Positions 1 through 41,079 of a stretch of 41,079 nucleotides of DNA are shown in pieces (the stretch's first letter is position 1; each line of letters begins with the position of its first letter). Origin of the DNA: a virus. The notes below the pieces were generated by a model that made no database searches, had not been told where the DNA came from, and saw only the letters and a list, made by a program, of their open reading frames with translations. The DNA is taken from the IMG/VR virus record IMGVR_UViG_3300031565_000114, positions 1 through 41,079 of that record, one strand, 5' to 3'. The position numbers and the translations under genes are program-made.

Positions 1-189
1 GGCGGGCGCTGACGACGCCGGTCCGGCCGCGGGCGGCGGCGACCACAACCCGGCGGCGTGCCGCGGGTGCCGCGACTGGAACGACGTCGCCGGCGAGTGC
101 TCGCTTGAGGAACGGGAGCGAATGACCTTCTGCGGCTGGCGGCCCCCGAAACGTGAAGCCGTCCAGCGCTCGCACTGGCCGCTCTTCGC
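1..189. repeat. Terminal direct repeat, left copy
   Basis: The first 189 bases recur at 40891-41079 with a single difference (T at 128, C at 41018). This marks a circular or circularly permuted molecule that was opened during assembly, or a short true terminal redundancy. The mismatch changes one residue (Phe/Leu) of the small gene that spans the junction, so the population may carry both alleles. Confidence 0.93.
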
Positions 190-202
190 GGACCGGGCGT
201 AA
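1..202 (+). CDS. Cysteine-rich mini-protein, 3' part (5' part lies at 40862-41079)
   Basis: This is the carboxy-terminal part of a gene that begins with the ATG at 40862 and runs across the contig junction; joined, it encodes about 76 residues ending at the TAA at 200-202. Four cysteines lie in a CxxC...C...C arrangement (CRGCRDWN, then GECS, then FCGW), which suggests a small zinc-binding fold. Two other short cysteine-rich proteins of similar layout lie at 34991 and 35250. It sits between the large terminase gene and a 94-residue gene, in a packaging/head operon. The function is unknown. A transcription or packaging accessory factor is possible but unsupported. Confidence 0.7.
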   Translation, partial: AGADDAGPAAGGGDHNPAACRGCRDWNDVAGECSLEERERMTFCGWRPPKREAVQRSHWPLFADRA

Positions 203-216
203 AGGAGACGATCACA

Positions 217-501
217 ATGGCGAGTCCCTATGCAACCCCCTGGGCCTGGCAGCAGTCGGGGGGACACATGATGCCGGGGGGCCCCGGGGGCCGGACCGGC
301 TCACCCTGGCACTTCGGGCAGGCTGAGCGCGTGAGCTGGTCGAACGATACGAGCCCCATGCCGCCGAGCCTGCTGGACCCGATGATCTACATGGGCCGGC
401 GGCAGACGCCGAGCTCGATGTCGAGCAGCCGGCCCTACGGAAACCTCTGGCAGTCGGCGGCCCAGTGGATGTCCCGGATGCCGGCCCTGGTGGGAAGGTA
501 G
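217..501 (+). CDS. Hypothetical protein between terminase and portal genes (94 aa)
   Basis: The ATG follows a good ribosome-binding site (AAAGGAGA, 8 bases upstream). The product is low in charge and rich in Gly, Pro, Met, Ser and Trp, with no obvious membrane segment, fold or motif that I recognise. Its place between terminase and portal suggests a small head or packaging accessory protein, but only by location. The stop codon is followed at once by a heptamer repeat array leading into the portal gene, so the two genes are probably co-transcribed. Confidence 0.6.
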   Translation: MASPYATPWAWQQSGGHMMPGGPGGRTGSPWHFGQAERVSWSNDTSPMPPSLLDPMIYMGRRQTPSSMSSSRPYGNLWQSAAQWMSRMPALVGR

Positions 502-537
502 TAGGATTTAGGATTTAGGATTTAGGATTTAGGATTT
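502..537. repeat. Heptanucleotide repeat (TAGGATT)x5
   Basis: Five perfect TAGGATT units lie directly after the stop codon at 501 and end 8 bases before the portal ATG at 546. A sister array with the same 3' flank (TTTCTC...CCG) lies before the gene at 16194. No normal Shine-Dalgarno sequence is present in front of either start codon, so the array occupies the place where one is expected. Confidence 0.95.
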
Positions 538-545
538 CTCCGACG

Positions 546-2195
546 ATGGACCGAGCCGAAGCGATCCGACAACTCATGGCGCAGCACGGCGCGCTGAAGG
601 CGGAAAAGGCGCAGCGTCTGACCTACTGGCAGAAACGCGCGGAGTACACGATCCCCCACAAGGCGACGATGGACTCGCCCCTGACGCCGTCGTCGAACGC
701 CTACCGCGAGAAGTACGACTGCACCGGGATGCTGGCCGCGACGCAGTTCGCGGCGAACCTCTACACGCATATGTCCCCGCCGAACCGGCACTGGTTCATC
801 CTGGCCCCGGCGGTCGGCTCGGCGCTGGAGCGGGACCGGGCCTACGGCCGGTCCCTCGCGGAGCGGACGGAGCGCCTCCATCAGGCGTTCGCGACGACGA
901 ACTGGGAGACGGAGATCCACAACGCCTATGAGGACCTCGCCATGGGGACCTGCTGCGTCGGCGTCAAGCGGAGCGAGGAGAACCCCTTCTGCTTGAGCAC
1001 GCGGCCGCTGGAGGAGTACGTCTTCGACACGGACGAGCAGCAGAGGCCCAACACGATCTTCCTGGAGCGCCGACTGTCGGCGGCCCAGGCCGCGAAGAAA
1101 TGGGGCCTGCAGAAGATCGATCCCGAGCTCGCCGACCAGCTTCGCCGGCTGGACCCCGCCGCCTACACGGCGACGAAGGACTACGTCAACATCTGCCGGC
1201 CCAACGAGCGCTGGGAGCCCTCCGGCATCGTCTCGCGGGGCTATCCCTACGAGAGCCTCTGGGTCGAGGAGGGCACGAACCGGCTCCTGCAGATGGGCGG
1301 CACGCGGCGGCTGCGGTACGTGGTCTCGCGATTCTGGCGGCCGACCGGGATGCGCTGGGGCCTGGGGCCGACGGATATGGCCTACGGACCGATCCGCTGC
1401 CTCGACAAGGCGAGCGAAATCGTCCTGAGATACGCGGCCAAGGCGATGGACCCGCCGACCATCGCGCCGGACGACGGGAGCTTTCATCCGCTCGACCGCT
1501 CCCCGGGCTCGCTGATCCTGGCGAGGATGGGCGCCACGGACCGCGTCAAGCCCGAATACCTGGAACTGAAGACGGATCACCGGATCGCCCAGTTCGTCTT
1601 CGAGTATTATGGGATGCAGATCGCGCAGGCCTACATGGCCGAGGTCTTCCGGATGCTCGCGGACAAGAAGCAGCGGACGGCGAAGGAGGTCGTGACGGTC
1701 CTGGAGAAGTCCTTCGACATCGCGATCCCCGTCTTCGGGCGGCTGCGGGCGGAGCTGTTCGCCCCGCTGATCCGCCTGTGCCTGGAGCTGCTCACGGAGT
1801 GGGAGCTGGGGATTCGAGGCTGGCGGTACGGCGGGCAGGCGCTGCCCGAGTACGAGTACCAGCTGGAGCTGATCAGCCCGCTCGCCCTCGCCATCAAGTA
1901 CGCCGAGCTCCAGTCGATGAGCGACCTGTGGGTGATGAACTCGCGGCTGGCCGAGGTGGACCGGACCGTCTGGGACAACTACACGCTCGATGAGATGAGC
2001 CGGGGGATCGGGGACAACATGGCCGTGCCGGAGCGATGGAAGCGGTCGGTGACGGAGCGTGACGCGATCCGCCGGTGGCGGGCCCGCAAAGCCGCGGAGC
2101 AGCAGGCGCTGGAGCAGGCGAAGCTCGCGGCCGAGACGGCCGAGAAGCTGGGCCGGCCGGCGGCGCCGAACAGCATCCTGGCGGAGGTGGCTTGA
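546..2195 (+). CDS. Portal (head-tail connector) protein
   Basis: This 549-residue protein matches the podovirus head-to-tail connecting protein family (Pfam Head-tail_con): an amino-terminal helical segment with the Trp/Tyr-rich stretch TYWQKRAEYTIPHKA, a long mixed alpha/beta body, and a charged helical carboxy tail that is Ala/Glu/Lys-rich. Portal dodecamers sit at one capsid vertex, act as the DNA channel and nucleate head assembly. Length fits the family. The gene follows a heptamer repeat instead of a clear ribosome-binding site, and its TGA overlaps the next gene's ATG (TGATG), indicating translational coupling. I am sure of the family from sequence flavour and context but could not run a search. 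Confidence 0.9.
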   Translation: MDRAEAIRQLMAQHGALKAEKAQRLTYWQKRAEYTIPHKATMDSPLTPSSNAYREKYDCTGMLAATQFAANLYTHMSPPNRHWFILAPAVGSALERDRAYGRSLAERTERLHQAFATTNWETEIHNAYEDLAMGTCCVGVKRSEENPFCLSTRPLEEYVFDTDEQQRPNTIFLERRLSAAQAAKKWGLQKIDPELADQLRRLDPAAYTATKDYVNICRPNERWEPSGIVSRGYPYESLWVEEGTNRLLQMGGTRRLRYVVSRFWRPTGMRWGLGPTDMAYGPIRCLDKASEIVLRYAAKAMDPPTIAPDDGSFHPLDRSPGSLILARMGATDRVKPEYLELKTDHRIAQFVFEYYGMQIAQAYMAEVFRMLADKKQRTAKEVVTVLEKSFDIAIPVFGRLRAELFAPLIRLCLELLTEWELGIRGWRYGGQALPEYEYQLELISPLALAIKYAELQSMSDLWVMNSRLAEVDRTVWDNYTLDEMSRGIGDNMAVPERWKRSVTERDAIRRWRARKAAEQQALEQAKLAAETAEKLGRPAAPNSILAEVA

Positions 2196-2599
2196 TGATG
2201 CAGCCCGAGCTGACGGAGCGCGATCTGCGGGAGGCGGAGCAGGACCTCGCCGATTCGTCCGCGGACCCGAGGATCCAACTGCAGGCCGCGATCGGCCGGC
2301 TCTTCGCCGGGGAGGACGGGCAGTTCGTCCTCGCCTGGCTGCGGCGCTACGTGCAGCACGGCCGCGCTGTGCTCGTCCCGGGCGAGCCCGACACGACGGC
2401 GTTTCTGCTGGGCCGCCAGGACCCGGTCAACGCGATCGTCAACTTCCTCACGATGCCCTACGCGGAGCTCGTGGCGATGATGCAGGCGCCTTCCGGCCTG
2501 CCAATGAAACACGGGGTCGATCCGATGTGGACCGGTCCCGTCAAGGACGACTTTCTCTATCCAAAAGGACCCGAACATGGCAATGCCGAAAGACCCTGA
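2195..2599 (+). CDS. Bbp19-like phage protein (134 aa)
   Basis: I chose the ATG at 2195 because it overlaps the portal stop and has GGAGGT upstream. The body (about residues 36-85) has the pattern of the Bbp19-like phage family: Phe-x-Gly-Glu-Asp-Gly-x-x-Val-Leu-x-x-Leu, then a Gly-Arg pair, then an Arg and an aliphatic helix (DPVNAIVNFLTMPY). Members lie between portal and scaffold or capsid genes in BPP-1-like podoviruses, as here. The molecular role of the family is not established; an involvement in head assembly is inferred from position. It overlaps the next gene by 23 bases. Confidence 0.7.
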   Translation: MMQPELTERDLREAEQDLADSSADPRIQLQAAIGRLFAGEDGQFVLAWLRRYVQHGRAVLVPGEPDTTAFLLGRQDPVNAIVNFLTMPYAELVAMMQAPSGLPMKHGVDPMWTGPVKDDFLYPKGPEHGNAERP

Positions 2600-2921
2600 C
2601 AAATCCACCCTGGACGAGCCGATCGTTCCGGACGGCCCGACGGCCGCCGTCGGCCCGAAGGCCGCGCCCCAGGACACCGTGGACCCGAAAGAGAAGGGCG
2701 CCGGCGGCCGGCGGCCGTACGACGAGGTGCTCGCCGATCTGAAGGCGATCCAGCCGCGTGTCGAGGAGCTGCGCCGGGCGCTCGCCCCCTTCGCGATCCT
2801 GCCGGACGACGCGACGAAACCGGACGGCCAGGTCCTGTATGCCCTCAATCGCGGGGGCGTGGCGGGTAACATCACCTGCGCCGACATCCGCCGGGCCCGC
2901 GAGGCGCTGGGCCGGCCGTAA
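2577..2921 (+). CDS. Hypothetical protein in head assembly operon (114 aa)
   Basis: Start at 2577 (a second ATG is at 2583); an AAGGA box lies about 10 bases upstream. The amino half is acidic and disordered-looking, rich in Pro, Asp and Lys. The carboxy half (residues 42-112) looks folded, with helices around YDEVLADLKAIQPRVEEL and ADIRRAREALG. No family recognised. It overlaps the preceding gene and is followed 51 bases later by the scaffold gene, so a head assembly role is likely only by context. Confidence 0.6.
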   Translation: MAMPKDPDKSTLDEPIVPDGPTAAVGPKAAPQDTVDPKEKGAGGRRPYDEVLADLKAIQPRVEELRRALAPFAILPDDATKPDGQVLYALNRGGVAGNITCADIRRAREALGRP

Positions 2922-2972
2922 GAAGAGCCAAGACCGAAGATCGAACACCGAAAAGCAACAGGAGCCTGACCC

Positions 2973-3917
2973 ATGCAACCACAAACACCAGCACAAACAC
3001 CAGCACCAACACCAGCACCGACCCCGGCACCGACCCCGGTACCGACCCCGACGCCGACGCCGACACCCACACCGACACCCACACCACCGCCGGGACCAGC
3101 CGCGATCGTCAATCCGGACGGCACGTACGCGGAGGGTTGGTTGACCCATTCTGCGGTGCCGGAGGAATGCCGCAACAACGCCCAGCTCGCGACCCACAAA
3201 TCCTTCACGGATACGTTGACGAACTGGGCGAGCCTGGAGAAGATGCGGGGCGCCCACGTCGTGCCCGTGCCTCCCGAGGGGGCGGATGACGCGGCCTGGA
3301 ATACCGTCTACGATCGACTGGGACGGCCCGCCGACCCGGCCGCGTACACCCTGCCGACCCTGGCGGCGGCCGGCCTGGACGCCAAGGACGCGGCCCCGCC
3401 GGAGTTCATCGCCGAGGTCCAGAAGATCGCCCATACCGCCGGCCTCAGCGACCGGCAGTTCGGGGCCCTGATGACCGGGTACAACCAGCTCGTGGCGAAC
3501 ACCCTGAAGGCGGGGCGGGACGCGGAGACGACCGCGCGGGCGACCCGGATGCAGACGCTCGCCCAGACCTGGCCGGGGCACATCTTCGCGGCCAACAAGG
3601 CGCTGGTCCAGGGCCTCTTGCAGAGCACCGTCGCGCCGGCGGACCGGGCCGCCATCGACGCGCTCGGCCTCCTCGACGATCCGCACGCCCTCCAGTGGCT
3701 CCACGGCATCGCCGCCCGCCTGGCCGAGGCGGAGCCCGACCTCGACACGATCGTCCCGACCGACGTCGCCGCCGCGGCCGAGACGGAGATCAGGAAGCTC
3801 GAAAACGATCCGAACGGGCCGCTCTACCGGGAGTCCGACCCCGGCCACAAAGAGGCCGTGAAACGCCACACGGAGCTGCTCGGCCTCGTCGCCCGGGCGA
3901 AAGCCGGGGCGGCCTGA
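2973..3917 (+). CDS. Scaffolding-like capsid assembly protein with Thr-Pro-rich N-terminus
   Basis: This 314-residue acidic protein lies two genes upstream of the capsid gene, where podoviruses encode the scaffold. After a tract of Thr-Pro repeats (residues 3-40) comes a motif common in phage scaffold-like proteins: VPVPPEGADDAAWNTVYDRL followed by GRPADPAAYTLP (roughly residues 92-125). The rest is helical and acidic, with a carboxy-terminal Arg/Lys/His-containing helix (residues 280-314) of the kind that contacts capsid protein in known scaffolds. The ribosome-binding site AGGAGCC is 7 bases upstream. The Thr-Pro tract is encoded by simple-sequence DNA, so its length probably varies between relatives. 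The last codons are part of a duplicated segment found again at 4153. Confidence 0.75.
   Translation: MQPQTPAQTPAPTPAPTPAPTPVPTPTPTPTPTPTPTPPPGPAAIVNPDGTYAEGWLTHSAVPEECRNNAQLATHKSFTDTLTNWASLEKMRGAHVVPVPPEGADDAAWNTVYDRLGRPADPAAYTLPTLAAAGLDAKDAAPPEFIAEVQKIAHTAGLSDRQFGALMTGYNQLVANTLKAGRDAETTARATRMQTLAQTWPGHIFAANKALVQGLLQSTVAPADRAAIDALGLLDDPHALQWLHGIAARLAEAEPDLDTIVPTDVAAAAETEIRKLENDPNGPLYRESDPGHKEAVKRHTELLGLVARAKAGAA
2974..3093. repeat. Simple-sequence tract encoding Thr-Pro repeats
   Basis: About 120 bases of imperfect ACNCCN hexamers (ACACCA, ACCCCG, ACGCCG, ACACCC) encode alternating Thr-Pro. The period is six, so gain or loss of units keeps the reading frame and only changes the length of the extended arm at the amino end of the scaffold. 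Confidence 0.9.
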
Positions 3918-3994
3918 TCCCGCAACCCACAAGCACTGAGAGAAAGGAAACAACCATGAAGATGGAAGAGGCCATTCGAGAACTGCTGCACATC
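3888..3994 (+). repeat. Segmental duplication, copy 1 (scaffold 3' end to next gene start)
   Basis: This stretch holds the scaffold's last codons, the intergenic leader and the first 13 codons of the following gene. It is clearly related to 4153-4258: both contain GTCGCCCGGGCGAA, GCCGGGGCGGCCTGA, a GAGAGAAAG ribosome-binding region, and an ATGAA-ATGGAA start. The encoded starts align as MKMEEAIRELLHI and MNMEQAVREIIEI. Confidence 0.85.
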
Positions 3995-4531
3995 GCGGGG
4001 CAGACAGCCAAACAGGCGAAGCGCAATGAGAGCTTTCCCGACCGACTGCTTGAGCGGATCGACCGGCTCGGCGACCGCATCGACCTGGAGGGCCTGGAGT
4101 CGCCATCCCCTCCGCCGCCCTCGGCGACCACCGTCGCCGGCGCTCAGCCGGAGTCGCCCGGGCGAAGGCCGGGGCGGCCTGAGCGGCAACCTTCAACCAC
4201 AGAGAGAAAGCAATCCACCATGAACATGGAACAAGCCGTGAGGGAAATCATCGAAATCCTCGCCCCAGACCCGGGGGACTTCAGAGACTGGCAGCATCGA
4301 ATGCGGCAGTTGCGCAAGCACCTGGAGGCCCAGGCCTTCGGCGACCCGAAAGAGCGGAAGAAGCCGGACAAAGAGATCTTGGACTATTACATGGCCTGTT
4401 TTCTGCGTATAGCCGTTGGACCGCGTGGGACGCTGGAGCCGGCGGCGGCCATCGTGCAGACGGCCGAGGCCTACGACATGGAGCTCTCCGTGGTCAAGGG
4501 CGTCATCAAGCGGGGGCTCGACTTGAATTGA
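3956..4531 (+). CDS. Hypothetical protein, duplicated-start fusion (191 aa; internal start at 4220)
   Basis: The ATG at 3956 follows GAGAAAGGAAA. The product has two halves. Residues 1-60 form a helical segment (MKMEEAIRELLHIAG...), then a Pro-rich linker, then residues 89-191 start again with MNMEQAVREIIEI and continue as a helical domain. DNA around 4153-4258 is a diverged copy of 3888-3994, including a second ribosome-binding site (AGAGAGAAAG) and ATG at 4220 in the same frame. A separate 103-residue protein (4220-4531) is therefore probably also made, or was the original gene. No family recognised. Position between scaffold and capsid genes suggests a head assembly or decoration role, unproven. 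Confidence 0.6.
   Translation: MKMEEAIRELLHIAGQTAKQAKRNESFPDRLLERIDRLGDRIDLEGLESPSPPPPSATTVAGAQPESPGRRPGRPERQPSTTERKQSTMNMEQAVREIIEILAPDPGDFRDWQHRMRQLRKHLEAQAFGDPKERKKPDKEILDYYMACFLRIAVGPRGTLEPAAAIVQTAEAYDMELSVVKGVIKRGLDLN
4153..4258 (+). repeat. Segmental duplication, copy 2
   Basis: Diverged copy of 3888-3994, offset by about 265 bases. It still contains the scaffold's old 3' end in its own frame (Val-Ala-Arg-Ala-Lys-Ala-Gly-Ala-Ala-stop), but the present gene reads it in another frame as a Pro/Gly/Arg linker and runs on into the second start at 4220. Confidence 0.85.
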
Positions 4532-4555
4532 TCCGTCTTTTTTTCTGGACGGATC
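4530..4555 (+). other. Hairpin with T7 loop at gene end
   Basis: GATCCGTC (4530-4537) pairs perfectly with GACGGATC (4548-4555) around a ten-base loop containing seven T. It begins inside the stop codon of the preceding gene. The T run is in the loop and not after the stem, so it is not a standard intrinsic terminator. It could instead be a protein or RNA binding site, or a weak pause. Confidence 0.6.
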
Positions 4556-4574
4556 GGAGGAGTTCGGATAGAAT
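4546..4574 (+). promoter_or_regulatory. Candidate promoter for the capsid operon with CGGA repeats
   Basis: TGGACG (4546-4551) and TAGAAT (4569-4574) lie 17 bases apart, a plausible though imperfect sigma70-like pair. The spacer contains CGGAGGAGTTCGGAT (4555-4569), which occurs in inverted orientation within the spacer of the strong promoter at 28097. CGGA occurs at 4550, 4555, 4565 and 4575, the last three at exact ten-base steps, as expected for a site bound on one face of the helix. Confidence 0.45.
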
Positions 4575-4579
4575 CGGAT

Positions 4580-4601
4580 TCGCTCTTTGACACGGGCATA
4601 G
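4580..4601 (+). promoter_or_regulatory. boxA-like antitermination element
   Basis: TCGCTCTTTGACAC (4580-4593) followed four bases later by ATAG is repeated with the same spacing at 29342-29363. CGCTCTT is the core of lambda nut boxA (CGCTCTTA) and is close to the rRNA leader boxA (TGCTCTTTAACA), where NusB and NusE load. A role in reading through the structured leader that follows is inferred. Confidence 0.45.
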
Positions 4602-4763
4602 TCCTCCGGGGGACCCGGCCGGCGTCGTTCGCCGGCGGGCGGGTCCGGTGCACGCCGAAAGCAGGCCGCCGACCGGGCGTGAAGCGGCAGTGGATGGGTC
4701 CGCCCCTCGGGGCGGGGGACCCAGCGATTCCATCGTCACACCTTTGGAAAGGCTGGGTCCATC
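4594..4763 (+). promoter_or_regulatory. Structured 5' leader of the capsid gene with competing stems
   Basis: This stretch holds no likely gene. GGACCC (4611-4616) pairs with GGGTCC (4641-4646) around a seven-pair inner stem (4618-4624 with 4630-4636). GGGTC (4696-4700) can pair with GACCC (4718-4722) around CGCCC/GGGCG. The same GACCC, as part of GGACCCAGC (4717-4725), can instead pair with GCTGGGTCC (4752-4760), only three bases before the ATG. The second arrangement would place the GGAAAGG ribosome-binding site in the hairpin loop. Alternate pairings of this type occur in RNA switches and in leaders controlled by a bound protein. Confidence 0.55.
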
Positions 4764-5696
4764 ATGGCCGGCGAACCGAACACCGTCTACTTCCAGGAGT
4801 ACGTGCGGAGCTTTGAGATCGCGTATCAACAGCGGGAATCGAAGCTCTTCCGCACCGCCCGGACCGCCACCCAGGCGGCCAAATCCAAATACTACAACTA
4901 CATCGGCGCGACGGAGCTCGAAGAGATCAACACCCGTCACGGCGACACGCCGCTCGAAGATCCCGAGCACATGAGGCGGCGCCTCCAGATCACGGGGGCC
5001 GACAAGGGCCTGCCGCTCGACGAGGAGGACGAGATCAACATGGTCGCCGATCCGGGCGGCCAGTACATGCAGACCCTCCAGGCCGCCACGGGGCGCAGGA
5101 CGGACCGCAAGATCCTGACCGCGCTCGGCGGGCCCGCCTACAGCGGCGAAGAGGGCGCCACGACCGTCAACAACTACGACGCGGGCGAGTGCCGGATCGT
5201 CAACTCGGACGGCACCCTCGTCACGGCGGGCTCGGAAGAGTCCAACACGGAAGCCGGGTACCTGTCGATCGACAAGCTGCTCACCTGCAAGAAGCTGCTC
5301 GGCAACGCCTTCGTGCCGGAAGAGGGGCGCGTCTTCATCTGCAACGAGCAGAACCTCAACCAGCTCCTCAAGGACACGACGTACGGGTCCGAGGAGTACC
5401 GGACCGTCCGCGATATCAAGGACGGCAAGGTGACCAAGCTGCTGACCTTCGAGTTCATCATCCTGGCCGACAGCATGTTCACCGCGTCGGTCATCGACAC
5501 CGAGGCGATCGCGTGCTACGCCTACCAGCGGGACGCCGTCATCTGCGCGACCGGGGAAGGCAAGTTCAACACGACCCTCCGCGTCGATACGCGGGTCGAC
5601 AAGCGGATGATGCGGCAGTTCTACGCGAAACAGTTCTGCGGCGCGACCCGGCTCAAGGGCCCGGGCGTCGTGGAGATCTTCCTCAAGACGCTCTGA
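4764..5696 (+). CDS. Major capsid protein
   Basis: The 310-residue product resembles the BPP-1 Bbp17-type major capsid family (HK97 fold): an amino-terminal arm with Tyr/Phe-rich start (VYFQEYVRSFEIAYQQRESK), a central region ending in a conserved-looking FIILADSMF segment, and a carboxy part with a Tyr-rich aliphatic strand and VDTRVDKRMMRQFYAKQFCG near the end. Length, location after the scaffold and before a cement-like protein, and the elaborate leader all fit the most abundant virion protein. The ATG at 4764 has GGAAAGG 11 bases upstream. The encapsidation shell is built from hundreds of copies of it. Confidence 0.85.
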   Translation: MAGEPNTVYFQEYVRSFEIAYQQRESKLFRTARTATQAAKSKYYNYIGATELEEINTRHGDTPLEDPEHMRRRLQITGADKGLPLDEEDEINMVADPGGQYMQTLQAATGRRTDRKILTALGGPAYSGEEGATTVNNYDAGECRIVNSDGTLVTAGSEESNTEAGYLSIDKLLTCKKLLGNAFVPEEGRVFICNEQNLNQLLKDTTYGSEEYRTVRDIKDGKVTKLLTFEFIILADSMFTASVIDTEAIACYAYQRDAVICATGEGKFNTTLRVDTRVDKRMMRQFYAKQFCGATRLKGPGVVEIFLKTL

Positions 5697-5765
5697 CCGG
5701 GACCGGCGGTTTCGGGGGCCTTGGGGTTTGGAATTCAGGATGTCTCTTCTGAAAGGAGTGTATCA

Positions 5766-6269
5766 ATGGGAGCGGAAAATGTGGTCGCGACCATCGTGAC
5801 GGTCCGCGTGAACGGGATCATGCCCAACCTGATCCCCCAGCAATTCATGGAGGCGAAGATCTGCGCCCAGATGGCCTACATGGCCAAGGCCCTGGAGTCG
5901 GGCTCGACGATCAAGATCGCCCGGCTGCCGAAGGGGGCCATGCCGCTCGCCTGGCTGCTCGTCCATGCGGCGATGACCGGGGCGGTGACGGGACAGATCG
6001 GCGACAGCGGTCTGAACGACGTCGGCGGCGACGACGATCGCTGGATCGTGGCCGGCGGCATTACGTCCATGGCCGCGGCCGGCGTGCAGGTCCTCCTGCC
6101 CCGCCAGGGCGACTATACGATCACGGCCGCCGGCGTCTGGACGGCCGGCACGGTCGGGGTCGGCTATATCTGCCCGAACGATACCGACGTCGTCCTCAAG
6201 ACGGGCGGGGCGAACATCACCGGCGACACGAGGTTCGACATCACGACGATCTACGCCCTCTGCGGCTGA
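5766..6269 (+). CDS. Capsid cement/decoration protein (Bbp16-like position)
   Basis: The start at 5766 is chosen over an upstream GTG-type start because AAAGGAGTG precedes it. The 167-residue product is beta-rich, with SGSTIKIARLPKGAMPLAWL (a jelly-roll-like strand pattern) and DDRWIVAGGIT near the middle, and ends in beta strands rich in Gly and Thr. In BPP-1-like podoviruses the gene directly after the capsid gene encodes Bbp16, a jelly-roll cement protein that stabilises the shell. The assignment rests on location and strand pattern, not on a recognised signature. Confidence 0.65.
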   Translation: MGAENVVATIVTVRVNGIMPNLIPQQFMEAKICAQMAYMAKALESGSTIKIARLPKGAMPLAWLLVHAAMTGAVTGQIGDSGLNDVGGDDDRWIVAGGITSMAAAGVQVLLPRQGDYTITAAGVWTAGTVGVGYICPNDTDVVLKTGGANITGDTRFDITTIYALCG

Positions 6270-6307
6270 CAGGGACGGGCAAGTCTCTCCTGTGGTGCTT
6301 GTGGTGC

Positions 6308-6344
6308 GGCCGGGGCCGGCCTAATACGGCCCCGGCCCGATTTA
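6308..6344 (+). terminator. Strong hairpin terminator after the head genes
   Basis: GGCCGGGGCCG (6308-6318) pairs perfectly over 11 bases with CGGCCCCGGCC (6327-6337) around an eight-base loop, followed by CGATTT. The very stable stem with only a short T run would at least attenuate transcription between the head operon and the appendage genes. Confidence 0.65.
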
Positions 6345-6366
6345 CAGAACCGGAAAGGAGCTCTCG

Positions 6367-6975
6367 ATGAGACCGAAACCTCTGACCCTCCTGGCGGCGG
6401 TCGTGATCGGCGCGGCGGTCCCGCTGCTGCTCGCCCCCCAGGAGATCGGCTACGACCGGACCCGGATCACGCCGACCCAGGCGACCACGTTCCAGGGCGC
6501 CTACCTCTGCATCGCGGAGCTGTCGGCCTGCCATGGGGACCCGGCCGTCAACAAACGGGGCTACGCGGCCATCGCCGCGCTGCCCGACGCCAACTGCGCG
6601 ATCTGGGAGGTGCCCACAGGCGCGAACTGGGCCCGCTGGCGGTTTGGGATCGATGCGGACGCGGACGTCGCCACGGTCCGGGCGATGACGGCCCGGACCG
6701 GCGTCCATCCGGGCGATGCGATGGACGATTTCACGCTCGCCTGGCAGTGGGAGATCGTCGGGGGCACGCAGGTCCAGACGATCACGGACGCGAACGTCTA
6801 CTGCGACACGATCGCCACCACGGAGTATTCCCTCCACGCCGGCCGCACCGCGCCGACCGAGGCGGAGTGGGTCGCGGAGTACGAGGCGGACGTCAAGGGC
6901 GTCCGGTACATTGCCTTCTACCGTACGGATGAGGACACGGACCTGACCGTCCGGATCGAAGCCGCTTATTATTGA
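6367..6975 (+). CDS. Signal-peptide-bearing hypothetical virion-region protein (202 aa)
   Basis: AAAGGAG lies ahead of the ATG at 6367. The amino end is a typical export signal: a basic start (MRPKPL), then a 20-residue hydrophobic core up to LLLAP. The remainder is soluble, alpha/beta, with several cysteines (residues 39, 46, 69 and 141 region) that could form disulphides if exported. No family recognised. It is the first of four adjacent genes with such signals and stands just after a strong terminator, so the four may form their own transcription unit. It may be an appendage or a secreted protein; location is the only guide. Confidence 0.6.
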   Translation: MRPKPLTLLAAVVIGAAVPLLLAPQEIGYDRTRITPTQATTFQGAYLCIAELSACHGDPAVNKRGYAAIAALPDANCAIWEVPTGANWARWRFGIDADADVATVRAMTARTGVHPGDAMDDFTLAWQWEIVGGTQVQTITDANVYCDTIATTEYSLHAGRTAPTEAEWVAEYEADVKGVRYIAFYRTDEDTDLTVRIEAAYY

Positions 6976-6986
6976 CGGGCCCAAGC

Positions 6987-9458
6987 ATGAAAGGATTCGC
7001 CGGTCTGCTGCTGGTCTTGCTCCTGGCCGGGCCCCTGGGGGCCTGGGGCGGGTACGAGGACTTCACGCGCACGAGCCTGTGGACGGAGACGGACAGCGGC
7101 AATATGCTCTCCATCGGGACCGGCGGAACGGCCGTTTCCACCACGGTCAAGGAGGACCCCGGGGCCCGGCTGGTCGGCGACTTCGGGGCAACGTACTTCG
7201 CCGACTTCGAGTTCCGGTTCACGGGCGATCATGAGTCGAGCTTCTCGACGTACGGCGAGTGGCGGATGGGCGTCAGCGACGCCGACGGCTTCTGGCCGGA
7301 CGCCGACGACGGCGACTCCGTCTGGCTGAAGATCGCCACGAACGCACCGGCCGTCAATACGGTGACGCTGCTCAGCGTCACGGGAGGCAGCGCCTCGGAG
7401 TCCGGCGATTCCTTCACGGTCTCCACCGGGACGGACTATTACGCCACCTTCTCCCGATCGGGCACGACGCTGACCGCCGCCTTCTACAGCGACGCCGGCC
7501 GGACGCAGCATATCAACGGCTCGCCGATCGCCATGACCTGCATCTCCACAACCCTTCGCTACCTGCACGTTTGGAACGCCAAGAGCGACACGGCCCGGAA
7601 CATCACCTGGGACGTCGTCGCCTTCGATATGAACCGCGCGCCCGCGCAGACGACCAGCTTCTACGTGGATGGGACCAACGGCGACAACAGCTACGACGGC
7701 CTCACCCTCGACCACTCCGGCGGTCTCGACCACGGACCCTTCAAGACGATCAATTACTCCGTCAATTTCTGGCGGGTCGGCGCGGGCTCGACCGTCTACG
7801 TTCGGGGCGGGACCTACTTTGAGTCGGCCACGTTCGGCAAGGGCGGGTCCGCCGGCAGTCCGCTGACCCTCACCCGGTACGAGGCCGAGACCCCGATCAT
7901 CGACGGCTCCTACCCGGTTCCCGCCTCCGCCTGGACCGCCTGCGCCAACGCCGGCGATGCGCTCGGCAACGAGAACTGGGCCAATATGTACTACTGCACC
8001 CTGCCGGCCGGCCCGGAAATGAACAGCAATCTCTACCAAGGGGATGCCTACCTGAACCTCGCCCAGGACTGCGAGCCGGCGGACCGCTGGTACTACTACA
8101 ACGAGGAAAACTGGCACCACCGCCGCGTCGACGTCACGAGCACGACGCTGACCGACGCCAACCTGCCGGCCTACGGCGGCGCGGCCCTCGTCGGCGGCTA
8201 CGTCGCCACGCGAACGACCAGCAACACCGTCGGCCAGGGCCTCATTACGGCCTTCAACAGCGAGACGGATACGATCACATTCGAGGACCTGGGCAATCCG
8301 GAAAAGACGACCGGCGGCTATTACATCTACGTCCTGTTCAATTCCCCCAGCGATTACATCTTCGACGACGAAGGCGAGTATGTGATTGGGGCCGACCGCA
8401 CCTGCGTCGTGTGGCCTTGGGACGAGACGGACCTGACGGCCGCGGCCGACGGTACGGTGACCGCCTCCGTCCGCACGTACCAGGTCTACCCCTACTCCTA
8501 CAGCTACATCGTGCTGGATGGCCTGACCATTCGGCGAGGCTACGGCAACGCGATCGTGGCCACCGGCAGCTTCATCACGATGCAAAACTGCACGGTCACG
8601 CAGTGCGCCGGCGTCAACGGCGTCGCCTGCAATCATTGTTACCTCACCGGCAGCAACGCCACCTTCCACAACAACACGCTCACCTGGGGCCGGGGGCAGA
8701 CCCGGGGGCTCGTCGGGACGGCCAGTGACAGCGTGTGGACGAACAACACGATCGGGCATTACTCGGGCTCCTGCATCTGCGCCCTGGGCGGCGACCGCAG
8801 CCGGATCGTCGACAACACCATCTATTCCAGCACGGGCCCGCACAGCAACGCGATCGCGGTCCAATACTGCGCGGACAAGTGCCTGATCGCCCGCAACAAG
8901 GTGGTCGATGTCCCCCGCCTGACCCTGAGCTACAGTGAGAACGTCACGATCTGCCACAACGTCCTCGACTACGCGACCTGGGGCAGCTACTACGTCATGG
9001 ACAACGGTGGGTGCACCGGCTACATCCGCGTCTTCAACAACACCATGCTGGGCCCGGGGACCTATTACTTCCTCAAGAGCTGGGCCTCCAGTTGGGATAC
9101 GACCGTCTTCAAGAACAACGTGATCGACAGCTCGAACTGCACCTCGACGGACCATACGTACAACGTCTTCACGAGCGACAACCACTGGACCCTCGACGGG
9201 ACGGAGTCGGTCAACTACAGCGAGCCGTCCCTGATCGTGGATTGGGGCAACGAAGACTACACGCCCGTCGAGGACGGGGACCTTCACGACGCCGGCACGG
9301 ACGTTTCCGGCCTGTTCGACACCACGGCGTGGCCCAGCTTCAACTTCAACCTGGACCTCGACGGCAATGCGCGGACGGGGACCTGGGACATCGGGGCCGT
9401 CGAACGGGGGGCCGGGGCGGCCCCCAGCTACCACCTGGTCATAAGGAGCGGATCGTGA
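6987..9458 (+). CDS. Secreted-type right-handed beta-helix protein (tail appendage candidate)
   Basis: I chose the ATG at 6987 over the upstream TTG because it starts a clear signal peptide (basic start, LLLVLLLAGPLGA, cleavage near residue 20). Residues 22-225 form a beta-sandwich-like domain starting GYEDFT and containing GFWPDADDGDSVWLK and FSRSGTTLTAAFY; the same domain recurs at the end of the next protein. From about residue 228 a pectate-lyase-like right-handed beta-helix begins (SFYVDGTNGDNSYDGL, PFKTIN, GSTVYVRGGTYFE) and continues as Asn-rich repeated coils (NNT, NNV). Beta-helices in phages usually form receptor-binding or depolymerising spikes, but these lack Sec signals. The final residues overlap the next GTG start. 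Confidence 0.7.
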   Translation: MKGFAGLLLVLLLAGPLGAWGGYEDFTRTSLWTETDSGNMLSIGTGGTAVSTTVKEDPGARLVGDFGATYFADFEFRFTGDHESSFSTYGEWRMGVSDADGFWPDADDGDSVWLKIATNAPAVNTVTLLSVTGGSASESGDSFTVSTGTDYYATFSRSGTTLTAAFYSDAGRTQHINGSPIAMTCISTTLRYLHVWNAKSDTARNITWDVVAFDMNRAPAQTTSFYVDGTNGDNSYDGLTLDHSGGLDHGPFKTINYSVNFWRVGAGSTVYVRGGTYFESATFGKGGSAGSPLTLTRYEAETPIIDGSYPVPASAWTACANAGDALGNENWANMYYCTLPAGPEMNSNLYQGDAYLNLAQDCEPADRWYYYNEENWHHRRVDVTSTTLTDANLPAYGGAALVGGYVATRTTSNTVGQGLITAFNSETDTITFEDLGNPEKTTGGYYIYVLFNSPSDYIFDDEGEYVIGADRTCVVWPWDETDLTAAADGTVTASVRTYQVYPYSYSYIVLDGLTIRRGYGNAIVATGSFITMQNCTVTQCAGVNGVACNHCYLTGSNATFHNNTLTWGRGQTRGLVGTASDSVWTNNTIGHYSGSCICALGGDRSRIVDNTIYSSTGPHSNAIAVQYCADKCLIARNKVVDVPRLTLSYSENVTICHNVLDYATWGSYYVMDNGGCTGYIRVFNNTMLGPGTYYFLKSWASSWDTTVFKNNVIDSSNCTSTDHTYNVFTSDNHWTLDGTESVNYSEPSLIVDWGNEDYTPVEDGDLHDAGTDVSGLFDTTAWPSFNFNLDLDGNARTGTWDIGAVERGAGAAPSYHLVIRSGS

Positions 9459-10921
9459 GACCATTCTGTTCCATCGCAATTCTGCTGTTTCTGAATCCGC
9501 TGTCCTTGGGGGCCTACAATCCTCAGAATGACCCGGCCTGCCGCGCCTGGTGGCGCATGGAATCCGGGGCGATCACCACGGATTCGAGCGGCGAGGACAA
9601 CACCCTCACCAACAACAACAGCACCCCCAGCAGCGCTACGTGCAAGGAAGGCTCGGCCAGCGCCAACTTCGACGGCATCGACCAGTCTCTTTCCATCGCC
9701 GATGCCAGCCTGAGCACGGACTTCCCTCTCAAGAGCGGCGATGCCACGAAGGACATCTCGCTATGTTTCTGGATCCGCTTTGACGCTTTGCCGGAGACCT
9801 CCCAAGAGGCTGATCTTTGGTGCAAATATGACGACACAGGGGATAATCGCAGCCTGGCAGTCGCCGCTTACAATTCAGCAGGAACGACGAAATTCTATGG
9901 ATTCTTCGGCTATAACAACGGTGAGAGTGTGGATGCCGTTTTATTCGATGCTGCTATCTCAGCGGAAACGTGGTATCATGTCACCGTTACCCACGAAGGT
10001 TCCACCCGCGATTACCGCATCCGCATCTGGGATGACACGGCCCAGGAGCAGCTTGCCGCAGACAAGACCGGCTCCCTCACCAACGAACTGAGCGTGAGGA
10101 GCGCCGGCGTGTCAATCGGCTGTAGAAGTGACGGGGAGAGTTTCCCCTTGGATGGCCTCATCGACGATGTGCTCGTCTTCGATGACGTGCTGACCGTCTC
10201 CGAGATCGACCAGATTCGCGCCCAAACTTACGACCCCGGCTACGAGGACTTCACCGATGGCTGGACCCACGTCGACGAGTACAACAAGCTGAACGTGACA
10301 GCGACGTCGCTGGTGAATCCGGCCGGGGCGTCCGCGAAGGAGGAACAGGGCGCCACGCACACGAAGAGTTACGGTGCCGGGCAGTTCGGCGACTTCTCCT
10401 GGCAATGGTACGGGCTGGCCGATGCAAGCTGGACCAGTTATACCGCGTGGTTCATGGGCGCCGCCAACGAGGCGGGCTACTGGCCGGGCGTCGTCGATGC
10501 GGGGGACTCCCTCTGGGTCCGCGTTCACTGCGAGGCCAGCGCCGGCAATCAGGCCGCCAACATCTACAGCGTGGACGATGGGGCCGGAACAAATTCAGAT
10601 GACATTTCAATTCCAACCGAGCTGACGAACTACTATTTCCGGTTCTCGCGCTCCGGCACGACGGCGACCCTGACCGTCTGGACGGGCGGCTTCGAGGACA
10701 CGCTCGTGGGCACGGTCAATCTGGCCACGACGAACACGACCTTTCAATACTGCCACGCCTACAACGTCCGCAACGACAACGCCGGCAACGTCCACTGGGA
10801 CCTGTACAACCTCGACCTGGCCGGGGCCGGCGAGGAAGGCCCCTACGTCGGCCTGCTCAAACCCACCTTGAACAATCCCGTGCTGCACGGGGACACCCTG
10901 TCGGGAGGACTTTACGAATGA
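9455..10921 (+). CDS. Secreted-type LamG lectin-like protein with C-terminal beta-sandwich
   Basis: The start is the GTG at 9455, with AAGGAG upstream and a GTGA overlap with the preceding stop. A signal peptide (RPFCSIAILLFLNPLSLGA) opens the 488-residue protein. Residues 30-258 are a LamG/concanavalin-A-like domain, with SANFDGIDQSLSI, FWIRFDAL, AETWYHVTVTHEG and the classic ending LDGLIDDVLVFDDVLT. Residues 262-476 repeat the GYEDFT domain of the upstream protein (GYWPGVVDAGDSLWVR, FRFSRSGTTATLTVW, NVHWDLYNLDL). LamG domains bind glycans, so a role in cell-surface attachment is likely. The LamG part is less GC-rich than both sides, which suggests domain acquisition. Confidence 0.72.
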   Translation: MRPFCSIAILLFLNPLSLGAYNPQNDPACRAWWRMESGAITTDSSGEDNTLTNNNSTPSSATCKEGSASANFDGIDQSLSIADASLSTDFPLKSGDATKDISLCFWIRFDALPETSQEADLWCKYDDTGDNRSLAVAAYNSAGTTKFYGFFGYNNGESVDAVLFDAAISAETWYHVTVTHEGSTRDYRIRIWDDTAQEQLAADKTGSLTNELSVRSAGVSIGCRSDGESFPLDGLIDDVLVFDDVLTVSEIDQIRAQTYDPGYEDFTDGWTHVDEYNKLNVTATSLVNPAGASAKEEQGATHTKSYGAGQFGDFSWQWYGLADASWTSYTAWFMGAANEAGYWPGVVDAGDSLWVRVHCEASAGNQAANIYSVDDGAGTNSDDISIPTELTNYYFRFSRSGTTATLTVWTGGFEDTLVGTVNLATTNTTFQYCHAYNVRNDNAGNVHWDLYNLDLAGAGEEGPYVGLLKPTLNNPVLHGDTLSGGLYE

Positions 10922-12522
10922 AACGGCTACCGCTCTCCATCCTGTTCCTGCTCTGCCTGCTGGCCCCCGCTTCGGCCCATCGCATGGTCTCCGGCACGAC
11001 CGACGAATACGTCTACTTCGTCGCGGTCGATGCGACCGACTACAAGACCCGCGAGACGGGCTTGTCGAGCTTCACGGTCTACTACTCGCTCAACGGCGCG
11101 GCGGCCGTCGCCGTGACGACCCCCACGGTGAATGAGACGGATGGCACGAACATGCCGGGCGTCTACGAGCTGCTGATCGACGAAGCGGGCATGACGACGC
11201 TCGCCGCCGGCGACGATACGGGCGAGCTGTGCCTGCACATCACGCAGGCCAGCATGGCCCCGGTGACCCGGGTCATCGAAATCTACCGGGCGAAGGCCAC
11301 GGCGGGCGAGACGATGACCGTCGCCAGCGGCCTCGCGGCAGCCAACATGACGCAACTCGGCGGCTCGGCCACGCCCGTAACCAACCTCAACAACGTCTAC
11401 AACACGGACTACGCGACCGCCTTCAACGAGCCGAACGGGGTCTTCAACGTCCGGCTTGTCGATGTCTCCAAGGCCGCCGGACTCATTACCGAAGGCACGG
11501 GCAGCGGGCAAATCAGCCTGACGAACGGGACCGTCACCGTCGGGACGAACAGCGACAAGAGCGGTTACAGTCTGGCCGCCGATCAGTCGGCCGTCACGAT
11601 CGGGACGGTGACGACCCTCACGGGCCATACGGCGCAGACGGGCGATAGTTACGCCGAGATCGGGACCGCGGGGGCCGGTCTGACCGCCCTGGGCGATACG
11701 CGCCTGGCGAACCTCGACGCGGCGATCACGACGCGGTCGAGCCATGCCGCCGCCGACGTCAAGACCACCCTGGAGGCGGACGGCTCGAAGATCGACCACG
11801 TCTGGGAGACGACCGAAGACGACGGCGGGGTCCGACGCTTCACCGAGAACGCGCTGGAGCAGGCCCCGTCGGGCACCGGCGGCGACGCGACGGCGGCGAA
11901 CCAGACGACGATCATCAACCATCTGACGGACGTCAAGGGCACGGCGTTCGTCAAAGACACCAGCTCCCTTCCTCAATGTCTGACGGCGACGAGCGTCACC
12001 GTCTCCGAAAAGACGGGATTCAGCCTGGGCTCGCCTCAGACGTTCGACCTGACGGGCGATATCACCGGCAACCTCAGCGGCTCGGTGGGCAGCGTGACCG
12101 GCGGCGCCACCGCCGCGAACCAGACGACGATCGTCACGCACCTGACGGACGTCAAGGGCCCGACCTGGTCGGCCGCGACGGACCAGCTGGAGGACATCCG
12201 GGACCGAGGCGATGCAGCCTGGACGACGGGCGCGGGCACGGGCCTGACGCCCCTGGCCTCCGGCACCGCCCAGGCCGGCGCAGGGTCGAGCATCACGCTC
12301 GCGGCCGGGACGGGCAACGCCTCCAAGACGCTCATCGGGGCGAAGATCGCGATCCATACCGGGACGGGCGCGGGCCAGACGAACTACGTCATCGCCTACG
12401 ATGCGACCTCCAAAATCGCCCGCACCCTGAGCCCGTGGTTCGTGACGCCGGATGCGACGAGCGAGTATGAGATCATCCCGGGCGAGGGCCGGATTCTGGA
12501 GATCCTGCTCGGCAAACGATAA
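10918..12522 (+). CDS. Secreted-type fibre-like appendage protein
   Basis: The ATG overlaps the previous stop (ATGA) and has GGGAGGA upstream. The 534-residue product starts with a textbook signal peptide (MKRLPLSILFLLCLLAPASA, cleavage after ASA). The first 100 residues after it form a beta domain (HRMVSGTTDEYVYFVAVDAT...). The rest is Gly/Thr/Ala/Asp-rich with fibre-type repeats: DKSGYSLAADQSAVTIGTV, EKTGFSLGSPQTFDL, LTDVKGTAF and LTDVKGPTW. Such DKTGYSL-type repeats are common in phage tail fibres and neck appendages. A beta-rich carboxy domain (residues 440-534) may be the tip. The function as an adhesin is inferred. Confidence 0.68.
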   Translation: MKRLPLSILFLLCLLAPASAHRMVSGTTDEYVYFVAVDATDYKTRETGLSSFTVYYSLNGAAAVAVTTPTVNETDGTNMPGVYELLIDEAGMTTLAAGDDTGELCLHITQASMAPVTRVIEIYRAKATAGETMTVASGLAAANMTQLGGSATPVTNLNNVYNTDYATAFNEPNGVFNVRLVDVSKAAGLITEGTGSGQISLTNGTVTVGTNSDKSGYSLAADQSAVTIGTVTTLTGHTAQTGDSYAEIGTAGAGLTALGDTRLANLDAAITTRSSHAAADVKTTLEADGSKIDHVWETTEDDGGVRRFTENALEQAPSGTGGDATAANQTTIINHLTDVKGTAFVKDTSSLPQCLTATSVTVSEKTGFSLGSPQTFDLTGDITGNLSGSVGSVTGGATAANQTTIVTHLTDVKGPTWSAATDQLEDIRDRGDAAWTTGAGTGLTPLASGTAQAGAGSSITLAAGTGNASKTLIGAKIAIHTGTGAGQTNYVIAYDATSKIARTLSPWFVTPDATSEYEIIPGEGRILEILLGKR

Positions 12523-12531
12523 GGGGCGGCC

Positions 12532-13107
12532 ATGAACTGGAGCAAGACACAGATCTGCAACGCCGCGCTCGGCCTGGTCGGGGCCGGGAGCATCGGCAAC
12601 TATGACGACGCCGCCGAGCGCTCCACGGAGGCCCAGCGGTGCCGCTTCTACTTTCCGATCCTCCTGCAGTCCGTCCTGGAATCGTTCCCGTGGAAGTGCG
12701 TCGCGAAGCCGGCGGTCCTGACGGCCACGACGGAGGAGCCGCCGTTCGGCTACGCCTACGCCTACGTCCTCCCCGCCGACTGGGTCCGGATGATCGGGAT
12801 GGACCATCCCTCGCGGAAGTACCTCGTCTACGGCCGGGCCCTCCACACGAACGCCTCTCCCGCCTGCATCAGCTACGTGCCGTTGGAAATGGACGCGACG
12901 AAATACTCGGCGGGGCTGGTCCGGTGCCTGTACCTCAACCTCGGGTACGAGCTCGCCCTCTCCTTGCGGCAGGATCCGGAGCTGGCGAACCAGATGCGGC
13001 GGGACCTGGAGCAGTTCTTCCTGCCCGTGGTCCGGATGGCGGACGCGGCCGGACAGGGCGTTCGGACGCTCTCCCAGGGGACCCTCACGGAGATGTTCGA
13101 CGAATGA
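12532..13107 (+). CDS. Tail tubular protein A / head-tail adaptor
   Basis: This 191-residue protein matches the T7 gp11-type adaptor family: ICNAALGLVGAGSIGNYDD at the start (alanine-leucine helix with a Gly and a short loop), then AQRCRFYFPILLQSVLESFPWKCV, where family members also have a Leu-x-x-x-Pro-Trp helix end. Residues 60-120 are beta-rich and the carboxy end is helical. A ring of this protein joins the portal to the tail nozzle. It overlaps the nozzle gene by four bases (ATGA), which supports the pairing of adaptor and nozzle seen in many podoviruses. Confidence 0.82.
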   Translation: MNWSKTQICNAALGLVGAGSIGNYDDAAERSTEAQRCRFYFPILLQSVLESFPWKCVAKPAVLTATTEEPPFGYAYAYVLPADWVRMIGMDHPSRKYLVYGRALHTNASPACISYVPLEMDATKYSAGLVRCLYLNLGYELALSLRQDPELANQMRRDLEQFFLPVVRMADAAGQGVRTLSQGTLTEMFDE

Positions 13108-15650
13108 CGGCGAAGATCGATATGCTGACGTTCGACGCGGGGCTCGTGGACGATCTCGTCGAGGCCCGGGCGACGGCGTTGAACCACGGCCGGGGCTGCC
13201 GCCGGCTGACGAACTTCATCGCCCTGCCGCAGGGCCCGGCGATCGCGCGGCCGCCGTCGAGGTTGATGGGCCTGGCGGCGACCAAGGACGGCGACGGGGG
13301 GCTGCTGCCCCGTCTCATTCGCGTCACGTACGATCAACTCCTGAGCTACCAGGTCGAGTTCGGGCACGGCTACTGCCGGTTCTTCACGAACGACGGCCAG
13401 GTCCTCGACGGCGAGGCGGTCTACGAGATCGACAGTCCCTACGCGGCGACGGAGCTCGCGGAGCTGGTCCCCTTCTGCGACGCCGGGACGCTCTACCTCT
13501 GGCACCCGGACCATCCGCCCTACCGCCTGGTCTACTCGGCGGAGACGGCCTGGGTCCTGGAGCCGACGCCGTTCACCTGGGGCCCCTTTCTGGAGGCCAA
13601 CGGGACGGCCGTCACGATCGCGGCCGACGGGGGCGCCGGCCCGGTGACGCTGACGGCGACGGCGGACGTGTTCCTGCCCGGGCACATCGGCGCCCGGTGG
13701 ATGATCGGCCATCGCGCCCCGAGCGCGAAGCTCTATAAGAAGTTCACCCTCGACGGGTCCTCCAGCTCGATCTCCGTCGCCTTCGCGACGAGCTGGAGAC
13801 TCGACGTCACGGGGACCTTCGACGCGACGCTGACGCTGGAGCGGAGCTACGACGCCGAAGCGACCTGGGAGCCCATGAACGTCTACCTGGCGGCCGCCAC
13901 GGACGAAGGGCTGGAACAGGGGGACAACGCCTCCTACCGGGTGACGATGAGCGACTGGGTCAGCGGGACCGCCTATCTGAACCTGATCGTCGACGCGCAC
14001 ATCCACATCGGGGCCGTCGAGATCACGGGCGTCGACCCAGAGACGCCCACCGAGGCGGAGGCGACCGTGATGCAGACGCTGTACTCCACGGACCCGACGA
14101 CGATCTGGGCGGAGGGGGCCTGGAGCCCGCTTCGCGGCTATCCCCGCTGCGGCGGCCTGATCGAGAACCGGCTCGCCTCGGCGGCGACGATCGCGGACCC
14201 GACGACGATCTGGCTGTCGCGGTCCAACGGCTATACGCAGATGCGGACGGGCGCAGCGCCGAGTGATGCGCTGACGTTCACCTTCACGACGGGCAAGGGC
14301 GACCCCTTCCTCTGGATTTCCGCCGAGCAAACCCGCTGGTACGTGGGGACGCCGTCCGCCGTCCTCCAGATGCAGGCCGCCGACCCGAGCAGCGCGTTGA
14401 GCCGGACGAACGTCGCCACCGTCGTGCGGCGGATCGATTTCGGGTCGGCCCCGATCCGGCCCGTGCGGGCGCACTCGACCCTGATCCTGGTCGATGTGTC
14501 GCGCCTGCGGCCGATGAAGGTCACCTACGACTGGGAGCAGGACCTGCTCGTCGCCCCGCCCCTGACGTTCCAGTGCCCAACCCTGACGGCGCCCGGGATC
14601 AAACAGATCTGCTTTCAGCGGGGGATCGTCCCGATGGTCTGGGCCCTGCGGACGGACGGCGTTCTGCTGGGCATGACGTACGAGCAGATGTTCCGCGAGG
14701 ACGTGATCGCCTGGCAGATCACGGAGACCGGCGGAACGATCGACTGGATCGAGCCGATGCCGGGGACCGGCGGCGAGCAGCTCTGGTGGTCGGTGGACCG
14801 GGACGGGGTCCGCTGCATCGAACGGCTGGACCCGCTGAACCTGAAACCCACGCGCGACGGCGATCACGGCCTCGACAGCTACGTGACCTTCGACGGCGGC
14901 GCTGCGCAGACGATCGCCACGCTGGCGATCGACGCGGACACCGGCGTCGTCACGGCGGCCCTGACGGGCCACGGGTATGAGGACGGGGACCACGTCCGGA
15001 TCGCGGCCTCCGTGCAGCTGCCCTGGCTCAACGGCAGGGTCTTCGACGTCGCCGACGCGGCCGACGACACGTTCACGCTCAAGCTGGCGGGCGGGGACTA
15101 CGTGGACGGCCGGCTGCTGACGGAGGCCTCCGGCGCAGCCGGGACGGTCTGCGGCGTCGCCCGGACCTTCACCGGCGCCGGCCACCTGAACGGCGTGGAG
15201 GTCTACGCGGTCGGGGACGGCGGCAGGGTGCTCGGGCCCTTCACGCCGGCCGAGGGTGAAGCGGACCTCGGCGGCTGGTGGAACCGGGTCGCGCTCGGCC
15301 TGTTCACGGAGGCCTGGCTGCAGCCGCTGCGGATCGTCCTGCCGACGCCCGCCGGCTCCACGCGAGGGCGGCAGATGTCGGTCGCGGGCCTGTGGCTCAG
15401 CGTGTACCGCTCCTGGGAGTGCCAGATCGGCCGGGACGCGGACCACCTCGAGACCCTCAATTTCTGGGGGACGGAGACGGAAATCAACGCCCCGCCGGAG
15501 CTGGTGACGGACGATTTCTACGTGACGATCGAGGGGGGCCTGACGGACGACCCGACCGTCCTCATCCGGCGGTCGCTGCCGCTGCCCCTGTGCGTCCGGG
15601 CCATGATGCTGGATACGGGGATCGGCGGGACGAGGAGTACGCAGCCATGA
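13104..15650 (+). CDS. Tail nozzle protein (tail tubular protein B type)
   Basis: The ATG at 13104 overlaps the adaptor stop. At 848 residues it fits the podovirus nozzle (T7 gp12-like, Bbp12-like). The early part has SPYAATELAELVPFCDAGTLYLWHPDHPPYRL, split here into its two halves by the Cys, which is the hallmark region 'dsPY...l..l...qsaDtlyivHp..pp..L'. Around residues 620-660 lies an E1_FCCH-type insert (GHGYEDGDHVRI ... WLNGRVF), common in phage stabilisation proteins. The carboxy end is beta-rich. Six copies form the tail tip through which DNA and ejection proteins leave. Confidence 0.85.
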   Translation: MTAKIDMLTFDAGLVDDLVEARATALNHGRGCRRLTNFIALPQGPAIARPPSRLMGLAATKDGDGGLLPRLIRVTYDQLLSYQVEFGHGYCRFFTNDGQVLDGEAVYEIDSPYAATELAELVPFCDAGTLYLWHPDHPPYRLVYSAETAWVLEPTPFTWGPFLEANGTAVTIAADGGAGPVTLTATADVFLPGHIGARWMIGHRAPSAKLYKKFTLDGSSSSISVAFATSWRLDVTGTFDATLTLERSYDAEATWEPMNVYLAAATDEGLEQGDNASYRVTMSDWVSGTAYLNLIVDAHIHIGAVEITGVDPETPTEAEATVMQTLYSTDPTTIWAEGAWSPLRGYPRCGGLIENRLASAATIADPTTIWLSRSNGYTQMRTGAAPSDALTFTFTTGKGDPFLWISAEQTRWYVGTPSAVLQMQAADPSSALSRTNVATVVRRIDFGSAPIRPVRAHSTLILVDVSRLRPMKVTYDWEQDLLVAPPLTFQCPTLTAPGIKQICFQRGIVPMVWALRTDGVLLGMTYEQMFREDVIAWQITETGGTIDWIEPMPGTGGEQLWWSVDRDGVRCIERLDPLNLKPTRDGDHGLDSYVTFDGGAAQTIATLAIDADTGVVTAALTGHGYEDGDHVRIAASVQLPWLNGRVFDVADAADDTFTLKLAGGDYVDGRLLTEASGAAGTVCGVARTFTGAGHLNGVEVYAVGDGGRVLGPFTPAEGEADLGGWWNRVALGLFTEAWLQPLRIVLPTPAGSTRGRQMSVAGLWLSVYRSWECQIGRDADHLETLNFWGTETEINAPPELVTDDFYVTIEGGLTDDPTVLIRRSLPLPLCVRAMMLDTGIGGTRSTQP

Positions 15651-16114
15651 CGGGAGGCGGCATATTCGGGATGATCGTGCAGGCCATCGGGATCGGCGTG
15701 ACGGCCGCCGGGGAGAACCGCGCCGGGGACGAGCGCTACGAGGCCCACATCCGGACGGCCAAAGACTACGGGCGGGAGCAGCTCTGGAGCCGGGAGGACA
15801 CGGACTACCGGGTCCGGATGGTCCGCGAGGCGGGGGCCGAGACCGTCGGGGCGATCGAGGCGGAGACGGGCAAGGCCGGCCTGGCGATGACGGGCACGCC
15901 CTTGTCCCACCTGGTCGCGACGGCCGGCAAGATCGAGATGTCCGTGGCGGGCCTCCGGGAGGCGCAGCGGCGAACAGACATTCGGTACGCGCGGGCGATC
16001 GACGAGGAGCGGGCCCAGGCGCGGAAGGAGCGGTCCGCCGGCCACTATCGCTCCGCCGCGGCGGTGATCGGCGGGATCGGCGAGATGGGCTCCAGCAGCG
16101 GGATGATGGGATGA
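15647..16114 (+). CDS. Small internal virion protein (T7 gp14-like position, 155 aa)
   Basis: The start overlaps the nozzle stop (ATGA). A Gly/Ile/Ala hydrophobic segment (residues 4-22, IFGMIVQAIGIGVTAAG) is followed by a long charged helical region with regularly spaced Arg, Glu and Ala, and a Gly/Ser/Met tail. This pattern and its place between nozzle and two larger helical proteins fit the smallest of the three podovirus ejection proteins, which inserts in the host outer membrane after release. No sequence signature confirms it. Confidence 0.6.
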   Translation: MTGGGIFGMIVQAIGIGVTAAGENRAGDERYEAHIRTAKDYGREQLWSREDTDYRVRMVREAGAETVGAIEAETGKAGLAMTGTPLSHLVATAGKIEMSVAGLREAQRRTDIRYARAIDEERAQARKERSAGHYRSAAAVIGGIGEMGSSSGMMG

Positions 16115-16157
16115 CGGGGGGGAGGTGCGATTTTTGATTGATGCTTTATGATTTGTT
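16115..16157 (+). other. Short AT-rich intergenic segment
   Basis: Forty-three bases between the small ejection gene and the heptamer array. They are strongly AT-rich compared with surroundings (TTTTTGATTGATGCTTTATG). TTGATT and TATGAT occur but too close together for a normal promoter. I see no gene here. Confidence 0.5.
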
Positions 16158-16185
16158 GGGATTTAGGATTTAGGATTTAGGGTTT
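16158..16185. repeat. Heptanucleotide repeat (AGGATTT variants x4)
   Basis: Units GGGATTT, AGGATTT, AGGATTT, AGGGTTT are followed by CTCTTCCG and the ATG at 16194. This is the same repeat family and same flank as the array in front of the portal gene at 502-537, suggesting that the two leaders share origin. Confidence 0.92.
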
Positions 16186-16193
16186 CTCTTCCG

Positions 16194-17807
16194 ATGGGCA
16201 GACTGCCGAAATGGGACATGGAAGTCGTGCCGACGGGCGGCGGGCCGCTGATCGTGCGGCCCTCGGGGGATCCCGGCGCCGCCGGCCTGGGGCAGGCCGC
16301 GATGGGCCGCTCCATCCAGGAGCTCGGCTCGGCGATCACGAGCCAGGGGCTCCAGGCCGAACAAAAGACGAAGCGGCTCCAGCAGGACACGGAGACCTCT
16401 CAGTACGCCCTGGAGGCGACGCAGGGCTACAATAAGTTGCAGGCGGAGCTCACGACGGAGACGGACCCGGACGCCCGGCAGCCGCGATGGGAGGAGTTTC
16501 AGGCGGCCCAGCGGGGCCGGCTCGGCGAGATCGCCGACGAGGACGTCCGCGAGCGGGCGGAGACCTGGCTCAACGAGCAGACGGGCCTGTGGGACGCCCA
16601 CGTCCGCACGGGCACGCAGCAGCTCCGGCTCAAGCAGAGCTACGAGCATCTGGAGTCGCTGGATAGCGACGCGACGGTCCGGCGGGACGACAGTCTGCTC
16701 GTGCCGCACCTGTCCGCCATGGTGAACGCCGGGCATATGGACCCGCGGAACGCCAACGATTATCTCCGGGCGAAGCGCCGCGAGATCCGGGGCGAGCTCG
16801 GCAAGGACACGATCGCGGGGGCCGTCTTTCGGATGGACCACGCGGAGGCCCTCGCCGCGCTGAAGGACCCGAAGACCTTCGCCGGCCTCGATCTGGACGC
16901 CCAGCAGGTCAGCGAGTTCCGCGACCGCCTGCACGCCCAGCTCGACGTCCAGCGGGCGGCGGCCGCCCAGGAGGCCCGGGGGATCGAGCAGGCCCGCGAG
17001 AAGGCGGGCGTCGAGGCCCTGGCCTCCGCCTATCGGGGCGAGCTCGACGTCGACGCCGGCCTGGCCGCCATGGAAAGGGGGGAGCTTCGGCCGGAGGACT
17101 TCCGCGAGGCCCTGACGATCGCGGCGAAGGGGCCCGTCACCGAGAACGACCCGGCCGCCTATGCGGAGCTGCTCGCCCTGCAGGACGGCCTGGCCCGGGG
17201 CACGGTCGAGCCGCAGGCCGTGCGGAACTATGCGATGGCGAACGCCCGGAAGCTCAAGCCCGCGACCGTCGAGGGCGCCATCCGGACGGCGGCGGAATCC
17301 TACTCGCCCCAGGTCCAGGCCGTCCGCGAGGCGGTGGCCCGGGCGGAACGCCAGTTCGTGACGGTCACGGACTCCACCCTCCAGATGCTCGTGGCGATGG
17401 GGACCGGCAAGGACGCCCTGAAACCCGCCGAGGACGCCCGCGCCTTCCAGTACCGCCTCGTCTCCTGCCTGGAGGATGAACTCTACGAGTACGTCCGGGC
17501 GAATCCGCAGGCGACGCGGGAGGAGATCGTCAAGCGGAGCCGACAGATCGAGGTCTCCCTCCGCCAGAAGACGGAGACGGAGCAGCGGGAGATGATCGGG
17601 GCCTGGGAGCAGGCGGTCTTCGCACCGCCGGCCGCCTCGCCCTGGGGCGAGGTCCCGCTGCCGTCGGCCGACGGGATCCCTGCGGGACTGGAGGGACTCT
17701 GGCCGCAAATGAATCAGACGGAGCGGACAGAGGCGCTGGAGCTGCTGCGTCTGGGGGTCAGCACTGAGCGGATCGCCGAACAGCTCCGAGAGGAGAGAAC
17801 GCCATGA
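16194..17807 (+). CDS. Internal virion (ejection) protein, coiled-coil (T7 gp15-like position)
   Basis: This 537-residue product is almost entirely alpha-helical and very rich in Ala, Glu, Arg and Gln, with long heptad-like stretches (for example EQKTKRLQQDTETSQYALEA and AQLDVQRAAAAQEARG). Length and position between a small and a giant virion protein match the middle ejection protein of T7-like phages, which forms part of the periplasmic DNA-ejection tube. The amino end (residues 1-40) is Gly/Pro-rich. The stop overlaps the next start (ATGA). No Shine-Dalgarno sequence is visible; a heptamer array lies directly upstream. Confidence 0.7.
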   Translation: MGRLPKWDMEVVPTGGGPLIVRPSGDPGAAGLGQAAMGRSIQELGSAITSQGLQAEQKTKRLQQDTETSQYALEATQGYNKLQAELTTETDPDARQPRWEEFQAAQRGRLGEIADEDVRERAETWLNEQTGLWDAHVRTGTQQLRLKQSYEHLESLDSDATVRRDDSLLVPHLSAMVNAGHMDPRNANDYLRAKRREIRGELGKDTIAGAVFRMDHAEALAALKDPKTFAGLDLDAQQVSEFRDRLHAQLDVQRAAAAQEARGIEQAREKAGVEALASAYRGELDVDAGLAAMERGELRPEDFREALTIAAKGPVTENDPAAYAELLALQDGLARGTVEPQAVRNYAMANARKLKPATVEGAIRTAAESYSPQVQAVREAVARAERQFVTVTDSTLQMLVAMGTGKDALKPAEDARAFQYRLVSCLEDELYEYVRANPQATREEIVKRSRQIEVSLRQKTETEQREMIGAWEQAVFAPPAASPWGEVPLPSADGIPAGLEGLWPQMNQTERTEALELLRLGVSTERIAEQLREERTP

Positions 17808-20800
17808 CGCGGCTCAGTCCGATGCTCGAAGAGGCCCGTCGAGATTCGCGGTCCGGGGCTCTCGCAGGGCCGCCCGGATCTACGCGGTTGACGGGTCTGC
17901 TGGAACGGTCGCGGGCCGCCGAGCGGGACCCGGGTCGTGATTTCGAGGACGCCTTCGATCTGGCGACGGATATCGGCGCCCCGCTGGGCACGGTCGAGCT
18001 CTTCTATCCAGAGATCGCCGCCGACCGCGACCGGATGGCGAGGGCCCGCCCCGCCGACCCGCTGGACATCGGGCCTGTGGAGCAGACCCCCGACGTTCGG
18101 ATCGGCCTGGCCGAGCAGATCCGCCGGATGGACGAAGTGGACTGGCTCAAGCGGATGCCCCTGTCGCCGGCCGGGGCGATCGAGGCGGCGGAACTCGCCA
18201 TCGCCGCCGACCGGCTGCGGAAGGGGGACTACGCCCGCATCGCTGAGCAGGAGGTCTGGGCGGCCACGCCGAGGATCCTGGCGGGCCCGGGCAAGGGCCA
18301 GCGTGCGGAGTTGCCGGCTCAAGAGAGGGCCCGGCGACTGGCCGAGACGGAGACCTTCTGGCGGGATCGGGATGTGCAGAAGATCGAGCAGTACCTCCTG
18401 GACCGCCTCGAAGTCGCGTCACGCGGTCAGACCTTCGCGGCGAAGGTCTTCGAGGGCCTCTCCTACCTGCCGGCGTGGATGATCGAGTTCTCGCTGACCG
18501 GCGGTCTGAACCAACTCGGCTCCGAGACGGCGAAGGGCCTGGCCGTACGGACGCTCCAGGGCTATGCGGGCACGACCGGCGGCCGCGCGGTCCTCAAGGG
18601 GGCCGGCTGGACGGGCGGGGCGATCACGCGGGCGACGCTCGGGATGCCCCATCGCGTGATCGAGCAGATCCTGGATCGGCGAATCAGCGAGATCCGGCTC
18701 ACGGACGACCCGGATAACCCCGTGGCGATCCCCGTGGCGCCGGAGTCCTGGGCGACGAGTCTCGCCAAGGGCTGGGGCTCCGTCGTGATCGAGGTCGCCT
18801 CCGAACAGGCGGGCGAGGGCCTTGTCGGGGGGGCCAAATGGGTCGGGACCAAGACGATCGGGCGGCTGCCGTTCGGGTCGCGGTACTATGAGGCCGTCCG
18901 CCAGGCGTGGCTCTCGCTGCACCCGGAAAAGGGGGCGGCGGCGGTCTTCGCCGAGCGGTTCTTTTCCAAGGCCGGCTATCACGGGATCCTGGGCGAGCTT
19001 GGCGAGGAGCGGCTCGCGACCGTCCTGCATGCCGTGGCGGGGACGCAGGATTTCGGGCTGGGCCCGGAGTCCTCGCCGCTCGACCGGCTCGTGGCCGGGA
19101 TGAAGCAGGACCTCCAACTCAAGAACTTGGCCGTCGAGACGACCGTCTTGCTCGCCCCGGCCGGCGCAAGGGCGGGCCTCGCCGCCGGGGGGCGGGCCTA
19201 TGTCCGATCTCAACTGGTTTCGGCTGTGGCCGAGAAAGAGGCGCAAACACAAGGGCTGCAAACAGAAGGACCCGGTGCAAGCGACGCAGTCCGTACAGCC
19301 GCCGAAGCGGCCTCGGCCACAAAGCTAAGGGCGCCGGAGGGGCTTGTAACTGATCCGCGAGTGAGACTGTCACAACAAGAATCAACCCCAGCGGCGGAGC
19401 CCGCATCATCGGAAACACCGGGTCTGCCGGAAGCTACCACACCCCGATTCACCGGTCAAGAAAAAAAACCGCCGGCGGGGTGGCATTCTCCCGAAAATGC
19501 GTTGCGCTGGGGCCGTCCACCCGATGACTATCATGTCGAGTTGGCACCCGATGCGGTTATCGACGCGTCTCGCCGTCGAACCGCCCCTGAAGGCTACGTG
19601 CTCGCGTGGTCACCGCACAAGGCGTACGACCTGCTCCGCAACGCCCTGGCGGATCGGCTGGGGCCTGCAGGGAAGTCCGACCGGAGCGAGGCTGTGTATT
19701 TCTACACGCCGAACGGCAGATCGATCCGCCTGGCCATGCACGATCCGGCGTACCTCTTCGCTGATAGTGGCGTCGCCATCACGGTCCAGACGACAGCAAA
19801 AGCCACGGGCGACATCGTCATTCCCAGCCGAGCGCTTCTGAAGATCAACGAGATCGTCGATGCGGCGGTTGTCGCCAACGAACGGTTGCGTCCTTTGGAT
19901 ATGCGATGGCACGATTGGCAACCGGTCTGGGCCGAAGAGACGATGTGGCCGTGGATGGAGGAGCGAGAGGCATTCGTGACGGAGCGGCAGAAACGCTGGA
20001 GCGAAAAAACGTATGCCGCGCTCCGCGCGGAGCTTAAGCGACGGCAAATCCCAGTCTCCTCCGCCAGTCGCGCTAAACCGGATCTGGCTCGTCAATTAGC
20101 CTATGATGACGCAAGGCGAGACTGGGAGCCCAGTCATCCAAGACCGAAACTCGAAGAGTACCAACCCCCCGCCAATGCGGTCTCCGACGAAAAAGGGGTT
20201 CTACGTGGTCGCGGAGAACGGGCGGAAGCTGGGCGGCCCGTACAAGAGCCGGGGGGAGGCGGAGAAACGGCTGAGGCAGGTGGAGTACTGGAAGAAGCGC
20301 AAGAAGTAGGCCCGGAAGGCCCGTCCGTCTGGGACGAGGCGATCGCGGGGGCCGAGGCCGAGGCGGCCGCCCAGGCGGCCGAGCGCTATCAGGGCCCGAG
20401 CGAGTTCGTCTATGAGGACCTGCTGCCGGCCCTGGAGGATCGGGAGATGCCCGAGCTTCGCCGGATGGGCCGGGCGACGGGCGTGCGGATCAGTGGGGCG
20501 TCCAAGGACACGTACAGGAAGTTCATCGCCGACGCGGTGTTCACCCTGACGAAGACCGAAGAGCAGCCGCCGGCGATGATCGAGGGCGAGCCGCATCCCG
20601 GGTCCGTCTCGTTCGGGAAGTTCATGAACCGCTACGGCGAGGTCCTCTCCTGGCCGGACAGGCCCGGGCACGCCGAATGGAACGCCCGATACGGCCGCAT
20701 GGAGTCCGAGGGGATGCGGGGCCTGCACCGGCGGCTCCAGCACGAGTGGCACAAGATCAACGCCTGGGCGCTCTTTCACGAGCTGACGGGGCAGACGGCC

Positions 20801-23473
20801 CCTGCCCCGCCGATCGCCGCCCCAGCGGCCGCCGGCGCAACGGAAGGGCCCTCCGGTGAGCCGGTCGATCCGGACTGGCCCCGCACGCAGAATGAGGCGG
20901 CCGATCTGGAAACCGATCTCGCCGCCGGCGAGACGGCGGACGCCATGAACGAATACGCGGGCAAGGCCGCCCCGGCCGACCTCGATGAGACCGCGGTCGA
21001 GCCGGCCGTCTCCGACGTCGGCTTCGTCCGCCGGCTGCTGCATAACTGGGGCATCCGGTCGGCCGACGGCTACGAGCCGCTCGGGAAGAAGGACTTCCGG
21101 GAGTTCTTCAAGTACCTGCAGATGCCGGGCGATATCGCCAGGACCTTCCGGCAGTTCATGGGCGTCTACAAGGTGCAGATGGCCCGGGAGATCGCCAAGC
21201 AGGTGCTGGACCGGCGGTTCGCCGAGACCCTGACGCCCTATTTCGACCTGTCGAACGCCGAGAGGCGGGCCGTGGATGAATTGCTGATCGCCGCCGAGCA
21301 GCATCCGGGGGACTCGGCGATCGCGGGGCCGCTGCTGGCGAAGCTGTCGGCCGAGCAGCACGCCGGCTACAAGGCGGTCCGCGAGGCCCTCGACGAGGCG
21401 GCGGAGATGCTGATCGCAAGAATGCGGGAGGCGGGGGTGCCCGAAGAGCGGCTGGAGGACTTCGCCGGGCGGATCGGGTCGTATATCCCGCACAAATGGT
21501 ACGGCGCCTGGGCGGTGGTCGTCCGGGAGAAAATGACGCCCGAGCAGATGAAGGCCGAGGGCCGCCGGCCCTCGACGGAGTACATGTCCGCCGTCGGCCG
21601 GCGGCAGCGGTTCGCCGAAAGGGAACGGCTGGGCAAGCTCTTCCCGAACGCCGAGGTCGAGGTCCTCAAGCGAACGAACGTGCCCTATGAGGCCTTCCAG
21701 GACGCCCCCGCCTGGGCCGTGGGCCGCATGGTGGACCTGGTCATCGAGCAGGCCGAGGCGAAGGTCCCCGGCCGGCCGGACCTGTCCGAGGACGCCAAGG
21801 CCCAGCTCCGCGAGGCCTTCAAGGACCTCTACAAGGCCAAAGGCTTCGGCATGCACTTCATCCAGCGCAAGGAGACCCCCGGCTGGACGGAGGACCTCCG
21901 CCGGCCGCTCGCCGGGTACTTCGCGGGTTTCAGCGGCTTCCTGACGAAGATGGAGGCGGCCTTCGCCTTCGCCGAGGCGATCCAGGGCATCGACCCGCGC
22001 AGGACGCCGAAGCTCTACCAGTACGCCTCGGAATACGTCCGCTACGTGATGGGCGATCAAACGGAGTTCGGGCTCTTCAAGCAGCTCCTCTATCGCTATT
22101 ACCTCTACGGCAACCTCAAGAGCGCGGTGACGAACCTCACGGGCAACCTGGTCCTCGGCTGGCCGGTCCTCTCGAAGCAGACGAACTGGCCGTTGGCCAA
22201 GTTGCTGGTCGCGATGGCCGATACGGCCGTCGGCCGGCTCTCGAACGCGGAGAACACCTTCCTGACGCAGATGGAAGAGGCGGGGTATCTCGACCCGAAG
22301 CTCTCCCAGGAGATCTCCGCCCGGGGCGGCAACGCGATCTACCGGCAACTCAAAGGCCCGCTGGGCAAGACCTTGAGTTTCTTCGATTTCTTCCGGCAGA
22401 TGGAGCGGTTCAACCGCCGGTCCATGGCCGTGGCCCTGCACCGGGCCGGGATCGTCGAGCCGGGGCAGGTCAACGAGCTCGTCGAAGAGGCGCACTTCCA
22501 CTACGCCAAGGGCAACCGCCCGACCCTCGCTCGCGGGATGGCCTCGCCGATCATGGTGTTCCGGTCGTTCACGATCAATCAGTGCACGTGGATCAAGAAC
22601 GAGATCAAGGCCGGGCGGGTCTCGCCTTTGGCCCGGCACATGCTGGCCTGGACGCTGATCGGCGGGCTGCGGGCGATGCCCTTCGCGGCCCCGCTGGTTC
22701 TGTTGTACGCCCGGATCTTCAAGCGAGACCCCGAGGGCGATGCGCGGGAACTGCTGGGCGGCCCGGTCGCCGAGACGCTCTTTCGGGGCCTGCCGTCCCA
22801 GGGCGGGGTCTCCATGACGGGCTCGGTGGGGATGCTGGACGTCGTCCCGACGATCGAGCCGGGCCAGTCGTGGACGGCCGCCTTCGGCGAATGGGTGGGC
22901 GGCGTCGGGGCGGATATTCCGGGGCGGCTGGGCCGGGTGTCGAAGGACCTGGCCTCGGGGCAGTACCTCCGGGCGCTCGAGGACGCCTCGCCGGAGGCCT
23001 TGCGAAACCCGCTCGCCGCCTGGCGGCTCTACAGCCAGGGGGCCCGAACGCGGAGCGGCCGGCCGATCCTCGACCTGGAGAGCCACAGCCCGATGCACCT
23101 GACGGAGGCGGAGGCCGCGCTCAAGGCGATGGGCTTCTCGCCGGACCGCGTCAAGCAGCAGTACGACCTGTCCCAGGTGCTCGCCGCGATCGCGGGCGAG
23201 CGGCAGATGCTCAAGCAGCATTGGGCCGACCGCTTCTACCTGGCCGCGATCCAGAAGGACCCGGAGGGGATGCAGGAGGTCCTGGCCGAACGGCAGGAGC
23301 ATGAGGCGGCCATGCGGGCCAAAGGCCGGCCGGATCTGGTGATCTCCACGAAGGAGCTCGATGGGATGGTCCGGTCGCGTCTCGCGCCCGTGAACCTGCC
23401 GGACAAGGGCATGATCGAGACGTACGCCCGCATCTGGCGGCAATACTATGGAGAAAGCAAAAATGAAAAATAA
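17804..23473 (+). CDS. Giant internal virion / polyvalent ejection protein (1,889 aa)
   Basis: This gene is the longest in the genome and occupies the T7 gp16 position. Residues 1-470 are mostly helical. Residues about 470-835 (19.2-20.3 kb) differ: lower GC, disordered Pro/Glu/Ser linker, then an alpha/beta domain (HSPENALRWGRPPDDYHVEL...), then a SAP-like helix-extended-helix (YAALRAELKRRQIPVSS, about 736-768). A second SAP/Rho-N-like stretch (ELRRMGRATGVRISGASK) is at about 884. From 1074 comes FVRRLLHNWGIRSADGYEPL, a motif shared with an 86-residue membrane protein at 26879. Residues about 1070-1700 are helical, with NLKSAVTNLTGNLVLG and a hydrophobic stretch near 1610-1640. The family type is the phage large polyvalent protein. 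I see no intact transglycosylase motif. Confidence 0.78.
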   Translation: MTRLSPMLEEARRDSRSGALAGPPGSTRLTGLLERSRAAERDPGRDFEDAFDLATDIGAPLGTVELFYPEIAADRDRMARARPADPLDIGPVEQTPDVRIGLAEQIRRMDEVDWLKRMPLSPAGAIEAAELAIAADRLRKGDYARIAEQEVWAATPRILAGPGKGQRAELPAQERARRLAETETFWRDRDVQKIEQYLLDRLEVASRGQTFAAKVFEGLSYLPAWMIEFSLTGGLNQLGSETAKGLAVRTLQGYAGTTGGRAVLKGAGWTGGAITRATLGMPHRVIEQILDRRISEIRLTDDPDNPVAIPVAPESWATSLAKGWGSVVIEVASEQAGEGLVGGAKWVGTKTIGRLPFGSRYYEAVRQAWLSLHPEKGAAAVFAERFFSKAGYHGILGELGEERLATVLHAVAGTQDFGLGPESSPLDRLVAGMKQDLQLKNLAVETTVLLAPAGARAGLAAGGRAYVRSQLVSAVAEKEAQTQGLQTEGPGASDAVRTAAEAASATKLRAPEGLVTDPRVRLSQQESTPAAEPASSETPGLPEATTPRFTGQEKKPPAGWHSPENALRWGRPPDDYHVELAPDAVIDASRRRTAPEGYVLAWSPHKAYDLLRNALADRLGPAGKSDRSEAVYFYTPNGRSIRLAMHDPAYLFADSGVAITVQTTAKATGDIVIPSRALLKINEIVDAAVVANERLRPLDMRWHDWQPVWAEETMWPWMEEREAFVTERQKRWSEKTYAALRAELKRRQIPVSSASRAKPDLARQLAYDDARRDWEPSHPRPKLEEYQPPANAVSDEKGVLRGRGERAEAGRPVQEPGGGGETAEAGGVLEEAQEVGPEGPSVWDEAIAGAEAEAAAQAAERYQGPSEFVYEDLLPALEDREMPELRRMGRATGVRISGASKDTYRKFIADAVFTLTKTEEQPPAMIEGEPHPGSVSFGKFMNRYGEVLSWPDRPGHAEWNARYGRMESEGMRGLHRRLQHEWHKINAWALFHELTGQTAPAPPIAAPAAAGATEGPSGEPVDPDWPRTQNEAADLETDLAAGETADAMNEYAGKAAPADLDETAVEPAVSDVGFVRRLLHNWGIRSADGYEPLGKKDFREFFKYLQMPGDIARTFRQFMGVYKVQMAREIAKQVLDRRFAETLTPYFDLSNAERRAVDELLIAAEQHPGDSAIAGPLLAKLSAEQHAGYKAVREALDEAAEMLIARMREAGVPEERLEDFAGRIGSYIPHKWYGAWAVVVREKMTPEQMKAEGRRPSTEYMSAVGRRQRFAERERLGKLFPNAEVEVLKRTNVPYEAFQDAPAWAVGRMVDLVIEQAEAKVPGRPDLSEDAKAQLREAFKDLYKAKGFGMHFIQRKETPGWTEDLRRPLAGYFAGFSGFLTKMEAAFAFAEAIQGIDPRRTPKLYQYASEYVRYVMGDQTEFGLFKQLLYRYYLYGNLKSAVTNLTGNLVLGWPVLSKQTNWPLAKLLVAMADTAVGRLSNAENTFLTQMEEAGYLDPKLSQEISARGGNAIYRQLKGPLGKTLSFFDFFRQMERFNRRSMAVALHRAGIVEPGQVNELVEEAHFHYAKGNRPTLARGMASPIMVFRSFTINQCTWIKNEIKAGRVSPLARHMLAWTLIGGLRAMPFAAPLVLLYARIFKRDPEGDARELLGGPVAETLFRGLPSQGGVSMTGSVGMLDVVPTIEPGQSWTAAFGEWVGGVGADIPGRLGRVSKDLASGQYLRALEDASPEALRNPLAAWRLYSQGARTRSGRPILDLESHSPMHLTEAEAALKAMGFSPDRVKQQYDLSQVLAAIAGERQMLKQHWADRFYLAAIQKDPEGMQEVLAERQEHEAAMRAKGRPDLVISTKELDGMVRSRLAPVNLPDKGMIETYARIWRQYYGESKNEK
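20175..20309 (+). CDS. Overprinted small basic protein within the giant gene (44 aa)
   Basis: In a second frame of the giant gene, the ATG at 20175 (or ATG at 20103 for 68 residues) opens MRSPTKKGFYVVAENGRKLG, then GPYKSRGEAEKRLRQVEYWK and a KRKK end. I recognise this as a recurrent small phage protein pattern (a strand pair, Gly-Lys-x-Leu-Gly, then a helix with Glu-Ala-x-x-Arg-Leu-x-Gln-Val-Glu-Tyr). In the giant gene's own frame the same DNA reads as a Gly/Glu/Arg-rich low-complexity linker. That contrast suggests that the second frame is, or recently was, the real coding frame. No strong ribosome-binding site is visible. Confidence 0.55.
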   Translation: MRSPTKKGFYVVAENGRKLGGPYKSRGEAEKRLRQVEYWKKRKK

Positions 23474-26108
23474 GAAATCGAAAATGCGGACCGTCTGGTG
23501 GATCTCCCTGGCGTGCCTGGCGGCCCTCCTCCTGGGCTTCGGCATCCGGGCCTGGGCGGTCGTCCCGACGACGTCGGACCTCGTGAGCTATCCGTGCAAC
23601 GGGACGTCGACGGCCTTCGTGTTCGGTTTCGGCGTCTTCGCGACGAGTGAGGTCCGCGTGGTCCTGGTCGATGCGAACGATGCGGAGAGCCCGCTGACCG
23701 AGAACAGCCACTACACGGTCTCTCTCCCGAACGCGGACGGGTTTCTGGTGCCCGGCGGGACGGTCACGACGGCGGTGGCCTACCCCTCGGGCAACCGGAT
23801 CGTCCTCTCGCGCCGGCCGCCGATGACGCAGGAAAGCGGGTACGCCACGGCGACGAGCCTCGACCTGGAGACGATGGAGGACGATTTCGACAAGGCGGTC
23901 CTGCGCGATCAGCACCTGCAGCGGCAGATCACGCGGGCGCTCCGGGCGCCGGAGACGGACGCGACGGACTTCAACCTGCCCGTGGCGAGCCTGCGGGCCA
24001 ACTCGATGATCGCCTTCGACGCGAACGGGGCGCCGTACGTCCTGGCCGGCGTGATCGGGCCGAACGACGTCACGGTCACGGACTTCTGGGCGGCGATCCT
24101 CGACGACGCCAACGGCGTTGAGTCCCGGGCCGCGCTCGATGTGCAGCAGCGGTTCGCCTGCGACGTCCGGGCGTTCGGGGCCTTCGGGGACGGGGTGACG
24201 GACGATACGGAGGCGATGCAGGCCGCCTTCGACGCGGCCGGCAGTGGGACCCTGCTGATCCCCTCCGGAACGTTCCTCTGCAACGTCACACTGGACTCTG
24301 AGCGCACGATCCCCAATATCATCGGGGCGGGCTCGAAGATCTCGATCCTCAAATCTGCCGTCGTCGGCGAGCCGGTTATTCACATCACGGGCACCGGGTT
24401 CCAAGGGTATCCAGCGCGTTGGCGGAGCTTCCAGGTCCATGGCGGGACGGAGGAGGCCTATGACTCCAACGGTATCGACGTCGATGGCGATGCCGCCTGG
24501 CTCAATCTGCACCTTCAGGACGTCTCTATCTACTATTGCGACAACGGATTCACAACGCGCGGACTGCTCAAATATTCGATGCACGAGTGTGCCGTACGCT
24601 TCAATAACATCGGTGTGCTGATCGACAATTTCCCGACGAACCACGGCGGCTGCGCGGAGTTCATCAACTGCAACGTCGAGGGGAACCAACAGGCGGGGTT
24701 CGCGCTTGTAGGCGGTGGTCAATTTACATTCTATGGCGGAGAATACGAGGAGAACTTCGGCCCGGCGATCTACATGAAAGAAGCCGGCTCCTGGGCCCAT
24801 CCGACCGTCATCGATCAGGTCTGGTTCGAGAAGAACGGCAAGGGCGATTCGGTAACGATCGAGGGCGATACGTTCGACCCGGCCGACATGGCGCTCTGGC
24901 TCGAAGATGCGTATACGGTGCGGTTGAACAATCTCACCACTTCGATGATCAAGCAGATCGGCCGGACGGTCCTCTACCAGGACGGCGGCCGGCTCAGTTC
25001 GCCGCTCCAGTCCATCGACGATGCGAACGGGATCTACGAGGCCCGCAATCTCCTGTTCGACAACAACATCACAGAACACAGTTGGGTCCATGACATCTAC
25101 GCGCCGGGCGCCCACCTCGTGATCGATGACGACGCGAACGATCTGAGGATGGGGGCCTACACGCACCCCAGTCCGGAGGTCGCGTACGACTACACCAACC
25201 TGATCCCCTATGGGTCCTGCGCGACGGAGTTCACGCCCCCGGATGCGAACGGCAAGAGCGTGACCTTCGTCACGACCGGCGCTGCGCCGATCTACGGGAC
25301 CTGCCTCTATCTGGACGATCTGCCGGCCGGTGGGGACTCCCTGGACGGCGTCATTGACCTCTGGCCGGGCGATATCAGCATCACGGAGGACAAGTGGTAC
25401 GTCTTCACGGTGGACGTCAAGAGCTACGGCGAGGACGGATATCTGAGTCTTCGCGACAAGTTCGGCGCGAGCGACCTTCTGGTCGGCCTCAACGCCCACA
25501 CGACCGACCCGGCGACGTACGGATACGGGATGCGGGCCACGACCGACCGCTGGCGTCGGTACGTCCAGATGCGGCAGGCGGACGATACGGCGATTATCAC
25601 GCAATGGCGGGTCTACAATGCGGGCACGACGGACCCGAATTTCTACCTGGCGAACGCCCAGCTCGTGGAGTTCGATTCCCCCCAGGCGGCGCATGAGTTC
25701 ATCCGGCGAAACGCCTACTCCCCGCCGCGAGCGACCGTCCCGGCCCTGCATCTCGACGATGTGGCCCTGACGGGCAACTATACGGTCGTGCCGGCGACGG
25801 ACAACGGGATGGTCTTTACAAATGACGGGGCGGTGGACGGCGACAGCGAGCCAAACGAGATCACGATCAAACTGGGGGCCGCCACGGTCGGGCAGCGGTA
25901 CACGTTTTGGCGGGAGGACCCGAACGGGATGGTGATCGATCCGATCGGGGTGGAATACTTCCGCGGCCACGGCGCCGGCAAGTACCTCCGGCTCGACGAC
26001 GACGGCTGCTCCGTGGAGATTCAGTGCCTAAAGGCCGGCCACTGGACGATTACGGCCGCTTATGACCCGAATATGGCCGGTGAGAATGCGTTCAAGTGGG
26101 AGCCATAG
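23463..26108 (+). CDS. Tail spike: signal sequence, T7-fibre-like attachment domain, beta-helix
   Basis: Start 23463 is preferred to 23448 because GGAG lies 8 bases before it. The 881-residue protein begins with a basic stretch and a 20-residue hydrophobic segment ending in AWA (a signal peptide or anchor). Next is a T7 gp17 amino-terminal-like domain (about 33-165): SYPCNGTSTAFVFGFGVF, EVRVVLVDAN, HYTVSLP, GNRIVLSRRPPMTQES. A pectate-lyase-type beta-helix starts at about 234 (DVRAFGAFGDGVTDDTEAMQ). The carboxy third is beta-sandwich. This is the main host-recognition spike. A Sec-like segment before the attachment domain is very unusual. The gene overlaps the giant gene by 11 bases. Confidence 0.82.
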   Translation: MKNKKSKMRTVWWISLACLAALLLGFGIRAWAVVPTTSDLVSYPCNGTSTAFVFGFGVFATSEVRVVLVDANDAESPLTENSHYTVSLPNADGFLVPGGTVTTAVAYPSGNRIVLSRRPPMTQESGYATATSLDLETMEDDFDKAVLRDQHLQRQITRALRAPETDATDFNLPVASLRANSMIAFDANGAPYVLAGVIGPNDVTVTDFWAAILDDANGVESRAALDVQQRFACDVRAFGAFGDGVTDDTEAMQAAFDAAGSGTLLIPSGTFLCNVTLDSERTIPNIIGAGSKISILKSAVVGEPVIHITGTGFQGYPARWRSFQVHGGTEEAYDSNGIDVDGDAAWLNLHLQDVSIYYCDNGFTTRGLLKYSMHECAVRFNNIGVLIDNFPTNHGGCAEFINCNVEGNQQAGFALVGGGQFTFYGGEYEENFGPAIYMKEAGSWAHPTVIDQVWFEKNGKGDSVTIEGDTFDPADMALWLEDAYTVRLNNLTTSMIKQIGRTVLYQDGGRLSSPLQSIDDANGIYEARNLLFDNNITEHSWVHDIYAPGAHLVIDDDANDLRMGAYTHPSPEVAYDYTNLIPYGSCATEFTPPDANGKSVTFVTTGAAPIYGTCLYLDDLPAGGDSLDGVIDLWPGDISITEDKWYVFTVDVKSYGEDGYLSLRDKFGASDLLVGLNAHTTDPATYGYGMRATTDRWRRYVQMRQADDTAIITQWRVYNAGTTDPNFYLANAQLVEFDSPQAAHEFIRRNAYSPPRATVPALHLDDVALTGNYTVVPATDNGMVFTNDGAVDGDSEPNEITIKLGAATVGQRYTFWREDPNGMVIDPIGVEYFRGHGAGKYLRLDDDGCSVEIQCLKAGHWTITAAYDPNMAGENAFKWEP

Positions 26109-26112
26109 TGTC

Positions 26113-26379
26113 ATGGACCACGATCAGCTCTTCGATCTGCACTGCAAAGGCGAGTTCGACACGGTCAAGGTCGAACTGGCCGAACTCCGCAAGTCGCAGG
26201 CGCAGGTCCTGGCGGCCCTCAAGGGCGGGCCGGACAAGCCGGGCCTCTGCGAGCGCGTCCGCACCCTGGAGCACGTCTACCGGAAGATCTGGACGGGCGT
26301 CGCTCTCATTGTCGGGACGGTCGTCGTCCAGGCGATCGTCCAGATCGTCGCCTGGCTGGGCCGGCGGATCAGCGGCTAA
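26113..26379 (+). CDS. Holin-like protein (XhlA type, 88 aa)
   Basis: The ATG at 26113 is preceded by GGGAG. Residues 8-60 form a charged helical segment with coiled-coil character (DTVKVELAELRKSQAQVLAA, RVRTLEHVYRK), followed by one membrane segment (IWTGVALIVGTVVVQAIVQIVAWLG) and a short basic tail. This is the layout of haemolysin XhlA-like phage membrane proteins, which cooperate in lysis. Its stop overlaps, tail to tail, the stop of the leftward transglycosylase gene, so lysis functions meet at this point. A structural coiled-coil membrane protein is the alternative. Confidence 0.65.
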   Translation: MDHDQLFDLHCKGEFDTVKVELAELRKSQAQVLAALKGGPDKPGLCERVRTLEHVYRKIWTGVALIVGTVVVQAIVQIVAWLGRRISG

Positions 26380-26759
26380 GGAGCCATCGCGGAGCGGACC
26401 TTGCCCCAGTAGCCGGCCGTGCAAGCCTTGTACGGCCCTCGCGGGCCACCGTTCCAGGCTCGGGCCCATTGTTCGGGTCCGCCCCTGCCGTGGTAGCGGA
26501 GGCAGAACAGCCGGAACATCTCGCGGCTCTTGACGGGCGACAGCCGGTCGGCATGGGTCCAGCGGGCCTCGCCGACGATCCGATTGCAGTCATCGACCAT
26601 GATCCTGTGGATTTGGGCGATGCCGACCGCCCGGCCGCCGTCGCCGACGGCCCGGGGATCGCCGCCGCTCTCCACCCGGCAGACGGCCCGCCAGGTGTCT
26701 TCGAGCTGCAGGTCGGAAAGGGGGATTGACGCCAGGAAGGAAACCAGTAGAATCGCCAT
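26376..26759 (-). CDS. Endolysin, lytic transglycosylase-like
   Basis: I chose the ATG at 26759 because TTGGAGG lies 9 bases upstream on the minus strand; an upstream GTG at 26792 would lack one. The 127-residue product has a short hydrophobic amino end (AILLVSFLASIPL, signal-anchor-like), then the lysozyme-like core: WRAVCRVESGGDP with the probable catalytic Glu30, VGIAQIH, and ARAWNGGPRG ... GYWGKV. This is a compact lysozyme-fold (SLT/goose type) enzyme that cleaves peptidoglycan glycan strands. It is read leftward, against the late genes, and is the last gene of a leftward group with three small membrane proteins. Confidence 0.8.
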   Translation of the reverse strand: MAILLVSFLASIPLSDLQLEDTWRAVCRVESGGDPRAVGDGGRAVGIAQIHRIMVDDCNRIVGEARWTHADRLSPVKSREMFRLFCLRYHGRGGPEQWARAWNGGPRGPYKACTAGYWGKVRSAMAP

Positions 26760-26792
26760 CGTTGTTAGCCTCCAAGGCAGGTTAACAGCCAC

Positions 26793-26819
26793 GGCCCCGG
26801 TGCTTCAACACGCGGGGCC
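26793..26819. other. GC hairpin between membrane gene and endolysin
   Basis: GGCCCC (26793-26798) pairs with GGGGCC (26814-26819), with an inner GTG/CAC pair set. It lies in the 119-base gap between the leftward 86-residue gene and the endolysin start. Rightward it is followed by ACTTT, leftward by no T run. It might moderate endolysin expression or end rightward read-through. Confidence 0.45.
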
Positions 26820-26878
26820 ACTTTCGTAAAGCCTACGGTCCCTATCGACTGCAGGCAAACGGGACTTGAGAAAATCGG

Positions 26879-27139
26879 CTACAAACCACGATCTTTGCAG
26901 CCGAGGAGATAGCCGGCGATCACGCCAAGGACCCAGGGGCCCACGGAAACCTCGCCGAAGCATAAAGCGCTGATCGAACCAAGACCGAAAAAGACGAGGA
27001 GCGGCCAGTAATCGGGATCGATCAAGTTCGCCCAGAAACCGCCCGGCGGCTTATATCCATCCATGGAACGGAGGCCCCAATAATGGAGCCTTCTCGCGAT
27101 GAAACCCGGCTTGCGGGGCTTGGCCGTAGGATCGTTCAT
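26879..27139 (-). CDS. Small membrane protein sharing a motif with the giant ejection protein (86 aa)
   Basis: A GGAG box lies 8-10 bases ahead of the ATG at 27139. Residues 1-12 are basic and polar. Residues 13-33 (FIARRLHYWGLRSMDGYKPPG) match 13 of 21 positions of residues 1074-1094 of the 1,889-residue ejection protein. Two hydrophobic segments follow (WPLLVFFGLGSISALCF and GPWVLGVIAGYLLGC). It belongs to the leftward lysis/membrane group. Possible roles are a holin partner or an inner-membrane protein that mimics or docks the ejection protein; neither is shown. Confidence 0.62.
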   Translation of the reverse strand: MNDPTAKPRKPGFIARRLHYWGLRSMDGYKPPGGFWANLIDPDYWPLLVFFGLGSISALCFGEVSVGPWVLGVIAGYLLGCKDRGL

Positions 27140-27143
27140 AATC

Positions 27144-27239
27144 TCATCTCCATCGATTCAAATAGGCATAGACCACCAACGGCCCCAGAACGAAGAGGGC
27201 GACGCCGACCGCCATCCATTTGAGCACATTCAGGAGCAT
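27144..27239 (-). CDS. Micro-membrane protein (31 aa)
   Basis: This gene starts by a stop-start overlap (TAATG) with the preceding leftward gene. The product is one membrane span: MLLNVLKWMAVGVALFVLGP followed by LVVYAY and a basic end (LNRWR). AGGAG occurs within the upstream gene's end. Its size and shape are like phage mini-holins or single-span regulators. The gene ends five bases before the next leftward gene. Confidence 0.55.
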   Translation of the reverse strand: MLLNVLKWMAVGVALFVLGPLVVYAYLNRWR

Positions 27240-27499
27240 TAGCGGCTGCGCTCCCAGACCATTCCCAGGGCGAAGCCGACGCCGGCGAAGAACCAGCACA
27301 GGGCGGCCGCGTGGAAGCTCAGACCGGTGAACTCGCTCAGCAGCCAGACGGCTGCAGCGGCCAGGCTGTAGACGGCAAAGACCATGAAGGTATCGCGACA
27401 AGGGGACGGTTTGCCGGGGTCCGAGAGGACCGGCGGGCCGTCGGCCGGGTCGACGTCGGGAAACCATTCGCCGGGTGTCGGTCGATCGATTCGTTTCAT
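27239..27499 (-). CDS. Two-span membrane protein (86 aa), first gene of the leftward lysis group
   Basis: The ATG at 27499 is chosen because CAGGAAAAG precedes it; longer readings upstream are Arg-rich and lack a start signal. Residues 1-35 are polar and Pro/Asp-rich (GEWFPDVDPADGPPV). Two hydrophobic stretches follow (TFMVFAVYSLAAAAVWLL and FHAAALCWFFAGVGFALGMV) and the protein ends WERSR. No family recognised. With the two following tiny membrane proteins and the endolysin it forms a compact leftward operon, so a holin or antiholin role is plausible. Confidence 0.58.
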   Translation of the reverse strand: MKRIDRPTPGEWFPDVDPADGPPVLSDPGKPSPCRDTFMVFAVYSLAAAAVWLLSEFTGLSFHAAALCWFFAGVGFALGMVWERSR

Positions 27500-27626
27500 T
27501 TTTCTTTTCCTGCAATAAAAGGCAGTGGTTGGGCGTCTGAACGGCAAAACCGTTAAGGAGAGACCATGTTCGATATCAACGCGCCCAGGGGCCTTCGTCC
27601 CGTTGGCGTTCGCGGCCCTGTCGCGA
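27500..27626. other. Intergenic segment upstream of the leftward lysis group
   Basis: It holds AACGG-caaaa-CCGTT, a five-pair hairpin, and a rightward AAGGAGAGACCATG that opens an Arg-rich ORF to 27775 which I do not accept as a gene. No convincing leftward promoter was found by eye. Confidence 0.4.
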
Positions 27627-28016
27627 TTACCCGATTTTGTGGCGACCCCGTGCTTTCTGCGATTGTCCAGTGCCTGCGGACCGTCCGGCCTTCGTTCCGT
27701 GCTGCGCTGCTTCGTCAACTTCGGCGTCGCGCACCGTTTCTGCTGCCAGGTCGTCCTCCCCGTCGCGCCGGTTGACGCTCCCGGGGCCATACTCGGCCAG
27801 GAGCTGGCGAAAGCCCTCCTCGATCTGAATGCGCTCCGTCTTGCCGTACAGGGCGAGCAGCTTGAGCCAGTCGGGGGCGCTGAGGAACAGCCGAAACAGG
27901 GCTTTCAGGAGGTGGCGATTCGAGACATCGCGGCCCATCGCCCATCGTTCGTATTCGTCCCACATCGAATCCGGGATTGTGGCTTCAAATTTATGCACGT
28001 TTGGTAATTGCGCCAT
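27627..28016 (-). CDS. Ribbon-helix-helix DNA-binding regulator candidate (129 aa)
   Basis: Residues 8-52 fit an Arc/MetJ-type ribbon-helix-helix: a strand (HKFEATIP), helix (DSMWDEYERWAMGRD), a Ser-led turn (VSNRH) and helix (LLKALFRLFLSA). The middle is helical; the last 45 residues are charged and low-complexity. The gene is read away from a region with a strong divergent promoter (28097) flanked by an inverted repeat (CGGTATTAT), as expected for an autoregulating phage repressor or switch protein. No ribosome-binding site is clear, so translation may be weak or leaderless. No CI-type repressor is visible elsewhere. Confidence 0.6.
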   Translation of the reverse strand: MAQLPNVHKFEATIPDSMWDEYERWAMGRDVSNRHLLKALFRLFLSAPDWLKLLALYGKTERIQIEEGFRQLLAEYGPGSVNRRDGEDDLAAETVRDAEVDEAAQHGTKAGRSAGTGQSQKARGRHKIG

Positions 28017-28063
28017 AAGTTCACACTAATAAACGACTTGCTACGCGGCAACCCCGAAAAGCT

Positions 28064-28128
28064 CGGTATTATTCTGAAAAAATGCAAATTTCCCTGTTGA
28101 CATCCGAACTCCTCCGACGATAATACCG
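28064..28128. promoter_or_regulatory. Operator-like inverted repeat flanking the promoter
   Basis: CGGTATTAT (28064-28072) and its exact complement ATAATACCG (28120-28128) are 47 bases apart centre-free. The right arm covers the -10 hexamer TAATAC of the rightward promoter. The left arm lies toward the regulator gene. The separation would allow looped binding of one repressor at both arms. Confidence 0.55.
28097..28126 (+). promoter_or_regulatory. Strong sigma70-type promoter
   Basis: TTGACA (28097-28102), an 18-base spacer, then TAATAC (28121-28126): a perfect -35 and a five-of-six -10. The region is AT-rich in an otherwise GC-rich genome. Transcription would start near 28133. The spacer holds ATCCGAACTCCTCCG (28102-28116), the reverse complement of 15 bases in the capsid promoter region at 4555-4569. 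Confidence 0.8.
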
Positions 28129-28132
28129 GCAT

Positions 28133-28560
28133 GATGACTCCATCGATCCAGATCATCAGCGGTTTGCATCCCTTCGACGGGCTCCTCCAGGGCGGATCCA
28201 TTGTACCGGATCGCGGGCAGCGCGTCAAGGGAAATCGTTCGCTCTCCCGGCGGGCGCGGCCTCGGATCGATGGAGTCGCTCCAGCCTCGCCCGCCTTCTC
28301 CCGCCGGTTTCCGAGGGCCGGGCGATCCGCGGCCGCAAGGTCGCGGCTCGCCCCTCGGTTGGCATCGCGACCATATCCATGGGCGGCCCGGCAGACGCTC
28401 CCTCCGTCTGCCTTCCGCACGGGCCGCCCCGATTTCTTGTGGCTTTCGGTGCGTCCGCGTTCCGGGCGCCCGATTCCGTGCTCGCTGGGCCGGGGGTCCT
28501 CGACGATGGGCAGGGAGGCCCGTCGCCGAGCCCCTGGGCCGGTGCGAGCGAAAGGCAGGT
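28133..28560 (+). ncRNA. Candidate large structured non-coding RNA
   Basis: About 430 nt follow a strong promoter, and no reading frame looks like a protein. Stems seen by eye: TGATGA/TCATCA (28132-28137 with about 28153-28158); CCGGCGGG near 28248 with CCCGCCGG near 28299, competing with GGCGGGCG/CGCCCGCC; 28311-28358, a three-part hairpin of 5, 6 and 8 pairs capped by a GCAA tetraloop; 28381-28429, a ten-pair and a seven-pair stem; 28480-28549, a long stem from GCTCGC/GCGAGC to CGATGGGC/GCCCGTCG. The pattern resembles ornate phage RNAs such as GOLLD or ROOL in general style only. It could also be the leader of the 64-residue gene that follows. Confidence 0.62.
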
Positions 28561-28565
28561 CAAGG

Positions 28566-28760
28566 ATGGAACTCTGGCACTTGGCGGCGATTGTCGCGGG
28601 CCTTGCGTTTCTGAGCCTCACGATGGCGGCGGGCTGGTGGCTCGGCTATCACACCCATATTAACGAGGCCCTGGAGTTGTATTGCCGCACGGGCGGCTTC
28701 TGGCACCGGGGCAAGCATTACGACGTCCGGGCGACGGAGCCGATGGCCGAAAAGGAGTAG
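28566..28760 (+). CDS. Small membrane protein downstream of the structured RNA (64 aa)
   Basis: The longer reading that begins at 28131 runs through the structured region and is Arg/Pro-rich, so I take the ATG at 28566, preceded by AAAGGCAGG. The product has a hydrophobic amino half (LWHLAAIVAGLAFLSLTMAA and a Trp-Trp-Leu-Gly-Tyr end) and a charged half with one Cys and several His (YCRTGGFWHRGKHYD). No family recognised. Expression should depend on the promoter at 28097 and may be controlled by folding of the long leader. Confidence 0.6.
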   Translation: MELWHLAAIVAGLAFLSLTMAAGWWLGYHTHINEALELYCRTGGFWHRGKHYDVRATEPMAEKE

Positions 28761-28764
28761 AGTT

Positions 28765-29118
28765 ATGGATAGAACAGTCCACTTTCTCGCGTTTGAAGAA
28801 TTTAGTCACGCAAATTTGGTACGATGTCGTGAGTCGTTCCATGAACTTGAGGATTGGTCCGAAACTGACTGGGCTTGTGCCATGGCTGGTGAAGTAGGAG
28901 AAGTGTGTAATCTCATCAAGAAACGGAGACGGGGTGAATTAGTCGATGCTCGCGCTATCGCGGCCGAGTTGGCCGATGTCGTCACGTATGCAGATTTGCT
29001 GGCCCGACGGCTGGACATCAATTTGGGCATGGCCGTGGCCTGCAAATTCAATGAGGTGAGCGAGCGAGTCAGTTCGCCAATTAGACTTCAGTACGAGTTG
29101 CTGGCCGAGAGGGAGTAG
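28765..29118 (+). CDS. MazG-like nucleotide pyrophosphohydrolase
   Basis: The ATG follows AAAAGGAG. This 117-residue protein has the all-alpha NTP-pyrophosphatase signature: E43-x-x-E46 (AGEVGEV) and E68-x-x-D71 (AAELADVVTYADLLA), which bind magnesium, with Lys-Lys-Arg-Arg between and KFNEVSERV after. Enzymes of this class hydrolyse (d)NTPs to NMP and pyrophosphate; phages use them to adjust nucleotide or alarmone pools. Codon use is clearly more AT-rich than that of the late genes, suggesting a recent arrival. It is followed three bases later by another small gene. Confidence 0.82.
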   Translation: MDRTVHFLAFEEFSHANLVRCRESFHELEDWSETDWACAMAGEVGEVCNLIKKRRRGELVDARAIAAELADVVTYADLLARRLDINLGMAVACKFNEVSERVSSPIRLQYELLAERE

Positions 29119-29121
29119 GAC

Positions 29122-29334
29122 ATGGACCACTTAGAGAGCCTTGCCAAGAAAATAGCGGCGGATCTGTTCAGCTACTATCGCGGAAAAAACAATCGTCATG
29201 CGACGCGATTGGTGATGGCTTTCACAGAAAAGGGCAAGGAGGTCATGCCCGGAGCGGGTCTGGTTGAAGATGCGGCTACAGCCCGCATTCTCAGGCAACT
29301 CACGCAATCCGAAATCGTAAATCATAAATCGTAA
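29122..29334 (+). CDS. Hypothetical protein (70 aa) co-transcribed with MazG-like gene
   Basis: GAGAGGGAGTAGG precedes the ATG at 29122, and the gap to the MazG-like gene is three bases. The product is helical and basic (LESLAKKIAADLFSYYRGKN, then RHATRLVMAFTEKGKEV, GLVEDAATARILRQLTQ). The 3' end of the gene runs into a heptamer repeat, so the last residues (EIVNHKS) are encoded by repeat DNA. No family recognised. It shares the AT-rich composition of its neighbour. Confidence 0.65.
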   Translation: MDHLESLAKKIAADLFSYYRGKNNRHATRLVMAFTEKGKEVMPGAGLVEDAATARILRQLTQSEIVNHKS

Positions 29335-29338
29335 ATCC
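29312..29338. repeat. Heptanucleotide repeat (AAATCGT variants x4)
   Basis: Units AAATCGT, AAATCAT, AAATCGT, AAATCC overlap the end of the 70-residue gene. Read on the other strand these are close to the AGGATTT arrays at 502 and 16158. Confidence 0.85.
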
Positions 29339-29341
29339 AAG

Positions 29342-29363
29342 TCGCTCTTTGACACATGAATAG
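29342..29363 (+). promoter_or_regulatory. boxA-like antitermination element before integrase
   Basis: TCGCTCTTTGACAC plus ATAG four bases later, an exact partner of 4580-4601. It lies about 100 bases before the integrase start. TTGACA inside it might be read as a -35 box, but no -10 follows at the right distance, and the shared CGCTCTT core favours boxA. Confidence 0.45.
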
Positions 29364-29426
29364 GTAGAAGGCAGCGGTATAGACTCGGTGCTGGCCGGGG
29401 CGAATTCCCGATGGTACGATGGCGGC

Positions 29427-29461
29427 GGTTTGCCGTTTGCCGTCGTGAAAGGAGGTTTGCC
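29427..29461 (+). promoter_or_regulatory. GTTTGCC repeats upstream of integrase (candidate arm or regulatory sites)
   Basis: GTTTGCCGTTTGCC (29428-29441) holds two direct heptamers and a third GTTTGCC ends at 29461, on the ribosome-binding site and start codon. The exact inverted copy GGCAAACGGCAAAC is at 30619-30632 beyond attP. The arrangement suits sites for integrase arm binding, or autoregulation. Confidence 0.4.
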
Positions 29462-30523
29462 ATGGCAACACTGAGAGAGTTGTGCGCGGAGTACTGCCGC
29501 GTGCAGCAATACGAGTTGACGCACTCCACCCGGCAGACGGCCCGGCGGGCGTGCGTGCTGTTTGACAAATGGGCGGGCTCGCCGGAGGTCGCCGGCCTGT
29601 CGCGGCAAGCGGGCGACGGCTACAAGAACTGGCTCGTCTCGACGGGTCGCGGCAAGAACACCGCGAATATGTACCTGCGAGCGATCCAGGCCCTGTGCAA
29701 CTGGGCCGTCGAGACGGACCGTCTGGCGGTCAATCCGCTGGCCGGCTGCCGGCAGTTCCGCGTCACGCGCAAGGCGGTGACGATCTACGAGGACTGGCAG
29801 TTCGAGCGGATGCTCCACTGCCTGCCGAGGCCGACCAAGGCGGACCCCGATCGGGACCTCCGCTGGCTGGGCCTCTTGTGGGGGGCCCGGACGACGGGCT
29901 TTCGACGGGGCTGCCTGCTGAATCTCACCGGGCCGAACGTCCGGGGCGGGATGGTCTGGGTCGAGCCGAAGGGCAAGACGGCCGAGACGTGGCCCTGGGA
30001 GCCGAAGGATCGGGAGATCCGCAAGGTCCCCCTGGCCCCGCAGTTCGCCGAGGTCCTGGCGTACTTTCGGGGTCGGACCTATCCGCTCGTGGCGCCCTCG
30101 ATGGCGGAGCGGCTGCTGCGCTGGCAGCGCGACGGGCGGCCGCTCGATGACTGGGCCCCCTGGCGGAAACTGCCGGAGCTGAATTTCCGGCGGGTCTTCG
30201 TCGGGATTCAGAGGCGGGCCTTCGGGCGGCAGATCGGCGACTGGCACCAATTCCGCAGAACGTACACGACCGCCCTCGCCGAGGTCCTGCCGGACAAGGC
30301 GATCATGGAGTTGACGGGCCACAGCCGGCGGGAGACGCTCGATCCGTACACAGCCGTAAGGAGTTCACACTGGCGGGCGGCCTACGAGTGCGTCGCCGGC
30401 GTGCTCAAGAAAGGCCCCGGCCGCATCCAACTCTTGCGGCCGTCGCACGTTACCGCCCCCTGGCGCGGCCCGGGACTCGAAGGTCAAGGGCCCGATTGGG
30501 CGGTACAGGACTCGAACCTGTGA
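29462..30523 (+). CDS. int: Tyrosine recombinase (phage integrase)
   Basis: The ATG at 29462 has AAAGGAGG 8 bases upstream and is preferred over 29411. The 353-residue enzyme has an amino-terminal core-binding domain (about 1-105; SAM-like, with TGRGKNTANMYLRAIQALCNWAV) and a catalytic domain with Arg148 (TTGFRRGCLLNL), His262 and Arg265 (WHQFRRTY), His287 (TGHSRRE) and the nucleophile Tyr296 (LDPYTAVRSS). It inserts and excises the phage genome at a tRNA gene. The last eight codons (WAVQDSNL) are antisense to the 3' end of the tRNA-like attP at 30497-30558, and the stop codon lies within the T arm. Confidence 0.92.
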   Translation: MATLRELCAEYCRVQQYELTHSTRQTARRACVLFDKWAGSPEVAGLSRQAGDGYKNWLVSTGRGKNTANMYLRAIQALCNWAVETDRLAVNPLAGCRQFRVTRKAVTIYEDWQFERMLHCLPRPTKADPDRDLRWLGLLWGARTTGFRRGCLLNLTGPNVRGGMVWVEPKGKTAETWPWEPKDREIRKVPLAPQFAEVLAYFRGRTYPLVAPSMAERLLRWQRDGRPLDDWAPWRKLPELNFRRVFVGIQRRAFGRQIGDWHQFRRTYTTALAEVLPDKAIMELTGHSRRETLDPYTAVRSSHWRAAYECVAGVLKKGPGRIQLLRPSHVTAPWRGPGLEGQGPDWAVQDSNL

Positions 30524-30558
30524 CCCTCTGCGTGTAAAGCGGAGGCGCTGGATCGCCC
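30497..30558 (-). other. attP: attP: partial tRNA-Val(UAC) sequence
   Basis: On the minus strand this is a tRNA lacking its D arm. It has GGGCGAT/ACCGCCC acceptor halves (one mismatch), an anticodon stem-loop with loop TTTACAC (anticodon TAC at 30534-30536, one C-A mismatch in the stem), and a perfect T arm ACAGG-TTCGAGT-CCTGT (30521-30505). No CCA is encoded. It is 62 bases and not about 73. This is the expected identity block by which a phage restores the 3' half of the host tRNA-Val gene after integration. I regard it as attP, not as a working tRNA. Confidence 0.85.
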
Positions 30559-30893
30559 GATCAGGCGGTCGAATCCGTGCGCGGCAGCGGGTCAGATCCT
30601 AACGCAAGACAGAACCGAGGCAAACGGCAAACTTCTCCAGATCGCGGCGTAGCCAGCGCGCTCTCTATATCCGGAGGCTGGTCGCGATCTGGCGGGGTGT
30701 TTTCAAACCTACAACCGCGCTGATGTACCGCGTACAGCATGAGCCGAAGTTGATCGGTCGGCAAGGAATTGTGTTGGAAACGTACATCAACTTTTCTCAA
30801 GATCATTATTTACCCGATGCCTGTCGCGCCGCACCGACAGAACTGGGGCCGTCTGTGATAGTCAGATAAGGATCCGGAGTGCGGCAGCTTTTC
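30559..30893. other. attP-flanking non-coding region
   Basis: No accepted gene lies here. It holds the inverted GGCAAACGGCAAAC pair (30619-30632), a large inverted repeat (30637-30692), and an AT-rich part near 30780-30810. A leftward ORF (30561-30806) exists but has no ribosome-binding site. Confidence 0.55.
30637..30692. repeat. Long inverted repeat after attP
   Basis: CCAGATCGCG (30637-30646) pairs perfectly with CGCGATCTGG (30683-30692), and CCAGC (30653-30657) with GCTGG (30677-30681), with a 19-base loop. CGGGGTGTTTT follows. It could terminate integrase transcription or be a recombination or regulatory site. Confidence 0.7.
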
Positions 30894-30921
30894 TCAATCA
30901 TCCATCATCCATCAACAATCA
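30894..30921. repeat. Heptanucleotide repeat (TCCATCA variants x4)
   Basis: TCAATCA, TCCATCA, TCCATCA, ACAATCA in tandem. It has the same seven-base period as the other intergenic arrays, but a different unit. Confidence 0.75.
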
Positions 30922-30947
30922 ACGATGCTTTTCATCACCCTCCTCCG

Positions 30948-30971
30948 AAGGCAGGGCCAACCCTGCCTTTT
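30948..30971 (+). terminator. Rho-independent terminator
   Basis: AAGGCAGGG (30948-30956), loop CCAA, CCCTGCCTT (30961-30969), then TT. A nine-pair stem with a tetraloop and a T run of four overlapping the stem end. It separates the integrase/attP region from the early gene cluster. Confidence 0.85.
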
Positions 30972-31119
30972 GCCAAACCCGCGGCCGGCGGACCATGCCA
31001 CGCTCGGCCGCTGCCTCTAACCTACGCCTCGGCGGAGCCGGGGCCATTCAATCCGGCGGTGATGCGCGGGCAGGGACGGCCGCGTCACCGCCAAGAGGAC
31101 TTTCTACTGAAAGGAACAG
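30972..31119 (+). promoter_or_regulatory. Structured leader of the early gene cluster
   Basis: GGCGGTGA (31055-31062) pairs with TCACCGCC (31085-31092), with inner CGCGG/CCGCG (31065-31069, 31080-31084). Another stem, CCTCGGC/GCCGGGG, lies near 31027-31044. The large hairpin ends about 20 bases before the ribosome-binding site of the first small gene. No clear promoter was found by eye in this stretch, so transcription may start farther upstream. Confidence 0.5.
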
Positions 31120-31260
31120 ATGATGCCATACATAGATTGGCAGACCGTGTGGTCGGATTTCAATGACTGGTACGAAACATTCACGAAGGCGGTAGAGCCC
31201 GACTGGGAAGAGCAGAAGCGGAAAATCGAAGAACTCGTCAGGCAAAACATGATCGGTTAG
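31120..31260 (+). CDS. Small acidic protein (46 aa), first gene of the early cluster
   Basis: GAAAGGAAC lies 7 bases before tandem ATGs at 31120 and 31123. The product is Trp/Tyr-rich and then helical: MMPYIDWQTVWSDFNDWYET followed by FTKAVEPDWEEQKRKIEELV and a short tail. Codon use is AT-richer than the late genes. No family recognised. The leading structured region suggests regulated expression. Confidence 0.6.
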   Translation: MMPYIDWQTVWSDFNDWYETFTKAVEPDWEEQKRKIEELVRQNMIG

Positions 31261-31290
31261 ATGGAATGTCACCGCCAACAGGAATCTCTC

Positions 31291-31413
31291 ATGCACCCAA
31301 AGCACCATTGGAGCGTTCAATTCGCGGTCGCCCTGGCTTGGGGCCTGGCGGCCGCCCTCTGGCCGGCGCACCCGGCCTGGCGACGCTGCGGCGTCCGAAT
31401 CGGGAGGAATTGA
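31291..31413 (+). CDS. Small membrane protein (40 aa)
   Basis: The ATG at 31291 has CAGGAAT upstream; an earlier ATG at 31261 abuts the preceding stop. The product has a His/Lys start (MHPKHHWS), one hydrophobic stretch (VQFAVALAWGLAAALWPAHP) and a basic end (RRCGVRIGRN). The TGA overlaps the ATG of the next gene (TGATG), consistent with translational coupling. Too short for family assignment. Confidence 0.5.
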   Translation: MHPKHHWSVQFAVALAWGLAAALWPAHPAWRRCGVRIGRN

Positions 31414-31541
31414 TGGTCGTCGTAAAAGCGGATCGGCTCGCCGACCTGGAAGAGTTGATTACCGAGGAGAAGGACACCCAGGTGACCATCGAGTATACGC
31501 CCCAGCAGGAGGACCTGCCCGGGATCGAAGGGAACGGATGA
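31413..31541 (+). CDS. Small acidic protein (42 aa)
   Basis: GGGAGGAAT is 6 bases before the ATG, which overlaps the stop of the upstream membrane micro-gene. The product (MVVVKADRLADLEELITEEK then DTQVTIEYTPQQED) has a strand-helix-strand pattern and an acidic end. Its own stop overlaps the next gene (ATGA). No family recognised. Confidence 0.55.
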   Translation: MVVVKADRLADLEELITEEKDTQVTIEYTPQQEDLPGIEGNG

Positions 31542-31930
31542 TCTCGCTGTCGACCATTGAGTTCAACCTGGCCGACGGCCCGCCGCCGGGTCGGCGGTTC
31601 TGGCTCGTCACGGGCGAAGGGGACGGGATCGGGCAATGGCGGCACCCGGCCCTGTGGCGGTTCCTTCTGGAGATGAGCTTCGCCGGCGGGCGCGAGTCCG
31701 AGGCCCGGGAGCACGGGGTCCTGGCGACGACGCGGGAGCGGGCACTCGGCTGCCTGGTCCGCGACCTCAAGCGCGAGGAGCGGGCGGAATGGGTGGAGCG
31801 CGTCATCGTCTATCGGATCTGCCCGCCGCTGCCGCCCAGCGTGGTCCGCGAGATCGAGTCCCTCAACAGCCGGCTCCAGCGGCAGCGGGAGGCCCGGCCG
31901 GCGACGCAAGCGAGCCTGGCGTTCGCCTGA
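31538..31930 (+). CDS. Hypothetical protein (130 aa)
   Basis: ATGA overlap with the preceding gene. The product is alpha/beta, with Trp-rich strands (RRFWLVTGEGDGIGQWRHPA) and then helices with many Glu and Arg (RALGCLVRDLKREERAEWVE, PPSVVREIESLNSRLQRQRE). I do not recognise the family. It sits in a run of small early genes, which in temperate phages often modify host functions. Confidence 0.6.
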   Translation: MISLSTIEFNLADGPPPGRRFWLVTGEGDGIGQWRHPALWRFLLEMSFAGGRESEAREHGVLATTRERALGCLVRDLKREERAEWVERVIVYRICPPLPPSVVREIESLNSRLQRQREARPATQASLAFA

Positions 31931-31942
31931 AAGGAGTCGGAA

Positions 31943-32275
31943 ATGCAAGCAGAGGATGGACATTTGGAGTTACTGGATCAGTCGGAATGGGAGCATCTGC
32001 TCGCGAAGGGCGGTCGCAACTTCGTGAGGGTCGGCGATGTTTTCAGGATCCGCGAGTGTTTCTTTGAGATCGAGAACCTCGACCACGATGGCATTGTCGC
32101 GAAGGGGATCTCTCGGGTCGCATACCGGGCGGGTTGTGCTCGCAAGTCGCTGGACGCTATGCAGGACGCATTGGCCCGGACACACGAAGAGTTGGCGAAA
32201 GGCCGGCGGCGTAACGAGCCGTGCCCCTGCGGCAGCGGCAAGAAGTACAAGCACTGCTGCGGCGCCGGCGGCTGA
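31943..32275 (+). CDS. SEC-C zinc-motif protein (110 aa)
   Basis: AAAGGAG lies 9 bases upstream. The carboxy end has a perfect SEC-C motif (RRRNEPCPCGSGKKYKHCCG, about residues 88-107), a zinc-binding module of Cys-x-Cys...Cys-Cys best known at the end of SecA, where it binds SecB and ribosomes. The amino part (about 1-60) is a strand-rich domain (WEHLLAKGGRNFVRVGDVF, ENLDHDGIVAKGI). The role in a phage is unknown; an effect on secretion or translation is possible and would be notable given the number of signal-peptide proteins in this genome. Confidence 0.75.
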   Translation: MQAEDGHLELLDQSEWEHLLAKGGRNFVRVGDVFRIRECFFEIENLDHDGIVAKGISRVAYRAGCARKSLDAMQDALARTHEELAKGRRRNEPCPCGSGKKYKHCCGAGG

Positions 32276-32277
32276 AA

Positions 32278-32312
32278 TCATCAATCATCAATCATCAATC
32301 ATCAATCATCAA
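32278..32312. repeat. Heptanucleotide repeat (TCATCAA)x5
   Basis: Five perfect TCATCAA units between the SEC-C gene and the lipoprotein gene, ending just before AAGAAAGGAG, the lipoprotein ribosome-binding site. Confidence 0.95.
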
Positions 32313-32331
32313 TCAAGAAAGGAGTCTTGGC

Positions 32332-32844
32332 ATGAACAGGAACAGGATCATGACGGGGTTCGGGATCGCCCTGGCCGTACTGCTGGCCGGCTGCGGGTCC
32401 GGGTCGATGGACCGATGGAGTCTCGGGGCTTCCTTCACGGACGCTCTCGCCGAGGGCTCGCTGCTCTACGCGGCGGACCCGAACGGCCGGGCCGGGCCCT
32501 GGCTGCTCTACGCCGACGACGGCGGGGACGAAGAGGTCCTCGGGGCGGGTCTGAGGGCCGAGTTTGCCATGGGCCCGATCTACGAGGCGGCGTTCAACCT
32601 CGTCCTGCCCGGCCAGTGGGACCTCGACAAGGCCCCGGCCAAGCCGTGGGGCCGCCTGGGGGCCGGCTGGAACGCCCGGGACGACCGCTGGATCGGCATG
32701 GTCGGGACGGGCGTCAAGTTCTTCCCCGGCCGGGCGGTCCAGCCCGTGCTCTGGACGGACGTCTACAGCGGGGCCGGGGTCAGCGGCGTGCAGGTGAGCA
32801 TGGGATTCGTCTGGGCGTTCGGGCCGGAAGGGGGTGCTCCGTGA
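32332..32844 (+). CDS. Phage-encoded lipoprotein with beta-rich body (170 aa)
   Basis: AGAAAGGAG precedes the ATG at 32332. The start is a lipoprotein signal: a basic head (MNRNRIM), hydrophobic core and lipobox LLAG-C21, with Gly-Ser after the Cys, so the mature protein should be lipid-anchored and probably sorted to the outer membrane. The body alternates hydrophobic and polar residues (LGAGLRAEFAMGPIYEAAFN, GMVGTGVKFFPG, GVQVSMGFVWAF), as in a small beta barrel. Phage lipoproteins (for example T5 Llp) often block receptors against superinfection; that role is inferred here. A TGA/GTG overlap couples it to the next gene. Confidence 0.72.
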   Translation: MNRNRIMTGFGIALAVLLAGCGSGSMDRWSLGASFTDALAEGSLLYAADPNGRAGPWLLYADDGGDEEVLGAGLRAEFAMGPIYEAAFNLVLPGQWDLDKAPAKPWGRLGAGWNARDDRWIGMVGTGVKFFPGRAVQPVLWTDVYSGAGVSGVQVSMGFVWAFGPEGGAP

Positions 32845-33122
32845 CGGCGTTGCTCTCAAAAATCGCGATATGGCTGTTCGTTCGGTACATCGAGTGGCAG
32901 GCCGAGAAGGGGTTGACCTACGAGAACGCCAAGGAGGTCCGCACCCGGATCATCCATACCTTGACCGCTCGCTTTGAGAAGGCGATCGCGAAGACGCCCG
33001 ATTTCAAGGCCGACGATCGCGTCTGGCAGTTCGGGGCCTGGGTCATGGACGGCGACCCGGCGTACCATCGCCTCCAGAGCCGGGCGGATGACGCCCGGCG
33101 GCTTCTGGGACCGGGGCGATAA
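32841..33122 (+). CDS. Hypothetical protein with hydrophobic N-terminus (93 aa)
   Basis: The start is a GTG at 32841, overlapping the lipoprotein stop (GTGA), with GGGGGTG upstream. The amino end is moderately hydrophobic (TALLSKIAIWLFVRYIEW), then comes a helical region (LTYENAKEVRTRIIHTLTAR, FKADDRVWQFGAWVMDG). It may be membrane-associated. Tight coupling to the lipoprotein gene suggests a joint function. No family recognised. Confidence 0.58.
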   Translation: MTALLSKIAIWLFVRYIEWQAEKGLTYENAKEVRTRIIHTLTARFEKAIAKTPDFKADDRVWQFGAWVMDGDPAYHRLQSRADDARRLLGPGR

Positions 33123-33376
33123 TGACCGAGGAGCGGGAAGCACGGATCGTCCAGCTCTCGACCGGGGCCGTCCTGGGCACGCTGGCCGGCGCGCGGCGGC
33201 GGGTCGCGAATCTGTCCCTGGCGGATCTGATGGCCCTGGTCGCCTGTTACGAGTGCGACGTGGACCATCTCCACCGCCACCTCTGGGGCGTCCAGCGGCT
33301 CTATCAGGTTCTCGTGCGTGCCGACCGGAAGAAACGAAAGCAAGCATCCCAGGGGGCGGCGGCCCCCGAATCGTAA
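33122..33376 (+). CDS. Hypothetical protein (84 aa)
   Basis: The start overlaps the preceding stop (TAATG). The product is helical and rich in Ala, Leu and Arg (TGAVLGTLAGARRRVANLSL then ADLMALVACYECDVDHLHRH), with a basic carboxy end. It lies ten bases before the ParB-like gene and may be coupled with it. No family recognised. Confidence 0.55.
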   Translation: MTEEREARIVQLSTGAVLGTLAGARRRVANLSLADLMALVACYECDVDHLHRHLWGVQRLYQVLVRADRKKRKQASQGAAAPES

Positions 33377-33386
33377 GGAGACGATC

Positions 33387-34994
33387 ATGCCGCAAGCCAC
33401 AGAACGCCTCATCTCGGCGCGGGTCCAGGAGATCGCGTCGAGCGGGACGAACCCGAGAATCATCCGCGAGAAGGCCCCGGACTTCCTGGAGTTCGTGGCC
33501 TCCATCAAGGCCCGGGGCGTCGTCATTCCCGTCCACGTCCGCACGAATCCGACCCTCGCCGAGGGCCGGACGCTCTACCGCTACGAGCTGCTCGCCGGCG
33601 AGCGGCGGTGGCGGGCGGCGGCCGAAGCCGGCGTCGAAACGATCCCGGCGATCGATCACGGGGCCCTCGACGATGCGGCGGCCTTCGAGATCACCTTTCT
33701 GGAGAACTACCAGCGGCAGGACCTCACGCCGCTGGAGGCGGGCAAGGCGGCGGCGATCCTGCTCGACCGATTCAACGGGGACACGAAGGCCGTCGCGGCC
33801 AAGCTCGGCCGGTCCGAGCGGTGGGTCCAGCTCCACGCCCAGATCGAGCGGGGCCTGTCCGAGGAATGGAAAGGGGCGGCGCAGATGGAGCCCTTCGGCG
33901 ACTGGTCGTCAGCGCACTGGGTCCTGATCGCCCGGCTGCCCGCCGTCTTCCAGGCGAAGGCCCTCAAGACGCTGGGCGGCAACGCCGGTTGGGACTGCCA
34001 CAGCTGGACCTCGGACCAACTGGAAGGGCACTTGGTCAGCGACCGGCTGCCGATCGGCAAGGCCCCCTTCGACACGGCCGGGTGCGGGAAGTGCCTGAAC
34101 CGGACCGGCGTCCAGCCGATGCTCTGGGGCGACAGCCCCGAGGAGCTCTCCGGCGAGAACGACCGCTGTCTCGACCGGGCCTGCTGGCAGAGGCGGGAGG
34201 TGAAGGCCGCGAAGGCGGCGTTCGCCGAGACGACCCGCGAGAAGGGCGTCCCGGAGGCCGTGCCGATCTCGACCGTCGAGCGGAAAGACGGCTACGACCC
34301 GGACTATAACGAGAAGGTCAAGGCGGCGAAGAAGGCCTTCGGCCCGCAGCTCGTCACGGCGGACAGGGTCCGCGTCTGCAAGAAGGGCGACAAGGGCGCG
34401 GTCCCGGCGATCGTCGTGGCCGGTCGGGGCAAGGGGGGCGTCAAGTGGGTCCGGATCTCCGAGGCCCGCAAGGACGATGGACCGGGCGAGCGAAAGCCGA
34501 CGGCGGCCGAGCTCGCGAAGCAGAAGGCCGCCGACGAGATCCGGGAGCGGCAGAAGAAGATCATCGCGGAGACCTTCGCGGCGATCGCGAAGGCCGACAA
34601 GCCGGGGATCCCGGCGGCGGTGTACTACTGCTGCTACGTCGTGAGCTGCTGGCCGATCCACTATCCGGCGTACCATTACTATGAGAGGACCACGCCGAAG
34701 CTCCTCGTGAAGGCGGTGGCGGCGTGGGCCCGGGGGCCCAAGGCCTTCATCGACCACCTGACGGACCTCTGCTGGACGCGCTTCGTTGGCTACGCGAAGG
34801 ACAGCGTGCGCTGGTGCAACGCCGTCGAGCACTGGCCGGAGGTCCTGGCCCTCGGTCCGCTGTTCGGCCTGGACCCGGCGAAGGCGCTCGCGGACCTGAT
34901 GGAGCGCGAGCCGCAAGCTGCAAGCCCCGATCCGCAAACCCAAGCCGCGCCGAGGCGAAAGCGCGGCCGCCCGAGAAAGAAGGCCCAGCCATGA
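33387..34994 (+). CDS. ParB-like DNA-binding protein with C-terminal AT-hook
   Basis: AAGGAGACG precedes the ATG. The 535-residue product has a ParB/Spo0J amino domain: LLAGERRWRAAAEAG with IPAI (residues about 68-90), FLENYQRQDLTPLEAGKAA (104-122), and a helix-turn-helix (VAAKLGRSERWVQLHAQIER, about 135-155). A Cys cluster (CGKCLNRTGVQ ... CLDRACW, about 232-272) may bind zinc. The carboxy end is a classic AT-hook (RKRGRPRKK, about 523-531). ParB proteins load as CTP-dependent clamps on parS sites. No ParA ATPase is present, so a role in gene regulation, DNA organisation or defence evasion is as likely as partition. Confidence 0.85.
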   Translation: MPQATERLISARVQEIASSGTNPRIIREKAPDFLEFVASIKARGVVIPVHVRTNPTLAEGRTLYRYELLAGERRWRAAAEAGVETIPAIDHGALDDAAAFEITFLENYQRQDLTPLEAGKAAAILLDRFNGDTKAVAAKLGRSERWVQLHAQIERGLSEEWKGAAQMEPFGDWSSAHWVLIARLPAVFQAKALKTLGGNAGWDCHSWTSDQLEGHLVSDRLPIGKAPFDTAGCGKCLNRTGVQPMLWGDSPEELSGENDRCLDRACWQRREVKAAKAAFAETTREKGVPEAVPISTVERKDGYDPDYNEKVKAAKKAFGPQLVTADRVRVCKKGDKGAVPAIVVAGRGKGGVKWVRISEARKDDGPGERKPTAAELAKQKAADEIRERQKKIIAETFAAIAKADKPGIPAAVYYCCYVVSCWPIHYPAYHYYERTTPKLLVKAVAAWARGPKAFIDHLTDLCWTRFVGYAKDSVRWCNAVEHWPEVLALGPLFGLDPAKALADLMEREPQAASPDPQTQAAPRRKRGRPRKKAQP

Positions 34995-35236
34995 TCGATG
35001 CGAAGACGATGGTCTGCGCGAACTGTTGCCACGTGGGCGAGACGAAGGGCGGCCTGGAGTGCTGGCGGGAGCCGCCGAGGGCGGCGGCCGTGCCGATCAT
35101 GACGCAGGGCGCGCTCGTGGGCGGGAACGGCCAGGCGGCCGGCTCGCTCAACTGGCTCGTCAAGGCCGTGCGGCCGCCCGTGCGGCCGGACGAGACCTGC
35201 GGCGACTTCGAGTTCAAATGCGAGATGCTCAACTGA
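34991..35236 (+). CDS. Cysteine-rich mini-protein (81 aa)
   Basis: ATGA overlap with the ParB-like gene. Residues about 10-30 have CANC-C and a later Cys (GLECWREPP), then a final DETCGDFEFKCEML; this is the layout of small zinc-ribbon-like phage proteins (Cys-x-x-Cys ... Cys ... Cys-Gly-x-Phe). It is followed by another cysteine-rich gene. Together with the gene across the contig junction they form a set of three. Function unknown. Confidence 0.65.
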   Translation: MIDAKTMVCANCCHVGETKGGLECWREPPRAAAVPIMTQGALVGGNGQAAGSLNWLVKAVRPPVRPDETCGDFEFKCEMLN

Positions 35237-35249
35237 CGGGGGAGGAACC

Positions 35250-35438
35250 ATGACGGGCAAGCGCAGGACGATACCGAAGGTCTGCGACACGTGCCGCTGG
35301 TGGCGGACGCTGTCGGGGATCCGCAAGGAGCTGGTCGTCTGCAAGAATGCCCGGGGCGAGGAGTACCTGGTGGCCACGGGCCCGGACGACGGCTGCGAGG
35401 ACTGGGCGAAACGGCGGCCGGCCGGCCCATGTGATTGA
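35250..35438 (+). CDS. Cysteine-rich mini-protein (62 aa)
   Basis: GGGGGAGGA is 5 bases before the ATG. The product has VCDTCRWWRTLSG, then VVCKNARGEEYL, then GCEDWAKRR: Cys-x-x-Cys-x-Trp-Trp ... Cys ... Gly-Cys-x-x-Trp. The spacing and the Cys-x-x-Cys-Arg-x-Trp start match the mini-protein encoded at 40862/1-202 (CRGCRDWN, GECS, CGW). It is probably a small zinc-binding protein of unknown role. Confidence 0.65.
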   Translation: MTGKRRTIPKVCDTCRWWRTLSGIRKELVVCKNARGEEYLVATGPDDGCEDWAKRRPAGPCD

Positions 35439-35474
35439 TGAGACCGCAACACACCCGATGCAAAGGAGTGCACC

Positions 35475-36146
35475 ATGACGGAACAAACGGAACAGACGAA
35501 CGCGCCGGCGCCGGGCGCGATGGAAGAGTTGCCGGCCGGGGCGGAATTCTCGCCAGACTTCATCGCCGAGGTCCGGCGTCGCATCGGCTTCCGGGGACTG
35601 TTTCTCGCGAGCCTGCTGCGCGAGGTCACCGGGCGCTTCGACCCGGTCCTGACCTCGGGGGGTCGGCCGGGCAAAGCCTACGATGGGAGGGGGCGGATCG
35701 CCGCGGCCCTCCAGGCGGCGATCCGGGAGACGGAGCCGGGGCGGAGCATGGCGCCCGGGGTCCTCGATCGCTGCTGGCCGGCGCTCGTGGCCGCCTGCCT
35801 GCAGCCCGGCCTGAACACCCTGGCGATGGAGCTCCTGGACCGGCTCGACGGCGAGGACGAGAGTTGCCTCCTCGAATGCCGGCCGGGCCGGCTGGAAACG
35901 CTGGGCCGGCGGGAGGCCGCCTTCTGGCGGGAGGTCAAGGGGACGGAGGTCCGCGACCGGGACGGTGGGCCGCCCGAGCGCAACGGGACGGAGGCGATCC
36001 CCAGGACGCGGGTCCGCGACTCCTTCGATTCCTACGCGCAGGCGATCGGTGAGCTCGTGCTTAAATGGAGCATCGAGCGGCCCTGGGTGACGATCAAGGT
36101 CAGCCACTGCCCGGACAGCCTCCTGGAGGCCCTCACGGATCCGTAG
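35475..36146 (+). CDS. Hypothetical protein (223 aa) of the early/replication region
   Basis: AAAGGAGTG precedes the ATG. The product is mainly helical, acidic at the start and rich in Arg, Leu and Glu (RRRIGFRGLFLASLLREVTG, LVAACLQPGLNTLAMELLDR). A central linker (RDRDGGPPERNG) separates the carboxy part (SFDSYAQAIGELVLKWSIER). No family recognised. Its place before the HNH and replication genes suggests a DNA metabolism role, by location only. Confidence 0.55.
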   Translation: MTEQTEQTNAPAPGAMEELPAGAEFSPDFIAEVRRRIGFRGLFLASLLREVTGRFDPVLTSGGRPGKAYDGRGRIAAALQAAIRETEPGRSMAPGVLDRCWPALVAACLQPGLNTLAMELLDRLDGEDESCLLECRPGRLETLGRREAAFWREVKGTEVRDRDGGPPERNGTEAIPRTRVRDSFDSYAQAIGELVLKWSIERPWVTIKVSHCPDSLLEALTDP

Positions 36147-36189
36147 AGGGAAAATGAGCTTGGCAGATTGAGTCTATGGCAGGTGGTGA

Positions 36190-36396
36190 GTGTTTATTAA
36201 TGGCGCCAAAGAAGTCGTGCGACAAACCTTAGACGCTCTTCTGGAGAGGTTGGGGCGTGGCGAGATCAATCGAGGTTGCGTCTACGGTATCTGCAAAAGC
36301 GATGCTCAGCGTATGGCCCATCTCTGTGGTATGGCAGACGAATGGAGGTCGTTCATGCCCAGATGGTTTGAGGTGAACGGGTATCATCTGATTTGA
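36190..36396 (+). CDS. Hypothetical protein (68 aa), GTG start
   Basis: Starts at GTG 36190; GGCAGGTGG lies upstream. The product (MFINGAKEVVRQTLDALLER, then LGRGEINRGCVYGICKSDA) is alpha/beta and looks natural, with lower GC than its neighbours, which suggests separate acquisition. It ends 28 bases before the HNH gene. No family recognised. Confidence 0.5.
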   Translation: MFINGAKEVVRQTLDALLERLGRGEINRGCVYGICKSDAQRMAHLCGMADEWRSFMPRWFEVNGYHLI

Positions 36397-36423
36397 GAAT
36401 GCATCAGGTCTGGAGGCCCACGG

Positions 36424-37280
36424 ATGGGCGATCGAAGGAACGCCAAGCGGGTCCTCGCGGCGGCCCCAGCGCTCGCCCGGCGGCTCCGCGAGACGGACGT
36501 CACCCTCGGGACATTGACACGGGAGCTCCGCGCGAGCTACCCGACGCTCCTTTCGGCACTGCTGACGCAGATGGGCCGCCGGGAGTACCGGCGCCTCATG
36601 CTCCTTCGCCTTCGGCGCGGCGGGAACGGGACCCAGTTCGCGAAAGGGCATATTGCCTGGAACAAGGGGCGCAAGGGCCTCTGCTGTCCCGGGTCGAGGC
36701 CGACGCAATTCAAGAGGGGCTGTCTGCGCGGCCAGGCGGCCCGGAACTGGCGGCCGGTCGGGACGATCGTGATCCGGTTCGATCGCCCGCCGAAGCGGAC
36801 GCGAGGCCGCAAGAACGCCCGGCCTGGCGCGCCCCGCCGCTGGATCAAGGTCCGCGAGGACGGCCCGGCCGTGAGGTACTGGGAGCCCTGGGCCCGCTAC
36901 CTCTGGCGGCAGCGATACGGCCCCATCCCGCCGGGCGGGCTGATCGGCCACATCGACGGCGACGCCCTGAACGATGCGCTCGACAACCTCGCCCTGATGA
37001 CCCGGGCCGAGAACCTCCGCCGGCTCGGGACGATCCGGCCGAAGGCCGTCCAGCGGCGGGCGGTGGCGGCGGCGAAGGCCAACCGGAAACGCCGGCGCGA
37101 CGCGGCGCATCTGCGGGCGCGGGGCCCGATCCGGACGACGTACGAGTGCGTCGGTTGCGGGGCGTCGCTGGCGAAGCCGCCGGCGCCCTGCCCGAAGTGC
37201 GGGGGCTTCACTTGCGAGATCGTGCGCCGGCGGTCCGGCGAGGCGGTCCGGGTCGTCGGCGAGGAGGAGGGCGGGCCGGA

Positions 37281-37284
<4 letters not shown>
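36424..37284 (+). CDS. HNH endonuclease
   Basis: This 286-residue protein has an amino-terminal helix-turn-helix-like region (LRETDVTLGTLTRELRASYP), a motif typical of phage HNH enzymes (FAKGHIAWNKGRKG, about residues 72-86), the HNH core (RYLWRQRYGPIPPGGLIGHI, DGDALNDALDNLALMTRAEN, about 158-198) and a carboxy zinc ribbon (CVGCGASLAKPPAPCPKCGG). Catalysis relies on the core His in GHIDGD and the Asn residues after it. Such genes are often mobile (homing) nucleases; here it is a free-standing gene, coupled by GTGA to the replication gene. Confidence 0.85.
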
Positions 37285-38426
<1,142 letters not shown>

Positions 38427-38435
38427 AGTACCCGT

Positions 38436-38996
38436 ATGGGCAGACCCACGAAATACAGACCGGAGTTTCTGGAGCAAGCGCGGTTCGTCTGCGAATCGAA
38501 GGGATTCACCGACGAGGACCTGGCCGGGCTGTTCCGGGTCAGCGTCTCGACGCTCGATCTGTGGAAGCAGAGGCGCCCCGAGTTTTCGGAGGCCATAAAG
38601 GCGGCGAAGGAGAATTTCGATCGGCAGGTGGTCGAGCGGGCGTGCATCGCGCTGGCGAGCGGCTACTGGTATCAGGAGGAAATCTGGGACCCGCGCACGG
38701 AGCGGATCATCCGCCTGTGGAAATACCATCATGCAGACCCGAAGGCGATCATGATCTGGCAGCACAATCGATCGGGCTGGAAGCTGCCGGCGCCGCCGCG
38801 TCCGGGCGCCGAGGCCTCGGGGCACGCCCTGCCGGCGGGTGGGGATGAGGCGCCGGTCGAGGGCGACTTCACGCAGCTCGCCCGGGAGTTTCTGGAGAAC
38901 CAGTACGGGACGCGGATCCGCGTGCCGAGCCAGACGCTCGAGCCGGAGAAAGAGGGCGATGACGCTGCCGCCGGCTCAGAAAGGACTGTTCGATGA
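38436..38996 (+). CDS. terS: Terminase small subunit
   Basis: This 186-residue protein fits phage small terminases: GRPTKYRPEFLEQARFVCES then GFTDEDLAGLFRVSVSTLDL and WKQRRPEFSEAIKAAKENFD, with the DNA-binding helix-turn-helix at about residues 22-50, then VVERACIALASGYWYQEEI and a Pro-rich linker leading to the carboxy end, where the large subunit is usually contacted. It recognises the packaging site. Start at 38436 follows GGTAGAGTACCCGT without a strong ribosome-binding site. Its stop overlaps the next gene's start (ATGA). Confidence 0.85.
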   Translation: MGRPTKYRPEFLEQARFVCESKGFTDEDLAGLFRVSVSTLDLWKQRRPEFSEAIKAAKENFDRQVVERACIALASGYWYQEEIWDPRTERIIRLWKYHHADPKAIMIWQHNRSGWKLPAPPRPGAEASGHALPAGGDEAPVEGDFTQLAREFLENQYGTRIRVPSQTLEPEKEGDDAAAGSERTVR

Positions 38997-39223
38997 GGGA
39001 TAGGATGCTTTGTCGCTTGGGATGGGTGGCGATGGCGCTGGCGATTGCGGGGGTCCTGCTGAACAACGCTCGGCTGTGGCCGTGCTTCTGTGTGTGGATC
39101 GTGTCGAACATTCTATCAGCGGGGATCCACCTGCACCCGGCGAAGCGGGTCTGGTCACTGTTCTGGCGCGACCTGGTCTTCCTCGCCCTGTCGATCGTGG
39201 GCCTGTGGCAATGGACGCGGTGA
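38993..39223 (+). CDS. Small membrane protein between terminase genes (76 aa)
   Basis: ATGA overlap with the small terminase gene. Two to three membrane segments: LGWVAMALAIAGVLLNNARL, PCFCVWIVSNILSAGI and FWRDLVFLALSIVGLWQWTR. The pattern resembles a short piece of PnuC-type transporters that also occurs as a stand-alone small phage protein. Its place between terminase small and large subunit genes is unusual. A holin is another possibility. It ends one base before the large terminase start. Confidence 0.62.
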   Translation: MRDRMLCRLGWVAMALAIAGVLLNNARLWPCFCVWIVSNILSAGIHLHPAKRVWSLFWRDLVFLALSIVGLWQWTR

Positions 39224-39224
39224 G

Positions 39225-40853
39225 ATGGAGATTCTGAGCACACCCAAGGCGCCGACGGCGGCGGAGCGCAAGCTGCTCGGGGCGAACGCCGCGATCTGGG
39301 CGGCGACGCGCGTCCGGGTCGAGAGCGGCGAGCCGTTCACGTTCGCCCGCCACCGCTACGAGCTGGAGCCGATGTGCCTGGACCACCCCCGGGTTTCCTT
39401 CCGCAAGGCGACCCAGGGCGGCTTCACCCTGCTGGTCATGCTGCGGATGATCTTCGCCATGATTACGGGCCGGGTCAAGCAGGGGGTGATCTATCTGTTC
39501 CCGACGGACACGAAGGTCGGCGAGTTCTCCCAGCTCCGCTGGACGCCGCTGATCGACAACAACCCGGGCGCCATCGGCCGCTACGTCCGCCGGACGAACA
39601 ACATCCACAACAAGCGGATCGCCCGGGCGTCGCTGATGATGCGGGGGGCCATGCTGTCCCGGTCGGTCGAGGGGCTGGAAAAGGAGTCGGTCGAGCTGCG
39701 CGGCGATCCGGCCGACGTGATCGTGTTCGACGAGAAGGACCTCATGTCGCGGAACGCGATCGCCAAGGCCCGGGGCCGGCTGGGGCACAGCGATCTGAAA
39801 TGGGAGTGGAGCCTGAGCAATCCGACGATCCCCAACTACGGGATCGACGCGGACTGGCAGCTCTCCGATCAGCGGCATTGGGGGCTGCGCTGCGAGGCGT
39901 GCAACCACTGGAACTTCCTGGAGATCGAGTATCCCCACTGCCTCCGCCGTCTGGCGGACGGCCGCGTCATCCGGGCCTGTGTCCGCTGCGGCGCCGAGCT
40001 GCGGCTCGATGGGCATGGGGAGTGGGTGCCGAAGCACCCGGATCGCTCAAGCAAGCACGTCGGCTACTGGTGGAGCCAGCTGCAGAGCCACTTCGTGGAC
40101 CCGGGCACGATCCTGGCCGAGATGGAGGACCCGCCGGAGGGCAACCTCGGCGACGTCAAGCGGCTCCGGCTGGGCCTGCCGCACTTGGACGCGCAGTACG
40201 GCCTGACGGCCGAGGACGTCCTGCTCGCCTGCACGGGGGACCCGCCGGCCTCCGCCTCGACCACGCCGACGGTGATCGGCGTCGACGTCGGCCGCCGGCT
40301 CCACGTCGTCATCGGCGTCCGCCTCGCTCCGGACGTGTACCGGATCCTGACCTGCCTCGTGCTGGAGGACTTCGAGGCGCTCAAGACCGTGGCGAAGGTG
40401 TTCCACGCGGAGGTCACGTCGATCGACAACGAGCCCGACCTGCACGCAGCGCGGCGGTATCAGGCGGAGGGGCCCGGCCAGGTCTGGCTGAGCAAGTATA
40501 TCGAGAGCGTCGGGTCGGCCCGCTACGACCTCAAGACGGGCCTCGTGACGATCAACCGGACGGAAGCGCTCGACAGCACACACTACTACCTGACGAAGCC
40601 GGGCAAGCTCCGTCTGCCGACGGCGACGCGGGCGGTCCGCGAGTTCGCGGCCCACTGCGCCAACATGGCGAAGATCGTCCGCAAGGACCCGCTCACCGGG
40701 GACCTCAAGTCGCTCTACGTCTGGACGGGCCCGGACCATTTTCGCCACGCTTTCGTGAATTTTCTCTTGGCGGGCAAACGCCAGACGCCTATACTGCTGC
40801 GCAGCACGGAATCGAGCCCCAGGGGCGGGCGCGGCTTTGACTTGTTTGAATGA
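39225..40853 (+). CDS. terL: Terminase large subunit (GpA-like)
   Basis: I chose the ATG at 39225, directly after the membrane gene. The 542-residue motor has an ATPase domain with an atypical Walker A (RKATQGGFT, about 60-68; no normal Gly-Lys-Thr/Ser), Walker B DVIVFDE (about 164-170), and a GpA-type Cys cluster (CEACNHWNF and CVRCGAEL, about 224-258). The RNase-H-fold nuclease has acidic residues in VIGVDVG (about 350), IDNEPD (about 400) and a late His/Asn segment FRHAFVNF (about 507). It cuts and pumps the DNA into the head through the portal. Tandem downstream genes lead to the portal across the contig junction. Confidence 0.85.
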   Translation: MEILSTPKAPTAAERKLLGANAAIWAATRVRVESGEPFTFARHRYELEPMCLDHPRVSFRKATQGGFTLLVMLRMIFAMITGRVKQGVIYLFPTDTKVGEFSQLRWTPLIDNNPGAIGRYVRRTNNIHNKRIARASLMMRGAMLSRSVEGLEKESVELRGDPADVIVFDEKDLMSRNAIAKARGRLGHSDLKWEWSLSNPTIPNYGIDADWQLSDQRHWGLRCEACNHWNFLEIEYPHCLRRLADGRVIRACVRCGAELRLDGHGEWVPKHPDRSSKHVGYWWSQLQSHFVDPGTILAEMEDPPEGNLGDVKRLRLGLPHLDAQYGLTAEDVLLACTGDPPASASTTPTVIGVDVGRRLHVVIGVRLAPDVYRILTCLVLEDFEALKTVAKVFHAEVTSIDNEPDLHAARRYQAEGPGQVWLSKYIESVGSARYDLKTGLVTINRTEALDSTHYYLTKPGKLRLPTATRAVREFAAHCANMAKIVRKDPLTGDLKSLYVWTGPDHFRHAFVNFLLAGKRQTPILLRSTESSPRGGRGFDLFE

Positions 40854-40861
40854 AGGCGCGC

Positions 40862-41079
40862 ATGAGACCCTACGACCATCCAACGACTCTGGCGGGCGCT
40901 GACGACGCCGGTCCGGCCGCGGGCGGCGGCGACCACAACCCGGCGGCGTGCCGCGGGTGCCGCGACTGGAACGACGTCGCCGGCGAGTGCTCGCTTGAGG
41001 AACGGGAGCGAATGACCCTCTGCGGCTGGCGGCCCCCGAAACGTGAAGCCGTCCAGCGCTCGCACTGGCCGCTCTTCGC
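40862..41079 (+). CDS. Cysteine-rich mini-protein, 5' part (continues at 1-202)
   Basis: The ATG at 40862 opens a reading frame (MRPYDHPTTLAGADDAG...) that reaches the right end of the window and continues in the same frame at base 2. The first cysteines (CRGCRDWN) are encoded in this copy as well as in the left repeat. Position 41018 is C, giving Leu where the left copy gives Phe. AATGAAGGCG precedes the start; no strong ribosome-binding site. Confidence 0.7.
   Translation, partial: MRPYDHPTTLAGADDAGPAAGGGDHNPAACRGCRDWNDVAGECSLEERERMTLCGWRPPKREAVQRSHWPLF
40891..41079. repeat. Terminal direct repeat, right copy
   Basis: Identical to bases 1-189 except at 41018 (C versus T at 128). Removing one copy gives a circular unit of 40,890 bp. 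Confidence 0.93.

Follow-up and report, generated by a model that had tools for sequence, protein, structure and literature searches.

Introduction

To our knowledge, the phage switches described so far are almost all decided by proteins and known from only a few cultured hosts. The rightward and leftward promoters of phage 186 overlap by about 60 bp. The immI region of phage P22 combines the ribbon-helix-helix repressors Mnt and Arc with the sar antisense RNA. In 186, pR exerts transcriptional interference on pL (PMC7708051). Phages also carry large structured RNAs, GOLLD and ROOL, which are often located near tRNAs and have kissing loops (PMC12286853).

Here we consider a locus from a virus record of IMG/VR; the window is the whole stretch of DNA analysed, 41,079 bp. 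The region 28097-28565 is explained best, with a probability close to even (about 0.48), as a lysis/lysogeny switch combined with the structured leader of a rightward transcript. The best reading of this leader is that the transcript contains the integrase gene, is either untranslated in this region or starts without a leader, and carries a recognition hairpin.

The record and related loci

The record is classed as linear. It has a 189-bp direct repeat of 99.5% identity at its ends (1-189 and 40891-41079), and the sequence of relatives spans the joint of the two ends, which suggests that the record is complete. Its gene content includes terminase, portal, capsid, ParB and a tyrosine integrase, and the phage is probably temperate. 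The style of the intergenic regions allows a guess at a host from Planctomycetota; two scans of genome contigs for the host gave no match. The features of the switch region and of the downstream genes are as follows.

27566-27775, plus strand: small gene that carries the motif DPVLSAIVQCLRTVRPSFRAALLRQLRRR, overlaps the divergent gene in antisense and is conserved in L027 and L040
27627-28016, minus strand: small divergent gene encoding 129 aa, a putative repressor assigned to the ribbon-helix-helix type by eye only
28064-28072, plus strand: left arm of an operator-like inverted repeat, CGGTATTAT
28097-28124, plus strand: near-consensus sigma-70-type promoter P+, TTGACA (from 28097), spacer of 16, GATAAT (to 28124); 11 of 12 consensus matches, predicted start about 28131
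28120-28128, minus strand: right arm of the CGGTATTAT repeat, overlapping the -10 box of P+
28200-28228, minus strand: facing promoter P-, TTGACG-17-TACAAT; 10 of 12 matches, predicted start about 28193
28566-28760, plus strand: predicted membrane protein of 64 aa, coding-like
28765-29118: MazG-like gene, the codon use of which is unusual (GC3 0.55 versus about 0.9), probably a recent acquisition
29462-30523, plus strand: tyrosine integrase

No nucleotide homologues of 28097-28565 as a whole were found by blastn in cultured phages, plasmids or the records compared. Protein scans with the 64-aa gene, for which relatives were sought, the divergent gene and ParB gave no match. The terminase search yielded two close relatives, the fragments of which stop short of 28 kb. 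Since sequence searches gave no homologues, relatives were selected by synteny, as the same locus in phages with a related integrase (80% identical in L026, 52% in L027). The same integrase family is present in the window, L026, L027, L040 and L043, and the DNA of these loci has diverged beyond alignment. Despite this, the loci look orthologous by gene order, because they share the integrase family and, in the window, L027 and L040, the small overlapped upstream gene. The 3' end of the window's integrase gene is overlapped on the minus strand by a tRNA-Val-like 3' piece (30497-30560), 41 nt of which are 97.6% identical in L027; this is likely attP.

Facing promoters

The earlier note described a near-consensus promoter ahead of a structured stretch. 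The promoter is confirmed: its TTGACA-18-TAATAC is the P+ site read 2 nt further on. The note did not have the facing promoter (28228-28200), the divergent gene that is its target, the switch context, the possible leaderless frame or the 14-bp stem described below.

P- lies inside the 5' domain of the structured stretch, and none of 500 shuffles gave a promoter as good. Counterparts occur at the same place in L040 (TTGACC-17-TATACT, 10 of 12 matches, 1 of 500 shuffles as good) and in L027 (TTGGTT-17-TATAAT, 9 of 12, 8 of 500). The predicted starts of the two promoters are 62 bp apart in the window, 62 bp in L027 and 74 bp in L040. Thus, as scored by consensus matches only, all three loci have the layout of a 186/P2-type switch, in which two sigma-70-type promoters face one another with a short overlap.

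In each of these loci P- points toward a divergent small gene. The divergent genes of L040 and L043 resemble each other (38%). Pfam and AlphaFold2 gave no confirmation of the ribbon-helix-helix fold for the divergent genes, with no family match and models of low confidence. CGGTATTAT occurs just twice in the 41-kb record, at the two arms listed above. In L027 and L040, the -35 boxes are overlain by palindromes (GTTGACATATGTCGAC and GCCGTTGACAAACGGC).

Predicted structure of the proposed leader

The RNA that would start at P+ contains the following elements.

28136-28149, plus strand: 5' arm of the stem P1, GACTCCATCGATCC, starting about 5 nt into the transcript
28169-28232, plus strand: long imperfect hairpin within the P1 domain, pair probabilities mostly above 0.8, with the reversed -10 box of P- near its apex
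28264-28277, plus strand: 3' arm of P1, GGATCGATGGAGTC, pairing with 28136-28149
28303-28363, plus strand: hairpin C, capped by GCAA, inner 8 bp with probability 1.00
28381-28429, plus strand: hairpin A', a two-part stem, diverged candidate member of the constant-loop family, with the common core CUCCCUCCG
28398-28403, plus strand: apical CUCCCU, complement of AGGGAG at 28512-28517, proposed kissing pair
28446-28473, plus strand: hairpin D, probability 0.93-0.99
28480-28549, plus strand: hairpin B, a four-tier stem with the apical loop AGGGAG

The hairpins proposed in the earlier note, namely the GCAA-capped one at 28311-28358, the two-part stem at 28381-28429 and the stem at 28480-28549, were recovered, as were the competing pairings around 28248-28308. 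The comparison of folding energy with shuffled sequence, suggested there as a check, gave z -3.96 for 28131-28570, none of 100 dinucleotide shuffles being as good. However, the minus strand of the whole stretch has z -4.68, and being equally stable it means that stability by itself is no proof of an RNA. In local 150-nt windows at 28276, 28351 and 28426 the plus strand has z -3.25, -3.93 and -3.05 versus -0.81, -1.93 and -2.24 on the minus strand; equal local stability is observed at about a dozen other places in the same phage. The plus strand also folds better than shuffles across loci (z -3.5 in the window, -3.2 in L027, -3.3 in L040). Across the record, local stability is greatest on the minus strand at 26776-26925 (z -6.9) and 4501-4650 (z -6.6); these two structures are perhaps terminators.

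The window had no Rfam match at the gathering score, and a permissive search gave matches at chance level only. A terminator scan found none near 28.1-28.6 kb, and there is no clear terminator ahead of the 64-aa gene.

P1 is a perfect long-range stem of 14 bp that encloses the first 140 nt (p<0.001, 1000 shuffles). A long inverted repeat is common to the window, L027 and L040. It begins 3-6 nt downstream of the P+ start and is closed 130-161 nt later, with 14 (p<0.001), 10 (p<0.001) and 8 (p=0.06) perfect pairs, respectively, and unrelated sequences. A stem of 7 pairs was detected in L042 (p=0.115), and the same check showed no notable 5' stem in L026. The complete order of promoter, P1 and hairpin is common to three loci only; in L026, L042 and L043 genes intervene between the promoter and hairpin A, the constant-loop hairpin described below.

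A reading frame from the predicted start

The earlier note saw no natural-looking protein in this stretch. Codon statistics agree from about 28250 on, where the GC content by codon position is 0.66/0.70/0.74 versus approximately 0.6/0.5/0.9 in genes, and coding log-odds are negative in all six frames. The claim does not hold entirely, as one frame is open from the predicted start.

28131-28760, plus strand: open ATG frame, possibly leaderless, 209 codons, running in frame into the 64-aa gene

It scores best among the plus-strand frames over the first 150 nt, and for the first 40-50 codons its codon score lies between those of true and wrong frames; past approximately 40 codons, up to the 64-aa gene, its codon use is non-coding-like. 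An ATG is found at the predicted start in the window, L027, L040 and L043. It has the form GGC-ATG in three of the four, with nearly constant spacing from the -35 box, and the distance to P+ is common to the window, L040 and L043. That the frame is open in the tested loci is jointly unlikely (shuffle p 0.31, 0.068 and 0.063, and 0.001 in L042), but in L042 it crosses a likely gene lying in another frame.

Protein-like conservation, which the earlier note named as an observation against an RNA, was not found over the stretch, the first 50 or so codons being the part where this is not clear-cut. Protein similarity between phages is marginal and has no consistent register, some out-of-frame controls scoring equally high, and the constant loop falls in one frame in L027 and in another in L040. 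The first 50 or so codons may encode a leaderless peptide, which would be compatible with a structured leader.

A family of hairpins with a constant loop

In L026 and L027 the integrase is preceded by non-coding DNA, and the two loci have a 15-mer, TTCCTCTCCCTCCGC, in common. In both it forms part of a hairpin loop, TCTCGCTT..CCTCTCCCTCCGC, closed by a GC-rich stem that differs between the two. All viral contigs were scanned with the pattern TCGCTTN{0,5}CTCTCCCTCCGC, of which the stems were no part. Eight records were found, and in all eight the loop lies in a GC-rich hairpin. The sequences of L038 and L044 are identical, leaving seven distinct members.

In six of the seven, the loop ATCTCGCTT..CCTCTCCCTCCGC is closed by a GC-rich stem with 8 or more perfect pairs (null 0.0037 each), and the seventh, L026, has a bulged stem. 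Compensated changes occur at all eight inner stem positions, and the 5' arms have an average identity of only 38%. Stem pairs were counted by a script, because MAFFT misaligned the variable arms. In most relatives the hairpin is followed by a T-rich tail. The nearly invariant 22-letter loop, the invariance of which is partly a product of the exact-letter query, on stems that have been rewritten would mean that the loop is read by something, be it a protein, a tRNA, an mRNA or the loop of another RNA; it also provides a sharp, searchable signature.

At the sensitivity used, no member was found in cultured phages or plasmids, and the family has no match in Rfam; a permissive Rfam search of L040 gave chance matches only, apart from tRNA. 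Covarying pairs without an Rfam match, the outcome that the earlier note had expected of a new RNA, are thus observed for the loop hairpins; the signs are weaker for the 5' stem and for the AGGGAG hairpin. This family with a pyrimidine-rich, nearly constant loop of about 22 nt has no entry in the catalogues searched and may prove to be a new class.

Several other interpretations of the loop were rejected. Apparent matches in Azospirillum plasmids proved not to be hairpins of this type. CCTCTCCCTCCGC resembles a tRNA-Ser 3' end, hence a candidate attP, but the integrase 3' end has its own tRNA-Val-like piece, and the loop has no T-loop. The loop does not encode a protein motif ISLPLPP, as the frame is shifted in L026 and the frames of L027 and L040 differ. 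A search for loop targets in phages gave no consistent site, and no site in E. coli rRNA was better than those for shuffled loops.

tRNA genes are located 0.2-1.5 kb downstream of the constant-loop hairpin in L040 (about 949-1212), L042 (8267-8341) and L043 (10233-10304). On the minus strand of L038 (about 1450-1650) the hairpin is at a break of a DNA methylase-like frame, directly before a tRNA-like sequence; this position suggests that the hairpin may be mobile.

Hairpin A' as a possible member of the family

Among the 46 hairpins of the window with at least 8 perfect pairs and loops of 20-34 nt, the one at 28381-28429 fits the constant loop best (score 10.5, the next 7.5). However, one unrelated hairpin among the 297 in other loci also reaches 10.5, and therefore this score is only suggestive by itself. 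The stem of A' has 10 bp. Its loop has diverged and most of the constant loop is lost, CUCCCUCCG and TCCGC being retained; the T tail is weak, only GATTTCTT.

Among the loci compared, the best match to the structured stretch is in L040 (27 nt, 89%, E 0.004; GGGCAGGGAGGCCC..CGCCGAG.CCC). It corresponds to hairpin B and lies directly 3' of the constant-loop hairpin of L040, as B follows A', with an apical AGGGAG in both. This match at the corresponding place strengthens the assignment of A' to the family. The order of elements in L040 is that of the window: promoter, long 5' stem, loop hairpin, AGGGAG hairpin. In the window and L040 the CU-rich loop contains CUCCCU, the exact complement of AGGGAG; such a pair was seen in none of the other members. 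On these grounds A' looks like a diverged copy of the constant-loop hairpin, which is suggestive, and a CUCCCU/AGGGAG kissing pair is possible.

Alternative explanations and a possible mechanism

The transcript from P+ might be a leaderless mRNA. The ATG at +1 (28131) would then open the frame of a small, fast-evolving protein or of a leader peptide, and the RNA structure would be of secondary importance or would take part in translation-coupled attenuation. We consider this doubtful, though a serious candidate: the recurrent ATG, the open frames and the intermediate score of the first 150 nt speak for it, and the non-coding codon use further on, the unstable protein register, the loop in different frames and the gene crossed in L042 speak against it. 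In an unlikely alternative the repeats function at the DNA level: the divergent protein would use the P1 arms and the CGGTATTAT pair as operators, with DNA looping across P-, and the hairpins would be ordinary terminators or insulators. The stability of the minus strand, the restriction of CGGTATTAT to two places, the palindromes over the -35 boxes and the T-rich tails of hairpin A would fit. On the other hand, the P1 arms are not clear palindromes and differ wholly between phages, terminators have no need of an invariant 22-nt loop, and the plus strand is locally the more stable over 28276-28575.

The earlier note left the choice between a free-standing phage RNA and a regulated leader. The leader fits better, because there is no clear terminator before the 64-aa gene and the relatives have a similar stretch between the switch promoter and the integrase. 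A free-standing ornate RNA of the GOLLD/ROOL sort, forming an RNA-only particle by kissing loops, is very improbable. It would agree with the phage location, the CUCCCU/AGGGAG complementarity in the window and L040, and the tRNA genes near hairpin A in three loci, but Rfam has no match to the window or its relatives, the stretch has just about 420 nt and leads into a gene operon, and most relatives lack the AGGGAG partner. Least probable of all is chance folding of GC-rich non-coding DNA. The GC content of the stretch is indeed 70%, and equally good local folding occurs elsewhere in the phage. However, dinucleotide shuffles never reach its energy, P1 has p<0.001, and the conserved layout in relatives largely refutes chance.

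Under the preferred reading, a switch with a structured leader, transcription from P+ would run rightward from about 28131, crossing the structured stretch and then the 64-aa, MazG and integrase genes, and transcription from P- would run leftward from about 28193 over P+ to the divergent small gene, which likely encodes the repressor. A bistable choice would result from transcription interference together with binding of the repressor close to P+. When P+ fires, the nascent RNA would close the long 5' stem and then hairpins C, A', D and B. The CU-rich loop presented by hairpin A is the likely recognition element, with a protein, a purine-rich RNA or, in cis, the AGGGAG of hairpin B as candidate readers. 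The stem and the T-rich tail in most relatives suggest conditional termination ahead of the integrase.

More tentatively, and well short of even odds, we propose a new class of regulatory RNA in phages. Its hairpin would have a pyrimidine-rich loop of about 22 nt that is invariant and a stem free to vary, and would be spread across phages with little common sequence. Here it would be set in a leader of about 420 nt at a face-to-face switch, its loop read by a factor or paired with the AGGGAG hairpin, and would control entry into the integrase operon.

Comparison with known systems

Hairpin A is similar to intrinsic terminators and attenuators in its GC-rich stem, its T-rich tail in most relatives and its position ahead of the integrase, but differs in having a loop of 25-29 nt with an invariant sequence, and in the window copy the T tail is weak. 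From GOLLD and ROOL, to which the earlier note had pointed, the window differs by the lack of a covariance-model match, the shorter length and the leader-like place upstream of genes.

As in immI of P22, a small putative regulator, possibly of the ribbon-helix-helix type, adjoins a proposed regulatory RNA in what would be the immunity region. However, sar is a short antisense RNA, and the ribbon-helix-helix assignment of the window regulator is putative; homologues of ant and arc were covered by the family scans only. The likeness to 186 and P2 lies in the facing promoters with an overlap of approximately 60 bp, of which the leftward one would here drive a putative repressor gene. No sequence relation to these phages was seen, and the present locus differs from them in the long structured rightward leader and in the integrase gene on the rightward side. 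This probable switch, from an uncultured lineage, appears to join facing promoters with a long structured leader.
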